NCBI RefSeq assembly: GCF_001592935.1
Contig: NZ_LRDB01000012.1
Location: 186,001-250,000, forward strand
Origin: Roseivirga echinicomitans
GTDB taxonomy: Bacteria; Bacteroidota; Bacteroidia; Cytophagales; Cyclobacteriaceae
DNA length: 64,000 nt
Direction: 5' to 3'
The notes below the pieces were generated by a model. It was not told where the DNA came from. It worked only from the letters and a program-made list of their open reading frames with translations, and searched no databases. Made by a program: the position numbers and the translations under genes. Within the stretch, counting starts at the first letter, position 1, and every line of letters starts with the position of its first letter. This document shows positions 1-64,000 of the stretch, piece after piece.

Positions 1-450
1 ACCGAACTTATTAGTCTCAAGATTTCCAATATTCATTTCGAGATTGGGTTTTTGAGAATTCTAGGAAAAGGAAATAAAGAGCGTTTGGTGCCTATTGGGA
101 GAGAGGCACTGAAACACATTAACATGTACAGAGAAGAGGTTCGGGTGCATTTAGATGTCAAACCTGGGCACGAATCATTTCTATTCTTGAATCGCAACGG
201 AAAACAACTTTCCCGCCAAATGGTATTTATTGTAATCAAGGATTTGGTAGCCAAAGTTGGACTTCATAAAACAGTGAGCCCACATACTTTTCGGCATTCT
301 TTTGCTACCCATTTAATTGAAGGCGGAGCTGACTTAAGAGCCGTTCAGGAAATGCTCGGTCATGAATCGATTACTACGACCGAAATTTATACGCACTTAG
401 ATCGGGATTACCTGAAGCAGATTATCAAAGATTTTCATCCAAGAAGCTGA
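1..450 (+). CDS. xerD: Tyrosine recombinase XerD-like, C-terminal part (cut by window start)
   Basis: The reading frame is open from base 1, so the gene begins upstream of the window; only about 149 C-terminal residues are visible. The part seen is the catalytic domain of a lambda-integrase-type recombinase: a GKGNKER strand motif, the HTFRHSFATHL box carrying the His and Arg of the active site, and LGHESITTTEIYTH with the His and the nucleophilic Tyr. XerC/XerD recombinases resolve chromosome dimers at dif near the septum, often with FtsK, and an ftsK gene lies 3.3 kb downstream. The internal TTG near base 52 is not the true start because the homology continues upstream of it. XerC or an integrase cannot be excluded from this fragment alone. 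Confidence 0.85.
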   Translation, partial: TELISLKISNIHFEIGFLRILGKGNKERLVPIGREALKHINMYREEVRVHLDVKPGHESFLFLNRNGKQLSRQMVFIVIKDLVAKVGLHKTVSPHTFRHSFATHLIEGGADLRAVQEMLGHESITTTEIYTHLDRDYLKQIIKDFHPRS

Positions 451-452
451 GA

Positions 453-1568
453 CTATAGCCAGCCTTTCCTTTTGAAATAATAGATCATCCCTCCAGCCAC
501 GGTTAGTAGTGCTCCCCAGAAAATGGGGTAGGCATACCTATAAGAAAGCTCAGGAAAGTATTCGAAGTTCATTCCGTAGATTCCCGCCATAAAAGTGAGG
601 GGAATAAAAATAACTGAAAAAATGGTGAGCACTTTTAAGATGTCATTCAGCTTGTTGTTCATCTGGTTATTGTAATGATCCATCAAGTCTTTCAACTCGT
701 CCATATACAACTCCACATTTTCTGTTAGGTGAGTAGTGTGGTCCAGTAAATCTTTTAAGAAAGGGGAAGTCTTTTTATCGATTAAACTGGTTTGAGACTT
801 ATTGAAATTAATTACGCTTTCCTTGATTGGGCGAACAGTTCTGCGTAGCCAATTCACTTCCTTTTTTAAAGTGCTTAGTCGATTAATGAAGCTAGGGGTG
901 GGTTTACTTCTTAATTCGTCTTCTAGATCATCAATTCTGTCCGCATACATTTCGATGATAATGAGGTAATGATCTACGATTACATCCATTAAAGCGAAGG
1001 ATAAGTAATCGGGCTTACGCGTACGTATTTTGCCTTTGGCGTTTCTTAGTCGATCACGAACACCATCAAAAACATCTCTCATATCCTCTTGAAAGGTGAT
1101 GATAAAGTCTTTACCTACCACCATGGCGAACTGCTCATGCTTAATCATGTCGTTCTGTGTCATCACCATTTTACAGATTTGGAAGAAATAGTGATCGTAT
1201 TCTTCCCACTTTGGCCGTTGACCAAGATTCAATACATCTTCCAATGTAAGGTTATGGATGTCAAAATGCTCCCCAATTTCTCGAATCAACTCTACATTGT
1301 GCAAGCCAGTAACATTGAGCCATAGGTTTTTACCTTTTAGATCAAGCTCTTTTAATTCAGCAATAGATTGGAGTTCCTTTTCTTCGCAAGACTCACCGTT
1401 ATAGGCCATTGCTTGGAGAAGGATCTCATCATCTCTCTTTTTACCAGTGTACAGCAAAGACCCTGGCATTAGGTTGGATTTTTCTTTGGATACCCTCGGT
1501 CTTCTTATAATGTCCAAAGGGATTAACCTAAAGAGGTCTATTGGGTTTCTGGATTTAATCTTTCGCAT
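453..1568 (-). CDS. corA: Magnesium/cobalt transporter CorA
   Basis: 371 residues, the normal length for CorA. The N-terminal two thirds is a soluble, charged alpha/beta domain, followed by a long helix and two C-terminal membrane helices (about residues 312-331 and 345-364). The family signature YGMNF sits at the end of the first helix, where it forms the ion selectivity loop of the pentameric channel. It would carry Mg2+ (also Co2+ or Ni2+) across the inner membrane. It converges with the recombinase gene, the stops being almost adjacent, and lies 42 bases from the stress-protein gene on the same strand. The N-terminal 35 residues are basic and less conserved in character. Confidence 0.92.
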   Translation of the reverse strand: MRKIKSRNPIDLFRLIPLDIIRRPRVSKEKSNLMPGSLLYTGKKRDDEILLQAMAYNGESCEEKELQSIAELKELDLKGKNLWLNVTGLHNVELIREIGEHFDIHNLTLEDVLNLGQRPKWEEYDHYFFQICKMVMTQNDMIKHEQFAMVVGKDFIITFQEDMRDVFDGVRDRLRNAKGKIRTRKPDYLSFALMDVIVDHYLIIIEMYADRIDDLEDELRSKPTPSFINRLSTLKKEVNWLRRTVRPIKESVINFNKSQTSLIDKKTSPFLKDLLDHTTHLTENVELYMDELKDLMDHYNNQMNNKLNDILKVLTIFSVIFIPLTFMAGIYGMNFEYFPELSYRYAYPIFWGALLTVAGGMIYYFKRKGWL

Positions 1569-1610
1569 TTTATTATCAATAGTAGGCTGAAAAAGAGAGT
1601 TGGATGCTTT

Positions 1611-2468
1611 TTATTCCGTTTTACTCAGGTTTAAGGTAAGTATAGGGATGTTAGACTTGGTGATCAGGTATTCAGTAATGTTGCCCATTAATAATGTTTT
1701 TATGTTTTCTCTATGGTAAGAAAAAAGAGCAATCATATCGCTTTTAAAGAAGTCTGCCGCATACAAAATACCTCTATTTATCGACTTTGCATTGAATACT
1801 TCAACAGAATGATTGACTAATCCGTGTTTCTCTAAGAATTCAACCCTCAGTTTGTTGATCTGTAATGTCGTTTTAAAATGGGCTTGCGTATTGATATAGA
1901 CAAATAAGAGTTCTGCATTGAATGATTCTGCAAACTTCATCAAATCGGGCATTGCTGGCGAATAATCATCCGTCAAGTTGGTAGGGATTAGAATTCTTTT
2001 GATCTCAAAACGTTCCAGTGCATTATTAATGGTCAGTACCGGGTTTTTGGCCAGTGCTGCAATTTTTTCTGGATGTGTTCTTTTAAAGACCTCATCAAAT
2101 CGTTCATGCTCGTAATTGCCAACAACAGTTAAGTCAAAAGCTTCTTCTGCAACCAACTTAGCGATTTCATTTGGGGTGTCATGTACCTTTAGTTTAGAGT
2201 GAATAGTGATTCCACGGTCTTCATATTTTTGAATGAGCCGCTTCATTTTCTCTTCATTAAGGGATAGTATATCATCTAAAAACTGCTGTCCTGTTGGTGT
2301 TTTGCTTTTGTATTCGCCCAACTCGTCTAAATAGACAGAAAGTGCAGCTTTCACAATGTGCATCATATAGACTTCACTATTGAGTTTTTTTGCTATTTGG
2401 CAGGCAACCTCTAAAGCCCTGTGCGATTTTTCAGTAAAATCTATTGGAACAAGAATTCTGCTGTACAT
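1611..2468 (-). CDS. Universal stress protein with two tandem UspA domains
   Basis: 285 residues, about twice a single UspA domain. Domain 1 begins MYSRILVPIDFTEKS and domain 2 begins near residue 157 with KRILIPTNLTDD; both keep the strand-loop opening typical of the fold. The ATP-binding G-x2-G-x9-G(S/T) motif is not intact in either half (domain 1 has VVGNYEHERFDEVF), so it may belong to the non-ATP-binding class. These proteins are cytoplasmic and linked to starvation or stress responses; the exact role is unknown. It precedes corA on the same strand and is divergent from pyrD. Confidence 0.85.
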   Translation of the reverse strand: MYSRILVPIDFTEKSHRALEVACQIAKKLNSEVYMMHIVKAALSVYLDELGEYKSKTPTGQQFLDDILSLNEEKMKRLIQKYEDRGITIHSKLKVHDTPNEIAKLVAEEAFDLTVVGNYEHERFDEVFKRTHPEKIAALAKNPVLTINNALERFEIKRILIPTNLTDDYSPAMPDLMKFAESFNAELLFVYINTQAHFKTTLQINKLRVEFLEKHGLVNHSVEVFNAKSINRGILYAADFFKSDMIALFSYHRENIKTLLMGNITEYLITKSNIPILTLNLSKTE

Positions 2469-2613
2469 GGTTTTCGTATTTGGAGCAACGATTTATCAAT
2501 TCTTACATAATCTTCCAAAAAATGAGATTGGAAAGCAAGCGATAAGACCGATAGTAAAGTTAATTCAGCTAAAATCTTAATTCCTTTTCATCGTTCCCTA
2601 CGAAGCCGTACTT

Positions 2614-3672
2614 TTGATAAAATTTTCAGCTTTGTATAAATCAGTTATTCGTCCCTTTCTTTTTGCTAAACCAGCAGAAAATGCGCACCACTTTACTTTT
2701 GGGTGGCTTAAACGTCTTTTTAAAATCCCAGGAGCCGCATCCATCGCTAAATCACTCTACGACTTTGAAGATAGTAGACTGGAGGTTGAAGCCTTTGGGC
2801 TGAAATTTAAAAACCCAGTAGGGCTTGCTGCGGGCTTCGATAAGGACGCCAAACTTTTTGATGAGCTTTCAGCTTTTGGCTTTGGTTTTATTGAAATAGG
2901 CACTTTAACCCCTAAGGGGCAAGAAGGAAACCCTAAGCCTAGACTTTTTAGGTTACCGAAAGACCAAAGTTTGATTAACCGAATGGGCTTCAACAATCAA
3001 GGAGTTGAAGTTGCAGTGGAACGACTGAAGCGTAAGAAAACCACAGTGCTGATTGGTGGGAATATTGGTAAGAACAAAGTAACCCCTAATGATGAGGCGG
3101 TCAACGATTATCTATCGAGCTTCGAAACGCTTTTTCCACACGTAGATTATTTTGTGGTGAATGTGAGCTCACCTAACACGCCAAATTTAAGAGAGTTACA
3201 AGAGAAGGAGCCCCTCAAGTTGTTGCTTATGACGTTGGAGGCAGCCAATAAGTTAAAGCAAATTAGAAAGCCAATTTTGTTGAAGATTGCGCCAGACCTT
3301 ACGCCTGAACAGCTCGATGATATTGTCGAGATTGTAGAGGAAACAAAAATCGATGGTATCATCGCTACAAACACTACTATTTCAAGGGAAGGTTTAGTGA
3401 CCGAAAAAAGCGAAATTGAAAAAATAGGAGCAGGGGGATTAAGCGGAAAGTCGGTAAGAGATCGTTCTACAGAAGTGATTCGTTATCTTCATCAAAAATC
3501 TGGAGGTTCTTTCCCTATCATTGGGGTAGGAGGAATAAATACAGGAGAAGATGCGATTGATAAGTTAAAAGCGGGAGCAACTTTGGTTCAGGTGTATACC
3601 GGATTCATCTATGAAGGCCCTGCAATGATCAAAAAAATCAATAAAGCCATTCTGAAATGGAAGTTTGGCTAG
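2614..3672 (+). CDS. pyrD: Dihydroorotate dehydrogenase (quinone), class 2
   Basis: 352 residues; oxidises dihydroorotate to orotate, the fourth step of pyrimidine synthesis, passing electrons to quinone at the inner membrane. The N-terminal amphipathic segment ([21 protein letters not shown]) is the membrane-attachment helix pair that marks class 2 enzymes. The FMN barrel follows: [10 protein letters not shown], the class 2 active-site serine region [10 protein letters not shown], and the phosphate-binding GVGGI near the C-terminus. I use the TTG at 2614 because the alignment to family N-termini begins there and no in-frame ATG fits better. pyrF lies 3.3 kb downstream, separated by ftsK and a lolA-like gene. 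Confidence 0.93.
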
Positions 3673-3755
3673 TGATGTTAAGATGTTTTAGTCAATCAGT
3701 CTAAAGGATTCATAAAATTCATTTATTTTCGTAACTATAAGGGAAGTACTTTTTC

Positions 3756-6272
3756 ATGGCCAAAAACACCTACAAGTCCAATACATTTAAAAACACCAAA
3801 CAAGAAAAAAAGGAATCCAAAGGATTTAGCCTTAAGGGTAAACTACGGTTGGGTTTCTTGAAAGACCGAAGAATTCAACTCACAGTAGGTTTGTTTTTAC
3901 TGCTTTCCGCAGTCTTCATATTTGTGGCTTGCGTTAGTTACTTGTTCACGGGTAAGGCAGATCAAAGTGTGATAGAGTCCATAGGAGAAACTGGTATGAT
4001 TGCTTCCGGAAAGGAAGCTGCCAACTGGATGAAGCTTTGGGGTGCATATGCTTCACACTTCCTTATTTTTAAATGGTTTGGAATAGCAGCTTTCCTTATC
4101 CCTCCATTCTTATTTGTTGGAGGGTACAGAATCGTATTTGGAAAAGCCCTTGTCAATATTCAACGTGCTTTTATTTTTGTCGTATTCTTCCTTTTGTGGA
4201 TCAGTCTACTGATGGGGTCTATGATTAAAGGAGGTTCTGGTGTATCTGAATGGAGCTTCTACAGCGGGGGGCTAGGTTATGAACTTGCTGTTATATTTGA
4301 TAACCTCATGGGCTTTGGAACGCTGCTGTTATTAGTGTTTACTTTTCTGGTTTTCATTATTTTCTTCTTCGATATCAAGCAAATTTTCTTGACCAAAAAC
4401 ACTTTGTCTGATTTGGATAACGCTGATGAAGAAAAAGAAACCGTTGTTACTGAAACAAGAGAAACCATAAAAGCGGAGAGTTTAGGGGAAGATCTAGATG
4501 ATGACCTTGAGCTATCCAGCGAGGCAGATCTTGAAGATTGGGTGATTGAGTTGAAAGGGGAAGGGGAAAAGGCCTCAGAAGATAATTCCATCGAACTAGA
4601 ATTGTCTAGTGAAATAGAGGAGAAGCCTGAGCCTAAAGAGTTAATTGTTGAAAACCCTTTTGTAGAAAATCGCCCAATTGTACCAGTAGAAAAGAAGGAC
4701 GAACTTTCGTTTGAAGTTGAAATTAATCATTCGTCAGAAGAACTGGTTGAGAAAGCTGGGAATTATGATCCTACACTTGATTTGGCCAAATATAAGTATC
4801 CAACCATTGACTTATTGAAAGAATATGGTCCAGCAAAAATTCAGGTGACAAAAGAAGAACTACAAGCCAATAAGGATAGGATTGTAGAAACACTTACCAA
4901 TTTCAAAATTGGAATTTCGAGTATTAAGGCCACTATTGGCCCAACGGTTACACTTTACGAGATCATTCCAGAAGCAGGAGTTAAGATTTCTAAAATCAAA
5001 AACCTTGAAGATGATATCGCCTTGAGTTTAGCCGCTTTGGGCATTCGTATTATTGCGCCAATTCCAGGGAAAGGAACTATCGGTATTGAGGTGCCGAATA
5101 AGAATAAAGAGATGGTTTCTATGCGATCTGTAATCGCAACGGATAAGTTCATGAACAGTGATAAGGCGCTTCCTATTGTATTAGGGAAAACCATTTCCAA
5201 CGAAGTTTTTGTTACAGATTTGGCTAAAATGCCTCACTTGCTTATGGCTGGGGCGACAGGTCAAGGTAAGTCTGTTGGATTGAACGCCATTCTAACCAGC
5301 TTACTCTATAAGAAACACCCTTCTCAGTTGAAGTTTGTTTTGGTGGATCCGAAGAAAGTGGAGCTCACTATTTACAATAAAATTGAAAGGCACTTTTTGG
5401 CCATGCTGCCTGATGGCGAGGAAGCGATTATTACCGATACTAAAAAAGTAATCAATACACTTAATTCTTTGTGTATTGAAATGGATCAGCGCTATGATTT
5501 ACTGAAAGATGCCGCTTGTCGTAACATAAAAGAGTACAACCAGAAATTCGTAGATCGAAGACTAAACCCAGAAAAGGGACATCGTTACTTGCCGTACATT
5601 GTTCTTGTTATAGATGAGTTGGCGGATTTGATGATGACAGCTGGAAAAGAGGTGGAAACTCCTATAGCGCGTTTGGCGCAGTTGGCCAGGGCCATTGGTA
5701 TTCACTTGGTAGTGGCCACACAGCGACCATCCGTAAACGTAATTACAGGTATTATTAAAGCCAACTTCCCAGCGAGGCTTTCCTTTAGAGTAACTTCTAA
5801 AATAGACTCAAGAACTATTCTCGATACTGGCGGTGCCGATCAATTGATTGGTCAAGGCGATATGTTGCTTTCCATGGGATCTGAAATCACTAGAATTCAG
5901 TGTGCATTTGTAGATACGCCAGAAGTAGACGACATTTGTGACTTCATTGGAGGTCAACAGGGCTATTCATCTGCCTATGTGCTCCCAGAATTTACGGGAG
6001 ATGATGCAGATAGTAGCTCGAGCTCGGTCGATTTATCAGACCGGGATGCGATGTTCAATGATGCGGCTCGACTAATTGTATCGCATCAGCAGGGGAGTAC
6101 TTCCCTGATTCAACGTAAGTTGAAATTGGGTTATAACAGAGCAGGGCGAATTATTGACCAGCTGGAAGCAGCTGGAATTGTCGGCTCTTTTGAAGGCAGT
6201 AAAGCAAGAGAAGTTTTAATTTCAGACGAACATAGTTTGGAACAGTTATTGAACAGCTTGGACAATAACTAA
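3756..6272 (+). CDS. ftsK: DNA translocase FtsK/SpoIIIE
   Basis: 838 residues. About four membrane helices lie within residues 40-210, followed by an acidic low-complexity linker (about 220-340), then the motor. The beta/alpha RecA-like domain has Walker A GATGQGKS near residue 500 and Walker B VLVIDELADLMM near 617. The C-terminal winged-helix gamma domain (about 770-830), which reads polar sequences, is present. It pumps DNA at the septum and activates XerCD at dif; the XerD-like gene at the window start fits that partnership. The N-terminus is very basic (MAKNTYKSNTFKNTKQ). It is followed by the lolA-like gene after 19 bases, suggesting one transcript. Confidence 0.95.
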   Translation: MAKNTYKSNTFKNTKQEKKESKGFSLKGKLRLGFLKDRRIQLTVGLFLLLSAVFIFVACVSYLFTGKADQSVIESIGETGMIASGKEAANWMKLWGAYASHFLIFKWFGIAAFLIPPFLFVGGYRIVFGKALVNIQRAFIFVVFFLLWISLLMGSMIKGGSGVSEWSFYSGGLGYELAVIFDNLMGFGTLLLLVFTFLVFIIFFFDIKQIFLTKNTLSDLDNADEEKETVVTETRETIKAESLGEDLDDDLELSSEADLEDWVIELKGEGEKASEDNSIELELSSEIEEKPEPKELIVENPFVENRPIVPVEKKDELSFEVEINHSSEELVEKAGNYDPTLDLAKYKYPTIDLLKEYGPAKIQVTKEELQANKDRIVETLTNFKIGISSIKATIGPTVTLYEIIPEAGVKISKIKNLEDDIALSLAALGIRIIAPIPGKGTIGIEVPNKNKEMVSMRSVIATDKFMNSDKALPIVLGKTISNEVFVTDLAKMPHLLMAGATGQGKSVGLNAILTSLLYKKHPSQLKFVLVDPKKVELTIYNKIERHFLAMLPDGEEAIITDTKKVINTLNSLCIEMDQRYDLLKDAACRNIKEYNQKFVDRRLNPEKGHRYLPYIVLVIDELADLMMTAGKEVETPIARLAQLARAIGIHLVVATQRPSVNVITGIIKANFPARLSFRVTSKIDSRTILDTGGADQLIGQGDMLLSMGSEITRIQCAFVDTPEVDDICDFIGGQQGYSSAYVLPEFTGDDADSSSSSVDLSDRDAMFNDAARLIVSHQQGSTSLIQRKLKLGYNRAGRIIDQLEAAGIVGSFEGSKAREVLISDEHSLEQLLNSLDNN

Positions 6273-6291
6273 TTCCTTAGAATAAGATACG

Positions 6292-6930
6292 ATGAGAAGA
6301 ATACTAGGATTTTTGATAGTGATGATGGTTTTCAGCAGTACGCTGATGGTGGCGCAGGATCCAAAGGCGGTTTTAGATAAAATGAGTGCAACCTATAAGG
6401 CCATGCCTGGTTTTGAAATAGAGTTTGTACAGAAAGTGATGAGTGAGGCGGAGGTGCTAGATAGATTTTCTGGTACTGCTGCAGTTTCAAAAGAGAAGTT
6501 TATGATCAAGTTTAGGGATCAGCATATTTATTGCAACGGCCCCGTACTTTGGACTTATTTGGTTGAGGCGCAAGAACTGACCATTACCAATTTTGAACCA
6601 GAAGAGACCTTTATCAACCCTACCAATATTTATGATATTTATAAAAAGGGTTTTACGTACACTTACAAGCGTTCCGAAAATATGGGAGGCTCATTAGTAG
6701 ATGTAATTGAATTGGTTTCTACAGATGAAGACAGTGATTTCACGAATATCATTATGTACATAGACAAAAAGACCAGTTACCTTAAAGCTTGGGATTTGAT
6801 TGACTATGATGGCATTAAAACGGCCTTCGAAGTGGCCAATTTTAAGCCAAATCAGACTTATGCTGCTGGCTTTTTTGAATTCGATCCAAAGAAAAACCCG
6901 GTGCAACACACCGAAGACTACAGGAACTAA
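6292..6930 (+). CDS. lolA: LolA-like outer-membrane lipoprotein carrier protein
   Basis: 212 residues with a signal peptide (about residues 1-21, hydrophobic core then MVAQ). The mature part resembles LolA: an opening helix DKMSATYKAMPGFEIEF, then beta strands of an open barrel, with the family-like phrase for the substrate cavity around the conserved strand DGPVLWTYLVEAQELTI region. LolA carries lipoproteins through the periplasm from LolCDE to the outer membrane. Its place directly after ftsK is common in Bacteroidota and is also the classical ftsK-lolA order of proteobacteria. The stop is immediately followed by the pyrF ATG with no gap, so the two are probably co-translated. Confidence 0.82.
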   Translation: MRRILGFLIVMMVFSSTLMVAQDPKAVLDKMSATYKAMPGFEIEFVQKVMSEAEVLDRFSGTAAVSKEKFMIKFRDQHIYCNGPVLWTYLVEAQELTITNFEPEETFINPTNIYDIYKKGFTYTYKRSENMGGSLVDVIELVSTDEDSDFTNIIMYIDKKTSYLKAWDLIDYDGIKTAFEVANFKPNQTYAAGFFEFDPKKNPVQHTEDYRN

Positions 6931-7758
6931 ATGACCAGAGCAGAGCTTTTTGGCCAAATTCAGAAAAAGAAATCCTTTTTGTGTGTTGGCTTAGATACCG
7001 ACCTGAATAAAATACCTAAGCATTTACTAGATACCGAAGACCCCATCTTCGAGTTTAATAAACAGATTATAGATGCCACGGCCCAATATGCTGTGGCCTA
7101 TAAACCCAATATTGCTTTTTATGAAGCTTATGGTGTTAAGGGTTGGCAAAGCTTAGAAAAAACGATCGCATATATTCCTAAAGATATTTTCATTCTGGCC
7201 GATGCCAAGCGTGGAGATATTGGTAATACTTCTAAAATGTATGCCAAGGCTTTCTTCGAAAATATGGATTGTGATGCGCTTACCGTGGCACCTTATATGG
7301 GAGAAGATTCAGTAAAACCTTTTTTGGAATTCAAGGACAAATGGGTGATTCTGTTGGCGCTAACTTCCAATACAGGCGGAAAGGATTTTCAGAATTTAGA
7401 TCTTACTCAAGGAGGAGAGCTCTTTGAAGAAGTGCTTAGAAAAAGCCAAGAATGGGGTACTGCAGATCAGTTAATGTATGTGGTTGGGGCTACCCGGGCA
7501 GAGGTATTGACGAGAATTCGTAAGATCGTACCTAATCATTTCCTGCTTGTTCCAGGTGTTGGAGCACAAGGCGGAAGTCTGAAAGATGTAGCCCAATATG
7601 GGATGAATAGCCAATGTGGTCTTTTAGTAAACTCTAGCAGAGGAATAATTTATGCTTCTCAAAAAGAAGATTTTGCTGAGATTGCTGGGGAGAAAGCGCA
7701 AGAGTTACAGTTGGAAATGCAACAATATTTATCTGATTTTTGTAATTTAAGAAGCTAA
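6931..7758 (+). CDS. pyrF: Orotidine 5'-phosphate decarboxylase, type 2
   Basis: 275 residues, the longer type 2 form. It decarboxylates OMP to UMP, the last step of pyrimidine synthesis, in the cytoplasm. Visible motifs are [14 protein letters not shown] at the N-terminus (substrate Asp), [11 protein letters not shown], the catalytic [14 protein letters not shown] (Asp-Lys pair near residues 90-93) and the phosphate-binding VPGVGAQGG with a downstream NSSRGI. The ATG abuts the lolA-like stop codon. With pyrD upstream this gives two pyrimidine genes in one plus-strand run interleaved with cell-envelope genes. Confidence 0.95.
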
Positions 7759-7769
7759 AGGGCTTTTTA

Positions 7770-9056
7770 ATGTTACCAGAATCCTTTCTTCATTTCGTTT
7801 GGCGATATCAATACTTTAATACTTCTACGCTAGAGCTAGTTTCTGGTGACCAGTTGAATATTATAAAAACAGGCCATCTTAATCATTTGGCTGGCCCAGA
7901 TTTCAAAGAAGCCCAGGTCGATATTGAGGGAATTCAATGGCACGGCTCAGTCGAGATTCATGTGAAAGCTTCCGATTGGTACGCACATAAACATCAAGAT
8001 GATCTCAATTATGATAATGTGGTGCTTCATGTGGTTTGGGAGAATGACAAACAGGTGTTTAACAGTGAAGATAATCCAATTCCTACATTAGAACTGAAAG
8101 GCTTGGTCAAACCAATGGTATTGGAGCGTTATCAACACCTTATGGATAATGAAGACTCAGTTCCGTGTGCCCGACATTTAAACAATACTAAATCCATCAC
8201 AAGACTTTCAATGTTGGAAAGGGCCTTGGTGGAAAGGGTGGAAGAAAAATCTCATGACTTCAATTCCATTTTGGAATCCAACGCACATGACTGGGAAGAG
8301 TCGGCTTACCATTGGCTAGCCAAAGGTTTTGGTTTTAAAACAAACGCGAACAATATGCTGCGTTTGGCGCAAAGTGTTCCATTAAAAGTGCTCACAAAAC
8401 ATTCGAATCAGCTTTTTCAGATTGAAGCATTACTTTTTGGGCAAGCGGGTTTTTTGGACGTTGATGTATCGGACGAATACGCCTATCAGCTTCAGAAGGA
8501 ATACAGGTTTCTGAAAGCCAAATATGAGTTGAAACAAAAAATAGGCTATAATGAGTGGTACTTTTCTAAAGTGAGGCCCGCCAATTATCCAACTATAAGA
8601 ATTGCTCAATTAGCTGCCTTGGTGATTACCTATCCGCATATTTTTTCATTCTTTTCAGAAATCGAGAATCGGAGGGAGGTCATAGATAAGTTAGATGTCC
8701 TTCAATCGGATTACTGGTGTACTCATTATGCCATAGACAAGAAGCTGAGCAAGCGTCTAGGGGGATTGACTAAGAAATCGAAGGAGAATATTATCGTAAA
8801 TACCGCAATTCCTTTTCTAGCCGCATTGGCTAAATACAAAGATGATAACGCTTATCTAGATAAAGCACTGAACCTGCTTTCGTCAATGAAAGCAGAAAGC
8901 AACCATATCACAGAATTATGGAAAACCTTGGGCTGGAATGTGTCTTCTGCTTTCGATAGCCAAGGATTGATCCAGCTCCATAACGCCTATTGCCTTCCAA
9001 AGAAATGTATTGAGTGCAATATTGGGATATCGTTGGTGCGCAATCCAGTATTTTAG
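7770..9056 (+). CDS. DUF2851 family protein
   Basis: 428 residues, cytoplasmic by composition, no signal peptide. I recognise the Bacteroidota family DUF2851 from its N-terminus: ESFLHFVWRYQYFN, then HLNHLAGPDFKEAQVDI and WHGSVEIHVKASDWYAHKH, all highly conserved in that family. Its biochemical function is unknown. The N-terminal block with repeated His, Asp and Trp residues resembles a nuclease-like or metal-binding site, but that is inference. A cysteine pair CIEC lies close to the C-terminus. It follows pyrF by 11 bases and is probably the last gene of that transcript. Confidence 0.85.
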   Translation: MLPESFLHFVWRYQYFNTSTLELVSGDQLNIIKTGHLNHLAGPDFKEAQVDIEGIQWHGSVEIHVKASDWYAHKHQDDLNYDNVVLHVVWENDKQVFNSEDNPIPTLELKGLVKPMVLERYQHLMDNEDSVPCARHLNNTKSITRLSMLERALVERVEEKSHDFNSILESNAHDWEESAYHWLAKGFGFKTNANNMLRLAQSVPLKVLTKHSNQLFQIEALLFGQAGFLDVDVSDEYAYQLQKEYRFLKAKYELKQKIGYNEWYFSKVRPANYPTIRIAQLAALVITYPHIFSFFSEIENRREVIDKLDVLQSDYWCTHYAIDKKLSKRLGGLTKKSKENIIVNTAIPFLAALAKYKDDNAYLDKALNLLSSMKAESNHITELWKTLGWNVSSAFDSQGLIQLHNAYCLPKKCIECNIGISLVRNPVF

Positions 9057-9084
9057 TTTGCTTAGAATTTCGCTCAAAAAAAGT

Positions 9085-9092
9085 TAACTTTG
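9085..9092 (+). promoter_or_regulatory. Putative Bacteroidota -7 box (TAACTTTG) for the acyltransferase gene
   Basis: TAACTTTG fits the TAnnTTTG consensus. It is 22 bases before the start codon, and a strong AAGGAGG-type ribosome site lies in between (about 9103-9110), unusual here. The nearest upstream TTG (9058-9060) is 24 bases away, somewhat longer than the usual spacing, so only the -7 element is supported. Confidence 0.5.
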
Positions 9093-9114
9093 CCGCCCGA
9101 AAAAGGAGGAAATT

Positions 9115-9747
9115 ATGGACAATCCAGTAATCATATTTGGTGCGAATGAAATGGGCAAAGCTGCTCTCGAAATATTTGAGAGTAACGGAGTTGTGGTGTA
9201 TGGCTTTTTGGATGACGATGCGGCCAAACATGGCCAAGAATTGAGCGGAGTATCCGTTTTAGGGAAAACTGATGACGATGGCTTTTTAAAACTGATTGGC
9301 AAAAAATGCGAAGGCTTTATTGCAGTGGACGACCGTGAACTTAGAAAAGGCTTGGTGAAACTCATGGTTGAGCGCAGAAAGAAAATGCCAGTGAATGCTA
9401 TTCATCGTAATGCGGAAATAGCTACTTCGGCACACATCGGCCATGGCAACTTTGTAAATAACGGAGTGGTGGTAGGCTCGAATGCTAAAATTGGCAATCA
9501 TTGTTTATTGAACACCAACTCAACTGTTGATTTCAGTGCCACACTAGGTGATCTAGTACAAGTGGGTGCGGGGAGCGTAATCGGAAACGAAGTTGAAATT
9601 GGAGACAATGTGTTTATTGGCTCTGGCGTTACGATTGTTTCAGGTATTAAAATAGGTAAGGGGGCAAGAATTGGAGCAGGTTCTGTGGTAATAGCAGAAG
9701 TAAAAGCCAATGCTACCGTATTCGGCAATCCAGCCAAAGAAGTTTAA
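9115..9747 (+). CDS. Sugar O-acyltransferase, NeuD-like (left-handed beta-helix)
   Basis: 210 residues. Residues 1-80 form a Rossmann-like NeuD N-terminal domain (VIIFGANEMGKAALEIF, then YGFLDDD); residues 95-205 are hexapeptide repeats of a left-handed beta helix (GNFVNNGVVVGSNAKIG, then IGDNVFIGSGVTI) ending in the common VFGNPAKEV tail. The likely catalytic His is in HIGHGNFV. This class acetylates amino sugars such as sialic or legionaminic acid precursors using acetyl-CoA, in the cytoplasm. No sugar-synthesis genes stand beside it, so the substrate is unknown. The start is fixed by a strong ribosome site. Confidence 0.82.
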   Translation: MDNPVIIFGANEMGKAALEIFESNGVVVYGFLDDDAAKHGQELSGVSVLGKTDDDGFLKLIGKKCEGFIAVDDRELRKGLVKLMVERRKKMPVNAIHRNAEIATSAHIGHGNFVNNGVVVGSNAKIGNHCLLNTNSTVDFSATLGDLVQVGAGSVIGNEVEIGDNVFIGSGVTIVSGIKIGKGARIGAGSVVIAEVKANATVFGNPAKEV

Positions 9748-9796
9748 AGTACAAGTTTTATTATTAATTCACCCTACTTGAAATAGGGCACGAGCT

Positions 9797-10762
9797 ATGG
9801 GAAAACAATATTCAATTTTATTGTATTACTGCTATGCCGATATCCAGGATTATGAGGCATACAGAGAAAAACATCACTTATTTTGTGTTGAAAACAATTT
9901 ACGTGGTAGAGTCATCATTTCACCAGAAGGCCTTAACGGAACCGTTTCAGGACTAAAGGAGGATTGTGAAAAGTACATGGCTTATGTACAATCAGATGCC
10001 CGCTTTGCAGACACAGAATTCAAAGTAGAAGCCCATGATAAAATGGCTTTTGCGAAACTGCACGTTAGAGTTAAGCCCGAAATAGTACACTCTAGCTTAA
10101 GGCACATTAACCCACGTGAGAAAACGGGTACTTATGTTGAGCCAAACGAATTCAAAGAGATTCTTAGAAATCAACCCGAAGACACGGTAATACTTGATGT
10201 TCGTAGCGACTACGAGCATAGCGTTGGTAGGTTTAAAAATGCGCTTACTTTGGACATCGAAAACTTTAGAGATTTCCCTGAAAAGGTGAAAGAAATAGAG
10301 GGATTGAGAAATAAGAAGGTAATCACTTATTGTACTGGAGGTATTAAGTGTGAAAAAGCCAGTGCTTATCTATTGGAGCAAGGTTTTGAGAACGTTTATC
10401 AGCTTCATGGTGGAATCATCAAATATGGTATTGAAGCGGGCGGAGAAGATTTTGAAGGAAAATGCTATGTTTTTGATAACCGAATTACGGCCGATGTTAA
10501 CTCTGTGAACCCTTCGGTGATTTCAAAATGCCATGTTACCGGTGTGCTTACAGATAGAATGGTAAATTGCGCCAACCCAACTTGTAATGCACATATTCCA
10601 ATGTCAGAAGAAGCTGGTTGGTTAATGGATGGGTGCTGTTCAGATGAATGTCGCCAAAACCCGGAAAGAAGGCCTTACGATGGAACGGGTTACTATCAAA
10701 AGAACACCAATCATTATAACCCTTTAAAAGGGGTGAAGAGAGAGCCTGCCAAAATCGACTAA
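9797..10762 (+). CDS. trhO: tRNA uridine(34) hydroxylase TrhO (rhodanese-type, YceA)
   Basis: 321 residues. The N-terminal ferredoxin-like domain (about 1-95, with NLRGRVIISPEGLNGTVSG) is followed by a rhodanese domain (about 120-220) with the active Cys179 in YCTGGIKCEKAS, and a cysteine-rich C-terminus with CANPTCNAHIP and GCCSDECR, likely metal-binding. This is the architecture of TrhO, which makes 5-hydroxyuridine at position 34 of certain tRNAs. A short hairpin-like CCCTA/TAGGG element precedes the start (9772-9788). The gene is followed at one base by the phosphorylase gene. Confidence 0.92.
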   Translation: MGKQYSILLYYCYADIQDYEAYREKHHLFCVENNLRGRVIISPEGLNGTVSGLKEDCEKYMAYVQSDARFADTEFKVEAHDKMAFAKLHVRVKPEIVHSSLRHINPREKTGTYVEPNEFKEILRNQPEDTVILDVRSDYEHSVGRFKNALTLDIENFRDFPEKVKEIEGLRNKKVITYCTGGIKCEKASAYLLEQGFENVYQLHGGIIKYGIEAGGEDFEGKCYVFDNRITADVNSVNPSVISKCHVTGVLTDRMVNCANPTCNAHIPMSEEAGWLMDGCCSDECRQNPERRPYDGTGYYQKNTNHYNPLKGVKREPAKID

Positions 10763-10763
10763 A

Positions 10764-11630
10764 GTGGAGAAAAGGACTATCCCAGAATCAGAACTTATTT
10801 TGACCAACGAAGGCGCAATTTATCATTTGGGCTTGCAGCCTGAAATGGTAGCCGATACGGTCATCGTGGTGGGTGATCCAGATCGGGTTGCCAAAATCAG
10901 TAAATACTTTGATCGAATAGACTTTCAAGTCACCAATCGAGAGCTTGTTACGCATACGGGAGAGTTAAACGGAAAACGGATTTCGGTGATCAGCTCAGGA
11001 ATGGGTACCGATAATGTTGAAATCCTCATGACCGAGCTGGATGCGTTGGTCAATGTAGATTTGAAGAAACGTCAGGTTAAGGATAAGCTTAAAGCCCTTA
11101 AAATCATCAGAATTGGAACTTCAGGCTGCATGCAACCCGATATTCCATTGGACTCATTTTTAGTGTCGAAGGCAGCTTTGGGGATGGATTCTCTGATGTC
11201 TTTTTACCCTTGGGTAGAATCAGAAGATGGGCAAGTGATTGGCAACAAAGTGCAAAGAACATTGGGCTTACCCATTAGACCATATTTGTCGGAAGCTTCC
11301 CCTTTGTTGTTGAAAGAGTTTCAAGGCCCTCAAATGTATAGTGGAGTAACAGTGACCGCCCCAGGTTTCTATGCTCCTCAGGGTAGGGAAATCAGGCTTA
11401 GACCATTTCTTCCAGACTATCTCGATAGACTTTCAAAAATAAACACCTCGTTTGGGCAAATCACCAATTTTGAAATGGAAACGGCAGGCTATTATGCCAT
11501 GGCTAAAATGCTGGGCCATGAAATGATTAGCTTCAACGCGCTAATTGCGAATAGACCCAATAAACAGTTTTCGCCCAACGCAGAGAAAACAGTGAATGAT
11601 CTAATTCAATGGGTTATTGAGAGGCTTTAA
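10764..11630 (+). CDS. Nucleoside phosphorylase (uridine phosphorylase-like)
   Basis: 288 residues, starting with GTG one base after the trhO stop, so probably co-translated. PNP/UDP family motifs: VVGDPDRVAKISKYF (phosphate site), SSGMGTDNVEI, IRIGTSGCMQPDIP, and NFEMETAGYYAMAKMLGH, the ribose-binding Glu-Met-Glu signature. It would cleave a nucleoside with phosphate to free base and ribose-1-phosphate for salvage. The exact base (uracil or purine) is not decided by the motifs; uridine phosphorylase is the best guess. Confidence 0.85.
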   Translation: MEKRTIPESELILTNEGAIYHLGLQPEMVADTVIVVGDPDRVAKISKYFDRIDFQVTNRELVTHTGELNGKRISVISSGMGTDNVEILMTELDALVNVDLKKRQVKDKLKALKIIRIGTSGCMQPDIPLDSFLVSKAALGMDSLMSFYPWVESEDGQVIGNKVQRTLGLPIRPYLSEASPLLLKEFQGPQMYSGVTVTAPGFYAPQGREIRLRPFLPDYLDRLSKINTSFGQITNFEMETAGYYAMAKMLGHEMISFNALIANRPNKQFSPNAEKTVNDLIQWVIERL

Positions 11631-11643
11631 TGCCTTAAGTAAA

Positions 11644-12237
11644 CTATTTTTTGGGCTTTAATTTACCTTGAAGCAATAAGTTAAACTCTTCGCAAGTTAG
11701 AATTCCATTGGTAGAGTAGGGGCATTTTTTGTAAATGGTTTCGCCTATCCGATCCCTTGAACTAATGATGTCATCACCTTTGCAAACGGGACAAACTATA
11801 TTTTCATGCCCAGAGCAACTAATCGTGTTCTGGTAAAAGAACTTCGTATTAGTTTCTACAGTTTCTCCTGTACTTCGATTCGCCCTAAATTCTTTTTCAG
11901 ATTGATCTAAGAGCGCAATTACCTCATCTGAATATTGCCCTGATGAACCTTTAAGTTCCAAGTACTTGCTGAGCCAATCTATACTCTGGCTATAATATTT
12001 TAGATAGAATGAGTTCTTTCCAAAGTAGTAACAGAAATCTGAAGAAAGGACAGTGATTTTATCCAATGCCACCATAAAGTATTTGTCGGCTTCCAAATAC
12101 TTCTCCTGATTCATGTAAGTAACGGCCGTATCGATATACCTTCTGGGATCTTGAAATAGATGACTCTCTTTTTCCTGCCCTAAAACATTTTGAATAAGGA
12201 TAAAAAGAAAGACGGTAGAAATGAAGAGTTGCCTCAT
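11644..12237 (-). CDS. Secreted hypothetical protein with TPR-like helices and cysteine motif
   Basis: 197 residues. A signal peptide (about 1-20, ending VLGQ) is followed by helices that look like one or two TPR units (YIDTAVTYMNQEKYLEADKYFMVALDKI, described by position 35-65). The C-terminal third holds CSGHENIVCPVCKG and later KKCPYSTNGILTCEEF, six cysteines that could bind zinc or form disulfides in the periplasm. I do not recognise a named family. It converges with the phosphorylase gene with only 13 bases between the stops. Confidence 0.7.
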   Translation of the reverse strand: MRQLFISTVFLFILIQNVLGQEKESHLFQDPRRYIDTAVTYMNQEKYLEADKYFMVALDKITVLSSDFCYYFGKNSFYLKYYSQSIDWLSKYLELKGSSGQYSDEVIALLDQSEKEFRANRSTGETVETNTKFFYQNTISCSGHENIVCPVCKGDDIISSRDRIGETIYKKCPYSTNGILTCEEFNLLLQGKLKPKK

Positions 12238-12278
12238 AGTGAATATTTAAACGCCTAAATTAAGAAAGTTTAGACATT

Positions 12279-12302
12279 AAAAAGCCTCGGAATTACCGAG
12301 GC
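12279..12302 (-). terminator. Rho-independent terminator of the 37-residue gene
   Basis: Perfect 7-bp stem GCCTCGG/CCGAGGC (12284-12290 with 12296-12302), 5-base loop, followed on the minus strand by five T residues. It sits just downstream of the small gene at 12351-12464. A second inverted repeat AACAGTT/AACTGTT lies at 12313-12332 between them. Confidence 0.75.
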
Positions 12303-12350
12303 CATATGTTTTAACAGTTTTTGTGAACTGTTAGAATTCAAAAATGAATT

Positions 12351-12464
12351 CTACTTCGTGCTTTTCTTCAACTTTGGCAGGGCAAATTTTTTGCTGGCCA
12401 ATGTCGCGATGCCAATTCCCGTGGCAACAATTGCGGCTGTGAATAATAATGTTTTAGTTCTCAT
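12351..12464 (-). CDS. Predicted 37-residue membrane protein
   Basis: Too short for ordinary gene calling. From ATG at 12464 the frame reads MRTKTLLFTAAIVATG and continues with a hydrophobic stretch of about 20 residues, then a basic tail SKKFALPKLKKSTK and a TAG stop. This is one membrane helix with positively charged ends. Support for reality: standalone position, a clean Rho-independent terminator about 50 bases after the stop, and an otherwise unexplained 500-base gap. The function is unknown; it may be a membrane-anchored small protein. No clear promoter was found. Confidence 0.45.
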   Translation of the reverse strand: MRTKTLLFTAAIVATGIGIATLASKKFALPKLKKSTK

Positions 12465-12736
12465 GTTCTTTTATTTGGGGTACTTATACTCCTAAGACAA
12501 CCATTGTGCCAATAATGTTCCTGCTCTAAGAATATTATTTTTTTGTCTTTCGTTTACATCCAAATAACAACTGGCAATGGTCTTCTCCCTTACCCTAACT
12601 TCATTTAAATTTTAATTTACGCTTTGATTTTTGAGGCCATAATCTTTTGCTTGAAAAATTAGTTTTCCATTGATCAAGTATTGCTTTTTATCCCGAGCAA
12701 ATGATCTTTATATTTCAATAATCAACCTGTTATCTT

Positions 12737-14110
12737 ATGAAGATTAGAAATTATTTATTTGTGCTTTTGAGTTTTGGCTTCTTTTTGAATCCATTGGCGG
12801 CTCATCAAACCGCTCCTCCCCAGACTGATGCTAGATTTTACGACATCGTTCAGTCTGCTTCTCCAGAAAGAATTGAAACTGACATTCGTAAGCTGATCAG
12901 CTTTGGTACCCGTAATACTTTTTCTGATACCGTTTCTCAGACCCGTGGAATTGGTGCTGCTAGAAGATGGATCTTCTCTGAATTCGAAAAAATATCAAAA
13001 GAATGTGGAGGCTGCCTTGAAGTTTTCTATCAGAAAGATTTTGTGGAAAAAACTGAAGGAAGTCGTGTTCCTCACTCAGCTTGGATAGTGAATGTTGTCG
13101 CTGTTTTGAGAGGGACCGAATACCCAAATAGTTATGCAATGATGTCTGGCGACATTGATTCTCGCTCATCTAATACCATGAACTTTGAAATTGATGCCCC
13201 TGGCGCTAATGATAACGCCTCAGGTATGGCTGGAACAATTGAGGCAGCACGTGTGCTCTCAAAATATAAATTCAAACATAGTATTGCCTTTGTAGGGCTT
13301 TCTGGTGAAGAACAAGGTTTGTTTGGTGGCGCTGGTTTGGCCAAATATGCACGGGATAACAACTGGGAAATTGTCGGGATCTTGAATAACGACATGATCG
13401 GGAATATTGAAGGCGTTGATGGTGTAATCAGTAACCGCGATTTTAGAATTTTCTCTGAGCCCACTCCAGCCAATGAAAGTGAAGGCTTGAGACGTACGAG
13501 AAGAACCGTTGGTGGAGAAGTAGATGGAAACTCAAGACAACTCGCCAGGTTCATTTATAAGCAAGTACAGACTTACATGCCTGAAATGAATCCAATGATG
13601 ATTTACAGGTTAGATAGATTTGGTCGTGGAGGCCATCACCGCCCGTTCAACGATCTAGGTTTTGCTGGAGTACGTATTATGGAAGCCCACGAAAACTATG
13701 TGCGTCAACACCAAGACATACGAACTGAAAATGGAATTGAGTACGGAGATGTGATTGAAGGTGTAAATTTTGATTATGCCGCTAAACTCACTGCCGTTAA
13801 TGCGATTTCATTGGCAGGTTTGGCTTGGGGCCCAAAACTCCCCGAGGATGTAAGAATTGGCGGAGCTGTTCAGCCTTCTACAACCTTACAATGGAAAGAA
13901 TCAAACGATCCGAATATTATTGGATACAAGCTTTACTGGAGATTGACTACTTCACCTACATGGGACAATTCAAGGTTCGTTTCTGGGGTGAATGAATTCA
14001 CCTTAGAAGGCATCGTGATTGACAATTATTACTTTGGAGTGGCTGCTGTAGCGAAAAACGGTAGTGAATCGCCAGTGGTATTCCCATATCAGCAGATAAG
14101 AAGAAGATAG
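12737..14110 (+). CDS. Secreted M28 family metallopeptidase with C-terminal fibronectin-like domain
   Basis: 457 residues. Signal peptide about 1-22 (NYLFVLLSFGFFLNPLAAH). The peptidase domain spans about 60-370: APGANDNASGMAG holds one zinc-bridging Asp, GLSGEEQGLFGG the catalytic Glu pair, ILNNDMIGN the next Asp, and MEAHENY the last zinc His. The first ligand motif, usually G-H-x-D-S, reads GDIDSR, so the canonical His is replaced by Asp. A fibronectin type III-like domain (about 375-450, TLQWKESNDPNIIGYKLYW) follows. It is probably an exported aminopeptidase. It ends at a strong terminator. Confidence 0.85.
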   Translation: MKIRNYLFVLLSFGFFLNPLAAHQTAPPQTDARFYDIVQSASPERIETDIRKLISFGTRNTFSDTVSQTRGIGAARRWIFSEFEKISKECGGCLEVFYQKDFVEKTEGSRVPHSAWIVNVVAVLRGTEYPNSYAMMSGDIDSRSSNTMNFEIDAPGANDNASGMAGTIEAARVLSKYKFKHSIAFVGLSGEEQGLFGGAGLAKYARDNNWEIVGILNNDMIGNIEGVDGVISNRDFRIFSEPTPANESEGLRRTRRTVGGEVDGNSRQLARFIYKQVQTYMPEMNPMMIYRLDRFGRGGHHRPFNDLGFAGVRIMEAHENYVRQHQDIRTENGIEYGDVIEGVNFDYAAKLTAVNAISLAGLAWGPKLPEDVRIGGAVQPSTTLQWKESNDPNIIGYKLYWRLTTSPTWDNSRFVSGVNEFTLEGIVIDNYYFGVAAVAKNGSESPVVFPYQQIRRR

Positions 14111-14143
14111 AAGGTGTTATGACCAAATGAATATAGAATGAAA

Positions 14144-14166
14144 AGCGGCCACTGGCCGCTTTTTTT
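14144..14166. terminator. Bidirectional terminator between M28 peptidase and RidA genes
   Basis: Stem AGCGGCC/GGCCGCT with a 3-base loop, six T residues after it on the plus strand and A residues before it. It separates two converging genes; the RidA stop codon lies inside its T tract. Confidence 0.85.
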
Positions 14167-14626
14167 ATGATTCAGTAATTGTGAAGCTGGCAGTTAAGCC
14201 CACACTGAAGTTTCTAGGAAGAGATTGAGCGCCAAAAATTGCTCGGCTGTGGGTGCCTTTTTCTTCCAGAATTTTGACAAAAAGATCAGAAGCACCATTC
14301 GCAACTTTGGGTGATTCATCCCAGTTATTACCTGCTTGAAAGTAAATGTCTATATGGTTTAGGCCCACTAACCTGTCAAAACCTACTTTGCTGTTGATTT
14401 GAGCCAAGACATTCAGGGTGCACAATTCCATAGCATGGTAGCCATCTTCTGTACTGAGCTCATCTCCTAACCGCCCTTGATATAGAAATTCTTCATTCAG
14501 AATTGGAAATTGTATGGCCACATAGGCAATGTTTGCTCGGATATTAACCGACACATAGTTGCCACCAGGAGTAGAAACCTCTGGAAGGCTAAGGTTGAGT
14601 TTTTGTAGGTTTTCTAGTGGGGTCAT
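14165..14626 (-). CDS. RidA/YER057c/UK114 family protein
   Basis: 153 residues, the length of the RidA-like subgroup that keeps the chorismate-mutase-like trimer fold. Typical segments: VSVNIRANIAYVAIQFP, LGDELSTEDGYHAMELCTLNVLAQIN and HSRAIFGAQSLPRNFSVGL. The canonical RidA Arg near the C-terminus that contacts imine substrates is not in the usual R-x-x-V context, although an Arg is present in HSRAIFG. RidA proteins hydrolyse reactive enamines or imines, but many paralogues have other roles. It follows the small membrane gene on the same strand. Confidence 0.8.
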   Translation of the reverse strand: MTPLENLQKLNLSLPEVSTPGGNYVSVNIRANIAYVAIQFPILNEEFLYQGRLGDELSTEDGYHAMELCTLNVLAQINSKVGFDRLVGLNHIDIYFQAGNNWDESPKVANGASDLFVKILEEKGTHSRAIFGAQSLPRNFSVGLTASFTITES

Positions 14627-14658
14627 CGTAGTTGGAAGCTCTGATTGATCATTTGGAA

Positions 14659-14895
14659 TTAAGAATACCGATCCATATCCTTCATAAAGCGCCTTCTGTC
14701 TTTACGTTGGTTTCTGTTTATGATAAAGAATAGGAGTGGGCCTATTAAAAAAGCAGTGAATAATGGGAGTTGAAACACTCTTGATTGATTACTCTTACGA
14801 GCCGATCGCTGTTTTAGGAATTGCAGAAAACTGATGGTGTAAACCACCATAATTAGAACGCAAATAAGAATCCATGCCGCTGTGCTCATATCCAA
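14659..14895 (-). CDS. Small membrane protein with two helices (hypothetical)
   Basis: 78 residues. Two hydrophobic segments: AAWILICVLIMVVYTISFL (about 6-24) and FQLPLFTAFLIGPLLFFII (about 41-59), separated by a basic loop QRSARKSNQSR and followed by a strongly basic tail RNQRKDRRRFMKDMDR. I do not recognise a family. It lies between the cyclase fusion and RidA genes on the same strand, with gaps of 26 and 32 bases, consistent with one transcript. Confidence 0.65.
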   Translation of the reverse strand: MDMSTAAWILICVLIMVVYTISFLQFLKQRSARKSNQSRVFQLPLFTAFLIGPLLFFIINRNQRKDRRRFMKDMDRYS

Positions 14896-14921
14896 AAATA
14901 CAAACTTATTGTAATTACAAA

Positions 14922-15848
14922 CTAGACCAGTACTGTTGGGCTTACGTACTCTAAGGAATAAACTTTATGACTTCCTTTCTTGCCCTTCACTTCTATTTCG
15001 TATTCTGCATTTACCACGCAACAAGTCTCAAATTTTTTAAAGAGTGCTTCAGAAATTAGAAAATCTGTATTTAATGTTTTGTTGGCTTGTTCGATGCGCG
15101 AAGCGAAATTCACGGTATCGCCAATGGCAGCTTCTTTTTGCATGCCTTCTATACCAATGGTGCCCCAAATTACTTTGCCAGTATGCGCTCCTAAGCGAAT
15201 TTTGAAAGAAGAATTCACTAAATCGTGTACTTCAGTATCGAATTTTTTAATGGCTTCTTGAAGTTCGAAACCTGCACTGATCACATTTTTTGTATGATTC
15301 GGCTGGTGATCTAAACCAAAAATGGCCAAGAAACCATCACCGTAATAGTCGAGAATTCTGCCATTATGTTTTTTGATGATATTGCCTGCAATGTAGAAAT
15401 AGCGGTTGAGCACATGCACCACATCATAAGCCGGGGTACGTTCGCTAAAGGCAGTATAATCGGCAATGTCCACAAAGAGTACAGAGGCATCAATTACTTC
15501 TCCCAAACTTCGAGGTGCGCTTGACATGCCTGAGCTTAGAATAATGTTCTCGTCTATTTTATCGAGCACTAGCCTACGTGCTTTTACGGGGCCGCATACC
15601 GTGGTTTGACATGCTAACCTTATTTCTGGCCCGAATTTAAGTACGTCTGCTAATTTCTGTTCCTTCTCGTTTCTAGGGTTTACGTTTTCTAATCCTTCAT
15701 TAATATAAACCCGGCAGGTAGAGCATTTGGCTTGCCCGCCACAAGCGTGCGCATGATTGATACCCATTTTAAGCGAGGCGTCCAAAATGGTTTCGCCATG
15801 CTCGCAGTCTACTGTTAGTTTATCTGAATTGAGGATTAGTTCAGCCAT
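14922..15848 (-). CDS. 2Fe-2S ferredoxin domain fused to class III adenylate/guanylate cyclase
   Basis: 308 residues in two domains. Residues 1-95 are a plant-type ferredoxin with ligands C36, C42, C45 (CGGQAKCSTC) and C80. Residues 120-300 are a class III cyclase domain: metal-binding Asp127 in LFVDIADYT and Asp171 in YYGDGFLAIFG, and the transition-state Asn/Arg region VNFASRIEQ. The Lys that usually selects adenine just before the GD motif is not evident (the residues read LDYYGD), so substrate choice is uncertain. No membrane helix is present, so it is cytoplasmic. A redox-controlled cyclic nucleotide signal is a reasonable inference. The ABC-F gene is 8 bases upstream. Confidence 0.88.
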   Translation of the reverse strand: MAELILNSDKLTVDCEHGETILDASLKMGINHAHACGGQAKCSTCRVYINEGLENVNPRNEKEQKLADVLKFGPEIRLACQTTVCGPVKARRLVLDKIDENIILSSGMSSAPRSLGEVIDASVLFVDIADYTAFSERTPAYDVVHVLNRYFYIAGNIIKKHNGRILDYYGDGFLAIFGLDHQPNHTKNVISAGFELQEAIKKFDTEVHDLVNSSFKIRLGAHTGKVIWGTIGIEGMQKEAAIGDTVNFASRIEQANKTLNTDFLISEALFKKFETCCVVNAEYEIEVKGKKGSHKVYSLEYVSPTVLV

Positions 15849-15856
15849 AAATTAGA

Positions 15857-17725
15857 TTACATGTATTCGGAAAGCTCAAGCCAGCGCATTTCCTTCTCCT
15901 CTAAATCGTTATTTATCCTTTCTAGTTCCGTTGCCCACTCAGTTAATTCCTCATGATTAGTAGAACCCCCTATTATTTTTTCATTCAGGACTGCTTTTTG
16001 CGCTTCCAGCTTGGCCATTTCTTTTTCTATCGTATCGAATTCTAGTTTTTCTTTGTACGATATTTTTCGCTGTTCTTTTTTAGGGGCTGGAGCAGCGGGC
16101 TTCTCAACGATCTTAGGCTTTGGTGCATCTTTGGCGGCTACTTCTTCTAAACGCCAATCGGTATAATTACCGTTATAATCTCGGATATCGCCTTGGCCAT
16201 CAAAAACGAAGAGGTGATCGACTAATTTATCAACAAAATACCTATCATGAGATACAAGCACCAAGCAACCTTCGAAATTCTCAAGGAAATTTTCTAAGGT
16301 GTTTAATGTAATCAAATCAAGGTCGTTGGTCGGCTCATCCAGAATCAAGAAGTTTGGACTCTTGATCAAGATTTTAAGCAACTGAAGTCTACGTTTTTCC
16401 CCACCACTCAATTTACCTATGGGTTTGTATTGCACTTCGGGCGGGAAGAGGAATCGAGTCAAGAATTGAGAAACTGGAATGCTCTGGCCTTTTCCGTACT
16501 CTACAAACTCAGCAATTTCTTTCGCAAATTCAATGACGGTTTGGGCATCGTTGAACCTTAGTTCTTGCTGACGGTAGTAACCGATTTTAGTCGTTTGGCC
16601 TAAATCAATGGAACCTTCATTGGCTTCTAAATCACCGACGAGTAAACGAAGGAAAGTTGTTTTCCCACTTCCGTTTGCACCAACAATTCCTACACGATCC
16701 TTTCTTGGAAAAACATATGAGAAATTATCGATCAATTTCTTGTCGCCAAAACCATGGCTGATTTTTTCAATTTCCAGTACTTTTTTACCCTGACGTGAAG
16801 CCGTGGCACCCAATTCCATACCTGTGGTTTTTGCACCAGAGAAGGCCTTTGATTTGGTTTCTTCGAAAGCATCTACTCTGTACTTGGCTTTTGTGCCTCG
16901 GGCTTTTGGTTGCCTTCTGATCCAGTCGAGTTCTTTTCTGTAGAGGTTTTGAGCTTTCTCTATTGAAGAAGCTTCGGATTCATGACGTTCAGCTTTCTTT
17001 TCTAAGAAATGCCCGTAATCACCTTTATAACGATAGAGTTTTCCTTGCTCGAGCTCTACAATTTCGTTCGTTACTTTTTCTAAGAAATACCTATCGTGAG
17101 TAACAAGAATCAAGGCCATATTGGCTTGGCTCAAATAACCTTCTAACCATTCAATACTGTCAATGTCCAAGTGGTTGGTAGGCTCATCCAGAATTAGTAA
17201 GTCAGGTCTTTGGATAAGGACCTGCGCCATGGCGACTCTTTTTTGCTGCCCACCTGAAAGTTTGCTTACATCTGCTTCTAGATCTTTCAAGCCCAGTTTG
17301 CCTAAAATCTGCTTTACCTGACTTTCTTGATCCCAAGCATTCAAAGCGTCAATTCGTTCGATAACGGTTTGCATTTCTTTGTCATCGTAGTCACCACGTT
17401 CAGCTTTCAGCATTACTTTTTGGTAACGATTTAAAAGCCTTAGGGCTTCGTCATCGTTATCAAACACTGCATCAAGTACGGTTTGGTTGGTTTCGAACTT
17501 TGGGTTTTGCACCAATGAGCGCACCGCAATGTCATTTCGGAAGACTACATCTCCGGCATCTTGTTTCTCAACACCTGTGATAATTTTGAGGAGGGTAGAT
17601 TTTCCTGAGCCGTTTACGCCTACAAGGGCAATCTTTTGGCCTTGATCAACACCAATGGAAATGGCGTCAAGTATTTTTCTGTCACCAAATGTCTTGGTGA
17701 TATTTTCTAACGAAAGGTAGTTCAT
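15857..17725 (-). CDS. ABC-F family ATPase (Uup-like)
   Basis: 622 residues, two ATP-binding cassettes and no membrane helices. Cassette 1: Walker A GVNGSGKST, signature LSGGQQKR, Walker B LLILDEPTNHLD. Cassette 2: GANGSGKTT, LSGGEKRR, FLILDEPTNDLD. The linker between them (about 235-320) and a C-terminal coiled coil (about 555-620, rich in Lys and Glu) match the Uup subgroup. ABC-F proteins act on ribosomes or DNA/RNA structures rather than transport. It precedes the cyclase fusion by 8 bases, so the two are likely co-transcribed. Confidence 0.92.
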   Translation of the reverse strand: MNYLSLENITKTFGDRKILDAISIGVDQGQKIALVGVNGSGKSTLLKIITGVEKQDAGDVVFRNDIAVRSLVQNPKFETNQTVLDAVFDNDDEALRLLNRYQKVMLKAERGDYDDKEMQTVIERIDALNAWDQESQVKQILGKLGLKDLEADVSKLSGGQQKRVAMAQVLIQRPDLLILDEPTNHLDIDSIEWLEGYLSQANMALILVTHDRYFLEKVTNEIVELEQGKLYRYKGDYGHFLEKKAERHESEASSIEKAQNLYRKELDWIRRQPKARGTKAKYRVDAFEETKSKAFSGAKTTGMELGATASRQGKKVLEIEKISHGFGDKKLIDNFSYVFPRKDRVGIVGANGSGKTTFLRLLVGDLEANEGSIDLGQTTKIGYYRQQELRFNDAQTVIEFAKEIAEFVEYGKGQSIPVSQFLTRFLFPPEVQYKPIGKLSGGEKRRLQLLKILIKSPNFLILDEPTNDLDLITLNTLENFLENFEGCLVLVSHDRYFVDKLVDHLFVFDGQGDIRDYNGNYTDWRLEEVAAKDAPKPKIVEKPAAPAPKKEQRKISYKEKLEFDTIEKEMAKLEAQKAVLNEKIIGGSTNHEELTEWATELERINNDLEEKEMRWLELSEYM

Positions 17726-17749
17726 TCTTGAATGGAATTCTTAGTGGCG

Positions 17750-17757
17750 CAAAAGTA
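17750..17757 (-). promoter_or_regulatory. Putative -7 box (TACTTTTG) for the ABC-F gene
   Basis: Read on the minus strand the sequence is TACTTTTG, a match to TAnnTTTG, 25 bases before the start codon. No convincing -33 TTG was found at the right distance. Confidence 0.45.
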
Positions 17758-17841
17758 ACCAAAGAAATGGGTAACGATGTGTTTTCTAGTTTTCTAACTG
17801 GAATAAAGTCGGTCAATTCTTTAATTACTCGTCATTTCGGT

Positions 17842-17876
17842 CCGATGACCACATCGGCCTTTTGCTATCAAAAGGC
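17842..17876. repeat. Two adjacent perfect hairpins in an intergenic region
   Basis: CCGATG-ACCA-CATCGG (17842-17857) is followed at once by GCCTTTTG-CTAT-CAAAAGGC (17857-17876), both perfect stems with 4-base loops and preceded by CGTCATTTCG. No T tract follows, so a simple terminator is unlikely. It looks like a dispersed intergenic palindrome. Confidence 0.5.
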
Positions 17877-18087
17877 TGGTTAAAACTATTTGGTCAATCA
17901 ATTCATCTTAATTGATAAAGTGAAAGCTCAACTGTTGGTCTTTAGCAGGGTAGTGCCTTAGTTTTTATTAAAGCGTAATAAGTGTTGACTTAACAAGTGT
18001 TATCTGTTATTAAGAAAAATTAACATTCAAAAAGTAATATTTTGAACTATGTTTACAGTTCAAAAGGTCAGTCAAAATAACAACAAA

Positions 18088-19368
18088 ATGAAAAAACGTA
18101 ACCTGATAATCGTTATCGGCATTTTTGTCGCGGTACTTATTTTTTTTATCACCAAAGTAAACAAGGGGTCCACTGATTCAACCGAGGTCTTTGCCAAAGT
18201 TCAACGAGGGCAATTCAGGTCCGAAATTACAGCATCGGGCGAATTATACGCCAAGAGTTCGGTCGATATCCTAGGGCCTGGTGGAATGCAAAGTGCAGGC
18301 ATATTCCAAACTACATTAGAGCACATTATTCCTGAAGGAACGGTAGTGAAAGCGGGAGATTATGTGGCCCGTTTAGATCAAACGGAACTGGGGACAAGGC
18401 TTCAACAAAGACAAAGTGATTTTACCGTCACCTCTTCTGATTTTACGCAAGCAAAGCTAGATACGGCAATAGAGCTTCGCAAAGCCAGAGATTTAATGGA
18501 TAATCTGCTTTATGAAATTGAAAGGAAGAAATTAGTATTGAAAAATTCTCAATACGAACCGCCTGCAGTCGTGGCAGAGAAACGAATGGAATTAGACAGG
18601 GCGGAAAAACAGTTCTTGGTTGAAAAGGAGAATTACGAGCTTCAGCGACAAAAATCTGTGGCAAAAATGAAAGGGGCTGCAGCAAAAATGCAGGACGATA
18701 AAGTCAAACTAGATAACCTAATGGCATTGCGTTCTCAGTTTACCATTATGGCACCCGAAGCTGGAATGCTTATTTATAAACGCGACTGGCGTGGGAGTAA
18801 AATGGGAGTAGGGGCACAAGTTGCTGCTTGGGATCCCGTAGTGGCGACATTGCCTGACCTAACTCAGATGGTGTCAAAGACCTTTGTGAATGAGGTCGAT
18901 ATTAATAATATAAAGAAAGGGCAGCGGGTTGAAATAGGGTTGGATGCCTTTCCTGATAAAAAGCTGACAGGTCAAATTTTGGAAGTCGCCAACATGGGGC
19001 AGCAACGACCTAACTCCGACTCTAAGGTGTTTGAGATTATGGTGGCGGTAAATGAATCGGATACCACCTTAAGACCGGGCATGACAACAAGCAATAAGGT
19101 AATAGCCGAAGTTTTAGAAGACGTTCTTTTTATCCCAGTAGAAGCAGTTCATAGCCAAGGTGATACCATAACTTATATCATTGCCAAAGATGGACTGAAC
19201 ATTACTAAGCATGAAGTGAGGCTCGGTAAGTCCAACTCAGATGAAGTGGTTGTTCTTGGTGGAATTGACGAAGGGCTTACTGTTTATTTGTCTGACCCTA
19301 GTGGCATAGAAGATAAACCCATTAAACGTATTTCTGAAGGGGTAAAGGCAATCGCTAAAAAGGACTGA
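18088..19368 (+). CDS. HlyD/MacA-type periplasmic adaptor of an export system
   Basis: 426 residues from the chosen ATG; an in-frame ATG at 18049 adds 13 residues before a typical MKKRNLIIVIGIF membrane anchor, which is why I prefer 18088. Single N-terminal membrane helix (IIVIGIFVAVLIFFI), a barrel-sandwich/lipoyl half (GPGGMQSAGIFQT, IIPEGTVVKAGDYVARLD), a coiled-coil hairpin (about residues 90-215, Glu/Lys/Gln rich), then the second half (VATLPDLTQMVSKTFV) and a membrane-proximal domain. Adaptors of this type couple an inner-membrane pump to an outer-membrane channel. The permease gene starts 2 bases after the stop; no ATPase gene is adjacent. Confidence 0.87.
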   Translation: MKKRNLIIVIGIFVAVLIFFITKVNKGSTDSTEVFAKVQRGQFRSEITASGELYAKSSVDILGPGGMQSAGIFQTTLEHIIPEGTVVKAGDYVARLDQTELGTRLQQRQSDFTVTSSDFTQAKLDTAIELRKARDLMDNLLYEIERKKLVLKNSQYEPPAVVAEKRMELDRAEKQFLVEKENYELQRQKSVAKMKGAAAKMQDDKVKLDNLMALRSQFTIMAPEAGMLIYKRDWRGSKMGVGAQVAAWDPVVATLPDLTQMVSKTFVNEVDINNIKKGQRVEIGLDAFPDKKLTGQILEVANMGQQRPNSDSKVFEIMVAVNESDTTLRPGMTTSNKVIAEVLEDVLFIPVEAVHSQGDTITYIIAKDGLNITKHEVRLGKSNSDEVVVLGGIDEGLTVYLSDPSGIEDKPIKRISEGVKAIAKKD

Positions 19369-19369
19369 T

Positions 19370-20710
19370 ATGTTCCGAAAAATCCTTTCAAATTTGGCTA
19401 TTGCTTCAGAAGCAGTACTGTCAAATAAAATCCGTAGCATCCTCACTGCTTTGGGGATCATATTTGGCGTAGCCGCAGTAATTGCCATGATGGCCATTGG
19501 TTCAGGTGCTCAACAGGAAATTCTTGAGCAAATAGAATTGGTGGGGGTGAATAATATCGTTATCACTCCGATTATTGAGCAGAGCGAAGGTGAATTGGAT
19601 GAAACTGCGGGGGCGGTAGGTACCCAAAAAGGGAAAAAGAACCTTTCATTAGGCCTTAATTTCATGGATGTGGAGAGCATCAAAAACATGATTCCGGGCA
19701 TAGACATGGTCAGTCCAGAGATTGTTTTAGAAACCGAGGTGTCCAGACAAGGTTTCAGGCGTTCAGCAAAACTGGTGGGGGTAGAGAATACTTATTTTGA
19801 GATCTCTGGCTTCGAGCTCAGTGAAGGTGAATACTTCAATAAAGAGCATTTAAAGAAGGGCGTTCCGGTTTGTATTATAGGGAAGTCCATCAAATCTAAA
19901 TTTTTTAGTAGGGAAGAACCAATAGGCAAGTACATTAAAGTGGGCCGTCACTGGCTCAAGGTAATTGGGGTATTAGAGGAACGGATTATTTCAGACAAGA
20001 GCATGTCTAACCTTGGTATCCGCGATTATAACATGGACATCTACACGCCTCTAAGTACAGCTTTGATGAGGTACGAGAATAGGGCAATGGTAACGAATGC
20101 TCTCATTCAACAAGCCCGAATGAACAATGCACAAAATGAAGGCAACACGGATGTTAACTATCATCAACTCGATAGACTAGTACTTAAGGTATCGAATACG
20201 GAGCAAATGAATTCAATTGCCCAGGTGGTTTCAAAAATGTTGAAGCGCAAGCACAGCCAAGTGGTAGATTATGAAATCAGTATTCCCGAACTGCTCTTAA
20301 AACAGCAACAACGCACCAAGAACATCTTCAATTTTGTATTGGGGGGGATTGCAGGTATTTCGCTACTCGTAGGAGGTATTGGTATCATGAATATTATGCT
20401 GGCTTCCGTAATGGAAAGAATTAAGGAGATCGGTTTACGTATGTCGCTTGGCGCTACAAGGTTGGACATCATCTTTCAGTTTCTTTTAGAAGCCGTAATG
20501 ATCAGTTTTTCAGGGGGAGCCATAGGAGTGCTATTGGGCTTGGGTGCTGCTTTTGGTATAGCAGAACTGGCTGAAATACCCACCATTGTTAGTCCATTCT
20601 CTATTTTACTGTCGTTTGGGGTTGCAGTGACTGTAGGGATTGTATTTGGAATAGCACCAGCCAAAAGAGCCGCAGAGCAAGATCCTATTACCTCGTTGAG
20701 GTACGAGTAA
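19370..20710 (+). CDS. MacB/FtsX-type ABC transporter permease
   Basis: 446 residues without an ATP-binding domain. One helix near the N-terminus (SILTALGIIFGVAAVIAMMAIG), a large periplasmic MacB-like domain (about 60-315), then three helices in the FtsX domain (about 325-440) containing VGGIGIMNIMLASVMERIKEIGLRMSLGA, described as residues about 338-366. It belongs to the tripartite export or mechanotransmission class, working with the adaptor encoded 2 bases upstream. The matching ATPase is usually next to such genes but is not found here, so it must be elsewhere. It ends at a clear terminator. Confidence 0.9.
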   Translation: MFRKILSNLAIASEAVLSNKIRSILTALGIIFGVAAVIAMMAIGSGAQQEILEQIELVGVNNIVITPIIEQSEGELDETAGAVGTQKGKKNLSLGLNFMDVESIKNMIPGIDMVSPEIVLETEVSRQGFRRSAKLVGVENTYFEISGFELSEGEYFNKEHLKKGVPVCIIGKSIKSKFFSREEPIGKYIKVGRHWLKVIGVLEERIISDKSMSNLGIRDYNMDIYTPLSTALMRYENRAMVTNALIQQARMNNAQNEGNTDVNYHQLDRLVLKVSNTEQMNSIAQVVSKMLKRKHSQVVDYEISIPELLLKQQQRTKNIFNFVLGGIAGISLLVGGIGIMNIMLASVMERIKEIGLRMSLGATRLDIIFQFLLEAVMISFSGGAIGVLLGLGAAFGIAELAEIPTIVSPFSILLSFGVAVTVGIVFGIAPAKRAAEQDPITSLRYE

Positions 20711-20736
20711 TCCATAGAAAGGAATAGACATAAAGA

Positions 20737-20763
20737 AAGGCTACTGGAAAAGGTAGCCTTTTT
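20737..20763 (+). terminator. Terminator of the HlyD/MacB operon
   Basis: Stem AAGGCTAC/GTAGCCTT with an 8-base loop, followed by T residues. It also ends the converging hydrolase gene region; the same stem sequence recurs at 21760-21785. Confidence 0.8.
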
Positions 20764-20765
20764 GA

Positions 20766-21608
20766 TTATTTTTCATCTCTATTTTTAGACAGAAAGGCTT
20801 TAGATTTTATAATGAACTCACCTTTGGTTTCTCCTTCATGAGCGCCATGGGCAACGTTTGGCAATATCCAAAGGTCAGATTGGGGAAGGTTTTTCTTCAC
20901 CCTAGCGACTTCTGATAAATCCATACCCTCATCATCATCGCCCACCATGATCAATACTTCAGGCTTTATTCTTTGTAATTCCTCGTCACTTAGCCTGACT
21001 GTATAATTCTTGAATTGCTCCATGAGGGCTTTTATTTGATCGTCTGAACGATGGTCCGTAGCGAGCCAAGGGAAATTGTCCTTATTCTCAAAAGTGAATA
21101 TTTTCTGGTACTCAGGAAAATCATTTATCGTCCAGGTGCCCACTGCACCGATTGTTATCATTGATTCTATCAGGGGTGGATTAAGCAGAGCAAGTTGATA
21201 TAGAATGTCTCCACCAAAGCTGAACCCAATGGCATTTATTTTTTCTAATTCAAGATGCTGAGCTAAAGCGTTAATGTCCTCAGCCACCGACTTTATGGAC
21301 AATTCTTGCTTGAAGGCCTCAGATTTTCCGTGCCCAGTTAGGTCAATTAAGTATACCTCATATTCTTGCTCAAAATCTTCGACATAAGGTCTCCACGATT
21401 TGGAGGATTGTGTATAACCATGTAAAAGAAAAAGTGGCTCACCTTCACCGTAAACTTCATAATAAATGCTCTTTCCATTGACTACAGTAGAGGCAGATCT
21501 TTTGGCTTCTTGAGAAAATATATCGGTTGATATGGAGAGTAGGACTGGTATTATAAAAGCAATCTTTTTGATTGTGCTTAAGGAGTAGGACGTATTGGAA
21601 TTTATCAT
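20766..21608 (-). CDS. Secreted alpha/beta hydrolase
   Basis: 280 residues from the chosen ATG; an upstream in-frame ATG at 21647 would add 13 residues ahead of the signal peptide, so it is less likely. Signal peptide about 1-32 (TIKKIAFIIPVLLSISTDIFSQ region). The fold is clear: oxyanion motif LFLLHGYTQSSKSW, nucleophile elbow GFSFGGD (Ser), acid Asp in MVGDDDEGMD and His in PNVAHGAHEG. The substrate is unknown; periplasmic esterase or lipase activity is inferred. It has terminators on both sides and is probably a single-gene unit. Confidence 0.85.
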   Translation of the reverse strand: MINSNTSYSLSTIKKIAFIIPVLLSISTDIFSQEAKRSASTVVNGKSIYYEVYGEGEPLFLLHGYTQSSKSWRPYVEDFEQEYEVYLIDLTGHGKSEAFKQELSIKSVAEDINALAQHLELEKINAIGFSFGGDILYQLALLNPPLIESMITIGAVGTWTINDFPEYQKIFTFENKDNFPWLATDHRSDDQIKALMEQFKNYTVRLSDEELQRIKPEVLIMVGDDDEGMDLSEVARVKKNLPQSDLWILPNVAHGAHEGETKGEFIIKSKAFLSKNRDEK

Positions 21609-21754
21609 TTGAATTTCAAATATGGCTTTTCCCTTGAAGAGAACCAACTTTCATTTTGGTAGGGATTGATTTTTGTCATCGTCAATCGGCTTGGCATTTC
21701 TGTAAATTATAAAACTCACATCGTAGGGTTTGGAGTATCAAGTATGAATTCACA

Positions 21755-21785
21755 CAAAAAAAGGCTACCGTTTCGGGTAGCCTTT
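21755..21785 (-). terminator. Terminator of the pyrophosphatase gene
   Basis: Near-perfect stem AAAGGCTACC/GGTAGCCTTT with a 5-base loop; on the minus strand it is followed by seven T residues. It lies 23 bases after the hppA stop. Confidence 0.85.
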
Positions 21786-21807
21786 CAATTTTATGTTTTG
21801 TTGAGTT

Positions 21808-24051
21808 TTAGTTTAACTCAGTCACCACTTCAGTAATGTCTACTGCTGGGGCTTCAATAATAATTTCTTTTACTTCCGCTTTGCTGTCGTCATTAGACTC
21901 TCCATGACCTGCTACCAATAGCGGAGCGATCACCAAACCAATCAAACAAGTAAGCTTAATCAAGATGTTCATTGATGGGCCAGAAGTATCTTTGAATGGA
22001 TCACCAACAGTATCTCCAGTAACAGCTGCTTTGTGAGCTTCTGAACCTTTGTAAGTCATTTCACCATCAATCATAACACCAGCTTCGAAAGATTTCTTAG
22101 CGTTATCCCAAGCACCACCAGCGTTGTTTTGGAAAATAGCCCAAAGCACACCCGATACCGTAACACCAGCCATATAAGCGCCAAGCGGTTCAGCACCCAT
22201 GATAAATCCAACAAGGATAGGGAAGATGATCGTAATAGCGCCAGGCAACATCATTTCTTTGATGGCTGCTTTGGTAGAAATGTCCACACATTTTGCGTAT
22301 TCTGGAGTGGCCGTGCCTTCCATAATACCTGGAATTTCTTTGAACTGTCTTCTTACTTCTTTTACCATTTCCATGGCCGCTTTACCTACAGACTCCATTG
22401 CTAAAGCAGAGAAGATTACAGGAATCATACCGCCAATGAACAAGGCCGCCAAAACATCGGCTTTAAAGATGTTAATTCCATCAATGCCAGTGAATGTAAC
22501 ATAAGCAGCGAAAAGTGCTAGGGCTGTTAATGCAGCAGAAGCAATCGCAAATCCTTTTCCGATGGCTGCAGTAGTGTTACCCACAGCATCTAAAATATCT
22601 GTTTTCTCACGTACGTCAGAAGGCAATTCACTCATTTCGGCAATACCACCAGCGTTATCCGCAATTGGCCCGAAAGCATCAATCGCTAATTGCATAGCAG
22701 TTGTTGCCATCATTGCAGAAGCAGCAATAGCTACACCGTAGAAACCAGCCAATTCGTAAGCACCCCAAATGGCACCTGCAAAAAGAATAATTGGTCCGAA
22801 AGTAGATTTCATCCCTACAGATAAACCTGCGATAATGTTAGTAGCAGCACCTGTAGAAGAGTTTTGAATAATGCTCATTACTGGTTTTTTACCAATAGCA
22901 GTGTAGAATTCAGTAAGGAAAGAGATTAAACCGCCTACTACTAAACCTACCAATACAGCTCCGAATACGCGGATAGAAGAAATTTCAAGAATGCCTTCAC
23001 CGAAGAAACTCATTTTCATGGTTTCAGGTAAAAGTAGATCGATTAAGAAATAACAACCGATAGCTGTCAATACAATAGAAATCCAGTTACCACGGTTTAA
23101 AGCAGATTGAACCTCTGCTTCTTTAGCGTTATTGTTTGATACTTTAATAAAGAAAGTGCCGATCAACGAGAAGATGATTCCTGTACCAGCGATTACTAAA
23201 GGAAGCAAGATTGGGCCAATGCCACCGAAAGCGTCATCAACCGATCCACCCATGTCTCTAATGATGTAGTTACCTAACACCATTGAAGCCAATACTGTAG
23301 CCACATAAGAACCGAAAAGATCGGCACCCATACCAGCAACGTCACCTACGTTATCACCTACGTTATCGGCAATAGTAGCAGGGTTTCTAGGATCATCCTC
23401 AGGAATACCAGCTTCAACTTTACCCACAAGGTCAGCGCCAACATCGGCTGCTTTGGTATAGATACCACCACCTACACGGGCAAATAAGGCAATTGACTCA
23501 GCTCCTAAAGAGAAACCAGCAAGTGCTTCTAATACGATTGTCATTTGGTAAACACCACCATTCGCCATGTCGCTATCCATAAAGAAAGCAAACAATAGAA
23601 TGAAGAGCATACTTAGTCCAAATACGGCTAAACCAGCAACACCAAGTCCCATTACAGTTCCGCCAGTAAAGGCAACTTTTAAGGCTTGACCTAGGCTAGT
23701 TCTAGCAGCTTGGGTAGTTCTTACGTTGGCAGCAGTAGCGATTCTCATACCGATGTTTCCGGCCAATGCTGAGAAGAATGCGCCAATAATAAAGGCAAAA
23801 ATTATGAAGTAGTGGGTGGTTTCAACTAGGGTAGAAATCACTCCTAAAAGGATACCAGCAATCACCACAAAAATAGCGAGTACTCTGTACTCAGCACTGA
23901 GGAAAGCCAAAGCTCCTTCACGGATGTAATTGGCAAGGTCTTGCATTTTCTTATCCCCTGCATCTTGCTTGTGTACCCATTTCGATTTAACGATCATTAC
24001 TAACAAGCCGACTAGCCCGAGAATTGGGACTAAATAAATCAGATTTGACAT
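21808..24051 (-). CDS. hppA: Membrane-bound ion-pumping pyrophosphatase, K+-dependent type
   Basis: 747 residues with about 16 membrane helices. It couples hydrolysis of pyrophosphate to export of H+ and/or Na+. Catalytic loops are intact: GGGIYTKAADVGADLVGKVE (as three pieces around 193-212), NVGDNVGDVAGMGADLFGS and the C-terminal GDTVGDPFKDTSGPS. The sequence GNTTAAIGKGFA has Ala at the position that is Lys in K+-independent enzymes, so the K+-dependent class is indicated. Whether it moves Na+, H+ or both cannot be decided by eye. A C-terminal extension rich in Glu, Asp and Val (after residue 715) is extra. It has its own terminator and a probable promoter, so is monocistronic. Confidence 0.96.
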   Translation of the reverse strand: MSNLIYLVPILGLVGLLVMIVKSKWVHKQDAGDKKMQDLANYIREGALAFLSAEYRVLAIFVVIAGILLGVISTLVETTHYFIIFAFIIGAFFSALAGNIGMRIATAANVRTTQAARTSLGQALKVAFTGGTVMGLGVAGLAVFGLSMLFILLFAFFMDSDMANGGVYQMTIVLEALAGFSLGAESIALFARVGGGIYTKAADVGADLVGKVEAGIPEDDPRNPATIADNVGDNVGDVAGMGADLFGSYVATVLASMVLGNYIIRDMGGSVDDAFGGIGPILLPLVIAGTGIIFSLIGTFFIKVSNNNAKEAEVQSALNRGNWISIVLTAIGCYFLIDLLLPETMKMSFFGEGILEISSIRVFGAVLVGLVVGGLISFLTEFYTAIGKKPVMSIIQNSSTGAATNIIAGLSVGMKSTFGPIILFAGAIWGAYELAGFYGVAIAASAMMATTAMQLAIDAFGPIADNAGGIAEMSELPSDVREKTDILDAVGNTTAAIGKGFAIASAALTALALFAAYVTFTGIDGINIFKADVLAALFIGGMIPVIFSALAMESVGKAAMEMVKEVRRQFKEIPGIMEGTATPEYAKCVDISTKAAIKEMMLPGAITIIFPILVGFIMGAEPLGAYMAGVTVSGVLWAIFQNNAGGAWDNAKKSFEAGVMIDGEMTYKGSEAHKAAVTGDTVGDPFKDTSGPSMNILIKLTCLIGLVIAPLLVAGHGESNDDSKAEVKEIIIEAPAVDITEVVTELN

Positions 24052-24080
24052 TTTTAATTATCAGTTTTATAAAAGACGTG

Positions 24081-24088
24081 CAAAGATA
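24081..24088 (-). promoter_or_regulatory. Putative -7 box (TATCTTTG) for hppA
   Basis: Read on the minus strand it is TATCTTTG, matching TAnnTTTG, about 30 bases before the hppA start. A matching -33 element is not clear. Confidence 0.5.
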
Positions 24089-24277
24089 GTAGATGCCTTT
24101 ACAAAAAGAAAAACTAAATCAATTAAAGAAAAGAAGCGCTAAAGGTGCTTTGAGCCCACTGAGTTGTGATTTTTTGAAGATGGAGGTTCTTTTATGAAAA
24201 AGCCCAATGTAAATCTTAGGCTTAGAAGGGCAAAGCTTTAGAGGGAGGTAGCCAAAGAGGACTTTTTTGAATTGAGT
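24089..24277. other. Intergenic region upstream of hppA, no convincing gene
   Basis: It contains a 15-codon plus-strand frame (24194-24241) after a GGAGG sequence, but this is too short and unsupported to call. Nothing else recognised. Confidence 0.4.
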
Positions 24278-24310
24278 TAAAAAAAGAAGGCTGTCTGAAA
24301 AGGCAGCCTT
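24278..24310 (-). terminator. Terminator of the folE transcript
   Basis: Stem AAGGCTG/CAGCCTT (24287-24293 with 24304-24310), followed on the minus strand by a T-rich tail. Located 40 bases after the folE stop. Confidence 0.75.
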
Positions 24311-24349
24311 GATATTGTATTCTTTAAATGTAGTTCAACTCAGTAAAGA

Positions 24350-25036
24350 CTACTTGATATATTTCAGGAACTCACTTCTCGTGGCTTCTTCTTTAAACTT
24401 GCCATGAAACTGAGCCGTTACGGTACTGCTGTTTACGTCTTTTACACCTCTAGATTGAACACAAAGGTGATCCGCATCAATAATTACAGCCACATCTTCT
24501 GTGTCAAGTAAGGTTTTGAGTTCGTTTGCAATTTGAACAGTCAGCCTTTCTTGAACTTGTGGACGTTTTGCATAATACTCTACAATTCGGTTGATCTTAG
24601 ACAGACCAATCACTTTTCCGCTGGAAATATAGGCCACATGCGCCTTTCCAATAATCGGCACAAAATGATGCTCACAATTAGAATGGAAAGTGATGTTCTT
24701 CTCTACCAGCATCTCATTGTACTGGTATTTGTTTTCGAACAAGGTCACTTTGGGCTTGTTGGCAGGGCTTAGTCCGCTAAAAATTTCTTTGATATACATT
24801 TTGGCCACGCGCTTTGGCGTTCCCGAAAGACTGTCATCGCTTAAGTCAAGGCCCATGATTTCCATGATCTCCTTGAATTTCTTTTCAATGAGTTCTTGTT
24901 TTAAATCATCGTCCATATCGAAAGCATTCGGAACCATTGGTGTTTCATAAGAAGTCCCCACGTGTTCATCTCCGATTTCTTCTATACTACTATATACGTT
25001 AAGCGGGGTACTCGACAAAGTTCCGTTCTGTTTCAT
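24350..25036 (-). CDS. folE: GTP cyclohydrolase I
   Basis: 228 residues. Converts GTP to dihydroneopterin triphosphate, the entry to folate, queuosine and biopterin. The family core is complete: SGTPKRVAKMYIKEIFSGL, the zinc/active-site HSNCEHHFVPIIGKAHVAYI (Cys and two His), GLSKINRIVEYYAKRPQVQERL and ADHLCVQSRGV with the second zinc Cys. The N-terminal 45 residues (MKQNGTLSSTPLNVY and an acidic stretch) are less conserved. Its start overlaps the end of the upstream pterin synthase gene by 38 bases, so the two are translationally coupled or the true start is further in. Confidence 0.95.
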   Translation of the reverse strand: MKQNGTLSSTPLNVYSSIEEIGDEHVGTSYETPMVPNAFDMDDDLKQELIEKKFKEIMEIMGLDLSDDSLSGTPKRVAKMYIKEIFSGLSPANKPKVTLFENKYQYNEMLVEKNITFHSNCEHHFVPIIGKAHVAYISSGKVIGLSKINRIVEYYAKRPQVQERLTVQIANELKTLLDTEDVAVIIDADHLCVQSRGVKDVNSSTVTAQFHGKFKEEATRSEFLKYIK

Positions 25037-25406
25037 AGAGTCTTATTTTCAATTCTAATTTTTGGTCAATTTCTGGGCGCAGTAAGTTGTAGATCACCAC
25101 TGCGATATTTTCAGCCGTTGGATTCAGATTTTTAAATTCGGTTACATCCAAATTTAAATTTCTGTGATCGAATTTATCGGTTACGTGGGCTTTAATAATG
25201 TCCTTGAGGATTTTCATATCGCATACATACCCTGTTTCTGGATCTTGCTCGCCCACGACTTTTACAATGAGCTCATAATTATGGCCATGGAAAGAGGGGT
25301 TATTGCATTTCCCGAAAATCTCATCATTCTTTTCTTCAGTCCATTTAGGGTTATGAAGTCGATGAGCAGCATTAAAATGCTCTTTACGATAAACAGCTAT
25401 TTTCAT
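24999..25406 (-). CDS. queD: 6-pyruvoyl/6-carboxy-tetrahydropterin synthase (PTPS/QueD family)
   Basis: 135 residues. Zinc ligands are in HFNAAHRL and HGHNYEL; the catalytic Cys sits in GKCNNPSFHGHNY, and the C-terminal ETERNFVEY has the substrate-binding Glu. The CNNPxxHGHNY wording is closer to classical 6-pyruvoyltetrahydropterin synthase than to E. coli QueD, though bacterial members usually work in queuosine synthesis. It uses the product of FolE, encoded next on the same strand with overlapping ends. I keep the name queD as the most likely annotation, with PTPS as the alternative. Confidence 0.88.
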   Translation of the reverse strand: MKIAVYRKEHFNAAHRLHNPKWTEEKNDEIFGKCNNPSFHGHNYELIVKVVGEQDPETGYVCDMKILKDIIKAHVTDKFDHRNLNLDVTEFKNLNPTAENIAVVIYNLLRPEIDQKLELKIRLYETERNFVEYPA

Positions 25407-25569
25407 TTTGGTAATTTAAAACGAGTAAGAAGTGTGCTTACTACTTTTTATTCTCGGCTTGCCAACATTGGGTTCACCGATTTTGTTCAAAGAACGATAG
25501 AAATTACTTGAACAAAAAATCTAAATGTTAATAAATGAGTCAGTTAGAGAAGTTGACCTGTTGATGTAC

Positions 25570-26400
25570 CTAAGCCTTGAGCTTTAGCTCTGGAGCCAAT
25601 TGCATGCTGTCGGCTCGTTTAGCGTGGTTTTTTCGCTGAATATTTCCTACCATATTGGTCACTCTATTACGGCTGAGAAGCCTTGGTAAAAAAGCGCTCA
25701 ATTTATTCCAAACACCAGGAACCGCCACCGGATGACCTTTGATCATGCTTGAAAAGGCAAAGTAGGCCACCTCTTCGGCTGTGGCGATGTTGAATTTTAT
25801 ATTTGGATCTTCATTACCATTCGCTTTTGCAAAGCCTGTTTTCGTCATGCCAGGGCATAATACGGTAGCTGAAACGCCAGTCCCCTTTAGTTCGTTGGCC
25901 AAGGCTTGGGTGAATGAAAGTAAATAAGCTTTTGAGGCATGGTAAGTCGACATCAATGGACCAGGCACAAAAGCGGCCACAGATGCATTATTTAAGATAT
26001 AACCTCTTTTTCTGTAAGTCATGCCAGGAAGCACGAGTTTAGTCAGGTGGGTTGTCGTCACCATGTGCACATTAAGCATGGCCTCATCCTTTGCCCAGTC
26101 GGTTTCCAGAAAGTGCCCAAAATTGCCAAAGCCAGCATTATTGAAAAGAATTTCAATAAGCAGTTGCTCTTCAATAATGCGTTGATGAATTTTCTCTGCA
26201 ATGTCCTTCTCTGCCAAGTTGCAAACCATAAGGTGAATGTCCGTTTGAGGGAACATGATAGAGATTTCTGCTTTCTTTTCGGCCAATAATGTCTCATTTA
26301 CATCAATCAGAAGTAATGAATAATTGGCTTGGGAGGCTATTTTTGCAAATTCAAATCCAATTCCACCGGCAGCTCCGGTAATTAAAGCAGTAGTTTTCAT
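25570..26400 (-). CDS. Short-chain dehydrogenase/reductase (SDR)
   Basis: 276 residues, classical SDR. NAD(P)-binding TGAAGGIGFEFA at the N-terminus, NNAGFGNFG, active-site Ser in NNASVAAF and YHASKAYLLSF with catalytic Tyr and Lys, then PGMTKTGF. A C-terminal extension of about 40 basic residues may associate with a membrane. Substrate unknown. It lies 163 bases upstream of the PTPS and folE genes on the same strand; a separate promoter is possible, so a pterin link is only a suggestion. Confidence 0.87.
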   Translation of the reverse strand: MKTTALITGAAGGIGFEFAKIASQANYSLLLIDVNETLLAEKKAEISIMFPQTDIHLMVCNLAEKDIAEKIHQRIIEEQLLIEILFNNAGFGNFGHFLETDWAKDEAMLNVHMVTTTHLTKLVLPGMTYRKRGYILNNASVAAFVPGPLMSTYHASKAYLLSFTQALANELKGTGVSATVLCPGMTKTGFAKANGNEDPNIKFNIATAEEVAYFAFSSMIKGHPVAVPGVWNKLSAFLPRLLSRNRVTNMVGNIQRKNHAKRADSMQLAPELKLKA

Positions 26401-27016
26401 ACGGTCAATCCTTTGCCAAACGGCACGGGTTAGAGAGAATAATAGTCAGCAAGAATAACCATTTTCTTTTTTTTAGTCTAAAATTTTGCTGTTTAATTGT
26501 TTGGGAAAGGATTGATCTCTCTTCTCAAAAGAGGTTGTTGTGCAGCGTACTGTGCGTATCAGTTGTGAGACAAATTCTGGTGTTTTGTGTGTTATTGTGG
26601 GTTCCCTTTGTCTGATCGGTTTTATTTGACAGGGTGAACCGAAGATTCACTTCCGTTTGAAGGAGCTGCAGGTTAATTGTTTGTGTTTTATAAATATGTT
26701 ATTAGGTGATTTAATTATGTTTACAGAGGTTGTCTTATTGTTTTTAGTGTAGGTTCTTTCCTTTGAACTCTTTGTGGCTCTCAAGGCTCCACGACATGTA
26801 TTTGTTAACCAACCAATTCTGGAGTGATTTGTGTTGTTAGAGGATTCGTCTTTGAGAGAGGGGATTAAAAAACGCAAGATGATTGTGGTGATCTTGAAGG
26901 CGAGGTCTGTTGGGTTGGAAACCCCGAGTGTGGGGTAAAGACTTAGGACTACCTCGGAATTAATTTTTGCGGTTGCTTGTGAAGCGACCACTTTTTTGGT
27001 ATAAAGCTTTAATGAT
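26401..27016. other. Non-coding or decayed 600-base region
   Basis: No supported gene. A 184-codon open frame on the minus strand (26647-27201) overlaps the certain lipoprotein start, has biased Ser/Thr/Asn composition and no family resemblance. On the plus strand a frame with few stops encodes short hydrophobic pieces, which could be a decayed gene. The bases are richer in G and T on the plus strand than in neighbours. No complete insertion sequence or terminal repeat seen. Confidence 0.5.
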
Positions 27017-28123
27017 ATGTTTATGAATAGAATAATACATGTTGCATTTTTTGTTTTGATATTATTTTCATGTTCGAAAGAAAAGAATCCGGAGTGGGAG
27101 AAGTTTTCAGATGGAATTGGCGAAATCAAGAAGGTTTCGTTTGCGAAAAGGGATATAAAGTCAACACGGCAACTTAAAGGGGAACTTTTAGAGCTTACCA
27201 ATTATCTATCCTTTCCTAGAACACTTGTTGTGAATAACGGGACTCTAATTATAACAGATATAAATAATAATGCAATGATTCACATTATTGATTTGAAAAC
27301 TAATCAGTATTTAAAATCATTGGGTAAGAAAGGCTATGGGCCAAATGAAGTAATGAGTGTGGGCCATTCATTAAGCTTAAAGCCAGGTGAGATAAATGGA
27401 TTCTGGACCTATGATATGACTCAACTTAGAATGTCGTTTTTTGACTACACTAAACAGGACACTATAAAGGAAGCCATGAAACAATTTGTGTTTAGGACTG
27501 GTGAATTTAAGAGTTTTAGAGTTACATGGACTAACAGAAATACTTTGCTAGGATTACCATATGACGGTGGGCCGAGGTTGATAGAGTACGATACTACTGG
27601 GGCTGTTTTAAATGAAATTGGCGACTACAAGGGAGTACTTGATGATAAATACAGGTCGGGCACCTTAGCACAGCTTTTTCAAGGGGTTGTTCGGGCTAAT
27701 CCAAAAGGTGATAAATTTATTCATTCGAGTATTTATGTTGATAGGTTGAACTTATATGATTTGAACGAAGATAGAATTCTAGAAATAACAGGCCCTTTAA
27801 ATATTGACCCCATATTTGAGGAACATATTATTCAGAATAATTCTACATTGGGTATAAATACTGAAGAAGCATACCAGATGTATTCTGATTCCTATTTGAG
27901 TAAAGATAGAATTTATGGGTTGTTTTCTGGTAAAAAGTGGATGGGAAGTCCGTCAGGTGTCGAAAATAGTAATTTGATATATGTGTTTAATTTGGAGGGC
28001 GAAATATTGGAGGCGCTAGAATTAGACTATACAATTAGGGCTTTCACTATTGATCCAATGACTAATACCATTTATGGAGTCTCATCGAGTAAAGAGGCTG
28101 ATATTGTTAAGTTTTCATTTTAA
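27017..28123 (+). CDS. BF3164-type six-bladed beta-propeller lipoprotein
   Basis: 368 residues; starts at ATG 27017 or 27023. Lipoprotein signal with lipobox ILFSC at about residues 16-20, so it is probably anchored in a membrane facing the periplasm or outside. The rest is beta-rich with repeated blade-like units (NGTLIITDINNNAMIHIIDL, LGKKGYGPNEVMSVGH, YVFNLEGEILEALELDY), the pattern of the Bacteroidota TolB-like propeller lipoproteins. Function unknown. A second, related propeller lies at 30115-31473 on the opposite strand, and a glycosyltransferase gene between them. Confidence 0.75.
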   Translation: MFMNRIIHVAFFVLILFSCSKEKNPEWEKFSDGIGEIKKVSFAKRDIKSTRQLKGELLELTNYLSFPRTLVVNNGTLIITDINNNAMIHIIDLKTNQYLKSLGKKGYGPNEVMSVGHSLSLKPGEINGFWTYDMTQLRMSFFDYTKQDTIKEAMKQFVFRTGEFKSFRVTWTNRNTLLGLPYDGGPRLIEYDTTGAVLNEIGDYKGVLDDKYRSGTLAQLFQGVVRANPKGDKFIHSSIYVDRLNLYDLNEDRILEITGPLNIDPIFEEHIIQNNSTLGINTEEAYQMYSDSYLSKDRIYGLFSGKKWMGSPSGVENSNLIYVFNLEGEILEALELDYTIRAFTIDPMTNTIYGVSSSKEADIVKFSF

Positions 28124-28188
28124 TAGTCTTGATGTGAAGCTTTAGGGATGTATTTATACTTGGAGTAATGGGGGGAGTATTTTGAGTT

Positions 28189-29172
28189 TTAATATTTGAT
28201 TTTATTAACATCAATATCTCTTCCGCATTTAAAGTGTCCTTTCGGGCATTCTTTAAAGCCATGGAGTCCGCAAGGTCGGCAGTCTAACTTTTCAGAAACT
28301 TCAGCAATTCTAGCATTTTCAGCCAAAGGCCCAAAACCGAACTCAGGAACAGTAGAGCAGTAAATGGCAGTGGTTTTAGCATTCATAGCTGAAGCCAAGT
28401 GCATGGGGGCGGAGTCGTTCACATAATTCATTACCGCATCTTTCATCAATGCAGCGGACTGAAGTAAATTCATTTTTCCACACAGGTTCTGCGCTTTTGA
28501 ATTTCCGCCTTGGGCAATGATTTCATCGCAAAGCACCATATCATTAGGGGCTCCAATCAAATAGATCTTGCCTGAGAAATTGAGTGCTTGAATTAATTCC
28601 ACCCATTTCTCTTTTGGAAATTGCTTGGTAAACCAAACCGAGGCTGGTGCCATGCAGACAAAAGGTTCGGTTTTATAAGCGGCTACTTTTTCAAAATCGG
28701 AAGTGGAAGGGTAAAGTACTGGACGCTGAAGCTGGTCATCAGTAATGGCTTTGATCAGCTCATTGTTACGCTCCACTTCGTGCGTTCCCTCTTCAATTGT
28801 ATGACTTACCTTTTTCGTAAAAGACCAAGCGAAAGGGTTTTTATCAAAACCGATTTTCTCTTTCGCTCCACTAAAGGCAGTAAGCATTCCTGAATTGGCA
28901 AAACGCTGAACGTTCACCACCAGGTCGTAGTTGCGCTTTCTAATTCTGCCAAGGAGCTTAAAGAGGTTACGGTATTTCCCTCCTTTTTTATCCCAAACCA
29001 ACACCTCTCCAAGTTTCGGATGATTGTTCAACAGGGCTTCATTGCCCTTGCGTAACAGAAAGTCTATTTTGGCTTCTGGGTAGTACTGATGCAGCTTTTC
29101 GATCAGCGAGGTTGCCAGAATTACATCACCAATAAAGGCCGTTTGAATGATAAGGATCTTTCCGTAGGTCAT
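28189..29172 (-). CDS. Glycosyltransferase family 9 (heptosyltransferase-like)
   Basis: 327 residues, GT-B fold. Typical opening GKILIIQTAFIGDVILATSLIEKL and FLLRKGNEALLNNHP; donor-site segment around MAPASVWFTKQFPKEKWVELI; C-terminal NYVNDSAPMHLASAMNAKTTAIY, with the conserved Asp and Pro. A cysteine-rich C-terminus (CRPCGLHGFKECPKGHFKC) is present. ADP-heptose:LPS heptosyltransferases build the lipopolysaccharide core at the inner face of the inner membrane. No other LPS genes are adjacent, so the acceptor is unknown. Confidence 0.9.
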   Translation of the reverse strand: MTYGKILIIQTAFIGDVILATSLIEKLHQYYPEAKIDFLLRKGNEALLNNHPKLGEVLVWDKKGGKYRNLFKLLGRIRKRNYDLVVNVQRFANSGMLTAFSGAKEKIGFDKNPFAWSFTKKVSHTIEEGTHEVERNNELIKAITDDQLQRPVLYPSTSDFEKVAAYKTEPFVCMAPASVWFTKQFPKEKWVELIQALNFSGKIYLIGAPNDMVLCDEIIAQGGNSKAQNLCGKMNLLQSAALMKDAVMNYVNDSAPMHLASAMNAKTTAIYCSTVPEFGFGPLAENARIAEVSEKLDCRPCGLHGFKECPKGHFKCGRDIDVNKIKY

Positions 29173-29180
29173 ACTATTGG

Positions 29181-29209
29181 CAAATATAGTGCTTTCTTCA
29201 ACTCTCCAA
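29181..29209 (-). promoter_or_regulatory. Putative promoter of the glycosyltransferase 9 gene
   Basis: On the minus strand TTG (29209-29207), an 18-base spacer and TATATTTG (29188-29181) match the Bacteroidota -33/-7 pattern. The box ends only 8 bases before the start codon, so the transcript would have a very short leader. Confidence 0.45.
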
Positions 29210-29253
29210 GGGTTCTGAATCTTTGGAGAGTTTTGATAGGCTTGAAGTGAAAA

Positions 29254-29430
29254 TCAGCGGAACTTAACTTCTATCAAATAAATGAGGACAATACTGATGA
29301 TCACTGTCAAAAGTGAAACAATAGACTCAATACTTACCCGCTCTTTGTTTTTATTGCGGAGTGCAATTACCAAGTATTTGTACCTCTTATTGAAGACATA
29401 CGCCATAAGGGGAAATAGAACTAAGTACAT
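29254..29430 (-). CDS. Predicted 58-residue membrane protein
   Basis: From ATG at 29430: MYLVLFPLMAYVFNKRYKYL, then a short basic loop RNKNKERVS and a second helix SLLTVIISIVLIYLIEVKF ending in TGA. The frame is open a further 13 codons upstream without an ATG. Two membrane helices joined by a basic loop is a coherent protein-like design. Not a family I recognise. It lies between the glycosyltransferase gene and the CxxC lipoprotein, all on the minus strand. Confidence 0.5.
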   Translation of the reverse strand: MYLVLFPLMAYVFNKRYKYLVIALRNKNKERVSIESIVSLLTVIISIVLIYLIEVKFR

Positions 29431-29503
29431 GTACCTAATGTGAATATAGAGATAATCTTTTTTTTGTTAAAAGTTGATTTAATGTTCTTAAAAATAAACA
29501 ATT

Positions 29504-29522
29504 AAAACCCCCATTTTGGGTT
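29504..29522 (-). terminator. Weak terminator after the CxxC lipoprotein gene
   Basis: Minus-strand stem AACCC/GGGTT with a short loop and a T-rich tail, 19 bases after the stop codon. The stem is short. Confidence 0.4.
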
Positions 29523-29541
29523 GGCTAGGTGTTCACTAAAA

Positions 29542-30125
29542 TCATTTAGACTGCGAGCTAAATACATGGGAGATCGCATTGAAGTAGGACTCATTTAGTG
29601 GTTTAATGCCTCTAATGGGGACAAATGTATGGTTGACAATGTGATTTGAATTAATGGTGAAATAGTAAGGTGCATTGACCTCGTCTACAGGGAGTTTTAA
29701 TTCTCCATAATCAATAGTGAAAATAGGTATGCCAGACCCTGAAAGACCGTTGGTCATAAGTTTTAAATTCCTCTCGGATTTAAATGTTGCAAATACGGCA
29801 ATCTGATTTGTGCCTAATTTTGTTTTGAATGATAGAATTTCTTCAAGCTCAACTTCAATACAAAGACCACAATTACTGTCGTTAATTCTTAAAATGGCTA
29901 GTTCATTATGTGCTCTCAACAATGAATCAAACCTAATTTTATGATCAACGGACTCTAAACTGTCTTTGACATTTAAAATCGAAGAATTTGTTTTTTGTTC
30001 AAAAAACAAATTGCTATTGTCTCAATTAGGCCTGATTCTGCTGAGTTGACCGTGTCTTCGTTGTTATTCGAAGTACAAGCAACTAGGCAAAAGAACAGAA
30101 GGACAATGGTTTTGTTATTGATCAT
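29542..30125 (-). CDS. CxxC lipoprotein, reading frame broken at a homopolymer
   Basis: The frame starting at ATG 30125 gives a lipoprotein signal, INNKTIVLLFFCLVAC, with lipobox LVAC, and runs for about 40 codons to a T6 run; there it ends 9 codons later in TAA. The -1 frame continues from that point for 155 codons to 29542 (FFEQKTNSSILN onward). One extra T or A would join them into a 194-residue protein. The downstream part has a CGLC motif after a predicted strand, hinting at a thioredoxin-like fold. Its ATG overlaps the stop of the propeller gene by 11 bases, so both parts belong to that operon. It is either a mutation, a sequence error or slippage. Confidence 0.65.
29985..30012. repeat. 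Perfect 12-bp inverted repeat at the lipoprotein frame break
   Basis: Arms AATTTGTTTTTT (29985-29996) and AAAAAACAAATT (30001-30012), loop GTTC. Both homopolymer runs that could restore the reading frame lie in the arms. Confidence 0.75.
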
Positions 30126-31473
30126 TTATATTATTGAAATCAGGTTCTACAAATACCAAAACTGGGTTGTCGTCTGGGTCTAAGTTTTTTGCTAAGTCCA
30201 AGTAGTTAAAGCCGTTTTCTTGAATGTACTTGTTCAAGTAAAACGCATACTGTTCATCTAAGCTCATCTCTGGACGGCTTTTCCCGTTATCAGCAATTAG
30301 TGCTTTGCGTAAGCCTACAGTAATTTCTAGATATTTATCGACCGCGTTTTTTGGTTCCATTACATAAATAAGAGAGTTTCCTTCGTATCCAATTGGAGAA
30401 TATGGTATTGCTCCAGCCACTTGCATATTGTCATCAATATCTCCAAAGGTGAATCCTTTTTTTAAATTCTTATTATAGAGTGTGTGGGTAAAAGCATTGG
30501 CGGTTTCTAAAGAACTAACGGTGTATATGTAATCTTCAGTTTCAAAAAAAATATCTGGATAAGGAAGCTGTCCAAGGCTTTTCTTCCTGTTTATTTCCCT
30601 GATATCCCCATTTTGGAATAGATCTTTTGGGATTGCCCATTTTCCGTAGTCTATAACATATTTTGGATGGACTCCCTTTTCGCTAAATGAATATATGGTG
30701 TCATTAAAAACCATATTGATAAGAAAGTCATTATCACTTCCCTCTGATAAATTCTGACGGGCTCCAAAGTTGAGTACTTCTGTATTCGGGATATGAGGTA
30801 GATGTTGCGATATTATTCTTACTCTATTGTATTCAACTTCTTCAGCAACCAGTAACTGGTGCCCGAGACCATCGACTTGCCCGTATCGATCTTCATTAAA
30901 AAGATATGACCCTACAAAGAATAAGTATTTATTTTCATCTAGTGGTGTGAATGCCTTGAGAAGAAAGCCAAGTTTAAGGGTAGATTGGTAAATCCCAGTA
31001 TTAGCATCGTATCGTTGAATAATGCCCCTAGTATTATCAAGTATTTCTATCGTGTTTTTGGCTTTATTAAACCCGATATACTTTATAGATCGATATTCTT
31101 CAGGGCCACCGCCTGATCTGTCAATTTTAAAGTCAAATTTCCCATCATGAAAAAATACCAGAACAGAATTGGTACTGCGGTCTGCAATAATATACCGAGA
31201 ATCTGTCAAGATGAATTCGTCTATTTTTCCAAATAGTGATTCATCAGTAGTTTCCAAAGGAGTAAAGCGAATGTTTTTTTTGAATATGTCTTGACTTTTG
31301 ATTTTTGGTGAATTACCATCTACTTTGATAGTGCTAGGGTCAAGGTAAATATCCTTATATATGTTTTCCTCGAGGCTATTCAGGTCTAGCTGATAGATTA
31401 ACAACTTCTCATTATTTGATTTACATGATGAGAGGTAACAACAGAGGAAGAGTAGGAGGATTTTATGTTTCAT
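30115..31473 (-). CDS. Six-bladed beta-propeller lipoprotein
   Basis: 452 residues from ATG 31473; a longer frame to 31506 runs into the upstream terminator hairpin, so it is rejected. Lipoprotein signal KILLLFLCCYLSSC with lipobox LSSC. The mature part has recurring propeller-like units (ADRSTNSVLVFFHDGKFDFK and SIKYIGFNKAKNTIEILDN), similar in style to the propeller at 27017-28123. The C-terminal tail has YAFYLNKYIQENGFNYLDLA. Function unknown; surface or periplasmic sensing or binding is guesswork. Probably co-translated with the CxxC lipoprotein downstream. Confidence 0.75.
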   Translation of the reverse strand: MKHKILLLFLCCYLSSCKSNNEKLLIYQLDLNSLEENIYKDIYLDPSTIKVDGNSPKIKSQDIFKKNIRFTPLETTDESLFGKIDEFILTDSRYIIADRSTNSVLVFFHDGKFDFKIDRSGGGPEEYRSIKYIGFNKAKNTIEILDNTRGIIQRYDANTGIYQSTLKLGFLLKAFTPLDENKYLFFVGSYLFNEDRYGQVDGLGHQLLVAEEVEYNRVRIISQHLPHIPNTEVLNFGARQNLSEGSDNDFLINMVFNDTIYSFSEKGVHPKYVIDYGKWAIPKDLFQNGDIREINRKKSLGQLPYPDIFFETEDYIYTVSSLETANAFTHTLYNKNLKKGFTFGDIDDNMQVAGAIPYSPIGYEGNSLIYVMEPKNAVDKYLEITVGLRKALIADNGKSRPEMSLDEQYAFYLNKYIQENGFNYLDLAKNLDPDDNPVLVFVEPDFNNINDQ

Positions 31474-31498
31474 AAAGGGACATTTAAAGGATGAGGGT

Positions 31499-31553
31499 AA
31501 AAACACAGCACTTAATTATCTGTTTCGATTTCACCTAAATACTAAGTGCCGTG
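31499..31553 (-). terminator. Hairpin terminator between the NVEAL-like gene and the propeller gene
   Basis: Minus-strand stem CACGGCACTTA/TAAGTGCTGTG (11 pairs, one G-U) with a 28-base loop, followed by TTTTT. It may cut most transcripts before the propeller gene, giving more of the small secreted protein than of the propeller. Confidence 0.6.
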
Positions 31554-31566
31554 TAGTTGTCTTTAA

Positions 31567-31902
31567 TCAGTTTATCCTTTTGTACCCAGGGTCAATTTCA
31601 CAATGAGTTCGGCATGCGTACCAAATAGAAGCATCTAAGCAGCCACCTTGGGTGCCTTCAAAGAGTATTTCATAATCCCCACTTTTAAACCGAAACCCTG
31701 TTCTGTCTACGGCAATCTCTTCTTCACCTCGTACTCTTTGAGTTACGATACACCTCTCATTATCACCACCCTCATTTGCAAACCACTCTATCTTGGCATC
31801 AGCTTGGTTGATGAAGTTTAATCCCAAATAGGGGATTGATAAACAGGTTACAGTTAGTAACGCAATGACTAAAATGATTCTTTGTTTGATCTTGTTTTTC
31901 AT
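31567..31902 (-). CDS. Small secreted cysteine protein, NVEAL-like
   Basis: 111 residues. Hydrophobic signal segment (about 8-30, IILVIALLTVTCLSIPYLGL), then INQADAKIEWFANEGGDNERC, which is reminiscent of the NVEAL motif of small Bacteroidota exported peptides (here EWFANEGG). The mature part has four to five cysteines (C at ERC, GGC, YAC, HC). NVEAL peptides often stand beside TolB-like propeller lipoproteins, and one follows here on the same strand. The assignment is by resemblance and context only. Confidence 0.6.
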   Translation of the reverse strand: MKNKIKQRIILVIALLTVTCLSIPYLGLNFINQADAKIEWFANEGGDNERCIVTQRVRGEEEIAVDRTGFRFKSGDYEILFEGTQGGCLDASIWYACRTHCEIDPGYKRIN

Positions 31903-32507
31903 GGCTTTGTTTTTTATGTTTTACATATTGATAAACTAAAGTTTTGTTTGTGTTTTTACGGTTTATGGATAATAATTCTTCTTGGCTATCGGTAGAAACT
32001 ATCTTTATGTGTTATAAATATTATTAATTATTGTTATATGTAATAAAATAGTACATATCTATTATATTAATGATTTAAAAGATTAAATGTCACCCTTGAA
32101 AATTGATTTTTTTATTAATAAAAAAATATCTGATGACCTACCTCTTGCGTTAGCTTTGATTTTTGATTGGTTATAAGTGCCTGATATTTATAAACTTGAG
32201 TTTAATTGGGTAATGTTACTCTTAGTAGGAGCTCAAGCGTGAATTCTTGCAATAAAAAAATGATGTTGGTTGACTGAAATTTAAAGTACTACTCAATATG
32301 AGTTTTGTGTGCATGCCAACAGTTGGCCTATCTAGGGCAAAGTCAATCTGTTTTGAAAACCCCGCTAAGGACTTAGATATACTGCCGTTTTCACTTACTG
32401 AATAAGTGATCTATCACAGTATTTTTGTCTAGTAAAAGCTGTGGCCTTATCTTTAATATTCTTTTCTATTAAAACTTATACCTTTGTCGTTTTAAGGAGA
32501 TGCTGCG
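31903..32507. other. AT-rich non-coding region with a long palindrome
   Basis: About 600 bases, no credible coding frame. A 20-base perfect palindrome made of T7, ATTAAT and A7 lies at 32107-32126. The promoter for the M16 peptidase is at its end and that of the NVEAL-like gene at its start. Nothing else recognised. Confidence 0.5.
32479..32486 (+). promoter_or_regulatory. Putative -7 box (TACCTTTG) for the M16 peptidase operon
   Basis: Exact match to TAnnTTTG 21 bases before the start codon, followed by an AAGGAG ribosome site at 32494-32499, rare in this window. The -33 element is not clear. Confidence 0.5.
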
Positions 32508-33743
32508 ATGGTCGATTATAATGTTTTTACTTTACCCAATGGCATTCGTGTAGTGCACAAAGAGGTGAGCAATACCAAGATTGTCCACTGCGGATTTGTG
32601 TTGGATATTGGTAGCCGCGATGAGCGCGAAGACCAATTGGGGATTGCCCATTTTTGGGAACATATGGCCTTTAAAGGCACCAAAAAACGGAAGGCCTATC
32701 ACATTCTAAATAAGCTTGATGCTGTTGGCGGAGAGTTAAATGCCTACACTACCAAAGAGAAAATCTGCTTCTATGCTTCTGTATTGGACAAGCACATGGA
32801 ATCGGCTTTTGAGTTATTACAAGATATCACTTTCGACTCTATTTTCCCTGAAAAGCAGATTGAAAAGGAGCGCGGGGTAATTTTGGAAGAAATGTCCTTG
32901 TACCACGATAGCCCAGAGGATGCTATTCAAGATGAATTCGATCGCGTGATTTTTGGTGATCACCCGCTTGGGAAAAATATTTTAGGCACTTCCGATAGCG
33001 TGAAATCTTTTCAGCGAGAAGATTTCAAGGCTTTCTTGAAAACCAATCTCAATACAGAACGAATCGTTTTTTCCTGCGTGGGCAATGTATCATTAAAGAA
33101 AATTCAGAAGCTAGCCACCAAATATTTCGAACCAATTCCACACCATATTGGACAGAGAGAACGTGTGCTTTTTGGAGAGTATGTAGCCAATAGCGAAATC
33201 ATTACTAGGAATATTACTCAGGCCCAATGTGCCATTGGTTGTACTGCCTATCCAATTGGTCATCCCAAAAGACTTCCTTTTTATATGTTGATGAACGTTT
33301 TGGGCGGCCCTGGCATGAACTCTAGGTTGAACTTGGCGCTACGCGAAAAGTACGGCTTCGTCTATAGTATAGATGCCAGTTACCATCCTTTTTCAGATAC
33401 AGGTCTGTTTTCCATTTTCTTTGGCACAGAAACGGGGCAAGTGGAAAGAGGAAGGAAATTGGTGTTGAAAGAATTGCTGAAACTAAGAGAAGTGCCTTTG
33501 GGTACGATGCAGTTGCACATGGCTAAAGAGCAAATACTAGGTCAATTGGCCATGGGCGAGGAAAATAATACTGGCTTAATGCTAATGATGGGCAAAAGTA
33601 TTCTGGATAAAAACAGAATTGACAGCCTAGAGTCTATCTTTGATAAAATCAGAGCGGTATCGTCATCAGATCTTATTGAAGTCGCCAACGAGCAACTGAA
33701 TGAAAATCAATTGAGCCATTTAACCTTTTTACCAGAGCACTAA
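32508..33743 (+). CDS. M16 family zinc peptidase
   Basis: 411 residues, one M16 N-domain and one C-domain. Zinc motif HFWEH at residues 48-52 (inverted HxxEH form) with the third ligand Glu in ERGVILEEM. The C-domain shows the R/Y pair region NLALREKYGFVYSIDASY. No signal peptide, so it is cytoplasmic, as for bacterial homologues of the mitochondrial processing peptidase. Its stop overlaps the start of the methyltransferase by one base, giving tight coupling of three genes to 36300. Confidence 0.93.
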   Translation: MVDYNVFTLPNGIRVVHKEVSNTKIVHCGFVLDIGSRDEREDQLGIAHFWEHMAFKGTKKRKAYHILNKLDAVGGELNAYTTKEKICFYASVLDKHMESAFELLQDITFDSIFPEKQIEKERGVILEEMSLYHDSPEDAIQDEFDRVIFGDHPLGKNILGTSDSVKSFQREDFKAFLKTNLNTERIVFSCVGNVSLKKIQKLATKYFEPIPHHIGQRERVLFGEYVANSEIITRNITQAQCAIGCTAYPIGHPKRLPFYMLMNVLGGPGMNSRLNLALREKYGFVYSIDASYHPFSDTGLFSIFFGTETGQVERGRKLVLKELLKLREVPLGTMQLHMAKEQILGQLAMGEENNTGLMLMMGKSILDKNRIDSLESIFDKIRAVSSSDLIEVANEQLNENQLSHLTFLPEH

Positions 33744-34384
33744 TGGAGTTTATTCCCGAAGATATTCAACGTTATGTTGAAGCCCACACCGATGCAGAAT
33801 CGGAGCTTTTGTTGGACTTGAACCGCGAAACCCACGTCAAAGTAATGATGCCGCGTATGCTTTCAGGTCATTTGCAAGGCAGGGCTTTGTCGATGATCAG
33901 TCATATGATTAAACCGTCTAGGATTCTAGAAATTGGTACCTATACTGGCTATTCTGCTCTTTGTATGGCGGAAGGTTTGGCAGAAGGAGGGAAGCTAATT
34001 ACGCTTGATAAGAATGAGGAGTTGGAAGAAATGGTGCGTGGCTATTTCGAAAAAGCTGGATATTCGAATGTGATAGATTTCAGGCTAGGGAATGCCATTG
34101 AGCTAATCCCTGAGATAGAAGGGCCCTTCGACTTGGTTTTTATTGATGCCGATAAAGCTAATTACTACAATTACTTTAAATTAGTGTTTGAAAAAGTTCG
34201 CCCCGGAGGCTTCATAATAGCCGATAATGTGCTTTGGAGTGGGAAAGTCATTCAAACGGAAAAGAAAATCGACAAGGATACGCAAGCAATCTTAGATTTT
34301 AACCGTTTGACCCATGAAGATGATCGCGTTGAAAATGTACTTTTGCCGATCAGAGATGGGTTAATGATTTTAAGGAAAAAATAA
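33743..34384 (+). CDS. O-methyltransferase, class I SAM-dependent
   Basis: 213 residues of the catechol/caffeoyl-CoA O-methyltransferase-like family. SAM-binding motif I ILEIGTYTGYSALCMAEG, motif II acidic DKNEE, motif for metal-binding Asp FDLVFIDADKANYYNYF and DNVLWSGKV, with RLTHEDDRV near the end. It methylates a hydroxyl group using a divalent metal; the substrate is not known. The ATG overlaps the peptidase TAA by one base. Confidence 0.9.
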   Translation: MEFIPEDIQRYVEAHTDAESELLLDLNRETHVKVMMPRMLSGHLQGRALSMISHMIKPSRILEIGTYTGYSALCMAEGLAEGGKLITLDKNEELEEMVRGYFEKAGYSNVIDFRLGNAIELIPEIEGPFDLVFIDADKANYYNYFKLVFEKVRPGGFIIADNVLWSGKVIQTEKKIDKDTQAILDFNRLTHEDDRVENVLLPIRDGLMILRKK

Positions 34385-34386
34385 AA

Positions 34387-36300
34387 GTGATAAAATACAT
34401 AGCGTCAATCATCATCTTTTTGATGGCTTCGTTGAGCACATTCGCGCAAGCCCCAATGGTTGTCCCCTCTGAAATGGAGTTTGCAGGTGTCAAACTCAAA
34501 ATCACTAGCAGCGCAAAAAAGGAGATTGAAGAAACGCTTGATTTGCTTACGCGAAGTCAGTACCACTTTCAACTTTTGGTAGACCGTTCGAATCTCTACA
34601 TGGGTATGGTGGAGGAGGTATTGAAAAAAGAAGGAATTCCGGACGATTTCAAGTACTTGGCCATTCAAGAAGGCCAGTTTGTTTCCGATGCCGTGTCCAC
34701 TGCTAATGCCGTGGGTTTTTGGCAGTTTAAAAAGGCTTCAGCCCAAGAACTTGGCCTGAGGATAGATGGTGTTGTGGATGAGCGAAAGCATATCATAGCC
34801 TCAACTGTGGGCGCAACTAAGTATTTCAAAAGAAGTAATTTCGTTTTCGATAACTGGCTGTGGTCCATGCAGTCCTATTTGCAAGGCTTGGGAGGAGCTC
34901 AAAGAACCATTCCTGAGAAGGATTATGGGGCGAAGAAGGTTGAAATTAACGCCAAGACACATTGGTACATCAAAAAGTATATCGCACATAAACTGGCCTT
35001 TGAGGGCTTTGTTGGTGAAGGGCGAAAGCACCCAGAGTTGCAGTTGGCCACCTATGAAGGTCGGGGCAAAACTTTGCGCGATGTGAGTAAGGAAGTCAAT
35101 GTTGATATAGACGAACTCAAAAACTTAAATAAATGGCTGGTGGGTTCCAGAATACCCGATGAGAAGTCCTATAAAGTAATCTACCCTGTTAAATCTGGTA
35201 GTCGCCCTATTGCTCAAAACACCGAGAGGCCTAGAAACGAAGAATCGAAAGTTTCAGAGAGCACCAAATCAGCAGAAATAAAACAACCTGAGAAATCAAA
35301 CAACAATCGGAGTATTTACGCTGGTGTTAGGCCAGTTGAAGGAAATATAGGCGCATTTCCTCATGTGACAGGAAATATCAGAAACGAATATGAACCCGAT
35401 CAAATTGAGATGAACGGAATTGATGCCATACGGGCAAAACCAAACGACAATATTGAAACGCTGGCGAATAGGGTAGGCAAGAGTGATTCGAAAATTAGAA
35501 AGTACAATGACCTTGGTGAGAATGGTAAGCTGAGAAGTGGAGCGTATTACTATTTAAAAAATAAGAAAAACAGTGGGAAGGTACATTACCATATTGTTGA
35601 ACCAGGAGAAACCCTTTGGAGCATTTCGCAGGACTATGGTATAAAATTTAAAAAATTGCTTCAGAAAAATAGGATGAGGGAGGCTGAAGAACTTAAAGTT
35701 GGAAGGGTATTGTGGTTACGTTTTATTAGGCCAGCCAATATTCCAATTGAATATACCGATGTGATTCTGCCGAAAAATAATCCGATCCCTGAAGATAAGA
35801 TGATTAAGGAGGTGAGTTCGCCAGAGCAATCGACTGGAAAACAAACTCAAACAACCCCTGAGAAGAAATCAGATTTTGAAGAAGAGGAATCGGTCGAGGA
35901 TATTGAAATTGGTGTTACACGTAAAGTATTGATGGCTACCGCTGCAGACACCATAGTTACTCATGTTGTTCAGCCAAAAGAGTCCTTTTTTGCGATTTCT
36001 CAGAAGTATGGCATTGAATTGGATGACATCATTGACTGGAATGGCCTCAATGTAATGGATGGCCTTCAGGTAAATCAAGCGCTCAGATTGGTGGTACCTA
36101 AAGCTTATTTTTCAAAACAAAAGGAGGCGACAAAGTCAGTCATTAAAAGGGAGGTTTTCCACGAAGTACAAAAAGGGGAAACCCTTTGGGGGATTTCAAA
36201 AAAATATAATGTTACCATTGAAGACATTCTGAAATGGAACAATAAAACAGACAATAACCTTGATTTAGGCGAACGCCTTAAAATTCTGCAAGACAACTAA
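34387..36300 (+). CDS. LysM protein with lytic-transglycosylase-like domain
   Basis: 637 residues; GTG start, 2 bases after the methyltransferase stop. Signal peptide IIIFLMASLSTFAQ. Residues about 70-185 resemble MltD: LAIQEGQFVSDAVSTANAVG and FWQFKKASAQELGLRIDG, with Glu95 as the candidate catalytic acid. However the usual Glu-Ser is Glu-Gly, and the AYNAG motif reads SYLQGLGG, so activity is uncertain. LysM peptidoglycan-binding repeats follow at about 395-445 (HIVEPGETLWSISQDYG), 518-565 (HVVQPKESFFAISQKYG) and 588-635 (EVQKGETLWGISKKYN). It is likely periplasmic cell-wall-binding. Confidence 0.88.
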   Translation: MIKYIASIIIFLMASLSTFAQAPMVVPSEMEFAGVKLKITSSAKKEIEETLDLLTRSQYHFQLLVDRSNLYMGMVEEVLKKEGIPDDFKYLAIQEGQFVSDAVSTANAVGFWQFKKASAQELGLRIDGVVDERKHIIASTVGATKYFKRSNFVFDNWLWSMQSYLQGLGGAQRTIPEKDYGAKKVEINAKTHWYIKKYIAHKLAFEGFVGEGRKHPELQLATYEGRGKTLRDVSKEVNVDIDELKNLNKWLVGSRIPDEKSYKVIYPVKSGSRPIAQNTERPRNEESKVSESTKSAEIKQPEKSNNNRSIYAGVRPVEGNIGAFPHVTGNIRNEYEPDQIEMNGIDAIRAKPNDNIETLANRVGKSDSKIRKYNDLGENGKLRSGAYYYLKNKKNSGKVHYHIVEPGETLWSISQDYGIKFKKLLQKNRMREAEELKVGRVLWLRFIRPANIPIEYTDVILPKNNPIPEDKMIKEVSSPEQSTGKQTQTTPEKKSDFEEEESVEDIEIGVTRKVLMATAADTIVTHVVQPKESFFAISQKYGIELDDIIDWNGLNVMDGLQVNQALRLVVPKAYFSKQKEATKSVIKREVFHEVQKGETLWGISKKYNVTIEDILKWNNKTDNNLDLGERLKILQDN

Positions 36301-36342
36301 GGACTAATAGAATCATTGAATAGTTTTGTGCGGATTTTGGAG

Positions 36343-37295
36343 ATGAAGAGAAGAATGAATCGTTACCTACTAGTTATATTTATTTTACTGACCTCTATTT
36401 CGATTGTTAACGGGCAAGACGAGATTGATTTCTTGTTGCCGCCCGATTCGGAGCCACCACCAGCGGACACGATTAAATACTGGAAGAATGGGGGTAATTT
36501 CAATTTCAACCTTCAACAAGTAGCACTGACCAACTGGGCTGCCGGAGGGGAGTCTTCAATTGCTATTGGGACAAAATTCGAGACCTTTGCCAATTATGAG
36601 AAGGAGGGGGCGGTATGGCAAAACCGTTTTAAAATTAGTTATGGTTTAATCAGAAATGGTGATGCTAAGAGCCGCTTTGTTAAAACAGATGATCAAATTC
36701 TCCTGAATTCTAAATACAGCCAGAAGTTCACTGAAAAGGTGCTTTTGACAACTTCTATTAACTTCCAAACCCAGATGGATGAAGGGTACAAGAATAAAAA
36801 GATAGCAGGAACAGGTGAGATAGAGCGTATATTGATTTCAAACTTTATGGCACCTGGTTATTTGCAAGCTTCTCTTGGGCTTTCGTATAGAGAGATGAAA
36901 AAACAGTGACAGCTACTTTGGCCCCCTTTACAGGGTGTTTTACCTTTGTGCTGAATGATTCTCTTTCTAATGCGGGTGCTTTTGGTATTAACCCAGGGGA
37001 TCAAATCAGACCCGAAGCAGGGATAAGTTTAGCAGGTACCTATAAGAAAGATGTGCTGGAAAATGTATCCTTTTTGGGGAACTTCAACCTCTTCTCTAAT
37101 TATGAGAAATTCCCAAATACCGTAGTTAACTTGGAGGCTTCTTTTAAACTAAAGGTGAATAATTACCTTTCTACCAATATCAGTTCTCAGTTGATTTATG
37201 ATGATGATATCACACTTACCCGTAATGATGGAACCAAGGGGCGTGATATTCAGATCAAGAATGTAATCAACGTGGGGGTTACGCTGGGCTTTTAA
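36343..37295 (+). pseudogene. DUF3078 family protein, frame broken at A6
   Basis: ATG 36343 (after GGAG) starts a signal peptide protein, YLLVIFILLTSISIVNGQ. The first frame ends at TGA 36907-36909, but the -1 frame continues from the A6 run at 36898-36903 and gives DUF3078-like TVTATLAPFTGCFTFVLN to 37295. One extra A would give a 317-residue protein. The N-terminal part has the family pattern WKNGGNFNFNLQQVALTNWAAGG, beta-barrel-like. DUF3078 proteins are secreted or outer-membrane beta-rich proteins of unknown function. It may be a real lesion or a homopolymer read error. It converges with dnaX, stops overlapping by 3 bases. Confidence 0.7.
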
Positions 37296-37954
37296 AACTC
37301 GGGGTCTAAACCTAACCGTTCTTGAAGGTCTTTTAAAGCAGGGTATTTCTTCTTTAAGTGTTCGAACTTCTCTTTATCAGTGTAAAGCATTTTCTCTCGA
37401 GCTACATCAACTACTTCTGATTTTAGAATTACGCTGTCATTTTCAAGCCCATCTCTCAAAGCCATCAGTAAGTCACCTCTGAATTTCTCAAAACTAGATT
37501 CAGCCGCCCCATTCGATATTTTTATGGTAACAGTATTGCCTTCCAGTTCATAGGGTTCTTGCAGAAGAAGCAATTCCAACTTGTTATCCTCTTCTTCTCT
37601 TTTAGCCTTAAAAATATTCCAAATGCTGTCTAAATTTTCAAGAGTAAAGTCCTTGTTTCGATTTGAAACGGGCTCTGCTGGGACTTCTCCTTCTGTCGGT
37701 TCTTCCTTTTTGTTGAGTTGATTTTTTAAGTCAGAAAGAGAAGGGATACTAATGGTTTTAGAAGGAGCTCTTGATGGAGTTTTAGTCTCAGGCTGAGGTG
37801 TTGGGCTCACTTGTTGAGCTAGTGCTTCACTTGGGGTCTCTTTAGCTTCCTCAACTATTGGTGTTGCTAGAACAGGCTTTATCTCTGGCGCTTCTTCCTT
37901 AGGGGCTAGCGGTGCTTTTGTTTCCTCGACCTCTTCAGTTAGGATTTTTTTTTT
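37292..37954 (-). CDS. dnaX: DnaX tau-specific C-terminal region, reached by -1 shift at A10
   Basis: This is the -1 frame continuing from the A10 run at 37945-37954 on the minus strand (ATC CTA ACT after it) without stops for about 215 residues to 37292. It contains a Pro/Glu/Lys-rich linker (PKEEAPEIKPVLATPIV), then the conserved-looking domain LENLDSIWNIFKAKREEEDN and ENDSVILKSEVVDVAREKMLY, the position of the domains that bind DnaB and polymerase alpha in tau. Read with the upstream frame it makes a full tau of about 586-598 residues. Confidence 0.75.
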   Translation of the reverse strand, partial: KKKILTEEVEETKAPLAPKEEAPEIKPVLATPIVEEAKETPSEALAQQVSPTPQPETKTPSRAPSKTISIPSLSDLKNQLNKKEEPTEGEVPAEPVSNRNKDFTLENLDSIWNIFKAKREEEDNKLELLLLQEPYELEGNTVTIKISNGAAESSFEKFRGDLLMALRDGLENDSVILKSEVVDVAREKMLYTDKEKFEHLKKKYPALKDLQERLGLDPEF

Positions 37955-39051
37955 GAAGCGTCTTCTGGTGCAACCTGTGCCAAACGAATGGCGGACGTAA
38001 GGTGCGCCATTTTCACTAGAGCCAGTTCAACGTGAAGTCGTTGGTTTTTGCTGCCTTTATAACTTAAGTCGCATTGATTGGCAATGTTGAGGGCCGTAAG
38101 TAAGAACGATATCGGAGTGACATCGGCTTGGGCTTTGTAACGCTGCTTAATATTGTCAGAAACTTGGAGCAACTGAATGGTCACATTGTCTTTGCAGACC
38201 ATTAGATCTCTTAAATGGCTGGCCAGTCCCACAATAAAATGGTGGCCGTCAAAGCCATTTCTCAGAATTTCATCAAAAGTCAACAACACGTTAGAGGTGT
38301 CTTCTTTTAAAAGAAACTCCGTCATTTTGAAGTAATAGTCGTAATCTAGAATGTGGAGGTTCGAGATTGTGTTTTGATAAGTAACCTTCTGTCCGTGCGA
38401 AAAAGTAACGATAAGGTCGAACAGAGAAAGCGCGTCACGCATTGCGCCATCGGCTTTTTGGGCAATGAGGTGAAGTGCCTCCTCTTCCGTATCAATTTTC
38501 TCCTTATCAGCAATCATTTTGAGCTGAGTAGAAATGTCGCTGACTTCAATTCTGTTAAAATCGAAAATCTGACAACGGGAAAGAATCGTAGGGATTACCT
38601 TGTGTTTTTCAGTGGTAGCCAAAATGAAAATGGCATAGGATGGAGGTTCCTCCAATGTTTTCAAAAAAGCATTAAACGCTTGATTCGAAAGCATGTGAAC
38701 CTCATCTATAATATATACTTTGAATTTCCCTTGTTGAGGAGGGTATCGTACCTGATCGATTAGATTTCGAATATCATCTACCGAGTTGTTAGATGCTGCA
38801 TCAAGTTCATATATATTAAAGGTGTCGTTGCCTTCTAAAGGATTGTCAATGTTTTGATCATTGATCATTCGGGCAACGATTCGAGCACAAGTGGTTTTGC
38901 CGACCCCTCTTGGTCCGCAAAAAAGCAAAGCTTGTGCTAATTGATTATTATCGATCGCATTTTTTAGTGTAGTAGTAATATGCCCTTGTCCAACTACTTC
39001 TTCAAAGCCAACGGGTCTATACTTACGTGCGGAGACAACAAAATTTTCCAT
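37939..39051 (-). CDS. dnaX: DNA polymerase III subunit gamma/tau, zero-frame product ending at A10
   Basis: AAA+ clamp-loader. Start chosen at ATG 39051 (ENFVVSARKYRPVGF), the family start; an ATG at 39087 adds 12 residues. Walker A LLFCGPRGVGKTTCAR, Walker B VYIIDEVHML, sensor 1 ILATTEKHKVIPTILSRC with the SRC arginine finger, then DnaX domain III to about residue 360. The zinc-binding Cys cluster of E. coli DnaX is not seen between ARIVARMI and FNIYELDAASNN. In frame, GCT TCA A9 codons and TCC TAA end the protein straight after the A10 run. It loads beta clamps onto DNA and, as tau, links polymerase cores. Confidence 0.92.
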   Translation of the reverse strand: MENFVVSARKYRPVGFEEVVGQGHITTTLKNAIDNNQLAQALLFCGPRGVGKTTCARIVARMINDQNIDNPLEGNDTFNIYELDAASNNSVDDIRNLIDQVRYPPQQGKFKVYIIDEVHMLSNQAFNAFLKTLEEPPSYAIFILATTEKHKVIPTILSRCQIFDFNRIEVSDISTQLKMIADKEKIDTEEEALHLIAQKADGAMRDALSLFDLIVTFSHGQKVTYQNTISNLHILDYDYYFKMTEFLLKEDTSNVLLTFDEILRNGFDGHHFIVGLASHLRDLMVCKDNVTIQLLQVSDNIKQRYKAQADVTPISFLLTALNIANQCDLSYKGSKNQRLHVELALVKMAHLTSAIRLAQVAPEDASKKKS

Positions 39052-39274
39052 CGCTGCAAGATATAAATCTTCGTTAAGATGTTTCAAAAAATGACTTCAA
39101 AGATTTCTCGACTTTTCCATTAAGTTTGCGCCCGGATAAATAAGAGGTAGGTAAGTCTCTTTTTTCTTTCAACCGAAATATGTTTCAATAGTCCATTCAA
39201 GTGCCAATCAGGGCGAAATGTTAGGGTGAAAAGAAATATGGGGCGAAAACTGCTAATTTATTTACATGGCAACG

Positions 39275-39305
39275 TTGGAATTAAAAAAGCAAACTTCTAT
39301 CTTTG
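39275..39305 (+). promoter_or_regulatory. Promoter of the rplM-rpsI-rpsB operon
   Basis: TTG (39275-39277), a 20-base spacer and TATCTTTG (39298-39305) match the Bacteroidota sigma factor consensus in both boxes and spacing. The start codon of rplM lies 59 bases further, leaving room for a leader that could bind a regulatory ribosomal protein. Confidence 0.7.
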
Positions 39306-39363
39306 TGTCCCTTTTCAAGCTAAGGAAGAGGTAAAGTATTAAAAGTCAATTAAATATACCGAA

Positions 39364-39816
39364 GTGGATACACTAAGTTATAAGACGGTTTCGGCTAATA
39401 AAGCTACTGTAGAGAAAAATTGGATAATCGTGGATGCGAGCCAAAAATCGCTAGGTAGATTATCAAGTGAAGTTGCAAAAATGATCAGGGGAAAACACAA
39501 GCCTGGTTATACCCCAAATGTAGATTGCGGTGATAACGTGATTGTAATCAATGCCGACAATGTAAAGTTGACAGGTAAGAAATGGGATGATAGAGTGTAT
39601 CTACGATATACCGGTTACCCAGGAGGTCAAAGAGAAACAACTCCGAGACAACTAAAAGCCAAGTCATCTAGATTGTTAGTTGAAAGAGCAGTTCGCGGTA
39701 TGTTACCAAAAACAAGATTGGGAAGAGCACTTTTCAATAACCTATATGTTTATGAAGGTGCTGAGCATGTACATGAGGCTCAAAAGCCACAGGAAGTTAA
39801 ATTATCAATAAGCTAG
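39364..39816 (+). CDS. rplM: 50S ribosomal protein L13
   Basis: 150 residues from a GTG start. Family hallmarks: WIIVDASQKSLGRLSSEVAKMIRGKHKPGYTPNVDCGD (positions about 21-58), KKWDDRVYLRYTGYPGGQR and the ERAVRGMLPKTRLGRALFNNL stretch (about 103-122). It is an early-binding large-subunit protein. It is followed after 3 bases by rpsI, the order found in nearly all bacteria. Confidence 0.98.
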   Translation: MDTLSYKTVSANKATVEKNWIIVDASQKSLGRLSSEVAKMIRGKHKPGYTPNVDCGDNVIVINADNVKLTGKKWDDRVYLRYTGYPGGQRETTPRQLKAKSSRLLVERAVRGMLPKTRLGRALFNNLYVYEGAEHVHEAQKPQEVKLSIS

Positions 39817-39819
39817 TTA

Positions 39820-40206
39820 ATGGAAATAGTTAACAAAATTGGAAGAAGAAAGACCTCTGTTGCAAGATTGTACATGGAGTCTGGAAAAGGTGAATTCAAT
39901 ATCAACGGAAAAACATTGGAAAATTATTTTCCTTCTGATGTTCTTCAGATTATTGTAAAACAACCTTTGATGCTCGTGGAGCAAAATGGGAATTTCGATT
40001 TCAAAGTAAACGTTAATGGTGGTGGACCGAAAGGTCAGGCTGAAGCGATTAGACTTGCCATTTCTAGAGCACTTTGCGAAATTGATGCTGAAAACAGACC
40101 TCCTTTGAAGAAAGAAGGTTTCCTTACTAGAGATCCTAGAATGGTTGAACGTAAGAAGCCAGGAAGAAGAAAAGCGAGAAGAGCATTCCAGTTCAGCAAG
40201 CGTTAA
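39820..40206 (+). CDS. rpsI: 30S ribosomal protein S9
   Basis: 128 residues. Starts MEIVNKIGRRKTSVARLYM; has GGGPKGQAEAIRLAISRAL and the basic C-terminus RRKARRAFQFSKR whose last residues reach the P-site tRNA. Located 3 bases after rplM and 24 bases before rpsB. Confidence 0.98.
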   Translation: MEIVNKIGRRKTSVARLYMESGKGEFNINGKTLENYFPSDVLQIIVKQPLMLVEQNGNFDFKVNVNGGGPKGQAEAIRLAISRALCEIDAENRPPLKKEGFLTRDPRMVERKKPGRRKARRAFQFSKR

Positions 40207-40230
40207 TACGAATTATTATCAAACTTATAT

Positions 40231-41055
40231 ATGTCTAACAAATTAGAGTACAAAGACTTACTTGATGCTGGTGTCCACTTTGGTCACTTAACGAGAAAGT
40301 GGGATCCGCGTATGGCGCCATACATCTTCATGGAGAGGAATGGTATCCATATTATCGATCTTAATAAAACTCTTAATTGCCTCGAAGAAGCATCATCTGC
40401 AATTAAGAACATTGTCCGCTCAGGAAGAAAGGTAATGTTTGTAGCCACTAAGAAACAGGCCCAAGGGATTGTTGCTGAAGAAGCTGCAAGATTGAATATG
40501 CCTTACGTAACCGAAAGATGGTTAGGTGGTATGTTGACCAACTTCGCAACGATTAGAAAATCGTTGAAGAAGCTTCAGGGTATTGACAAAATGATGAAAG
40601 AAGAGTCTTATAAAAACCTTGCGAAAAGAGAAAGGTTGATGAAGACTCGTGAAAAAGAAAAGTTAGAAAGAGTATTGGGCGGTATTACTGACCTTACTAG
40701 ACTTCCTGCTGCCTTGTTCATCGTTGATATCAAAAGAGAGCACATTGCGGTGAATGAAGCTAAAAAGCTAAACATCCCTGTATTTGCGTTGGTTGATACG
40801 AACTCTGATCCAAACAAAGTTGACTTCCCAATCCCTGGTAATGATGATGCCTACAAGTCTGTAGAAACTATCACTAAGGCTATTGGTAGAGCTATTGAAG
40901 AAGGATTGCAAGAGCGTAAGAATGAGAAAGAAGAGAAGGATAGAGAGAAGGCTGAGCAAGAAAAAATAGCTGCTGATAAGGCAGAAGCGAAAGCAGCTGA
41001 CAAGACAGAGGCGAAAGCCGAAGACAAGTCAGAATCTAAAAAAGAAGAAGCTTAA
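40231..41055 (+). CDS. rpsB: 30S ribosomal protein S2
   Basis: 274 residues. [48 protein letters not shown] and [22 protein letters not shown] are all S2 hallmarks. The C-terminal 45 residues form a repetitive charged tail of Ala, Glu, Lys and Asp ([17 protein letters not shown]), longer than in E. coli. Followed by a hairpin and then tsf, the normal order. Confidence 0.98.
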
Positions 41056-41078
41056 ATCGATTAAGATTAACTCATATA

Positions 41079-41117
41079 AAAAATTGAACATTGAAGCTTT
41101 TTCGGTGTTCAATTTTT
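41079..41117 (+). terminator. Hairpin between rpsB and tsf
   Basis: Stem AAAATTGAACA/TGTTCAATTTT with a 15-base loop, followed by T residues. It may end the ribosomal operon or attenuate read-through into tsf. Confidence 0.7.
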
Positions 41118-41205
41118 GTTTTAAACCGATAAGCTTGAGGTGAATACACTGATCAAAGCTTGAGGTTCTAACTGATTTTAGGAATAATATTTAAAATATA
41201 TACAA

Positions 41206-42036
41206 ATGGCTATCACAGCAAAAGAGGTTAACCAATTAAGACAAATGACCGGTGCCGGCATGATGGATTGTAAAAAGGCATTAGTTGAATCTGAAGGAGA
41301 TTTCGATAAAGCAATTGAAATTCTTCGTAAGAAAGGTCAAAAATTATCTGAAAAAAGAGCGGACAGAGCAACTTCTGAAGGTTCTGTTTATGTAAGGTCT
41401 AGCGAAGATGGTTCTGAAGCTATTCTTATTGCTTTTACATGTGAGACTGACTTCGTAGCGAAAAATGGTGATTTCCAGGCTTTAGGAAATGAAATCGCTG
41501 ATGCTGCAATTGCTAACAAACCAGCCGACCTTGAGGCGCTTAGAGCACTTAGCTTAGGTAACTTAACTGTACAAGATAAAGTAACTGAGCTTTTGGGTAA
41601 AATTGGTGAGAAGCTAGAGGTTTCGGTTTACGAAAAACTTTCTGCTGACCAAGTGGTTTCTTACATTCACTCTACGGGTAAATTGGGTGTTTTAGTGGCT
41701 TTAACAGGCGTTGGTAGTGCCGATGTAGCTGAAGCTGGTAAAGACGTTGGAATGCAAATCGCAGCCATGAATCCAGTTGCTGTTGATAAAGATGGTGTTG
41801 ATTCATCTGTTATCGAAAAAGAAATTGAAATTGGGAAGGATGTAGCAAGACAAGAAGGCAAGCCAGAGGCTATGCTTGATAAAATTGCTGAAGGTAAGTT
41901 GAACAAGTTCTTCAAAGAAAACACTTTGTTGAGCCAAGCTTTTGTTAAAGATCCAAAAGTAAACGTTCAGCAATACCTTGATTCAGTAAATAAAGGTTTA
42001 ACTGTGTCTACTTTTAAAAGAGTGGCTATAGGTTAA
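41206..42036 (+). CDS. tsf: Elongation factor Ts
   Basis: 276 residues. N-terminal UBA-like helices VNQLRQMTGAGMMDCKKALV and the core TCETDFVAKNGDFQALG, which includes the TDFV motif that displaces Mg2+ in EF-Tu. Later GVDSSVIEKEIEIGKD and MLDKIAEGKLNKFF are typical. It recycles EF-Tu. Separated from rpsB by 150 bases with a hairpin, so it may have its own promoter. Confidence 0.98.
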   Translation: MAITAKEVNQLRQMTGAGMMDCKKALVESEGDFDKAIEILRKKGQKLSEKRADRATSEGSVYVRSSEDGSEAILIAFTCETDFVAKNGDFQALGNEIADAAIANKPADLEALRALSLGNLTVQDKVTELLGKIGEKLEVSVYEKLSADQVVSYIHSTGKLGVLVALTGVGSADVAEAGKDVGMQIAAMNPVAVDKDGVDSSVIEKEIEIGKDVARQEGKPEAMLDKIAEGKLNKFFKENTLLSQAFVKDPKVNVQQYLDSVNKGLTVSTFKRVAIG

Positions 42037-42059
42037 TCCCTACTACTTATATAAAATTA

Positions 42060-42093
42060 AGAAGGCCCATCATTTGATGGGCCTTCTGTTTTT
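42060..42093 (+). terminator. Terminator of tsf
   Basis: Long perfect stem AGAAGGCCCATCA/TGATGGGCCTTCT with a short loop and a T-rich tail. Confidence 0.9.
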
Positions 42094-42113
42094 AATACCA
42101 CCTATTGAGGCGA

Positions 42114-42479
42114 CTATTTATTTATGTGCTCTTCTACCGTTTCGAGTAATTCATTGAGTCCAAAAGGCTTGCATATGTAAGCGTTGGCCCCATGTTGTAG
42201 ACCATGAAGTAATTCCTGTCCGTGATTCTTTACGGAAAGAAATATAATTGGGATTTCATGAATCTCTGAATCCTTTCGTATTTCATGAAGCATCTCATAG
42301 CCATTCATTAAGGGCATATCAATATCACTTAAAATCAACCCTGGCCTCTCGGTTTTAGTAAGCTCAAGGCCTTCTGCACCATTTTTTGCTAAGACTGTTT
42401 GATAACCTTCTAATTCTAATATCTCACTGAGATTGTCAAGAATCATAGCATTATCTTCTACTAGTAGTATCTTTTTCAT
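42114..42479 (-). CDS. Single-domain response regulator (receiver)
   Basis: 121 residues from ATG 42479; the longer frame to 42524 adds a basic stretch before the family start KKILLVEDNAMILDN and is less likely. Phosphoacceptor Asp in LILSDIDMPLMNGYEML, Thr/Ser in IIFLSVK and Lys in ICKPFGLNELLETVEEH. No output domain. It would signal by protein contact, like CheY or a phosphorelay middle step. No kinase is adjacent; a hybrid kinase is at the window end. Confidence 0.85.
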   Translation of the reverse strand: MKKILLVEDNAMILDNLSEILELEGYQTVLAKNGAEGLELTKTERPGLILSDIDMPLMNGYEMLHEIRKDSEIHEIPIIFLSVKNHGQELLHGLQHGANAYICKPFGLNELLETVEEHINK

Positions 42480-42676
42480 ATTCCTGCGTGTTGAATTTAA
42501 GCTTTTTGGCTTTAAAACCTTCACGTTTATTGTACTTCAATATTCGAAATTCTAATTGTCTAAAAATCTCATAAGGTTTACTTGTGTTTGTACAAATAAT
42601 TAGGTGATCTTATTGCGTAAATCACATGCGGGTTTATCCTGCTAGAATGGAGGTTTTGTTAAAAAAGTAGGGCCAT

Positions 42677-42762
42677 GGGGTATCAACGCTTTGGTTTAGA
42701 GCGCTGCCTTGACAGGGCAGAGGTCACTGGTTCGCCCCGAAGCTTCGGGGCAGTATTTCCCA
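42677..42762 (+). pseudogene. tRNA-Val-like copy interrupted by a palindrome
   Basis: Starts GGGGTAT as the intact tRNA does, is identical to it over the D-loop 3' part, anticodon arm (TTGACAG loop, anticodon GAC) and variable loop, about 43 bases, but the 5' half of the D arm is scrambled (CAACGCTT in place of TAGCTCAGT) and AATC of the T loop is replaced by CCCCGAAGCTTCGGGG (42735-42750). It ends AGTATTTCCCA. It cannot fold as a normal tRNA. No gene lies nearby. Confidence 0.7.
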
Positions 42763-42896
42763 CAAAACGTATTTTTAGATCGAGAACCTCCGAAATGCAG
42801 ATGAGTGTTTTGAATCTCAAGAAAAGTGATTATCGATTTTTCTAATGCCTTCAAATCCTGATTAAATGAATCTTTTTATTAATATTGCAGACCCTT

Positions 42897-42971
42897 GGGG
42901 TATTAGCTCAGTTGGTTTAGAGCGCTGCCTTGACAGGGCAGAGGTCACTGGTTCGAATCCAGTATATCCCA
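42897..42971 (+). tRNA. tRNA-Val (GAC)
   Basis: 75 bases. Acceptor GGGGTAT pairs with ATATCCC (one G-U), D stem GCTC/GAGC, anticodon stem CTGCC/GGCAG with loop TTGACAG (anticodon GAC), T arm ACTGG-TTCGAAT-CCAGT, discriminator A. No CCA encoded at the end. All arms are complete, so it should be functional. Confidence 0.93.
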
Positions 42972-42993
42972 CTTGAATGTGACTAATTTAAAT

Positions 42994-43036
42994 GGTCATC
43001 GGTTCGCCCCGAAGCTTTGGGGCAGTATGTCCCACC
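42994..43036 (+). repeat. tRNA 3'-end-like fragment with the same palindrome
   Basis: GGTCATCGGTTCG then CCCCGAAGCTTTGGGG (43007-43022), then CAGTATGTCCCACC. It matches the T-arm/acceptor half of the copy at 42677-42762, palindrome at the same site, with a few base changes. No 5' half is present. Confidence 0.65.
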
Positions 43037-43043
43037 AAAAAAG

Positions 43044-43080
43044 AAACCAGTCACTCTTTTGAGTGACTGGTTTTTTGTTT
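43044..43080. terminator. Bidirectional terminator downstream of the tRNA and permease genes
   Basis: Perfect stem AAACCAGTCACTC/GAGTGACTGGTTT with a 4-base loop, T-rich tails on both strands. It ends the plus-strand tRNA transcript and the minus-strand permease gene. Confidence 0.9.
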
Positions 43081-43096
43081 AAAAAAGAACAATTTT

Positions 43097-45703
43097 TTAC
43101 TCACTCCTCAAAGCGTCCACTGGATTATGCGTAGCGGCTTTAACTGATTTAATGATAATGGTAAGGCTCGTTAAGGCGAACATTGAAACCATCACCAATA
43201 GAGCCAAACCAAATGAGAAATTGGTTTTATAGGCGAAATTATCGAGCCAGCGATTGATAAGCCAATAGGCTGCAGGAACACCCACAAGACAAGCCAATAG
43301 TATTAGTTTGTACACCTGTCCTGTAAACAAAAAGAGAATTTGCCCTACTGAAGCACCCATTACCTTTCTAATGCCCACCTCTTTGGTTTTCGACTCAGTA
43401 ATAAAGCCAATAAGCCCTAAGAGACCTAGGCAAGAAATAAACAAAGCGACTCCAGTGAAGAGATTGAAAATGTTTGCCAATCGGGTTTCAGCTGTATAAA
43501 GCTGATCGAACTTCGCATCCATAAACTCAACTCCAAACTTAGAGTTGGGTATAAACTCATTCCATTTGGTCTCGATTTTATTGAGCGTTTCTGAAATGTC
43601 CGTTGTACTCACTTTAATCATAACTCTAGCTCCAGAGGAACCGGCAAAATCATGATAGAACAGTGCCATAGGTTGTATTTCATTATGGAACGAGCCCAGA
43701 TGGAAATCCTTTACTACTCCGCGAATTTTCGTTGGGATAGCCAGAAATGAATATTTTCCAGAGAGCGGGTCCTCAAGATTCATAGGGTTTTTCGATCTGA
43801 TGATATTGGCCAATGTCTCATTGATGATTACACCTTGGTCGATATCTGAAGTTGAGTTACCATCGAAGCTTTCCCCTTCGGTAATTTCAAGTTTGAGCAT
43901 GTTAATATAATCTCCATCAACCTGATGGTAATAGCCTCGAATATCCAGCCCGGCTATTGGGCCAGAAGCGTAAAGATTTTCGCCTCCAGGAGGACTAGAA
44001 GTAAGGCTAGATATAGAAATTTCTGGTATATCTTTTAATGATTTTTTAAAGTCATCTAGATTGGAAGAAATCGAGCGTTCGACAATAAGAATTTGCTCAG
44101 GGTTGTAAGTTAAAGTTTCGTTTTGAATATATCGCAGCTGTTTTTGAACCATGACCGTACCAAGTGTTAAAATTATTGAGATGCTGAATTGGAAAACCAC
44201 TAGCCCTTTTCTAAGCATATTGCCTTTTGTTGATGACATAGCCTTTCCTTTGAGGAATTCGCTAAACCTAAACCTCGATACCACCAAAGCAGGATAGAGT
44301 GCTGAAAGCAGCGCCAACAGAATGATTAATCCAAAGTAAACTAGAAAGAATGGAAGGCTGGATTTATAGTCGAAATGGAGAGGGTTACCAAGAATTGATT
44401 CAAAATAGGGCAATGAAACTTCCAGCACTAAGAGAGAAACCAACATTGATATTGTGCAGAAGATGAGTGACTCCGTCAAGAACTGGAAAATAAAGCTGCC
44501 TCTGCCCGCTCCAATTATTTTTCGTATTCCAGCTTCTTGTCCTTTTTGAAGAGCGCGAGCCGCAGTGAGGTTCATGTAATTGAATAAAGCTAAAATCAAA
44601 ATAAGGAAAGCAACAATGGTAAAGAGTATAACTGTGCTTTTGCTCATGGTTTGTACAACATCATCGGTAGCTTCAGTATCAAACTTTACCTCTTCGAATT
44701 CAGTAAGCCTATAGTTTAAATTCTGTAGACGTTTTGCTGCGCCAGCTTCCTTAATTGTATTGTTGAAGCCAGTTATTAGTTGCTTAATATCCGTTCCTGA
44801 TGTGAGCATTAAGTAATTAGCTGAAGGAGAATAAGCACCAGAGGCAATGTCGTAAGGACTATAATTAGGAACTAGATAGTCGAATTCGATACTAGAGTTT
44901 TCTTTGATGTCTTTTAAGACTCCAGTGACTGTATAATTAGCGCCTTCACGAATGGGTAAATAAACAATCTTGCCGATTGGATCTTCCTCTCCAAATAGCT
45001 TGGCGGCCATGCTTTCTGTAACTATAATGCTATGAGGTTCTGAGAGCACTTCTTTTTGATTTCCATCAATTAGTTGGAAGGGAAAGAAACTGAAGAATGA
45101 GGTGTCAGCCTCTAGCCCCCGTTGTTTGTAGAACTCCTTCTTATCACCTCTTTTTACGGTGATTGTCATGTTTTCATTGAGTGCGTTAATTCTCAGATAG
45201 TTCTCTATTTGTGGATAGTTTCTATTTAAAATGACAGCAAAATCAGGATGGGTTCGAGCTTCATATTTATCGGTAAAATCTAGAGGTTTTAATACTTCTA
45301 ACCGGTAAATTTTGGCCCGGTTAGGTATGAAGTTGTCTTTCAGAATTACATCAGTGATGAATAGAGATAATATCATAAAGTAGGCTAGACCAAGACTTAA
45401 TCCAAGAATATTGATAGCCGTAAAGCTCTTATGCTTGAGCATGCCCCTCAAGGACGTTTTTAAATAATGTCGAATCATGGTAATAAAGCTTAAAGGATGA
45501 GTGGAGTTACTTTGGTAATCAAAAAGGTAACTTCGAAATGAACGGATGACAGTCCAGTAGTATAATCTCCGGGCTTTTCTGTAGCCATACGCTTGCACTT
45601 GGTCTTGGAATTCCTCGAATAAATCACCTTCAATTTCTTCCAACCTATGTTCTGCACAAAAGAACCGAAGGATTTTCAAGGGTAGTTTTGGTGGCTGCTG
45701 CAT
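43097..45703 (-). CDS. FtsX/MacB-type permease with PadR-linked prefix domain
   Basis: 868 residues. Residues 1-80 are the permease prefix (FFCAEHRLEEIEGDLFEEF, AYGYRKARRLYYW) found only in Bacteroidota permeases linked to PadR genes. Then two FtsX halves: helix near 95, periplasmic domain, three helices (about 365-475), helix near 500, second periplasmic domain, three helices (about 740-850) with KTKEVGIRKVMGASVGQIL. No ATPase domain. It precedes nothing but a terminator; the PadR gene is 3 bases upstream. Substrate unknown; such units often relate to antimicrobial-peptide response or lipoprotein handling. Confidence 0.88.
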   Translation of the reverse strand: MQQPPKLPLKILRFFCAEHRLEEIEGDLFEEFQDQVQAYGYRKARRLYYWTVIRSFRSYLFDYQSNSTHPLSFITMIRHYLKTSLRGMLKHKSFTAINILGLSLGLAYFMILSLFITDVILKDNFIPNRAKIYRLEVLKPLDFTDKYEARTHPDFAVILNRNYPQIENYLRINALNENMTITVKRGDKKEFYKQRGLEADTSFFSFFPFQLIDGNQKEVLSEPHSIIVTESMAAKLFGEEDPIGKIVYLPIREGANYTVTGVLKDIKENSSIEFDYLVPNYSPYDIASGAYSPSANYLMLTSGTDIKQLITGFNNTIKEAGAAKRLQNLNYRLTEFEEVKFDTEATDDVVQTMSKSTVILFTIVAFLILILALFNYMNLTAARALQKGQEAGIRKIIGAGRGSFIFQFLTESLIFCTISMLVSLLVLEVSLPYFESILGNPLHFDYKSSLPFFLVYFGLIILLALLSALYPALVVSRFRFSEFLKGKAMSSTKGNMLRKGLVVFQFSISIILTLGTVMVQKQLRYIQNETLTYNPEQILIVERSISSNLDDFKKSLKDIPEISISSLTSSPPGGENLYASGPIAGLDIRGYYHQVDGDYINMLKLEITEGESFDGNSTSDIDQGVIINETLANIIRSKNPMNLEDPLSGKYSFLAIPTKIRGVVKDFHLGSFHNEIQPMALFYHDFAGSSGARVMIKVSTTDISETLNKIETKWNEFIPNSKFGVEFMDAKFDQLYTAETRLANIFNLFTGVALFISCLGLLGLIGFITESKTKEVGIRKVMGASVGQILFLFTGQVYKLILLACLVGVPAAYWLINRWLDNFAYKTNFSFGLALLVMVSMFALTSLTIIIKSVKAATHNPVDALRSE

Positions 45704-45706
45704 GGC

Positions 45707-46039
45707 TCAAGAATTTTGAAAAAGTGTTTGAGGCATGTTATTCCAGAGCGACTCCCGGATTTCCTTGATTTGTTGAACCGCCTGAAGTCCATATGGGGTA
45801 GGCTTGAATAGACGTTTGCGTTTTCCGCCTCTTTTTTTGCTTGCTTCACCAAGTTCAGAAGACAGAAAACCTTTTTTTTCTAGCCTATATAATGAGGAGT
45901 GAATAGCGCTGAGGTTAATGTTTCGCTCCGTGTGTTTTTCTACCTCTTCTTTCACCAAATTGGCGTAGGCATTTTTGTCTAATACACAGGTGGATAATAA
46001 TACCACTTCCTCAAACTCGCCTAAAAAAGTGCCTTTCAT
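45707..46039 (-). CDS. PadR family transcriptional regulator
   Basis: 110 residues. Winged helix: LGEFEEVVLLSTCVLDKNAYA, then INLSAIHSSLYRLEKKGFLSSE with the recognition helix, and a basic strand KKRGGKRKRLFKPTPYGLQAVQQI. Small PadR-type of Bacteroidota permease pairs. Its stop is 3 bases before the permease ATG, so it likely represses its own operon. A palindrome TACATAAATGTA lies 60 bases upstream. Confidence 0.85.
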   Translation of the reverse strand: MKGTFLGEFEEVVLLSTCVLDKNAYANLVKEEVEKHTERNINLSAIHSSLYRLEKKGFLSSELGEASKKRGGKRKRLFKPTPYGLQAVQQIKEIRESLWNNMPQTLFQNS

Positions 46040-46097
46040 GTCTTTAAACTATTATTTATATGAATGTAAGTAAAATAAATTGTCAAAACCAATTAAA

Positions 46098-46109
46098 TAC
46101 ATAAATGTA
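46098..46109. promoter_or_regulatory. Palindrome upstream of the PadR gene
   Basis: TACAT-AA-ATGTA, perfect 5-bp half sites. ATGT/ACAT type palindromes are typical PadR operators. It lies between the PadR and TetR genes, so either could be regulated. Confidence 0.35.
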
Positions 46110-46207
46110 AGGAATATGGTTAGAGCTCAAGAAGTGGCTTTGGTGAGGAATACTGTAAACTTACTTTAGTCTGTTGAGAAGCAAAAAAATGAAATTATAG
46201 TAGTAAG

Positions 46208-46231
46208 TGAACGTTCGTTCATTTAATTTTG
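46208..46231 (+). promoter_or_regulatory. TetR-type operator overlapping the TetR/MFS promoter
   Basis: Palindrome TGAACG-TT-CGTTCA (46208-46221) with perfect 6-bp arms, next to a -7 box TAATTTTG (46224-46231). This is the position where TetR repressors commonly act on their own gene. No clear -33 TTG, which agrees with a weak, regulated promoter. Confidence 0.7.
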
Positions 46232-46251
46232 CGGCTTATTATTCCAATGAA

Positions 46252-46851
46252 ATGAGACCAAGGGACGCAGATAAGGAGAGGGTAATTAAAAAGAAAGCCA
46301 TTGAGATGATTGTGAAGTACGGCTTTGATGGCTTGAGCATGCATAAGCTTGCCAAGGCAGCAGGGGTTTCGCCAGCCACTATCTATATCTATTTCAAAGA
46401 CAGAGATGACCTAATTATTCAGGCGGGTTTGGAAGAAGAACTGAAAATGTTTGATGCCACGCTAAAGGGCTTTGACGCAAGTATGTCTTTTGAAGAGGGT
46501 ATGCGAGTTCAATGGATGAATAGGACGCATTATTTCTTGGAGAACCCTGATCAGATGAACTTTATGGAGCAGTTAAAACATTCTCCTTATCATCACGAAA
46601 TTGGTACTAGGGTCGAGTCGAATTTTTCAAACCTTATGTCACAATTTGTGCATAAGGCCATAGACAACAAGGAGCTAGCGCCCCTGCCAATAGAGGTTTT
46701 TTGGGCCATTTCATTCGCCCCTCTGTATCAGTTGGTCAAATTTCATATTAACAAAAAAGGAATCACCGGAAGCCCTTATGTACTCGATGATCAGAGTATT
46801 CATTTGGCGCTTTCAATTGTGCTCAAAGGTCTAAAACCAACGGTTCAATAA
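46252..46851 (+). CDS. TetR family transcriptional regulator
   Basis: 199 residues from ATG 46252; an upstream GTG at 46207 would place the operator inside the coding region, so I reject it. N-terminal helix-turn-helix DKERVIKKKAIEMIVKYGFD and LAKAAGVSPATIYIYFKDRDDL, typical of TetR. The C-terminal ligand domain is variable (residues 60-199). An operator lies at its promoter. Followed 26 bases later by the MFS gene, so it probably controls that exporter. Confidence 0.9.
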   Translation: MRPRDADKERVIKKKAIEMIVKYGFDGLSMHKLAKAAGVSPATIYIYFKDRDDLIIQAGLEEELKMFDATLKGFDASMSFEEGMRVQWMNRTHYFLENPDQMNFMEQLKHSPYHHEIGTRVESNFSNLMSQFVHKAIDNKELAPLPIEVFWAISFAPLYQLVKFHINKKGITGSPYVLDDQSIHLALSIVLKGLKPTVQ

Positions 46852-46877
46852 ACAACAACGTCAAACTATTTCAACTT

Positions 46878-48152
46878 TTGAAAACTCAAACATTTACTTC
46901 TTACCAAAAACTGATCATCGCTATTCTGGCTTTTTCGCAGTTTACGGTAATCCTCGACTTTATGGTGTTATCACCATTAAGCGCCATTTTATTGGACGAA
47001 CTATCCATCACCACCCAACAATTTGGGATGGTGGTTTCGGCTTATGCTTTTAGCGCTGGTGCCGCTGGTTTGTTGGCGGCAGGCTTTGCTGATCGCTTTG
47101 ATAGAAAGAGACTGCTTATCTTTTTCTATTCTGGATTTATTTTGGGAACCCTCTTTTGCGGTTTGGCACCCAACTATCATTTCTTACTCATCGCAAGAAT
47201 TGTCACCGGGATTTTTGGAGGGGTCATTGGATCTATTGTTTATGCCATTATAACAGATCTTTTTGTGTTGGAAAAGAGAGGTAGGGTAATGGGCTTTGTC
47301 CAAATGGCTTTCGCTGCTAGCCAAATTTTGGGAATCCCTATAGGCTTATACTTGGCGAATCATTTCGGTTGGCATTCTCCCTTCCTATTGATTGTAGGGC
47401 TGAGTTTGGTGGTGGCCATTGTTATTATGATTTATATGAAGCCTGTAAACGAACACCTGAAGTTACAGACTAAACAAAATGCTTTTGTACACATGGCCAA
47501 AACATTGAGTAATAAACGCTATTTAAGAGGTTTTTCTGCCACTACATTATTGGCCACAGGTGGCTTTATGTTAATGCCATTTGGTGCTGCTTTTGCGGTG
47601 AATAACCTCGGTATTTCTATCGACCTGTTACCTATGGTGTATTTGGTGACGGGTATTTTCACCATGATATCCGGCCCATTGTCGGGTAAATTGAGCGACA
47701 AGTATGGTAAGTTTAGAATGTTCACCATTGGTTCTTTGTTGGCAGCTGGGCTTATTCTACTATATACTAACCTTGATGTAACACCGCTTTGGATGGTTAT
47801 CGCGATCAACGTGGTTTTGTTCTTGGGGATAACACTAAGAATGATTTCTTCCCAAACTTTACTTACTGCTATTCCAGAGCCGAAAGACCGAGGAGCCTTT
47901 ATGGGAATTAACTCTTCTGTGATGCAGATTTCGGGAGGCTTTGCTGCAGCCTTGGCGGGGGTAATTGTGGTACAGGGCGAAGATGGAAAGCTATTGCATT
48001 ATCCGCTTTTAGGGATGGTGGTTACAGGGACCATCCTTATCACCATTATACTCCTTTATTTTATCAATAAAATGGTGCTTACCAAGGAGGAAGTGCATGC
48101 TGCCGTAAAATCAGAGCTGGGGTTGGTTGAGGTACCTATTACAGAGGGCTAG
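46878..48152 (+). CDS. MFS transporter (drug-efflux-like)
   Basis: 424 residues, 12 membrane helices by hydropathy. Start TTG, 26 bases after the tetR stop. MFS marks: GLLAAGFADRFDRKRLLIF (motif A region) and RIVTGIFGGVIGSIV. Residues 195-205 form the central loop. With a TetR repressor in front, a drug or metabolite exporter is likely, but the substrate is unknown. Confidence 0.9.
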   Translation: MKTQTFTSYQKLIIAILAFSQFTVILDFMVLSPLSAILLDELSITTQQFGMVVSAYAFSAGAAGLLAAGFADRFDRKRLLIFFYSGFILGTLFCGLAPNYHFLLIARIVTGIFGGVIGSIVYAIITDLFVLEKRGRVMGFVQMAFAASQILGIPIGLYLANHFGWHSPFLLIVGLSLVVAIVIMIYMKPVNEHLKLQTKQNAFVHMAKTLSNKRYLRGFSATTLLATGGFMLMPFGAAFAVNNLGISIDLLPMVYLVTGIFTMISGPLSGKLSDKYGKFRMFTIGSLLAAGLILLYTNLDVTPLWMVIAINVVLFLGITLRMISSQTLLTAIPEPKDRGAFMGINSSVMQISGGFAAALAGVIVVQGEDGKLLHYPLLGMVVTGTILITIILLYFINKMVLTKEEVHAAVKSELGLVEVPITEG

Positions 48153-48206
48153 GGTAAAAGGGTTTAAAAAAAAGAATGAGCTTTCTGAGGAAGGGGAGAA
48201 TAACGG

Positions 48207-48479
48207 TCAGGTTTTAAGGAGACTCATTTTTTGAGTATACTTTCTGACCAAATAAATAAGACCAAGTGCTAAATAGAATCCGCCAAACCAAATGAAGGTG
48301 CTGTCGGTTTCGCAACAGCTAAAGTAGAAGTACCCAATAGGTACGAAGTAACAAAGAGCTGTAAGTAAAAATAGGGGCACGGCTATTTTGTGCGCGGGTT
48401 GTGCCTTCAGTTCAAATGTTTTTTCTTCCAAAATGCTATTAAAAAAGTAACCGCTTTCCTTTACTGATGGAAGAACCAA
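48207..48479 (-). CDS. Small membrane protein (hypothetical)
   Basis: 90 residues. Two hydrophobic helices (about 33-54, VPLFLLTALCYFVPIGYFYF, and 62-79, FIWFGGFYLALGLIYLV) with a Cys-Cys pair between them, and a basic end. No recognised family. Starts 66 bases after the terminator of the M1 peptidase gene, with its own promoter needed. Plausible but unsupported by homology. Confidence 0.5.
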   Translation of the reverse strand: MVLPSVKESGYFFNSILEEKTFELKAQPAHKIAVPLFLLTALCYFVPIGYFYFSCCETDSTFIWFGGFYLALGLIYLVRKYTQKMSLLKT

Positions 48480-48544
48480 AAGGTTATAGCGCTTTTACGA
48501 AAGGAAAATCTGCTTGTTTTTTGGTTGAAATACCTTTTCAGCTT

Positions 48545-48582
48545 ACAAAAGAAAACCCCAAAGCCAAGGGCTTCAGGGTTTT
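48545..48582 (-). terminator. Terminator of the M1 peptidase gene
   Basis: Stem AAAACCC/GGGTTTT extended by AAGCC/GGCTT, with a T-rich tail on the minus strand, 24 bases after the stop. Confidence 0.65.
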
Positions 48583-48605
48583 GTTGTTTGTTCTGAGCAT
48601 GAAAA

Positions 48606-50822
48606 CTAGTTCCCTCCTTTTCCTTTGGCTTTATCAAAAGCACTTTTGATGTTACTTCTTGGGAAGATATTATTTTCCGTATTCACATCGGCCAATTCCT
48701 TATTAGGGTCGAAGACCATGCTGGCCACTTCCTTGTCTTTGGCAAAAATATGAGTCACTTGGCTTTCACTAAGTCTCCAAATTTCAGCAGGAATTTTCTC
48801 AATCTCTTTGGTGCCGTCTTTATATGTCCATTCAATTATTAGAGGAGTAATTAAGCCTCCCGTGTTTTTGAAAGTCACTTGATAAAGGTTTTTACCTGCT
48901 AATCGCTTTCTTATGGCATCGTTCGGAATCTCACTTCGATATTCACCTCTTACACGGCTGTCAGTTAACTCAATTTCTTGAGGGCTAGCGTAGAATGGAT
49001 TGTCAGTATTTTGCTCATCGCCAAGCGTTCCTGCTTGTGCATTCACTTTCTTTTCAATCTTTTGGTTTTCACCTTTGATTTGAAACCATTTCACATCGCT
49101 CACTTCCACTTCTACGTTGTCGGTAGTGTAGAACCACCCTTTCCAGAACCAATCCAAATCAACGCCAGAAGCATCTTCCATGGTACGGAAAAAATCAGCT
49201 GGTTTTGGGTGCTTAAATGCCCAGCGTTCTGAATATTCCTTGAATGCGGCATCAAATAATTCAGGCCCCATTACGGTTTCTCGGAGTACTACCAATGCGG
49301 CAGAAGGCTTTGAATATGCCTCTGGCCCCAATTGAAGTGATTGCTCAGGGTTTGTCATAATTGGGCGCATGAAATCTTTACTACCCTTCATATAAGGTAC
49401 AATGGCTGCTGGAGAATTAGAGGTATATGGCAAGTAATCATAGTACTCGTGCATGGTTCTATATTCCAAGAATGAATTCAAACCTTCATCCATCCAAGCC
49501 CATTGCCTTTCGTCTGAATTCACAATCATAGGGAAGAAATTGTGGCCCACTTCGTGAACAATTACAGAAACCATTCTAGTGGTGATGAAATCATCGTAAG
49601 TTCCATCAGGGCGCGGACGACCAAAGTTGAAACAGATCATTGGATATTCCATACCGATACTGGCCGCATGTACCGAAATGGCTTTCGGATATGGGTAGTC
49701 AATAGACATGTTTGAGTAAGAAATCAAAGTATTTACAACAGCCTTGGTCGATTCTTTTTCCCAAAGCGGGTTGCCCTCTTTTGGGTAGTATGACATGGCC
49801 AAAGGCGTGTTGTTTTTTAATTTAACCGCTTGCGCATCCCAGATGAACTTTCTAGAACTGGCAAAGGCAAAATCCCTTACGTTTTCAGCCTTGAATACCC
49901 AAGTAGACTGAGTGGTCGCTCTTTTCTTTTCCTTGGCCTCTGCTTCTTTTTGTGTAGTGATAATCACAGGCTTATCGAAACTCTTTTTGGCTTGTTCAAA
50001 GCGCTGAAGTTCTGTTTTTGTAAGTACATCTGAAGGATTTTGTAAAGTACCTGTAGCGGCTATAATGTGATCAGAAGGAGCGGTGATAGACACCTCAAAA
50101 TCTCCAAAAGTAAGGGCAAACTCTCCCGAACCTAAGAATTGCTTGTGCTGCCATCCGTTGACATCGTCATACACGGCCATTCTTGGGTAGAATTGAGCAA
50201 TCGTATATAGATAGTTATCGTCTTCAACAAAATGCTCGTAACCAGATCTGCCACCAAGTTGTGCTCTATCGTTTATTTTATACCACCAAGCCATATTGAA
50301 ACTGTAAGAATCACCAGTTTTTAAAGGTGTTGGTAGCGTGATCTTCATCATGGTGTCATTGATCAAATAGGTCAATGGTGTGCCTTTTTTGTCAGTCACT
50401 TTTTCTAGTTTGAAACCACCGTCAAACCCAGCATCTATCATGGATGCGGCAGCACTAGTGCCTAAGCTAGAAGTATTGTCTCTGAGTTGGCCAAAACCGT
50501 TGGTGAGTGCTCCTGTGTTGTCGGCTTTTCTCACATTTTGGTCTAACTGAAGCCAAATGTATTTTAGGCTAGATGGCGAATTGTTAGTGTAGGTCACCAT
50601 TTCAGTACCAAAAATTGTCTGGTTTTTGTCGTCTAACGTAACTGCGATTCTATAATCGGCTTTTTGCTGCCAATAGGCTGGTCCAGGTTCTCCCGATCCT
50701 GTTCTGTATTCATTTGGGGTGGGTAGTGTTGTGCCCAGCTGTTCGAATTTTGCTCCCCAGTTTTGTTGGGCAAAGCTCATGAGCGGAAAGAGGCACATCA
50801 GAAATAAAATTTTCTTTCTCAT
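48606..50822 (-). CDS. M1 family metallopeptidase, secreted
   Basis: 738 residues from ATG 50822, where a signal peptide begins (KKILFLMCLFPLMSFAQ). An upstream in-frame ATG would only add residues before that signal. The zinc site is in VIVHEVGHNFFPMIVNSDER (HEVGH) with the third ligand Glu in MDEGLNSFLEY, at about residues 420-445 of the chosen form. N-terminal beta domain (60-290). A C-terminal beta-rich tail has DNVEVEVSDVKWF. Secreted aminopeptidases of this type degrade peptides in the periplasm. Confidence 0.92.
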   Translation of the reverse strand: MRKKILFLMCLFPLMSFAQQNWGAKFEQLGTTLPTPNEYRTGSGEPGPAYWQQKADYRIAVTLDDKNQTIFGTEMVTYTNNSPSSLKYIWLQLDQNVRKADNTGALTNGFGQLRDNTSSLGTSAAASMIDAGFDGGFKLEKVTDKKGTPLTYLINDTMMKITLPTPLKTGDSYSFNMAWWYKINDRAQLGGRSGYEHFVEDDNYLYTIAQFYPRMAVYDDVNGWQHKQFLGSGEFALTFGDFEVSITAPSDHIIAATGTLQNPSDVLTKTELQRFEQAKKSFDKPVIITTQKEAEAKEKKRATTQSTWVFKAENVRDFAFASSRKFIWDAQAVKLKNNTPLAMSYYPKEGNPLWEKESTKAVVNTLISYSNMSIDYPYPKAISVHAASIGMEYPMICFNFGRPRPDGTYDDFITTRMVSVIVHEVGHNFFPMIVNSDERQWAWMDEGLNSFLEYRTMHEYYDYLPYTSNSPAAIVPYMKGSKDFMRPIMTNPEQSLQLGPEAYSKPSAALVVLRETVMGPELFDAAFKEYSERWAFKHPKPADFFRTMEDASGVDLDWFWKGWFYTTDNVEVEVSDVKWFQIKGENQKIEKKVNAQAGTLGDEQNTDNPFYASPQEIELTDSRVRGEYRSEIPNDAIRKRLAGKNLYQVTFKNTGGLITPLIIEWTYKDGTKEIEKIPAEIWRLSESQVTHIFAKDKEVASMVFDPNKELADVNTENNIFPRSNIKSAFDKAKGKGGN

Positions 50823-51014
50823 GGTTTTTAGGTTTAATGCATCGAAAAGTAACGATTTATAATCCAAGAGTGATAATTAATTGAGTAGATTTTCTTCTCT
50901 AGAAAAGAGTTTTTAATTAAGAATAACTACCTCTAACTTCTTACTCGTCTAACCTTAATAGTATCGTAATCACTTTTTTAATTTCCTTTGCGTAATTTGT
51001 TTTAAATTCTATTT

Positions 51015-51893
51015 ATGAAAACATCTGTACTACTTCTTTTCTTTCTTTCTCTCAGCTGTGCCGAAGTCCAAGAACCACTCGATGTTCAAGGTCACAGAGG
51101 TGCCAGAGGTTTAATGCCTGAAAACTCTATTCCAGCATTTATGCGAGCCTTAAAAGAAGGAGTGACTACTTTGGAACTGGATGTGGTGATTACAAGTGAC
51201 AAGCAAGTATTGGTATCGCATGACCCTTATATGCTGTCTAGTATTTGTAGTAAACCCAATGGCGAACCTGTTACAAAAGATGAAGAGAAGAGACTTAATA
51301 TTTATCAAATGAACCACTCAGAGGTGGTTGGCTATGATTGTGGTTCCAGAGGTAATTCGCGCTTTCCTGAACAAGAAAAAGCAGCAACGGCAAAGCCATT
51401 ACTGACCGATGTAATTTCAATGGTGGAAAATCACTTGAAAGAAAATAACCTTCCAAAGGTGGGCTACAATATTGAAATCAAGAGTGTAGAAAGTGAGTAT
51501 AATGTGAGCCAACCAGAGGTAGATGAGTTTTCGGCATTGGTCTTAGACGTAATTAAACAAAGGCTCACCAATGATAGATTTACCATTCAGTCATTTGATT
51601 TTAATGTGTTAAAGTATTTACATAAATCTAATCCTGAAGTGCGATTGGTGGCCTTGGTAGAAAATGCCAAAGGAATTGATGCCAATTTGGAAGCACTAGG
51701 TTTTATCCCAGAGGTTTACAGTCCTTATTTTATCCTTCTTAAGAAGGAAGATATCGACTTCATTCATGAAAAAGGCATGAAAGTGATTCCTTGGACGGTG
51801 AATGACCGCAAAGACATGGAACGTTTGGTGGCCGATGGCGTGGATGGTATCATCACCGATTATCCTAATTTGGCAAAGGGACTAAAAAAGTAG
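51015..51893 (+). CDS. Glycerophosphodiester phosphodiesterase family lipoprotein
   Basis: 292 residues. Signal ending LSLSCAEV, a lipobox around Cys15. GDPD fold: GHRGARGLMPENSIPAFMRAL with the catalytic His and Arg, TLELDVVITSDKQVLVSHDP (metal-binding Glu, Asp and His), and IPWTVNDRKDMERLVADGVDGIITDYP. It hydrolyses glycerophosphodiesters to glycerol-3-phosphate plus an alcohol. Not co-transcribed with neighbours, as the next gene has its own promoter. Confidence 0.92.
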   Translation: MKTSVLLLFFLSLSCAEVQEPLDVQGHRGARGLMPENSIPAFMRALKEGVTTLELDVVITSDKQVLVSHDPYMLSSICSKPNGEPVTKDEEKRLNIYQMNHSEVVGYDCGSRGNSRFPEQEKAATAKPLLTDVISMVENHLKENNLPKVGYNIEIKSVESEYNVSQPEVDEFSALVLDVIKQRLTNDRFTIQSFDFNVLKYLHKSNPEVRLVALVENAKGIDANLEALGFIPEVYSPYFILLKKEDIDFIHEKGMKVIPWTVNDRKDMERLVADGVDGIITDYPNLAKGLKK

Positions 51894-51962
51894 CTTGTGT
51901 GAATTTTTCAGCATAAAAATTTGCCTTCAATCACATTCTTTTCAAAAGCCTGCGGATAACAT

Positions 51963-51992
51963 TTTGATGTTGGGTATATCTATTTATTTTTG
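51963..51992 (+). promoter_or_regulatory. Putative promoter of the acetyltransferase-adenosine kinase operon
   Basis: TTTG (51963-51966), 18-base spacer and TATTTTTG (51985-51992) fit the -33/-7 pattern; start codon 18 bases after the box. Confidence 0.55.
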
Positions 51993-52009
51993 GGCTGCCC
52001 AATTTGTAC

Positions 52010-53179
52010 ATGCAGATATTTGAAGTTACCGATAGCCATTCAGAAAATGAATTCATCCAATTGCCAGTAAGGCTTTATAGGAATGAAGAAAACTGGATAA
52101 GACCCCTTGATAAGGATATTAAAGCAGTTTTTGATCCCAGCAAGAATAAGAACTATAGAAATGGCGAGGCCATTCGATGGATTCTAAAGAATGATAAGGG
52201 CGAGGTTATTGGAAGGCTCGCGGCCTTTATCATTAAAAAAGTAGCTGCCGCACAAGAGCAACCTACTGGCGGAATTGGCTTTTTCGAGTGCATTGATGAC
52301 CAAGCCGCGGCATTTATGCTTTTTGATGCAGGAAAAAAATGGCTGGAAGAGCGTGGTATGGAAGCCATGGATGGCCCAATCAACTTTGGTGATCGAAACA
52401 ATTGGTGGGGGCTTTTGATTGATGGGTTTTCAGAGCCTAACTATCAAATGCCTTATAACTTCCTTTACTACAAGGACCTTTTCGAAGCTTACGGCTTCAA
52501 AGAATACTTTAAACAATTCACCTACGAGCGCCCGGTGGGCAGCCAAGTGGAGCTAGACGATCGCTTTTATGCAAAAGCTCAAAGTAGCTTAGATAACCCC
52601 GATTATGAGTTTAGGCACATTAGAAAAGATGAATTTAAAATTGCCCATAAATACTTTTTAAAAGTTTACAATGAGGCTTGGACTGGTCATAACGGAGTGA
52701 AATCTATGACCGAAGCGCAGGCACACAACATCTTTAAACAACTCAAACCAATTACCGATGTTAAAATTGTTTGGTTTGCCTTTTACAAAGGAGAACCAGT
52801 CGCTTTTTTCATTTCTATTCCAGAATTAAATCAGCTTTACAAACATCTAAATGGCCAATGGAATTTATGGTCGAAGATTAAATTTATGTATATGCTGAAA
52901 ACGGGTGTATGCAAAAAAGCTTTGGGGATTGTGTTTGGCGTTGTGCCTACACACCAAAGAAAAGGAGTTGAAGGAGGTTTGGTGGTCTCATTTGTGAAAA
53001 CCCTAGCTTGGAAAAAGGGTTTTCAATACGATAACATGGAAATGAACTGGATTGGAGACTTTAATCCTAAAATGATGCGTGTGGCGGAGCAGATTGGTGC
53101 CGAAATTGGAAAAACGCACATTACTTACCGTAAATTATTTGATGAAACGAAGGAGTTTAAAAGAGCTTCCTTTATTTAA
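52010..53179 (+). CDS. GNAT-like N-acetyltransferase family protein
   Basis: 389 residues from ATG 52010 (TTG at 52004 is also in frame). Sequence pattern IQLPVRLYRNEENWIRPLDKDI and GEAIRWILKNDKGEVIGRLAAFI at the N-terminus, and a C-terminal acetyltransferase-type core, HQRKGVEGGLVVSFVKTLAWKKGFQ with the Gly-rich acyl-CoA loop, then NMEMNWIGDFNPKMMRVAEQIGAEIGKTH. Large GNAT-related Bacteroidota family; substrate unknown. Followed by the adenosine kinase gene 9 bases later. Confidence 0.72.
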   Translation: MQIFEVTDSHSENEFIQLPVRLYRNEENWIRPLDKDIKAVFDPSKNKNYRNGEAIRWILKNDKGEVIGRLAAFIIKKVAAAQEQPTGGIGFFECIDDQAAAFMLFDAGKKWLEERGMEAMDGPINFGDRNNWWGLLIDGFSEPNYQMPYNFLYYKDLFEAYGFKEYFKQFTYERPVGSQVELDDRFYAKAQSSLDNPDYEFRHIRKDEFKIAHKYFLKVYNEAWTGHNGVKSMTEAQAHNIFKQLKPITDVKIVWFAFYKGEPVAFFISIPELNQLYKHLNGQWNLWSKIKFMYMLKTGVCKKALGIVFGVVPTHQRKGVEGGLVVSFVKTLAWKKGFQYDNMEMNWIGDFNPKMMRVAEQIGAEIGKTHITYRKLFDETKEFKRASFI

Positions 53180-53188
53180 TAATAGCAT

Positions 53189-54184
53189 ATGAAAAAGAAG
53201 TACGATGTATATGGCATAGGGAATGCCTTGGTTGATCTTGAGTTCAAAATTGATGAACAATTCTTAACTGAACATAAGGTTGAAAAGGGCTTAATGACCT
53301 TAGTGGATGAAGAAACTCAGTTTAGGTTAATCAATTCGATGATACAAACGGATGCCATTCGTAAGTCTGGTGGTTCTGCTGCGAATTCTATGATTGCCAT
53401 TAGCCAGTTTGGGGGAAAATCTTTCTATTCGTGTAAGGTAGCCAACGATGAGTTTGGCGATTTTTATATGAAAGATATGCGTGAAGCGGGCGTTGACACC
53501 AATCTTGATAAGCAGAAAAGGGAAGAAGGAGTTACTGGAAAGTGCTTGGTATTGATTACGCCAGATGCTGACAGAACCATGAACACTTTCTTAGGTGCCA
53601 CTTCAAATTTCTCTGTAAAGGAATTGGATGAGAATGCCATTAAAGATTCGCAATATGTTTACTTGGAGGGTTATTTGACTACTTCTCCTAATGGAGTGGA
53701 AGCCATGATGAAAGGCAAGAAAATAGCCGAAGATTATGGTGTGAAAACATCAATTACACTCTCAGATCCTGCCATTGCTAACTTCTTTAAAGCACAGTTT
53801 ACTGAAGTAATTGGTGCTTCTGTAGATTTGATTTTCTGCAACGAAGAAGAGGCCAAAACCTATACAGGAAAGGATAATTTGGAAGAGGCACGTGAGGCCA
53901 TGAAGAAGGATGCTAGGAGATTTGTGATCACTCAGGGTAAGAATGGAGCTATGATTTTTGATGGGGATACATTTATCGACATAGAAGCGTATGATGTAAA
54001 GGCAATCGATACCAATGGTGCTGGAGATATGTACGCTGGAGCTTTCTTGTATGGAATCACTAACGGAATGTCTTATGCTGAAGCTGGTAAATTAGCCAGT
54101 TTGGCCAGTTCTAAAATTGTGAGCCAATATGGGCCCAGATTGAAGACGCCAGAAGTACACGAAGTATTAAGACACTTGAAGTAG
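53189..54184 (+). CDS. Adenosine kinase (PfkB family)
   Basis: 331 residues. PfkB/ribokinase fold: IGNALVDLEFKIDEQFL, SGGSAANSMIAISQFGGKSFY, and the ATP site NTDGAGDMYAGAFLYGI-type ending with DTNGAGDMYAGAF carrying the catalytic Asp. These features match adenosine kinase of Bacteroidota, which makes AMP from adenosine. Last gene before a terminator. Confidence 0.88.
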   Translation: MKKKYDVYGIGNALVDLEFKIDEQFLTEHKVEKGLMTLVDEETQFRLINSMIQTDAIRKSGGSAANSMIAISQFGGKSFYSCKVANDEFGDFYMKDMREAGVDTNLDKQKREEGVTGKCLVLITPDADRTMNTFLGATSNFSVKELDENAIKDSQYVYLEGYLTTSPNGVEAMMKGKKIAEDYGVKTSITLSDPAIANFFKAQFTEVIGASVDLIFCNEEEAKTYTGKDNLEEAREAMKKDARRFVITQGKNGAMIFDGDTFIDIEAYDVKAIDTNGAGDMYAGAFLYGITNGMSYAEAGKLASLASSKIVSQYGPRLKTPEVHEVLRHLK

Positions 54185-54208
54185 TTGTCTGAAGTATAAA
54201 AGAACTAG

Positions 54209-54240
54209 AAGCCATCTGTCACCTGACGGATGGCTTTTTT
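54209..54240 (+). terminator. Terminator of the acetyltransferase-adenosine kinase operon
   Basis: Stem AAGCCATCTGTC/GACGGATGGCTT with a 4-base loop and six T residues. Confidence 0.85.
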
Positions 54241-54255
54241 CATTATTTTGCATCA

Positions 54256-55512
54256 ATGTCGAAGTCCGAAATCAATAACGCCATCGATCATCTTTTTCGG
54301 CAAGAATATGCCAAATTGGTGTCGCTTTTTACGAATCGGTATTCATCGGCTTTGATTGACCAAATCGAAGATGCCGTTCAAGAGTCTTTGCTTAAAGCGG
54401 CCAAACTGTGGAGTTTTCAATCCATTCCGGAAAACCCTTCCGCTTGGTTGTACCGGGTAGCCAACAATCAGCTAATTGACCAACTCAGAAGACAAAATAA
54501 ATCTGTGGCTTACGAGTCTCAAAATGAAAGTGTTGAGGAAAATGTCTCGGAGTTTGAATTGGAAGAAGGACAATTGGTAGATGCACAGCTCAGAATGATT
54601 TTCGCCTGTTGTCACCCCTCAATGAAACTTCAAGAGCAATTGATACTGAGTCTAAAACTGCTTTGCGGTCTCAGTGTAAAGGAAATTGCTAGGGCGCTCT
54701 TAAAGAAAGAGGACGCAGCCAAGAAGGCCATAACCAGAGCTAAACATAAATTTAAAACAGAAGTAGGTGAACTTTTGGTTCCAGAAGGAGAAGCGATTAA
54801 TGAAAGACTGGATGCCGTGCTTCAGGTCATTTACCTTTTGTTCAATGAAGGCTATAAAGCCACAGAGGGCGATGAATTGATTCGTCATGAACTTTGTGAG
54901 GAAGCCATTCGGTTGGCTTTTATTCTAACCAATGCCAAAGATTGTCATACTAGTGAGCTAAACGCATTGATTGCAATGATGCTTTTTAAGGCGGCTCGTT
55001 TCCCTGCAAGAACAGGTAAAGATGGCTCCTTGGTGACATTAGAGCATCAGGATCGAAGTCTTTATCGAGAAGATTATATTCAATGGGCTTGGAAGTTTAT
55101 GCAGGAATCCAGCAAAGCGGAAAATACTTCTGTATATCAATTAGAAGCAGCTATCTCAAGCTATTATACCGTTGCGGCCAGTTATGAGAAAACGAATTGG
55201 AAAGTGATTTTTCAACTTTACGATGGATTAGTGAAATTGAAGCCAGCGCCTGTTGTGAAAATGAGCCGAGTATTTGTGATGAGTAAAGTGCTTGGAGCTC
55301 AAAAGGCATTGGAAGCCATGGCTGAAATTGAAGGTGAATCATCTGAAGTGCAATCTTTTCAAGCCTTAAAAGCTGAATTATATGCTGGAGTGGGAGATTT
55401 TGATAACGCTAGTATTCATCTAAAAAAGGCTATAGAGCAAGCGCAAAATATTACGGAAAAGAGATTTTTAGAGGCTAAATTGCTCAATTGGAAAACCCCT
55501 AAATCAGTTTAA
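54256..55512 (+). CDS. ECF sigma factor with C-terminal helical domain (ECF42-like)
   Basis: 418 residues. Sigma2: LVSLFTNRYSSALIDQIED and RVANNQLIDQLRRQN; sigma4: MKLQEQLILSLKLLCGLSVKEIARALLKKEDAAKKAITRAK. The long C-terminal part (about 190-418) is DUF6596/TPR-like helical, with LRLAFILTNA-like KDCHTSELNALIAMMLFKAARFPA, typical of ECF42. ECF42 factors are often beside DGPF/YCII genes, but none lie here; instead a LuxR-type gene starts 3 bases after the stop. It probably controls its own operon. Confidence 0.88.
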   Translation: MSKSEINNAIDHLFRQEYAKLVSLFTNRYSSALIDQIEDAVQESLLKAAKLWSFQSIPENPSAWLYRVANNQLIDQLRRQNKSVAYESQNESVEENVSEFELEEGQLVDAQLRMIFACCHPSMKLQEQLILSLKLLCGLSVKEIARALLKKEDAAKKAITRAKHKFKTEVGELLVPEGEAINERLDAVLQVIYLLFNEGYKATEGDELIRHELCEEAIRLAFILTNAKDCHTSELNALIAMMLFKAARFPARTGKDGSLVTLEHQDRSLYREDYIQWAWKFMQESSKAENTSVYQLEAAISSYYTVAASYEKTNWKVIFQLYDGLVKLKPAPVVKMSRVFVMSKVLGAQKALEAMAEIEGESSEVQSFQALKAELYAGVGDFDNASIHLKKAIEQAQNITEKRFLEAKLLNWKTPKSV

Positions 55513-55515
55513 CCA

Positions 55516-55947
55516 ATGTCTCCACTAGTAAAAACAGTTCTACGGTTTGGTTTGATTATTCTGGCACTACTCATTCTATTTCAACTAACAAACGCTTCCC
55601 TTTTTATTCCTTCAATTTCGGTCGATTTTGTAATTGGAATAGCGGCTATCATCCTCATGGCTTTGGGTATTTATTTGGGGAGGGGAATAAAAAAGGAGAA
55701 AATAATAGAGGTAAAGCCTTCCTCAGTGATTGATGAAAAGAGAATTCTTAGCCTTGGCATTAGTCCGAGAGAATTGGAAGTGCTGCAGTTGATTTCAGAA
55801 GGTTTGTCTAATCAAGAGATTGCCGAAAGGCTTTTTATCTCTGAAAGCACCATTAAGACTCATATTTCCAACCTCTTTGTAAAGTTGGATGTAAAGCGCA
55901 GAACCCAAGCCGTGATTCGAGGGAAAGAGTGGCGTATTATCGCATAA
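55516..55947 (+). CDS. Membrane-anchored LuxR-type transcriptional regulator
   Basis: 143 residues. Two membrane helices (about 8-25, LRFGLIILALLILFQL, and 34-54, VDFVIGIAAIILMALGIYLG), then a GerE-type HTH: LSLGISPRELEVLQLISEGLSNQEIAERLFISESTIKTHISNLF (about 77-120). Sigma-factor-linked; the anchor suggests membrane sensing. No signal-receiving domain visible. Coupled to the sigma gene by a 3-base gap. Confidence 0.85.
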   Translation: MSPLVKTVLRFGLIILALLILFQLTNASLFIPSISVDFVIGIAAIILMALGIYLGRGIKKEKIIEVKPSSVIDEKRILSLGISPRELEVLQLISEGLSNQEIAERLFISESTIKTHISNLFVKLDVKRRTQAVIRGKEWRIIA

Positions 55948-56079
55948 CTTCTAGGGGTGCTGTGTTCTACATTCCAAATTCTAACATAGTACTAAAGTCG
56001 GAATGTGTATTTTGGTACTAAAGTATGAATAGGTTCTAGCCATTTTGAGCTTGATTTGAATGTACTAAAAATTATAACC

Positions 56080-56598
56080 ATGAAAAATATTGTAGTCCGT
56101 TACGGAGTTATTGCCAGTCTAATTGTAGTTGGGGTTCCTTTGCTTTCAGGTCTCATCATCGGCTTTGGAATGGATAGTTTTGCCATGGGCGAAATTGTTG
56201 GATACACTTCTATGATAGTGGCCATGACCACGGTTTATTTCGCCATGCGTCATTACCGAGATCAAATCAACAAGGGGGTACTTAGTTTTGGGTTGGGGCT
56301 AAAAATCGGTTCTTTAGTTTCTGTTTTGGCAGGAATTGCCTTCGCTATTTATAATGTAGTTTTCGTAACGTTCATTATGCCCGACTTCAACGAGCAGTAC
56401 TTCGCTTATGCTGAAGGTCTGGAGCTAGGTACTCCCGAATTTGAAGCAAAATTCACAGCCATGATGGAGGCTAATGGTTTTATGTTTAGTGTATTGGGAG
56501 GGACAATCCTCATGTTCTCCACTGTATTCTTAATTGGTTTCATCATGAGCCTTATTTCGTCACTTATACTTCAACGCAAACAAGTAATGGCGGTGTAA
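56080..56598 (+). CDS. DUF4199 membrane protein
   Basis: 172 residues from ATG 56080 (the upstream TTG adds a non-conserved stretch). Four membrane helices: GVIASLIVVGVPLLSGLIIG, MAMTTVYFA-like region, SLVSVLAGIAFAIYNVVFV and FSVLGGTILMFSTVFLIGFIM. DUF4199 is a Bacteroidota family of unknown function. The helix pattern and MRHYRD after the second helix match it. Stands alone between regulator and DUF1684 genes. Confidence 0.8.
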   Translation: MKNIVVRYGVIASLIVVGVPLLSGLIIGFGMDSFAMGEIVGYTSMIVAMTTVYFAMRHYRDQINKGVLSFGLGLKIGSLVSVLAGIAFAIYNVVFVTFIMPDFNEQYFAYAEGLELGTPEFEAKFTAMMEANGFMFSVLGGTILMFSTVFLIGFIMSLISSLILQRKQVMAV

Positions 56599-56685
56599 TT
56601 GCAATTATGAATGTTTGTTTACCTTAGCATAAAACTGCTCTGGTATCAATTTTGAACAGGCAGTATGGATTAAAATCTAAGTCTC

Positions 56686-57297
56686 ATGCGTTCCTTATTG
56701 CTATATGTTCTTCTTCTTTTTGGTCTGTCCCCATTTGTAGGTTTAAATGCTCAAAGTGCGAGTTATATCAAGGAAATTCAAGCCTTTCAAAAGGAGCTAA
56801 ATGAAGAGTTTTTGAATCCAGATAAATCTCCTTTGACCGCTGATGAGCGAAAAGTGTTTAAGGGGCACGATTTCTTTGCCATTGATGAGGCTTATAGGGT
56901 AGAAGCGATATTTGAGCCTACCCCAGATTCAAAGCCATTCCCCCTCAATACTAGTAAAGGAACAACCCAGTTGTATAAGCGTATTGGTATTCTGCATTTC
57001 GATTTAAAAGGGAAATCTTATACCTTGGAGGCTTACCTCCGAATTCAAAGGTTCACCATTCCTGGCCAAAAGACCTATGTGTTTCTACCCTTAGTAGATG
57101 CTACTACGGGTGAGAGTACTTATGGCGCGGGTCGTTATTTACATTATGAGGGTATTCCCGAAGGAACAAAGTGGATCATTGACTTCAATAAACTCTATAA
57201 TCCTTCTTGCGCTTATAGCGATAAATATGAATGTCCGATGGTGCCAGAGCAAAATCACTTACCCATTGCTGTGGAGGCTGGGGTAAAGGGGTATTAA
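56686..57297 (+). CDS. DUF1684 domain protein
   Basis: 203 residues. Signal peptide about 1-24 (LLLYVLLLFGLSPFVGLNAQ). DUF1684 pattern: YIKEIQAFQKELNEEFLNPDKSPLT, FKGHDFFAIDEAYRVEA, and later YGAGRYLHYEGIPEGTKWIIDFNKLYNPSCAYSDKYECP (positions about 142-180). The function is unknown. The three cysteines near the end may form a bond. Confidence 0.82.
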   Translation: MRSLLLYVLLLFGLSPFVGLNAQSASYIKEIQAFQKELNEEFLNPDKSPLTADERKVFKGHDFFAIDEAYRVEAIFEPTPDSKPFPLNTSKGTTQLYKRIGILHFDLKGKSYTLEAYLRIQRFTIPGQKTYVFLPLVDATTGESTYGAGRYLHYEGIPEGTKWIIDFNKLYNPSCAYSDKYECPMVPEQNHLPIAVEAGVKGY

Positions 57298-57305
57298 TAG
57301 AGGAC

Positions 57306-57839
57306 CTAACTGAGCTTGTTTATGAAAATGGAAATCTTCTCCTCTAATTTACTCTTCAATGCTTCGTTTATGATCTTTCCTTCAGAAAAATTTTGTTCAA
57401 AGGATGGAAGTGAAAAAGTCTCAATAATTTCTGAACCACAACGGGGTAAAAGGATTTTACCTGAGTTCATGGCATTTCCTGCGCCATAGCCACCAGGAGA
57501 CGTGCTCATCAATAGTGTGGGTTTATCTCCAAAGATATTGATGTCTATTCTGCTACACCAATCAATGGTGTTTTTGAATACTGCTGTATAGTTTCTATTG
57601 TGTTCTGCCAAAGAGCAAATAATAGCATCGGCTTGTTCTATTGCCTCTCTGAACTTATAAGCTGCTTCAGGATATCCCTTCTCTTTTTCTCGGTCCACCG
57701 AAAACATAGGCATTTCAAAATCATTGAGGTCCAATAAGCTGATTTCAAAACCTTCGAAATAAGTAAGTGCAAATTCAACCAACTGCTTATTAATGGATGT
57801 ACTACTATTGCTTCCTGCAAACGCGACAATTTTCTTCAT
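57306..57839 (-). CDS. NADPH-dependent FMN reductase family protein
   Basis: 177 residues. Flavodoxin-like: KKIVAFAGSNSSTSINKQLVEFA binds the FMN phosphate, SLAEHNRNYTAVFKNTIDW and STSPGGYGAGNAMNS are the other loops. Such enzymes reduce FMN, azo dyes or quinones using NADPH. Cytoplasmic. Converges with DUF1684, only 8 bases between stops. Confidence 0.88.
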   Translation of the reverse strand: MKKIVAFAGSNSSTSINKQLVEFALTYFEGFEISLLDLNDFEMPMFSVDREKEKGYPEAAYKFREAIEQADAIICSLAEHNRNYTAVFKNTIDWCSRIDINIFGDKPTLLMSTSPGGYGAGNAMNSGKILLPRCGSEIIETFSLPSFEQNFSEGKIINEALKSKLEEKISIFINKLS

Positions 57840-57924
57840 ACTATTTTTAAGCTTTGATTTGTAAGGTGTGTTTGTGAATTTAATTTTCTTGAATGGAGCA
57901 TACTATGCTGAAGCAAAACAAAGG

Positions 57925-58221
57925 TTATTTTAACTTGTTCAGCATCTCGTCTGCAATGGGGTCTGAATAAATGCCGTAACTATTCACTAAAATTCCTTTG
58001 CGTTGATGGTCTTCCGAAGAAATGGCGTATAGTACAGCTTGATCGGATGGGTCTTCGTTTACATCAAACGGGAAGGATTTATCTACTTGAAATTCATTAT
58101 GAAGAATTTCATAATCATCTTTTCCACAGGTAATACAGTTGTGTTTAAGATTAAAGTCTTCCGTATAGCCTTGTTTGCGCAAAGCATTTATTCCTTCTGT
58201 TAATGTTTCGTAGGCTTCCAT
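57925..58221 (-). CDS. Small conserved Bacteroidota protein (called phosphoribosylpyrophosphate synthetase in some annotations)
   Basis: 98 residues. Recognised by ETLTEGINALRKQGYTEDFNLKHNCITC, PFDVNEDPSDQAVLYAISS and GILVNSYGIYSDPIADEM, all conserved in this family. The enzyme name in databases has no support: the protein is far too short for PRPP synthetase. Real function unknown. Divergent from the regulator gene at 58354, sharing its operator region. Confidence 0.78.
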   Translation of the reverse strand: MEAYETLTEGINALRKQGYTEDFNLKHNCITCGKDDYEILHNEFQVDKSFPFDVNEDPSDQAVLYAISSEDHQRKGILVNSYGIYSDPIADEMLNKLK

Positions 58222-58301
58222 ATGATTTTCAAAAATTGTCTTTTGATCTCCTACTAAAGTTAGGATAACTCTTGTGATGTTTCATAGGGAATAACTATAA
58301 T

Positions 58302-58333
58302 ATTTAACTTTCAGTAAATATTGAAAGTTAAAT
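58302..58333. promoter_or_regulatory. Operator 1 of the GbsR/MarR regulator
   Basis: Perfect 12-bp inverted repeat ATTTAACTTTCA-N8-TGAAAGTTAAAT, ending 20 bases before the regulator start. It contains AACTTTCA-N8-TGAAAGTT, which recurs at 58871-58894. Confidence 0.65.
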
Positions 58334-58353
58334 AATTTGTGTTATGTTTGAGC

Positions 58354-58854
58354 ATGCATTACGATGAAGGGAAAGAGAAATTTATTCAAGCTTGGGGCAC
58401 TTTAGGTTCTGCTTGGGGAATAAACAAAGCCATGGGCCAAATTCATGCCTTATTATTGATTTCTGAGGAAGCACTTTCTACAGAAGAGGTTATGGAAGAG
58501 CTTCAGATTTCTAGAGGGAATGCTAATATGAACATCAGGGCCTTGATAGATTGGGGGATTGTTTCTAAAGCATATAAGCCGGGAGAACGTAAAGAGTATT
58601 TCACTACAGGTAAGGATGTACTAGAGTTGGCACGCCAAGTGTCGAGAGAACGTAGGAGACGTGAAATTGAACCAGTGATGCGTGTACTAGAAGAAATGCA
58701 ACAAGTTGAAGGGGATACGGCTGAAGTTGCCCATTTCAAAACAGTAACTAAAGACTTGGAAGGTTTTACCAAGCAAGTGGATGGTGCACTGGATAAATTT
58801 ATCCGCTCAGATAAGAATTGGTTTTTTCAGGTTTTGATGAGATTAATGAAGTAA
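58354..58854 (+). CDS. GbsR/MarR-type transcriptional regulator
   Basis: 166 residues from ATG 58354 (a TTG at 58339 is in frame but would add residues before the family start HYDEGKEKFIQAWGTLG). GbsR-like winged helix: GINKAMGQIHALLLISEE, MEELQISRGNANMNIRALIDWGIV (recognition helix), RKEYFTTG. Then a long helical C-terminus. Such proteins bind palindromes and control osmoprotectant or lipid genes. Its own promoter holds operator 1, and operator 2 lies before the epimerase gene downstream. Confidence 0.88.
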   Translation: MHYDEGKEKFIQAWGTLGSAWGINKAMGQIHALLLISEEALSTEEVMEELQISRGNANMNIRALIDWGIVSKAYKPGERKEYFTTGKDVLELARQVSRERRRREIEPVMRVLEEMQQVEGDTAEVAHFKTVTKDLEGFTKQVDGALDKFIRSDKNWFFQVLMRLMK

Positions 58855-58870
58855 AAAAAATTTAGCTAAT

Positions 58871-58894
58871 AACTTTCATAAATTATTGAAAATA
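58871..58894. promoter_or_regulatory. Operator 2, same half-sites, before the epimerase gene
   Basis: AACTTTCA-N8-TGAAAATA: the same first half and spacing as operator 1, the second half with two changes. It lies 98 bases before the epimerase start. Confidence 0.6.
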
Positions 58895-58991
58895 TGAAAA
58901 ACTCTATTTTGTTTTCTAAATCTGAAAAGAGGCTTAGGTAACCTTCATAATAGTACAATAGTCAATGAATTTTAATATCAAACAGAGCACT

Positions 58992-59909
58992 ATGAAAAGG
59001 ATCGTAATTACAGGAGGAACAGGCTTCTTAGGAATTAGCTTGGCTAAATTCTTAATAGAGAAAGGGTTTCAGCCAATTTTAGTTGCCCGCCACAAACCTG
59101 ATTTGGACTTTGACTTTGTGCTATGGGATGGTGTCAATCTCGGAGATTGGTGTCAAGTTTTAGAAGGAGCCACCGCCATTGTAAACTTAGCGGGAAGGTC
59201 CGTTGACTGCATCAAAACACCCGACCACTGTGACGAAATATTGAGGTCAAGGGTAGATTCTACAAAAGTGATTGGAGAAGCATTAAAATCGGTAAAGAAC
59301 CCTCCAAAAGTTTGGGTTCAAATGTCCACAGCTCACATCTATGGTGATTCTGTTGCTCAAGTTTGCGATGAAGGTTCTTCTACTGGTTATGGATTAGCAC
59401 CATTTGTTGGGAAGGCCTGGGAGAAAGCGTTTTTAGCCGCCTTGCCTGAAAACACTAGAGGTGCCAGGTTAAGAGCAAGTTTTGTGATTGGGCGAAACGG
59501 AGGTGCATTGTCAAGTTTAAAACGAATTGTAAATCTTGGTTTAGGGGGCAAAGTTGGGGAAGGAAAACAAGGGATGAGTTGGATTCACGAGCATGACTTG
59601 AATGATATGATTCATGAAGCGATAGTCGACCATAAATATGATGGCTTCTATATAGCAAGTGCTCCAAAGCCTGTATCAAATCAGGAGTTTATGAAAGAGC
59701 TGAGAAGTAGAATGAGGCCCTTAATTGGGCTTTCATTGCCATTGCTCATGGTGAAGTTCGGAGCAAAATATATTTTCAAAACTGATTCCGAATTAGCGAT
59801 TTATGGTAGGTATGTGAAGCCCGCGAGATTAGTCGATCAGGGGTTTGTTTTTAAATACCCCGACTTGAGTCAGGCATTTGATAACTTATTCAACCACAAA
59901 GAAAATTAA
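58992..59909 (+). CDS. TIGR01777-type NAD-dependent epimerase/SDR
   Basis: 305 residues from ATG 58992; the longer frame to 58965 has only extra N-terminal residues. NAD-binding VITGGTGFLGISLAKFL, NLAGRSVD, then WVQMSTAHIYGDS and the Tyr-like YGLAPFVGKAWEKAF site. C-terminal DUF1731 region GRYVKPARLVDQGFVFKYPDL. Function uncertain: these are often found beside regulators of the same kind; probably modifies a small molecule or lipid. Confidence 0.85.
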   Translation: MKRIVITGGTGFLGISLAKFLIEKGFQPILVARHKPDLDFDFVLWDGVNLGDWCQVLEGATAIVNLAGRSVDCIKTPDHCDEILRSRVDSTKVIGEALKSVKNPPKVWVQMSTAHIYGDSVAQVCDEGSSTGYGLAPFVGKAWEKAFLAALPENTRGARLRASFVIGRNGGALSSLKRIVNLGLGGKVGEGKQGMSWIHEHDLNDMIHEAIVDHKYDGFYIASAPKPVSNQEFMKELRSRMRPLIGLSLPLLMVKFGAKYIFKTDSELAIYGRYVKPARLVDQGFVFKYPDLSQAFDNLFNHKEN

Positions 59910-59913
59910 GGCT

Positions 59914-60309
59914 ATGGGACATTATAAAGTATATTTTTCAATCTCCATCATTATAGGTGTTTTGGCGATTTATAATACGTCATTGTTTTTGTTTTACTCA
60001 GATCATGAGGGTTTACTGTTTCTAATGCTATTACAATTGCCCTTGGGGTTTATGCAGTTGACATCAGGTTTACACTATGTTACAAGCCTTAAACTCTTTC
60101 CTATTTGGTTTCAAGACTTTATAAGAACCTATTGGTGGCTTGTCTTCGCTTATTTTGTTGGGTTATATATATTATTTAGGTTCTATGAATATGAAGATTT
60201 TGTAATACAAATTTGGTTTTTTGTAGTGCCTTGGCCTATTGCTATTTTTCAATTCTACTTTGTGTTCCGGTTATATCGATTCGAATTAAGTAAGGGGCTT
60301 CCGCAATAA
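59914..60309 (+). CDS. Hypothetical membrane protein, four helices
   Basis: 131 residues from ATG 59914, 4 bases after the epimerase stop (the frame to 59878 overlaps it). Hydrophobic segments about 6-25 (VYFSISIIIGVLAIYNTSLF), 33-50, 65-88 and 100-122. Aromatic rich. No recognised family. Likely in the epimerase operon and under the GbsR regulator. Confidence 0.7.
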   Translation: MGHYKVYFSISIIIGVLAIYNTSLFLFYSDHEGLLFLMLLQLPLGFMQLTSGLHYVTSLKLFPIWFQDFIRTYWWLVFAYFVGLYILFRFYEYEDFVIQIWFFVVPWPIAIFQFYFVFRLYRFELSKGLPQ

Positions 60310-60344
60310 AAAAGCGTTCTCCAAAGATAAATTGAAGAACGCTT
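60307..60344 (-). terminator. Terminator of the vWA lipoprotein gene
   Basis: Stem AAGCGTTCT/AGAACGCTT with a 15-base loop; the minus-strand tail is TTTTTT. It can also serve the converging membrane gene. Confidence 0.75.
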
Positions 60345-60366
60345 GATAAGATTTTTAGAATACTCG

Positions 60367-61386
60367 TTACTGTATGTTACAACTACCGTTAAAATCTGAG
60401 GCGTCAAAAATAGTTTTGGCACTTCCTTTTAGATTGCCCTGCACCACCTCAATGGTGAGTTGGTTACTTCCAGAACGTTTGGGAGAGCAGTACTCCAATA
60501 GATAGTAGCTGTTGGCTTTGCTGTTAATCAAGTCCCCAATTTCTTTAAATTTGTCCAGCAACTCGCCAATGTTTACGGCAGAAACAAAGCTCGTCTTTCC
60601 TATCTCTTTTAATACGGGCTCATCGATTTCTCCTCCAAGTCCAATGGTGTAGAACGAAATGGAAGGGTCTGCTTTTCTCACGGCTTCTAATGCCTGTCCT
60701 TTGGTATACCGGTTGGCTTGATCGGTTCCGTCAGTAAAAATTACTACCGAGTTCGAACCAAATTTATCCAGTTCCTGAGACTGACTGAGTCGCTGTGTTG
60801 CAATTCCAACACTTTGTATCACCGCACCATAAAGGTTGGTGGAATTGTCTGAGCTCATAGAGGCGTTAATATTGTCTATGGCATTTTTCAAGGTAGTGGT
60901 ATTGGAAGTAATGGGCTGCAACTGTTTAATGTTCTGAGAACCATCGAACCACCAAATCTCAACCTTAACTGCTCCAGATGAAGCTTCTCCTTCTGAGGGT
61001 ACTACCTCATCTATAAAGCTTTTGGCCGCTGATTTTAATGGAGCCAAGTTCTGACTACTTAAAATACTGCCACTTAAATCGAGTAAGAGCATAATATTGT
61101 AGTCCAAAACTTGCTCGTTGGGCTGTATTTTTCGTACTGCCTCAAACTCTGAAATTAGACTTCCGTTTTCGTAGATGTTGAAATCCGCTTCTTTTAAACC
61201 AGCCTTTCCTTTTCCTGCGCCATCCTGTACTTTAAAAAATACAGAGACATTGGATGGAAGGTTTGTGAACTGATTTTCGATGGTTACTTGTAGCTGTGGT
61301 GTGGTATCGCTGTTTCCACCACAACTTTGTATGATCATAAATAAAAATGCAGCCATCAGGCTTGCGGTAATACGTACTTGAGTCAT
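60367..61386 (-). CDS. Lipoprotein with von Willebrand factor A domain
   Basis: 339 residues from ATG 61386, where the lipoprotein signal starts (TQVRITASLMAAFLFMIIQSC, lipobox IQSC as ending). Longer frames add only a few residues. vWA MIDAS site DLSGSILSSQN (DxSxS), with SDNSTNL and IFTDGTDQANR as the other metal loops. An N-terminal 70-residue beta domain precedes it (FFKVQDGAGKGKAGLKEADF). vWA proteins bind ligands through a metal. Cys-containing tail. No partner gene nearby. Confidence 0.85.
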   Translation of the reverse strand: MTQVRITASLMAAFLFMIIQSCGGNSDTTPQLQVTIENQFTNLPSNVSVFFKVQDGAGKGKAGLKEADFNIYENGSLISEFEAVRKIQPNEQVLDYNIMLLLDLSGSILSSQNLAPLKSAAKSFIDEVVPSEGEASSGAVKVEIWWFDGSQNIKQLQPITSNTTTLKNAIDNINASMSSDNSTNLYGAVIQSVGIATQRLSQSQELDKFGSNSVVIFTDGTDQANRYTKGQALEAVRKADPSISFYTIGLGGEIDEPVLKEIGKTSFVSAVNIGELLDKFKEIGDLINSKANSYYLLEYCSPKRSGSNQLTIEVVQGNLKGSAKTIFDASDFNGSCNIQ

Positions 61387-61462
61387 GTTATCTCTAGGTT
61401 GGTGCTTCTCACACAACCATGAAACTTATGTCAATATTGTGTGGTTAACTGCATAATTGATT

Positions 61463-61470
61463 TAATTTTG
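61463..61470 (+). promoter_or_regulatory. Putative -7 box (TAATTTTG) for the OsmC gene
   Basis: Matches TAnnTTTG 22 bases before the ATG; TTG at 61437-61439 is 23 bases upstream, a bit long. Confidence 0.5.
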
Positions 61471-61492
61471 AACTTTAATAAAACCACGCAAT

Positions 61493-61897
61493 ATGAGAGT
61501 TACCACAACGTTCAAGGATGATTATGAATTTCAGTCGGTCAATGAAGAAGGCAATGTTTTAGACATTGATATGTATTCTGCCGACAAGAAAAAGCACATG
61601 TCTCCTACACAATTGTTGCTTTCTAGTTTGGCCGCTTGCGCTTCTGTTGACTTGGTTCAAATGTTAAAAAAACGCAAGAAAACTGTAAACGGACTTACCG
61701 TGGTAACCGATGGAACTCGTAGGGATAAACATCCGAGAGGCTTTACTCATATTACGCTCACTTTTACGGTGGATTCGCCAGATGTTACTGAAGGGGAGTT
61801 TGAAAAAATGGGCCATTTAGCCGCTACAAAATACTGTTCAGTAGCTGGTACTTTAAGCGCTGAGGTAGATCATAAATTCATCGTTAACCGAGCCTAA
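61493..61897 (+). CDS. OsmC family peroxiredoxin-like protein
   Basis: 134 residues. MSPTQLLLSSLAACASVDLVQMLKK holds the first active Cys (about residue 49), and AATKYCSVAGTLSAEV the second. OsmC-type proteins reduce organic hydroperoxides with this Cys pair. Same-strand small gene follows 11 bases later. Confidence 0.88.
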   Translation: MRVTTTFKDDYEFQSVNEEGNVLDIDMYSADKKKHMSPTQLLLSSLAACASVDLVQMLKKRKKTVNGLTVVTDGTRRDKHPRGFTHITLTFTVDSPDVTEGEFEKMGHLAATKYCSVAGTLSAEVDHKFIVNRA

Positions 61898-61908
61898 GCG
61901 CATAGTTT

Positions 61909-62139
61909 GTGAGAGTTGTTAAAGAAATATCCAATAGCAAGTGTAAGATCACCGTTTTTTCTTGGAATGGGAAATTCCTCATTAAGTTGGAAAACGGAGG
62001 TTTTGAACAAACCTTTAAGGTAAGTGAACTTGATGTGCTAGAGCAGGAACTAGACGATATACTGAACGATACCTTTATTACAGAAGCCATTGAACGTTTT
62101 GATGAGATGGCTAAATCGCTCCGTAAGGCTATCCCTTAG
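61909..62139 (+). CDS. Small hypothetical protein
   Basis: 76 residues, GTG start. MRVVKEISNSKCKITVFSWNGKFLIKLE then an acidic helical part LDVLEQELDDILNDTF. Looks like a short alpha/beta cytoplasmic protein. Family not recognised. Close to OsmC (11 bases), likely co-transcribed. Confidence 0.65.
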   Translation: MRVVKEISNSKCKITVFSWNGKFLIKLENGGFEQTFKVSELDVLEQELDDILNDTFITEAIERFDEMAKSLRKAIP

Positions 62140-62163
62140 TTTGAAGGCTATTAATTTTTTGGG

Positions 62164-62192
62164 TTGAATGCGTAAGTAGTTGCGTATTTTTG
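62164..62192 (+). promoter_or_regulatory. Putative promoter of the hybrid histidine kinase
   Basis: TTG (62164-62166), 18-base spacer, TATTTTTG (62185-62192). Start codon at 62233. Confidence 0.55.
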
Positions 62193-62232
62193 TTATTGTT
62201 GTTCTTTAACATCTGCTTTTGCTAGACGTAAC

Positions 62233-64000
62233 ATGATTTATTTACTACTCTCTTTAGCCGTAATCTTAGCATTTGTCTTAGCCTACCTTCTGTTCAAAAC
62301 GGATAAAAGAAGGTCTCATTTACAAGAAGAGCTTAATGCATTAAAAGAGAAGTATGAAGAGGATCAATTCCACTTAGATTTTTTTCTAGAGCATACTTCT
62401 GATTTCCTTTTCAAGTTCGATACCAAGGGAATCGTAAACTATTCATCGATGAACGTGGTCAGAGTAATGGGGCGAAACCCTAATGTAAGACTCGCTCACT
62501 ATAGTACAAGCTACTCAGACAACCCTATCAATAAAAAAGCACGAGAAAGAATTGATGGATTTCTTTCTGGGAAGTATGATTCTGTTCCTCCTTATTTTGT
62601 AGAAGTTAATGATGCTAGAGGGCTTCCACATATGTTGGAAGTGTTTCACAAACCCGTCTTTAACGATCAGGGTGAGTTGGTTTCCGTGACGGGAATCGCG
62701 AAAAACATTACTGGAATTTATAATGCAGAATTAGAAATCAAGAAGTTTGAAAAAGAACAGATATTGATCTTAGATGCGATTCCTGACACCATGTTTACTT
62801 TTGATAAACGAGGTTTTCTCCTGAACTATCATGCGAAGAATGAGATAGCTACACAGCTTTCTGCCGAAAAGCGATTGGGAGAGAATATAGTGAATATTTT
62901 TCCTGAGGATATTGTCTCACTAATGTCTGAAAGTTTAGAAGAGGCGCATCTTACCGAAGAGATGCAAACGGTTGAATTTAAACTGGTCATGAACAAAAAG
63001 GAGCATGTTTGCGAAGGAAGGTTTATTAAACTTACCGATGATAGAATCCTTTTGATGATGCGCGATATATCAGCTCAAAAGCAATTAGAGGAGGGTTTGA
63101 AACTGGCTAAGGAAGCCGCAGAAAGTGCAAATCAAGCGAAGAGTACCTTTTTGGCTACCATGAGTCATGAGATTAGAACCCCGATGAATGGCGTAATAGG
63201 AATGACTAACCTCTTAAATGAAACATTATTGAATACTGAACAACGTGATTATGTAGATACCATAAAAGTAAGTGGAGAGACATTACTTCGAATAATCAAT
63301 GACATTCTTGACTATTCCAGAATTGAATCGGGAAAAGTGATGTTAGAAGAATCGGTGTTTGGCTTGAAGAGAATTGTGGATGAGTCTTTAAACCTTGTGG
63401 CCTATGAAGCCAAAGGTAAGAAGGTAGGTTTGAATCTATACATTGATGAAAATGTACCTGAGTTTTTCTATGCTGATAGAAATAGACTTGGACAAATACT
63501 CGTCAATTTACTCTCCAATGCAGTTAAGTTCACCGAGAGAGGTTTTGTGTCGGTTAAGATTTCTATGATTGAATTAAAAGGCGATACAGCCAATTTAGAG
63601 TTCAAAATTAAAGATACAGGGATTGGAGTGGCAAAGGAGGAAATTAAAAACCTCTTTAAAGAATTCACCCAAGTAGAATCATCAAACTCGAGAAGGTTTG
63701 GCGGTAGTGGTTTAGGTCTGGCGATTGTCAAAAACCTGTTGAAGTTGTATAACGGTAAGGTTTCAGTTCAAAGCGAATTAGGGAAAGGTTCTCTATTCAC
63801 TTTTAACATCTTCATGAAACTAGCCATTGGCGAAATGACAGAGCAGCAAATGGAAGGGATGATTGGTCCAAGTCGCTATGAGGTGGATAAATTGGGAGAT
63901 GTACTTTCAGGGAAATACCCTTTAAAAATTCTTTTGGCAGAGGATAACAGGATTAACAGTAAACTGATATGTCTAATTTTAGAGCGTATGGGGTATGTGC
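62233..64000 (+). CDS. Hybrid histidine kinase, C-terminus cut by window end
   Basis: 589 codons visible, open to the last base. One N-terminal membrane helix (MIYLLLSLAVILAFVLAYLLF is residues 1-21), a short coiled coil, two PAS-like domains (about 45-165 and 175-285), then HisKA with the phospho-His312 in MSHEIRTPMNGVIGM. HATPase: LGQILVNLLSNAVKFTE (N box), DTGIGVAKEEIKNLF (G1) and FGGSGLGLAIVKNL (G2). A receiver domain begins at about 561 (KILLAEDNRINS) and is truncated. Mostly cytoplasmic, so the PAS domains likely sense internal signals. The lone receiver protein at 42114 could be a partner, but this is speculative. Confidence 0.93.
   Translation, partial: MIYLLLSLAVILAFVLAYLLFKTDKRRSHLQEELNALKEKYEEDQFHLDFFLEHTSDFLFKFDTKGIVNYSSMNVVRVMGRNPNVRLAHYSTSYSDNPINKKARERIDGFLSGKYDSVPPYFVEVNDARGLPHMLEVFHKPVFNDQGELVSVTGIAKNITGIYNAELEIKKFEKEQILILDAIPDTMFTFDKRGFLLNYHAKNEIATQLSAEKRLGENIVNIFPEDIVSLMSESLEEAHLTEEMQTVEFKLVMNKKEHVCEGRFIKLTDDRILLMMRDISAQKQLEEGLKLAKEAAESANQAKSTFLATMSHEIRTPMNGVIGMTNLLNETLLNTEQRDYVDTIKVSGETLLRIINDILDYSRIESGKVMLEESVFGLKRIVDESLNLVAYEAKGKKVGLNLYIDENVPEFFYADRNRLGQILVNLLSNAVKFTERGFVSVKISMIELKGDTANLEFKIKDTGIGVAKEEIKNLFKEFTQVESSNSRRFGGSGLGLAIVKNLLKLYNGKVSVQSELGKGSLFTFNIFMKLAIGEMTEQQMEGMIGPSRYEVDKLGDVLSGKYPLKILLAEDNRINSKLICLILERMGYV

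Follow-up and report, generated by a model that had tools for sequence, protein, structure and literature searches.

Predicted transcriptional slippage at a ten-adenine run in dnaX of Roseivirga echinicomitans and its relatives in the Bacteroidota

The dnaX gene in the window (the whole 64-kb stretch of Roseivirga echinicomitans DNA that was analyzed) very probably gives rise to two clamp-loader subunits, gamma and tau, by transcriptional slippage at a run of ten A residues (A10). Beyond this locus, we consider it moderately probable that most sampled Bacteroidota dnaX genes hold a slippage site that is indifferent to frame. In such genes, runs of A9 to A11 would spread transcripts over all three frames and yield gamma and tau wherever the tau frame lies, while the tau frame itself would have drifted, with at least 51 switches; one genus (g15) would have exchanged this site for a ribosomal signal of the Escherichia coli type (GGAGG placed ten bases ahead of A AAA AAG), a passage from transcriptional to translational recoding within one family. 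The preliminary description had proposed that slippage at A10 lets a single gene supply both subunits, possibly as a Bacteroidota example, and this stands as the best reading of the sequence. The elements of the locus are as follows.

37939..39051, minus strand: dnaX zero frame (gamma, 370 amino acids, ending SKKKS-stop), from the open reading frame, TIGR02397 and NF011531, with the start taken from the alignment.
37945..37954, minus strand: A10 run, the proposed slippage site, read directly and the same in 18/18 genus loci.
37939..37941, minus strand: zero-frame stop TAA, one codon past A10, with a stop at equal spacing in 18/18 genus loci.
37292..37944, minus strand: -1 frame with linker and tau C-terminal region, entered only via a frame change, open for about 217 codons past the run and matching positions 418 to 612 of 614 in NF011531.

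On the minus strand, dnaX extends from the ATG at 39051 to the TAA at 37939 (370 codons), and its zero frame ends with GCT TCA AAA AAA AAA TCC TAA. The -1 frame remains open until a stop at 37292 and, by itself, matches the tau end of NF011531 with an E value of 5e-21. Thus, the A10 run with a zero frame closing in TCC TAA, as well as the long -1 frame with a tau-like C terminus, were found as described previously. The zero frame scored 386 bits against TIGR02397, over its cut-off, and 655 bits against positions 1 to 365 of NF011531, slightly below the full-length cut-off of 685; the closest solved chains for its protein are DNA polymerase III gamma/tau. The listed open reading frame begins upstream at a TTG, but relatives align from the ATG at 39051 instead, and M1 is invariant across 15 aligned sequences. 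The gene is present in a single copy, two other matches in the genome being weak (E about 1e-10), and a comparison with phage DNA gave weak partial matches only.

The A10 of dnaX is the sole A/T run of at least 9 within the 64-kb window, and the whole genome contains nine distinct runs of at least 10 A (12 overlapping matches). Among the other eight long A runs, one, a further A10 (L366, G000:C1:516256-516265), lies within a 270-codon forward frame and one within a 115-codon forward frame, and two are located close to the start of a long opposite-strand frame.

According to the proposed mechanism, RNA polymerase would copy A10 into mRNAs of differing A number. Transcripts with ten A (or 9, 12, and so on) would reach a stop right after the run and yield gamma of about 370 amino acids, and those with one extra A (or two fewer) would carry translation from the gamma frame into the -1 frame and yield tau of about 585 amino acids. 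The two non-tau frames of the gene in the window are stopped 1.0 and 2.3 codons past the run. That the polymerase slips here, that the products arise in a certain ratio, and that both proteins are produced and used is what we infer from this arrangement. By analogy, the slippage at A9 in Thermus (PMC1088944) and the prediction for A10 genes (PMC3711429), as given in the accessible text of both papers, speak for slippage at this site.

The comparison of the run in related genomes, suggested in the preliminary description, revealed its wide conservation. A dnaX match was obtained in 18 of the 19 genus genomes, including that of the window, and the one miss was an 80% complete genome. In each of these 18 loci, exactly A10 is followed by one sense codon and a stop, tau lies in the -1 frame, and the third frame is stopped within 2.3 to 4.3 codons. 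In overlapping sets, dnaX was found in 188/196 family, 115/118 order, 87/89 class, and 97/99 phylum genomes, and junction DNA was read for part of the genomes with matches. A run of at least 9 A was present at 282 of 318 junctions across the phylum: 18/18 in the genus, 89/93 in the rest of the family, 37/43 in the rest of the order, 53/58 in the rest of the class, 16/26 in the rest of the phylum, and 69/80 in named genomes. Left out of this census were 8 duplicates, 2 loci whose contig ended first, and the fragment L111; since two loci were counted twice (L253 = L103 and L252 = L160), the distinct junctions number 316 and the runs 280. The family loci comprised the best matches of the search (30 each) and 60 hand-picked ones, with single-frame genes included on purpose, so that the frame proportions there are no random sample. 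Carriers of the run include Pedobacter, Mucilaginibacter, Hymenobacter, Dyadobacter, Flavobacterium, Chryseobacterium, and Chitinophaga.

At 36 of the 318 junctions, the run was absent at the scanned place. These include records titled Bacteroides, Prevotellaceae, Bacteroidaceae, and Bacteroidales, and one of them (L201) is at a contig end. In two others, L167 and L272, a displaced A10 was detected at about codon 456 and about codon 453, respectively, where stops again close the two remaining frames, at 1.0 and 3.7 codons; it is a putative relocated slippage site. Four dnaX genes from Bacteroides, Prevotellaceae, and Bacteroidaceae records (L297, L300, L319, and L324) consist of a single frame, with no run and no listed -1 heptamer in codons 340 to 470. 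In these four, gamma may be absent or made in another way.

For the analysis of frames, we used the 277 loci that have a run and in which the tau frame, defined as the longest open frame, could be read; duplicates and five loci in which the tau frame is broken or the contig ends (L071, L112, L168, L207, and L310) were removed. A tblastn search with the tau end from the window agreed with the longest frame in 192 loci, gave no match in 82, and disagreed in 3 (L085, L104, and L298). The run was A10 in 225 loci, A9 in 34, and A11 in 18, and tau was in the -1 frame in 148, in the zero frame in 122, and in the +1 frame in 7. On a FastTree phylogeny of the gamma proteins (276 labelled rows), the tau frame changed at least 51 times, compared to 86 to 102 switches in 20 label shuffles. 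The length of the run is thus conserved, whereas the tau frame is not.

The stops behind the run are also conserved. In the 277 loci, the farther non-tau stop was at a median of 3.7 codons past the run vs. 18.8 further along the same linker, and it came earlier than the local median in 274 loci, a count whose P value overstates the effect, related loci not being independent of each other. Both non-tau frames were stopped within ten codons in 264 loci; in the 13 exceptions, a non-tau frame was open for 10.3 to 17.7 codons, and for 86 in L211. The +1 frame was stopped before its local median in 137/148 loci with tau in -1 and in 108/122 with tau in zero. The seven loci with tau in +1 (L023, L146, L189, L190, L209, L292, and L314) are the sharpest cases for frame indifference; two of them, L023 and L314, could be sequencing errors, each carrying A9 whereas a similarly flanked relative (L025 and L312, respectively) carries A10.

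Outside the run, the mean share of AAA among Lys codons was 0.66. At average codon use, three consecutive AAA are expected in 0.33 of genes with Lys-Lys-Lys, about one-third of such genes, so that in A-rich genes the run by itself does not settle the question. Still, genes that prefer AAG also have an uninterrupted run, as in L240 (AAA share, 0.08) and L266 (0.10), both with A10.

Transcriptional slippage, as in Thermus, is favored over -1 ribosomal frameshifting by the indifference to frame, the unbroken length of the run, and the stops in the two non-tau frames. The maintenance of 9 to 11 A, the use of either direction, and the early non-tau stops fit a polymerase that would spread its products over three frames. 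Frame switches would be tolerated because a change of length in the DNA would merely reshuffle which transcripts give which protein.

The alternative that survives best, though we regard it as unlikely, is that tau is made by programmed -1 ribosomal frameshifting at A AAA AAA from uniform transcripts. The direction in the window is indeed -1, the heptamer is present, and A AAA AAA can itself shift. Furthermore, SD-like tetramers are in weak excess upstream of the run loci (0.19 vs. 0.09 in the control), and genus g15 of the same family carries a signal resembling that of E. coli. However, GGAG, GAGG, and AGGA are all absent from the 30 bases upstream of the run in the window. A -1 ribosomal slip requires seven bases and one direction, but 9 to 11 A are kept, other loci combine this run with tau in the zero or +1 frame, and the +1 frame is stopped early, though a -1 slip never enters it.

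Downstream structure was analyzed with a folding sample capped at 70 loci from the family and 60 with tau in the zero frame. The z score downstream of the run ranged from +0.03 to -0.62, slightly lower than at control offsets (-0.35 to +0.05), which speaks against slippage. In the window's own genus, the mean z of -0.5 to 0.0 by offset (n = 18) indicated no clear structure, a result to be read with the low power of this test, in which the E. coli dnaX control scored no lower than -1.5, and +0.5 at other offsets. An Rfam search at the junction gave no match in six loci, four of them from g15, at E values up to 10.

A second tRNA-Lys (CUU) is named, in the available part of Atkins et al. 2016 (PMC5009743), as a factor favoring transcriptional slippage. 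Our first tRNA-Lys patterns were too strict (0/38 and 10/38 genomes). With a looser pattern, tRNA-Lys(CUU) was detected in 0/19 own-family genomes, g15 included, and in 3/28 overall; ARAGORN called two of these three finds tRNA-Lys and one not. The same looser pattern detected tRNA-Lys(UUU) in 26/28 genomes and, being imperfect, missed it in 2 of the 19 own-family genomes. Since tRNA-Lys(CUU) was not found in the 19 own-family genomes, tRNA supply does not exclude ribosomal slippage, a point on the side of the ribosomal alternative. As the supply pattern did not separate the mechanisms, tRNA-Lys(CUU) was dropped as a discriminator.

The E. coli-like signal in g15 was found in all five loci of this genus (L107 to L111). 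Each has GAA AAA AAG followed by a stop (TAA or TAG), a tau encoded in the -1 frame, and GGAGG ten bases before A AAA AAG. The codons over GGAGG vary (CTG, TTG, TCG, or GTG, then GAG, then G..), and GGAGG is present upstream in 5/5 g15 loci vs. 10/277 run-keeping loci. Folding downstream was stronger than in the genus of the window, with a mean z of -2.6 to -1.1 by offset and 2/5 loci below -2. The g15 motifs contrast with the rest of the family, in which, as counted above, nearly all junctions outside the window's own genus keep at least 9 A. From these motifs, it is likely that g15 switched to an E. coli-type ribosomal mechanism. A tmRNA gene is located near dnaX in L107, L108, and L109. L143, from another family, also carries A AAA AAG, and its tau occupies the zero frame as in E. 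coli.

Phase variation, in which the DNA length of A10 would change and tau would be on or off between cells, is very improbable. Long homopolymers are mutable, and the run varies from 9 to 11 among relatives; however, it is exactly A10 throughout the genus, and early stops in both other frames are unnecessary for switching. Moreover, tau is expected to be required in each cell cycle, as follows from general knowledge of the replisome. Least probable of all, to the point of being negligible, is a sequencing or assembly error in an otherwise ordinary single-frame dnaX: homopolymers are prone to errors and an adjacent gene has a frame break specific to this genome, but the same A10 with a stop at the same place recurs in 18/18 genus loci, including five whose assemblies comprise 4 to 10 contigs, the run is 9 to 11 long over 277 loci, and stop placement is nonrandom. 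The missing base against which the preliminary description had cautioned is thereby ruled out, and, as far as the comparative sequence data allow, the error reading is refuted.

The adjacent break, one of two that had been named, was indeed present. It splits what we take to be a DUF3078-like gene (36316-37295, plus strand), the frame changing close to an A6 run. In relatives, 7 were tried and 5 matched (L004 to L008), and all five read this gene in a single frame. Its break is specific to this genome, which points to a recent mutation or an assembly slip.

The breadth and the frame indifference of the dnaX run are its striking aspects. Slippage in dnaX, represented in the cited literature by Thermus and a short predicted list, would be common in a large phylum, and conservation across the phylum argues for the importance of having both subunits. 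At such runs, gene-prediction software would break up or cut short a gene that is essential for replication. The indifference to frame provides a natural test of polymerase vs. ribosome slippage, and g15 provides a matched contrast inside one family. The phylum-wide survey, the frame indifference, and the g15 exchange were not met in the literature searched, most subscription papers being outside its scope.

In E. coli, dnaX uses a -1 ribosomal frameshift at A AAA AAG. Of the two precedents invoked in the preliminary description, the transcriptional one of Thermus, rather than this ribosomal one, is mechanistically the closer. The E. coli gene is alike in that it gives rise to two clamp-loader proteins through a change of frame at an A run that encodes Lys. 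It differs (L365, K-12) in having tau in the zero frame, AGGGAG ten bases before the heptamer, and a predicted downstream hairpin; the window has no in-phase A AAA AAG (TCA AAA AAA AAA TCC) and no SD-like element.

In Thermus thermophilus, according to the accessible text of PMC1088944, transcriptional slippage at A9 spreads the dnaX products over the frames. Shared with the window, by this text, are a long uninterrupted A run (at least 9) and non-tau frames stopped close by. The arrangement is the reverse: the zero frame of the Thermus gene encodes tau, and it is gamma that depends on slippage. Relatives within the phylum show both arrangements, the Thermus-like one (tau in zero, 122/277) and the reversed one (tau in -1, 148/277). 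The reversed arrangement is ascribed to many fewer bacteria in the available part of PMC5009743.

The closest known case is in Antonov et al. 2013 (PMC3711429), whose accessible text lists 17 dnaX genes of the two-ORF type, drawn from 12 genera; nine of them carry A10, and transcriptional slippage is proposed for those with A10. As in the window, gamma is encoded in the zero frame and tau in the -1 frame, tau needs recoding, and the junction of these nine is A10; by this text, nothing essential differs. Since slippage in such genes was already predicted there, the locus belongs to a known gene type. What the present analysis adds to the accessible text of that study is the breadth of the survey, the frame indifference, and the non-tau stops tested against a local null.
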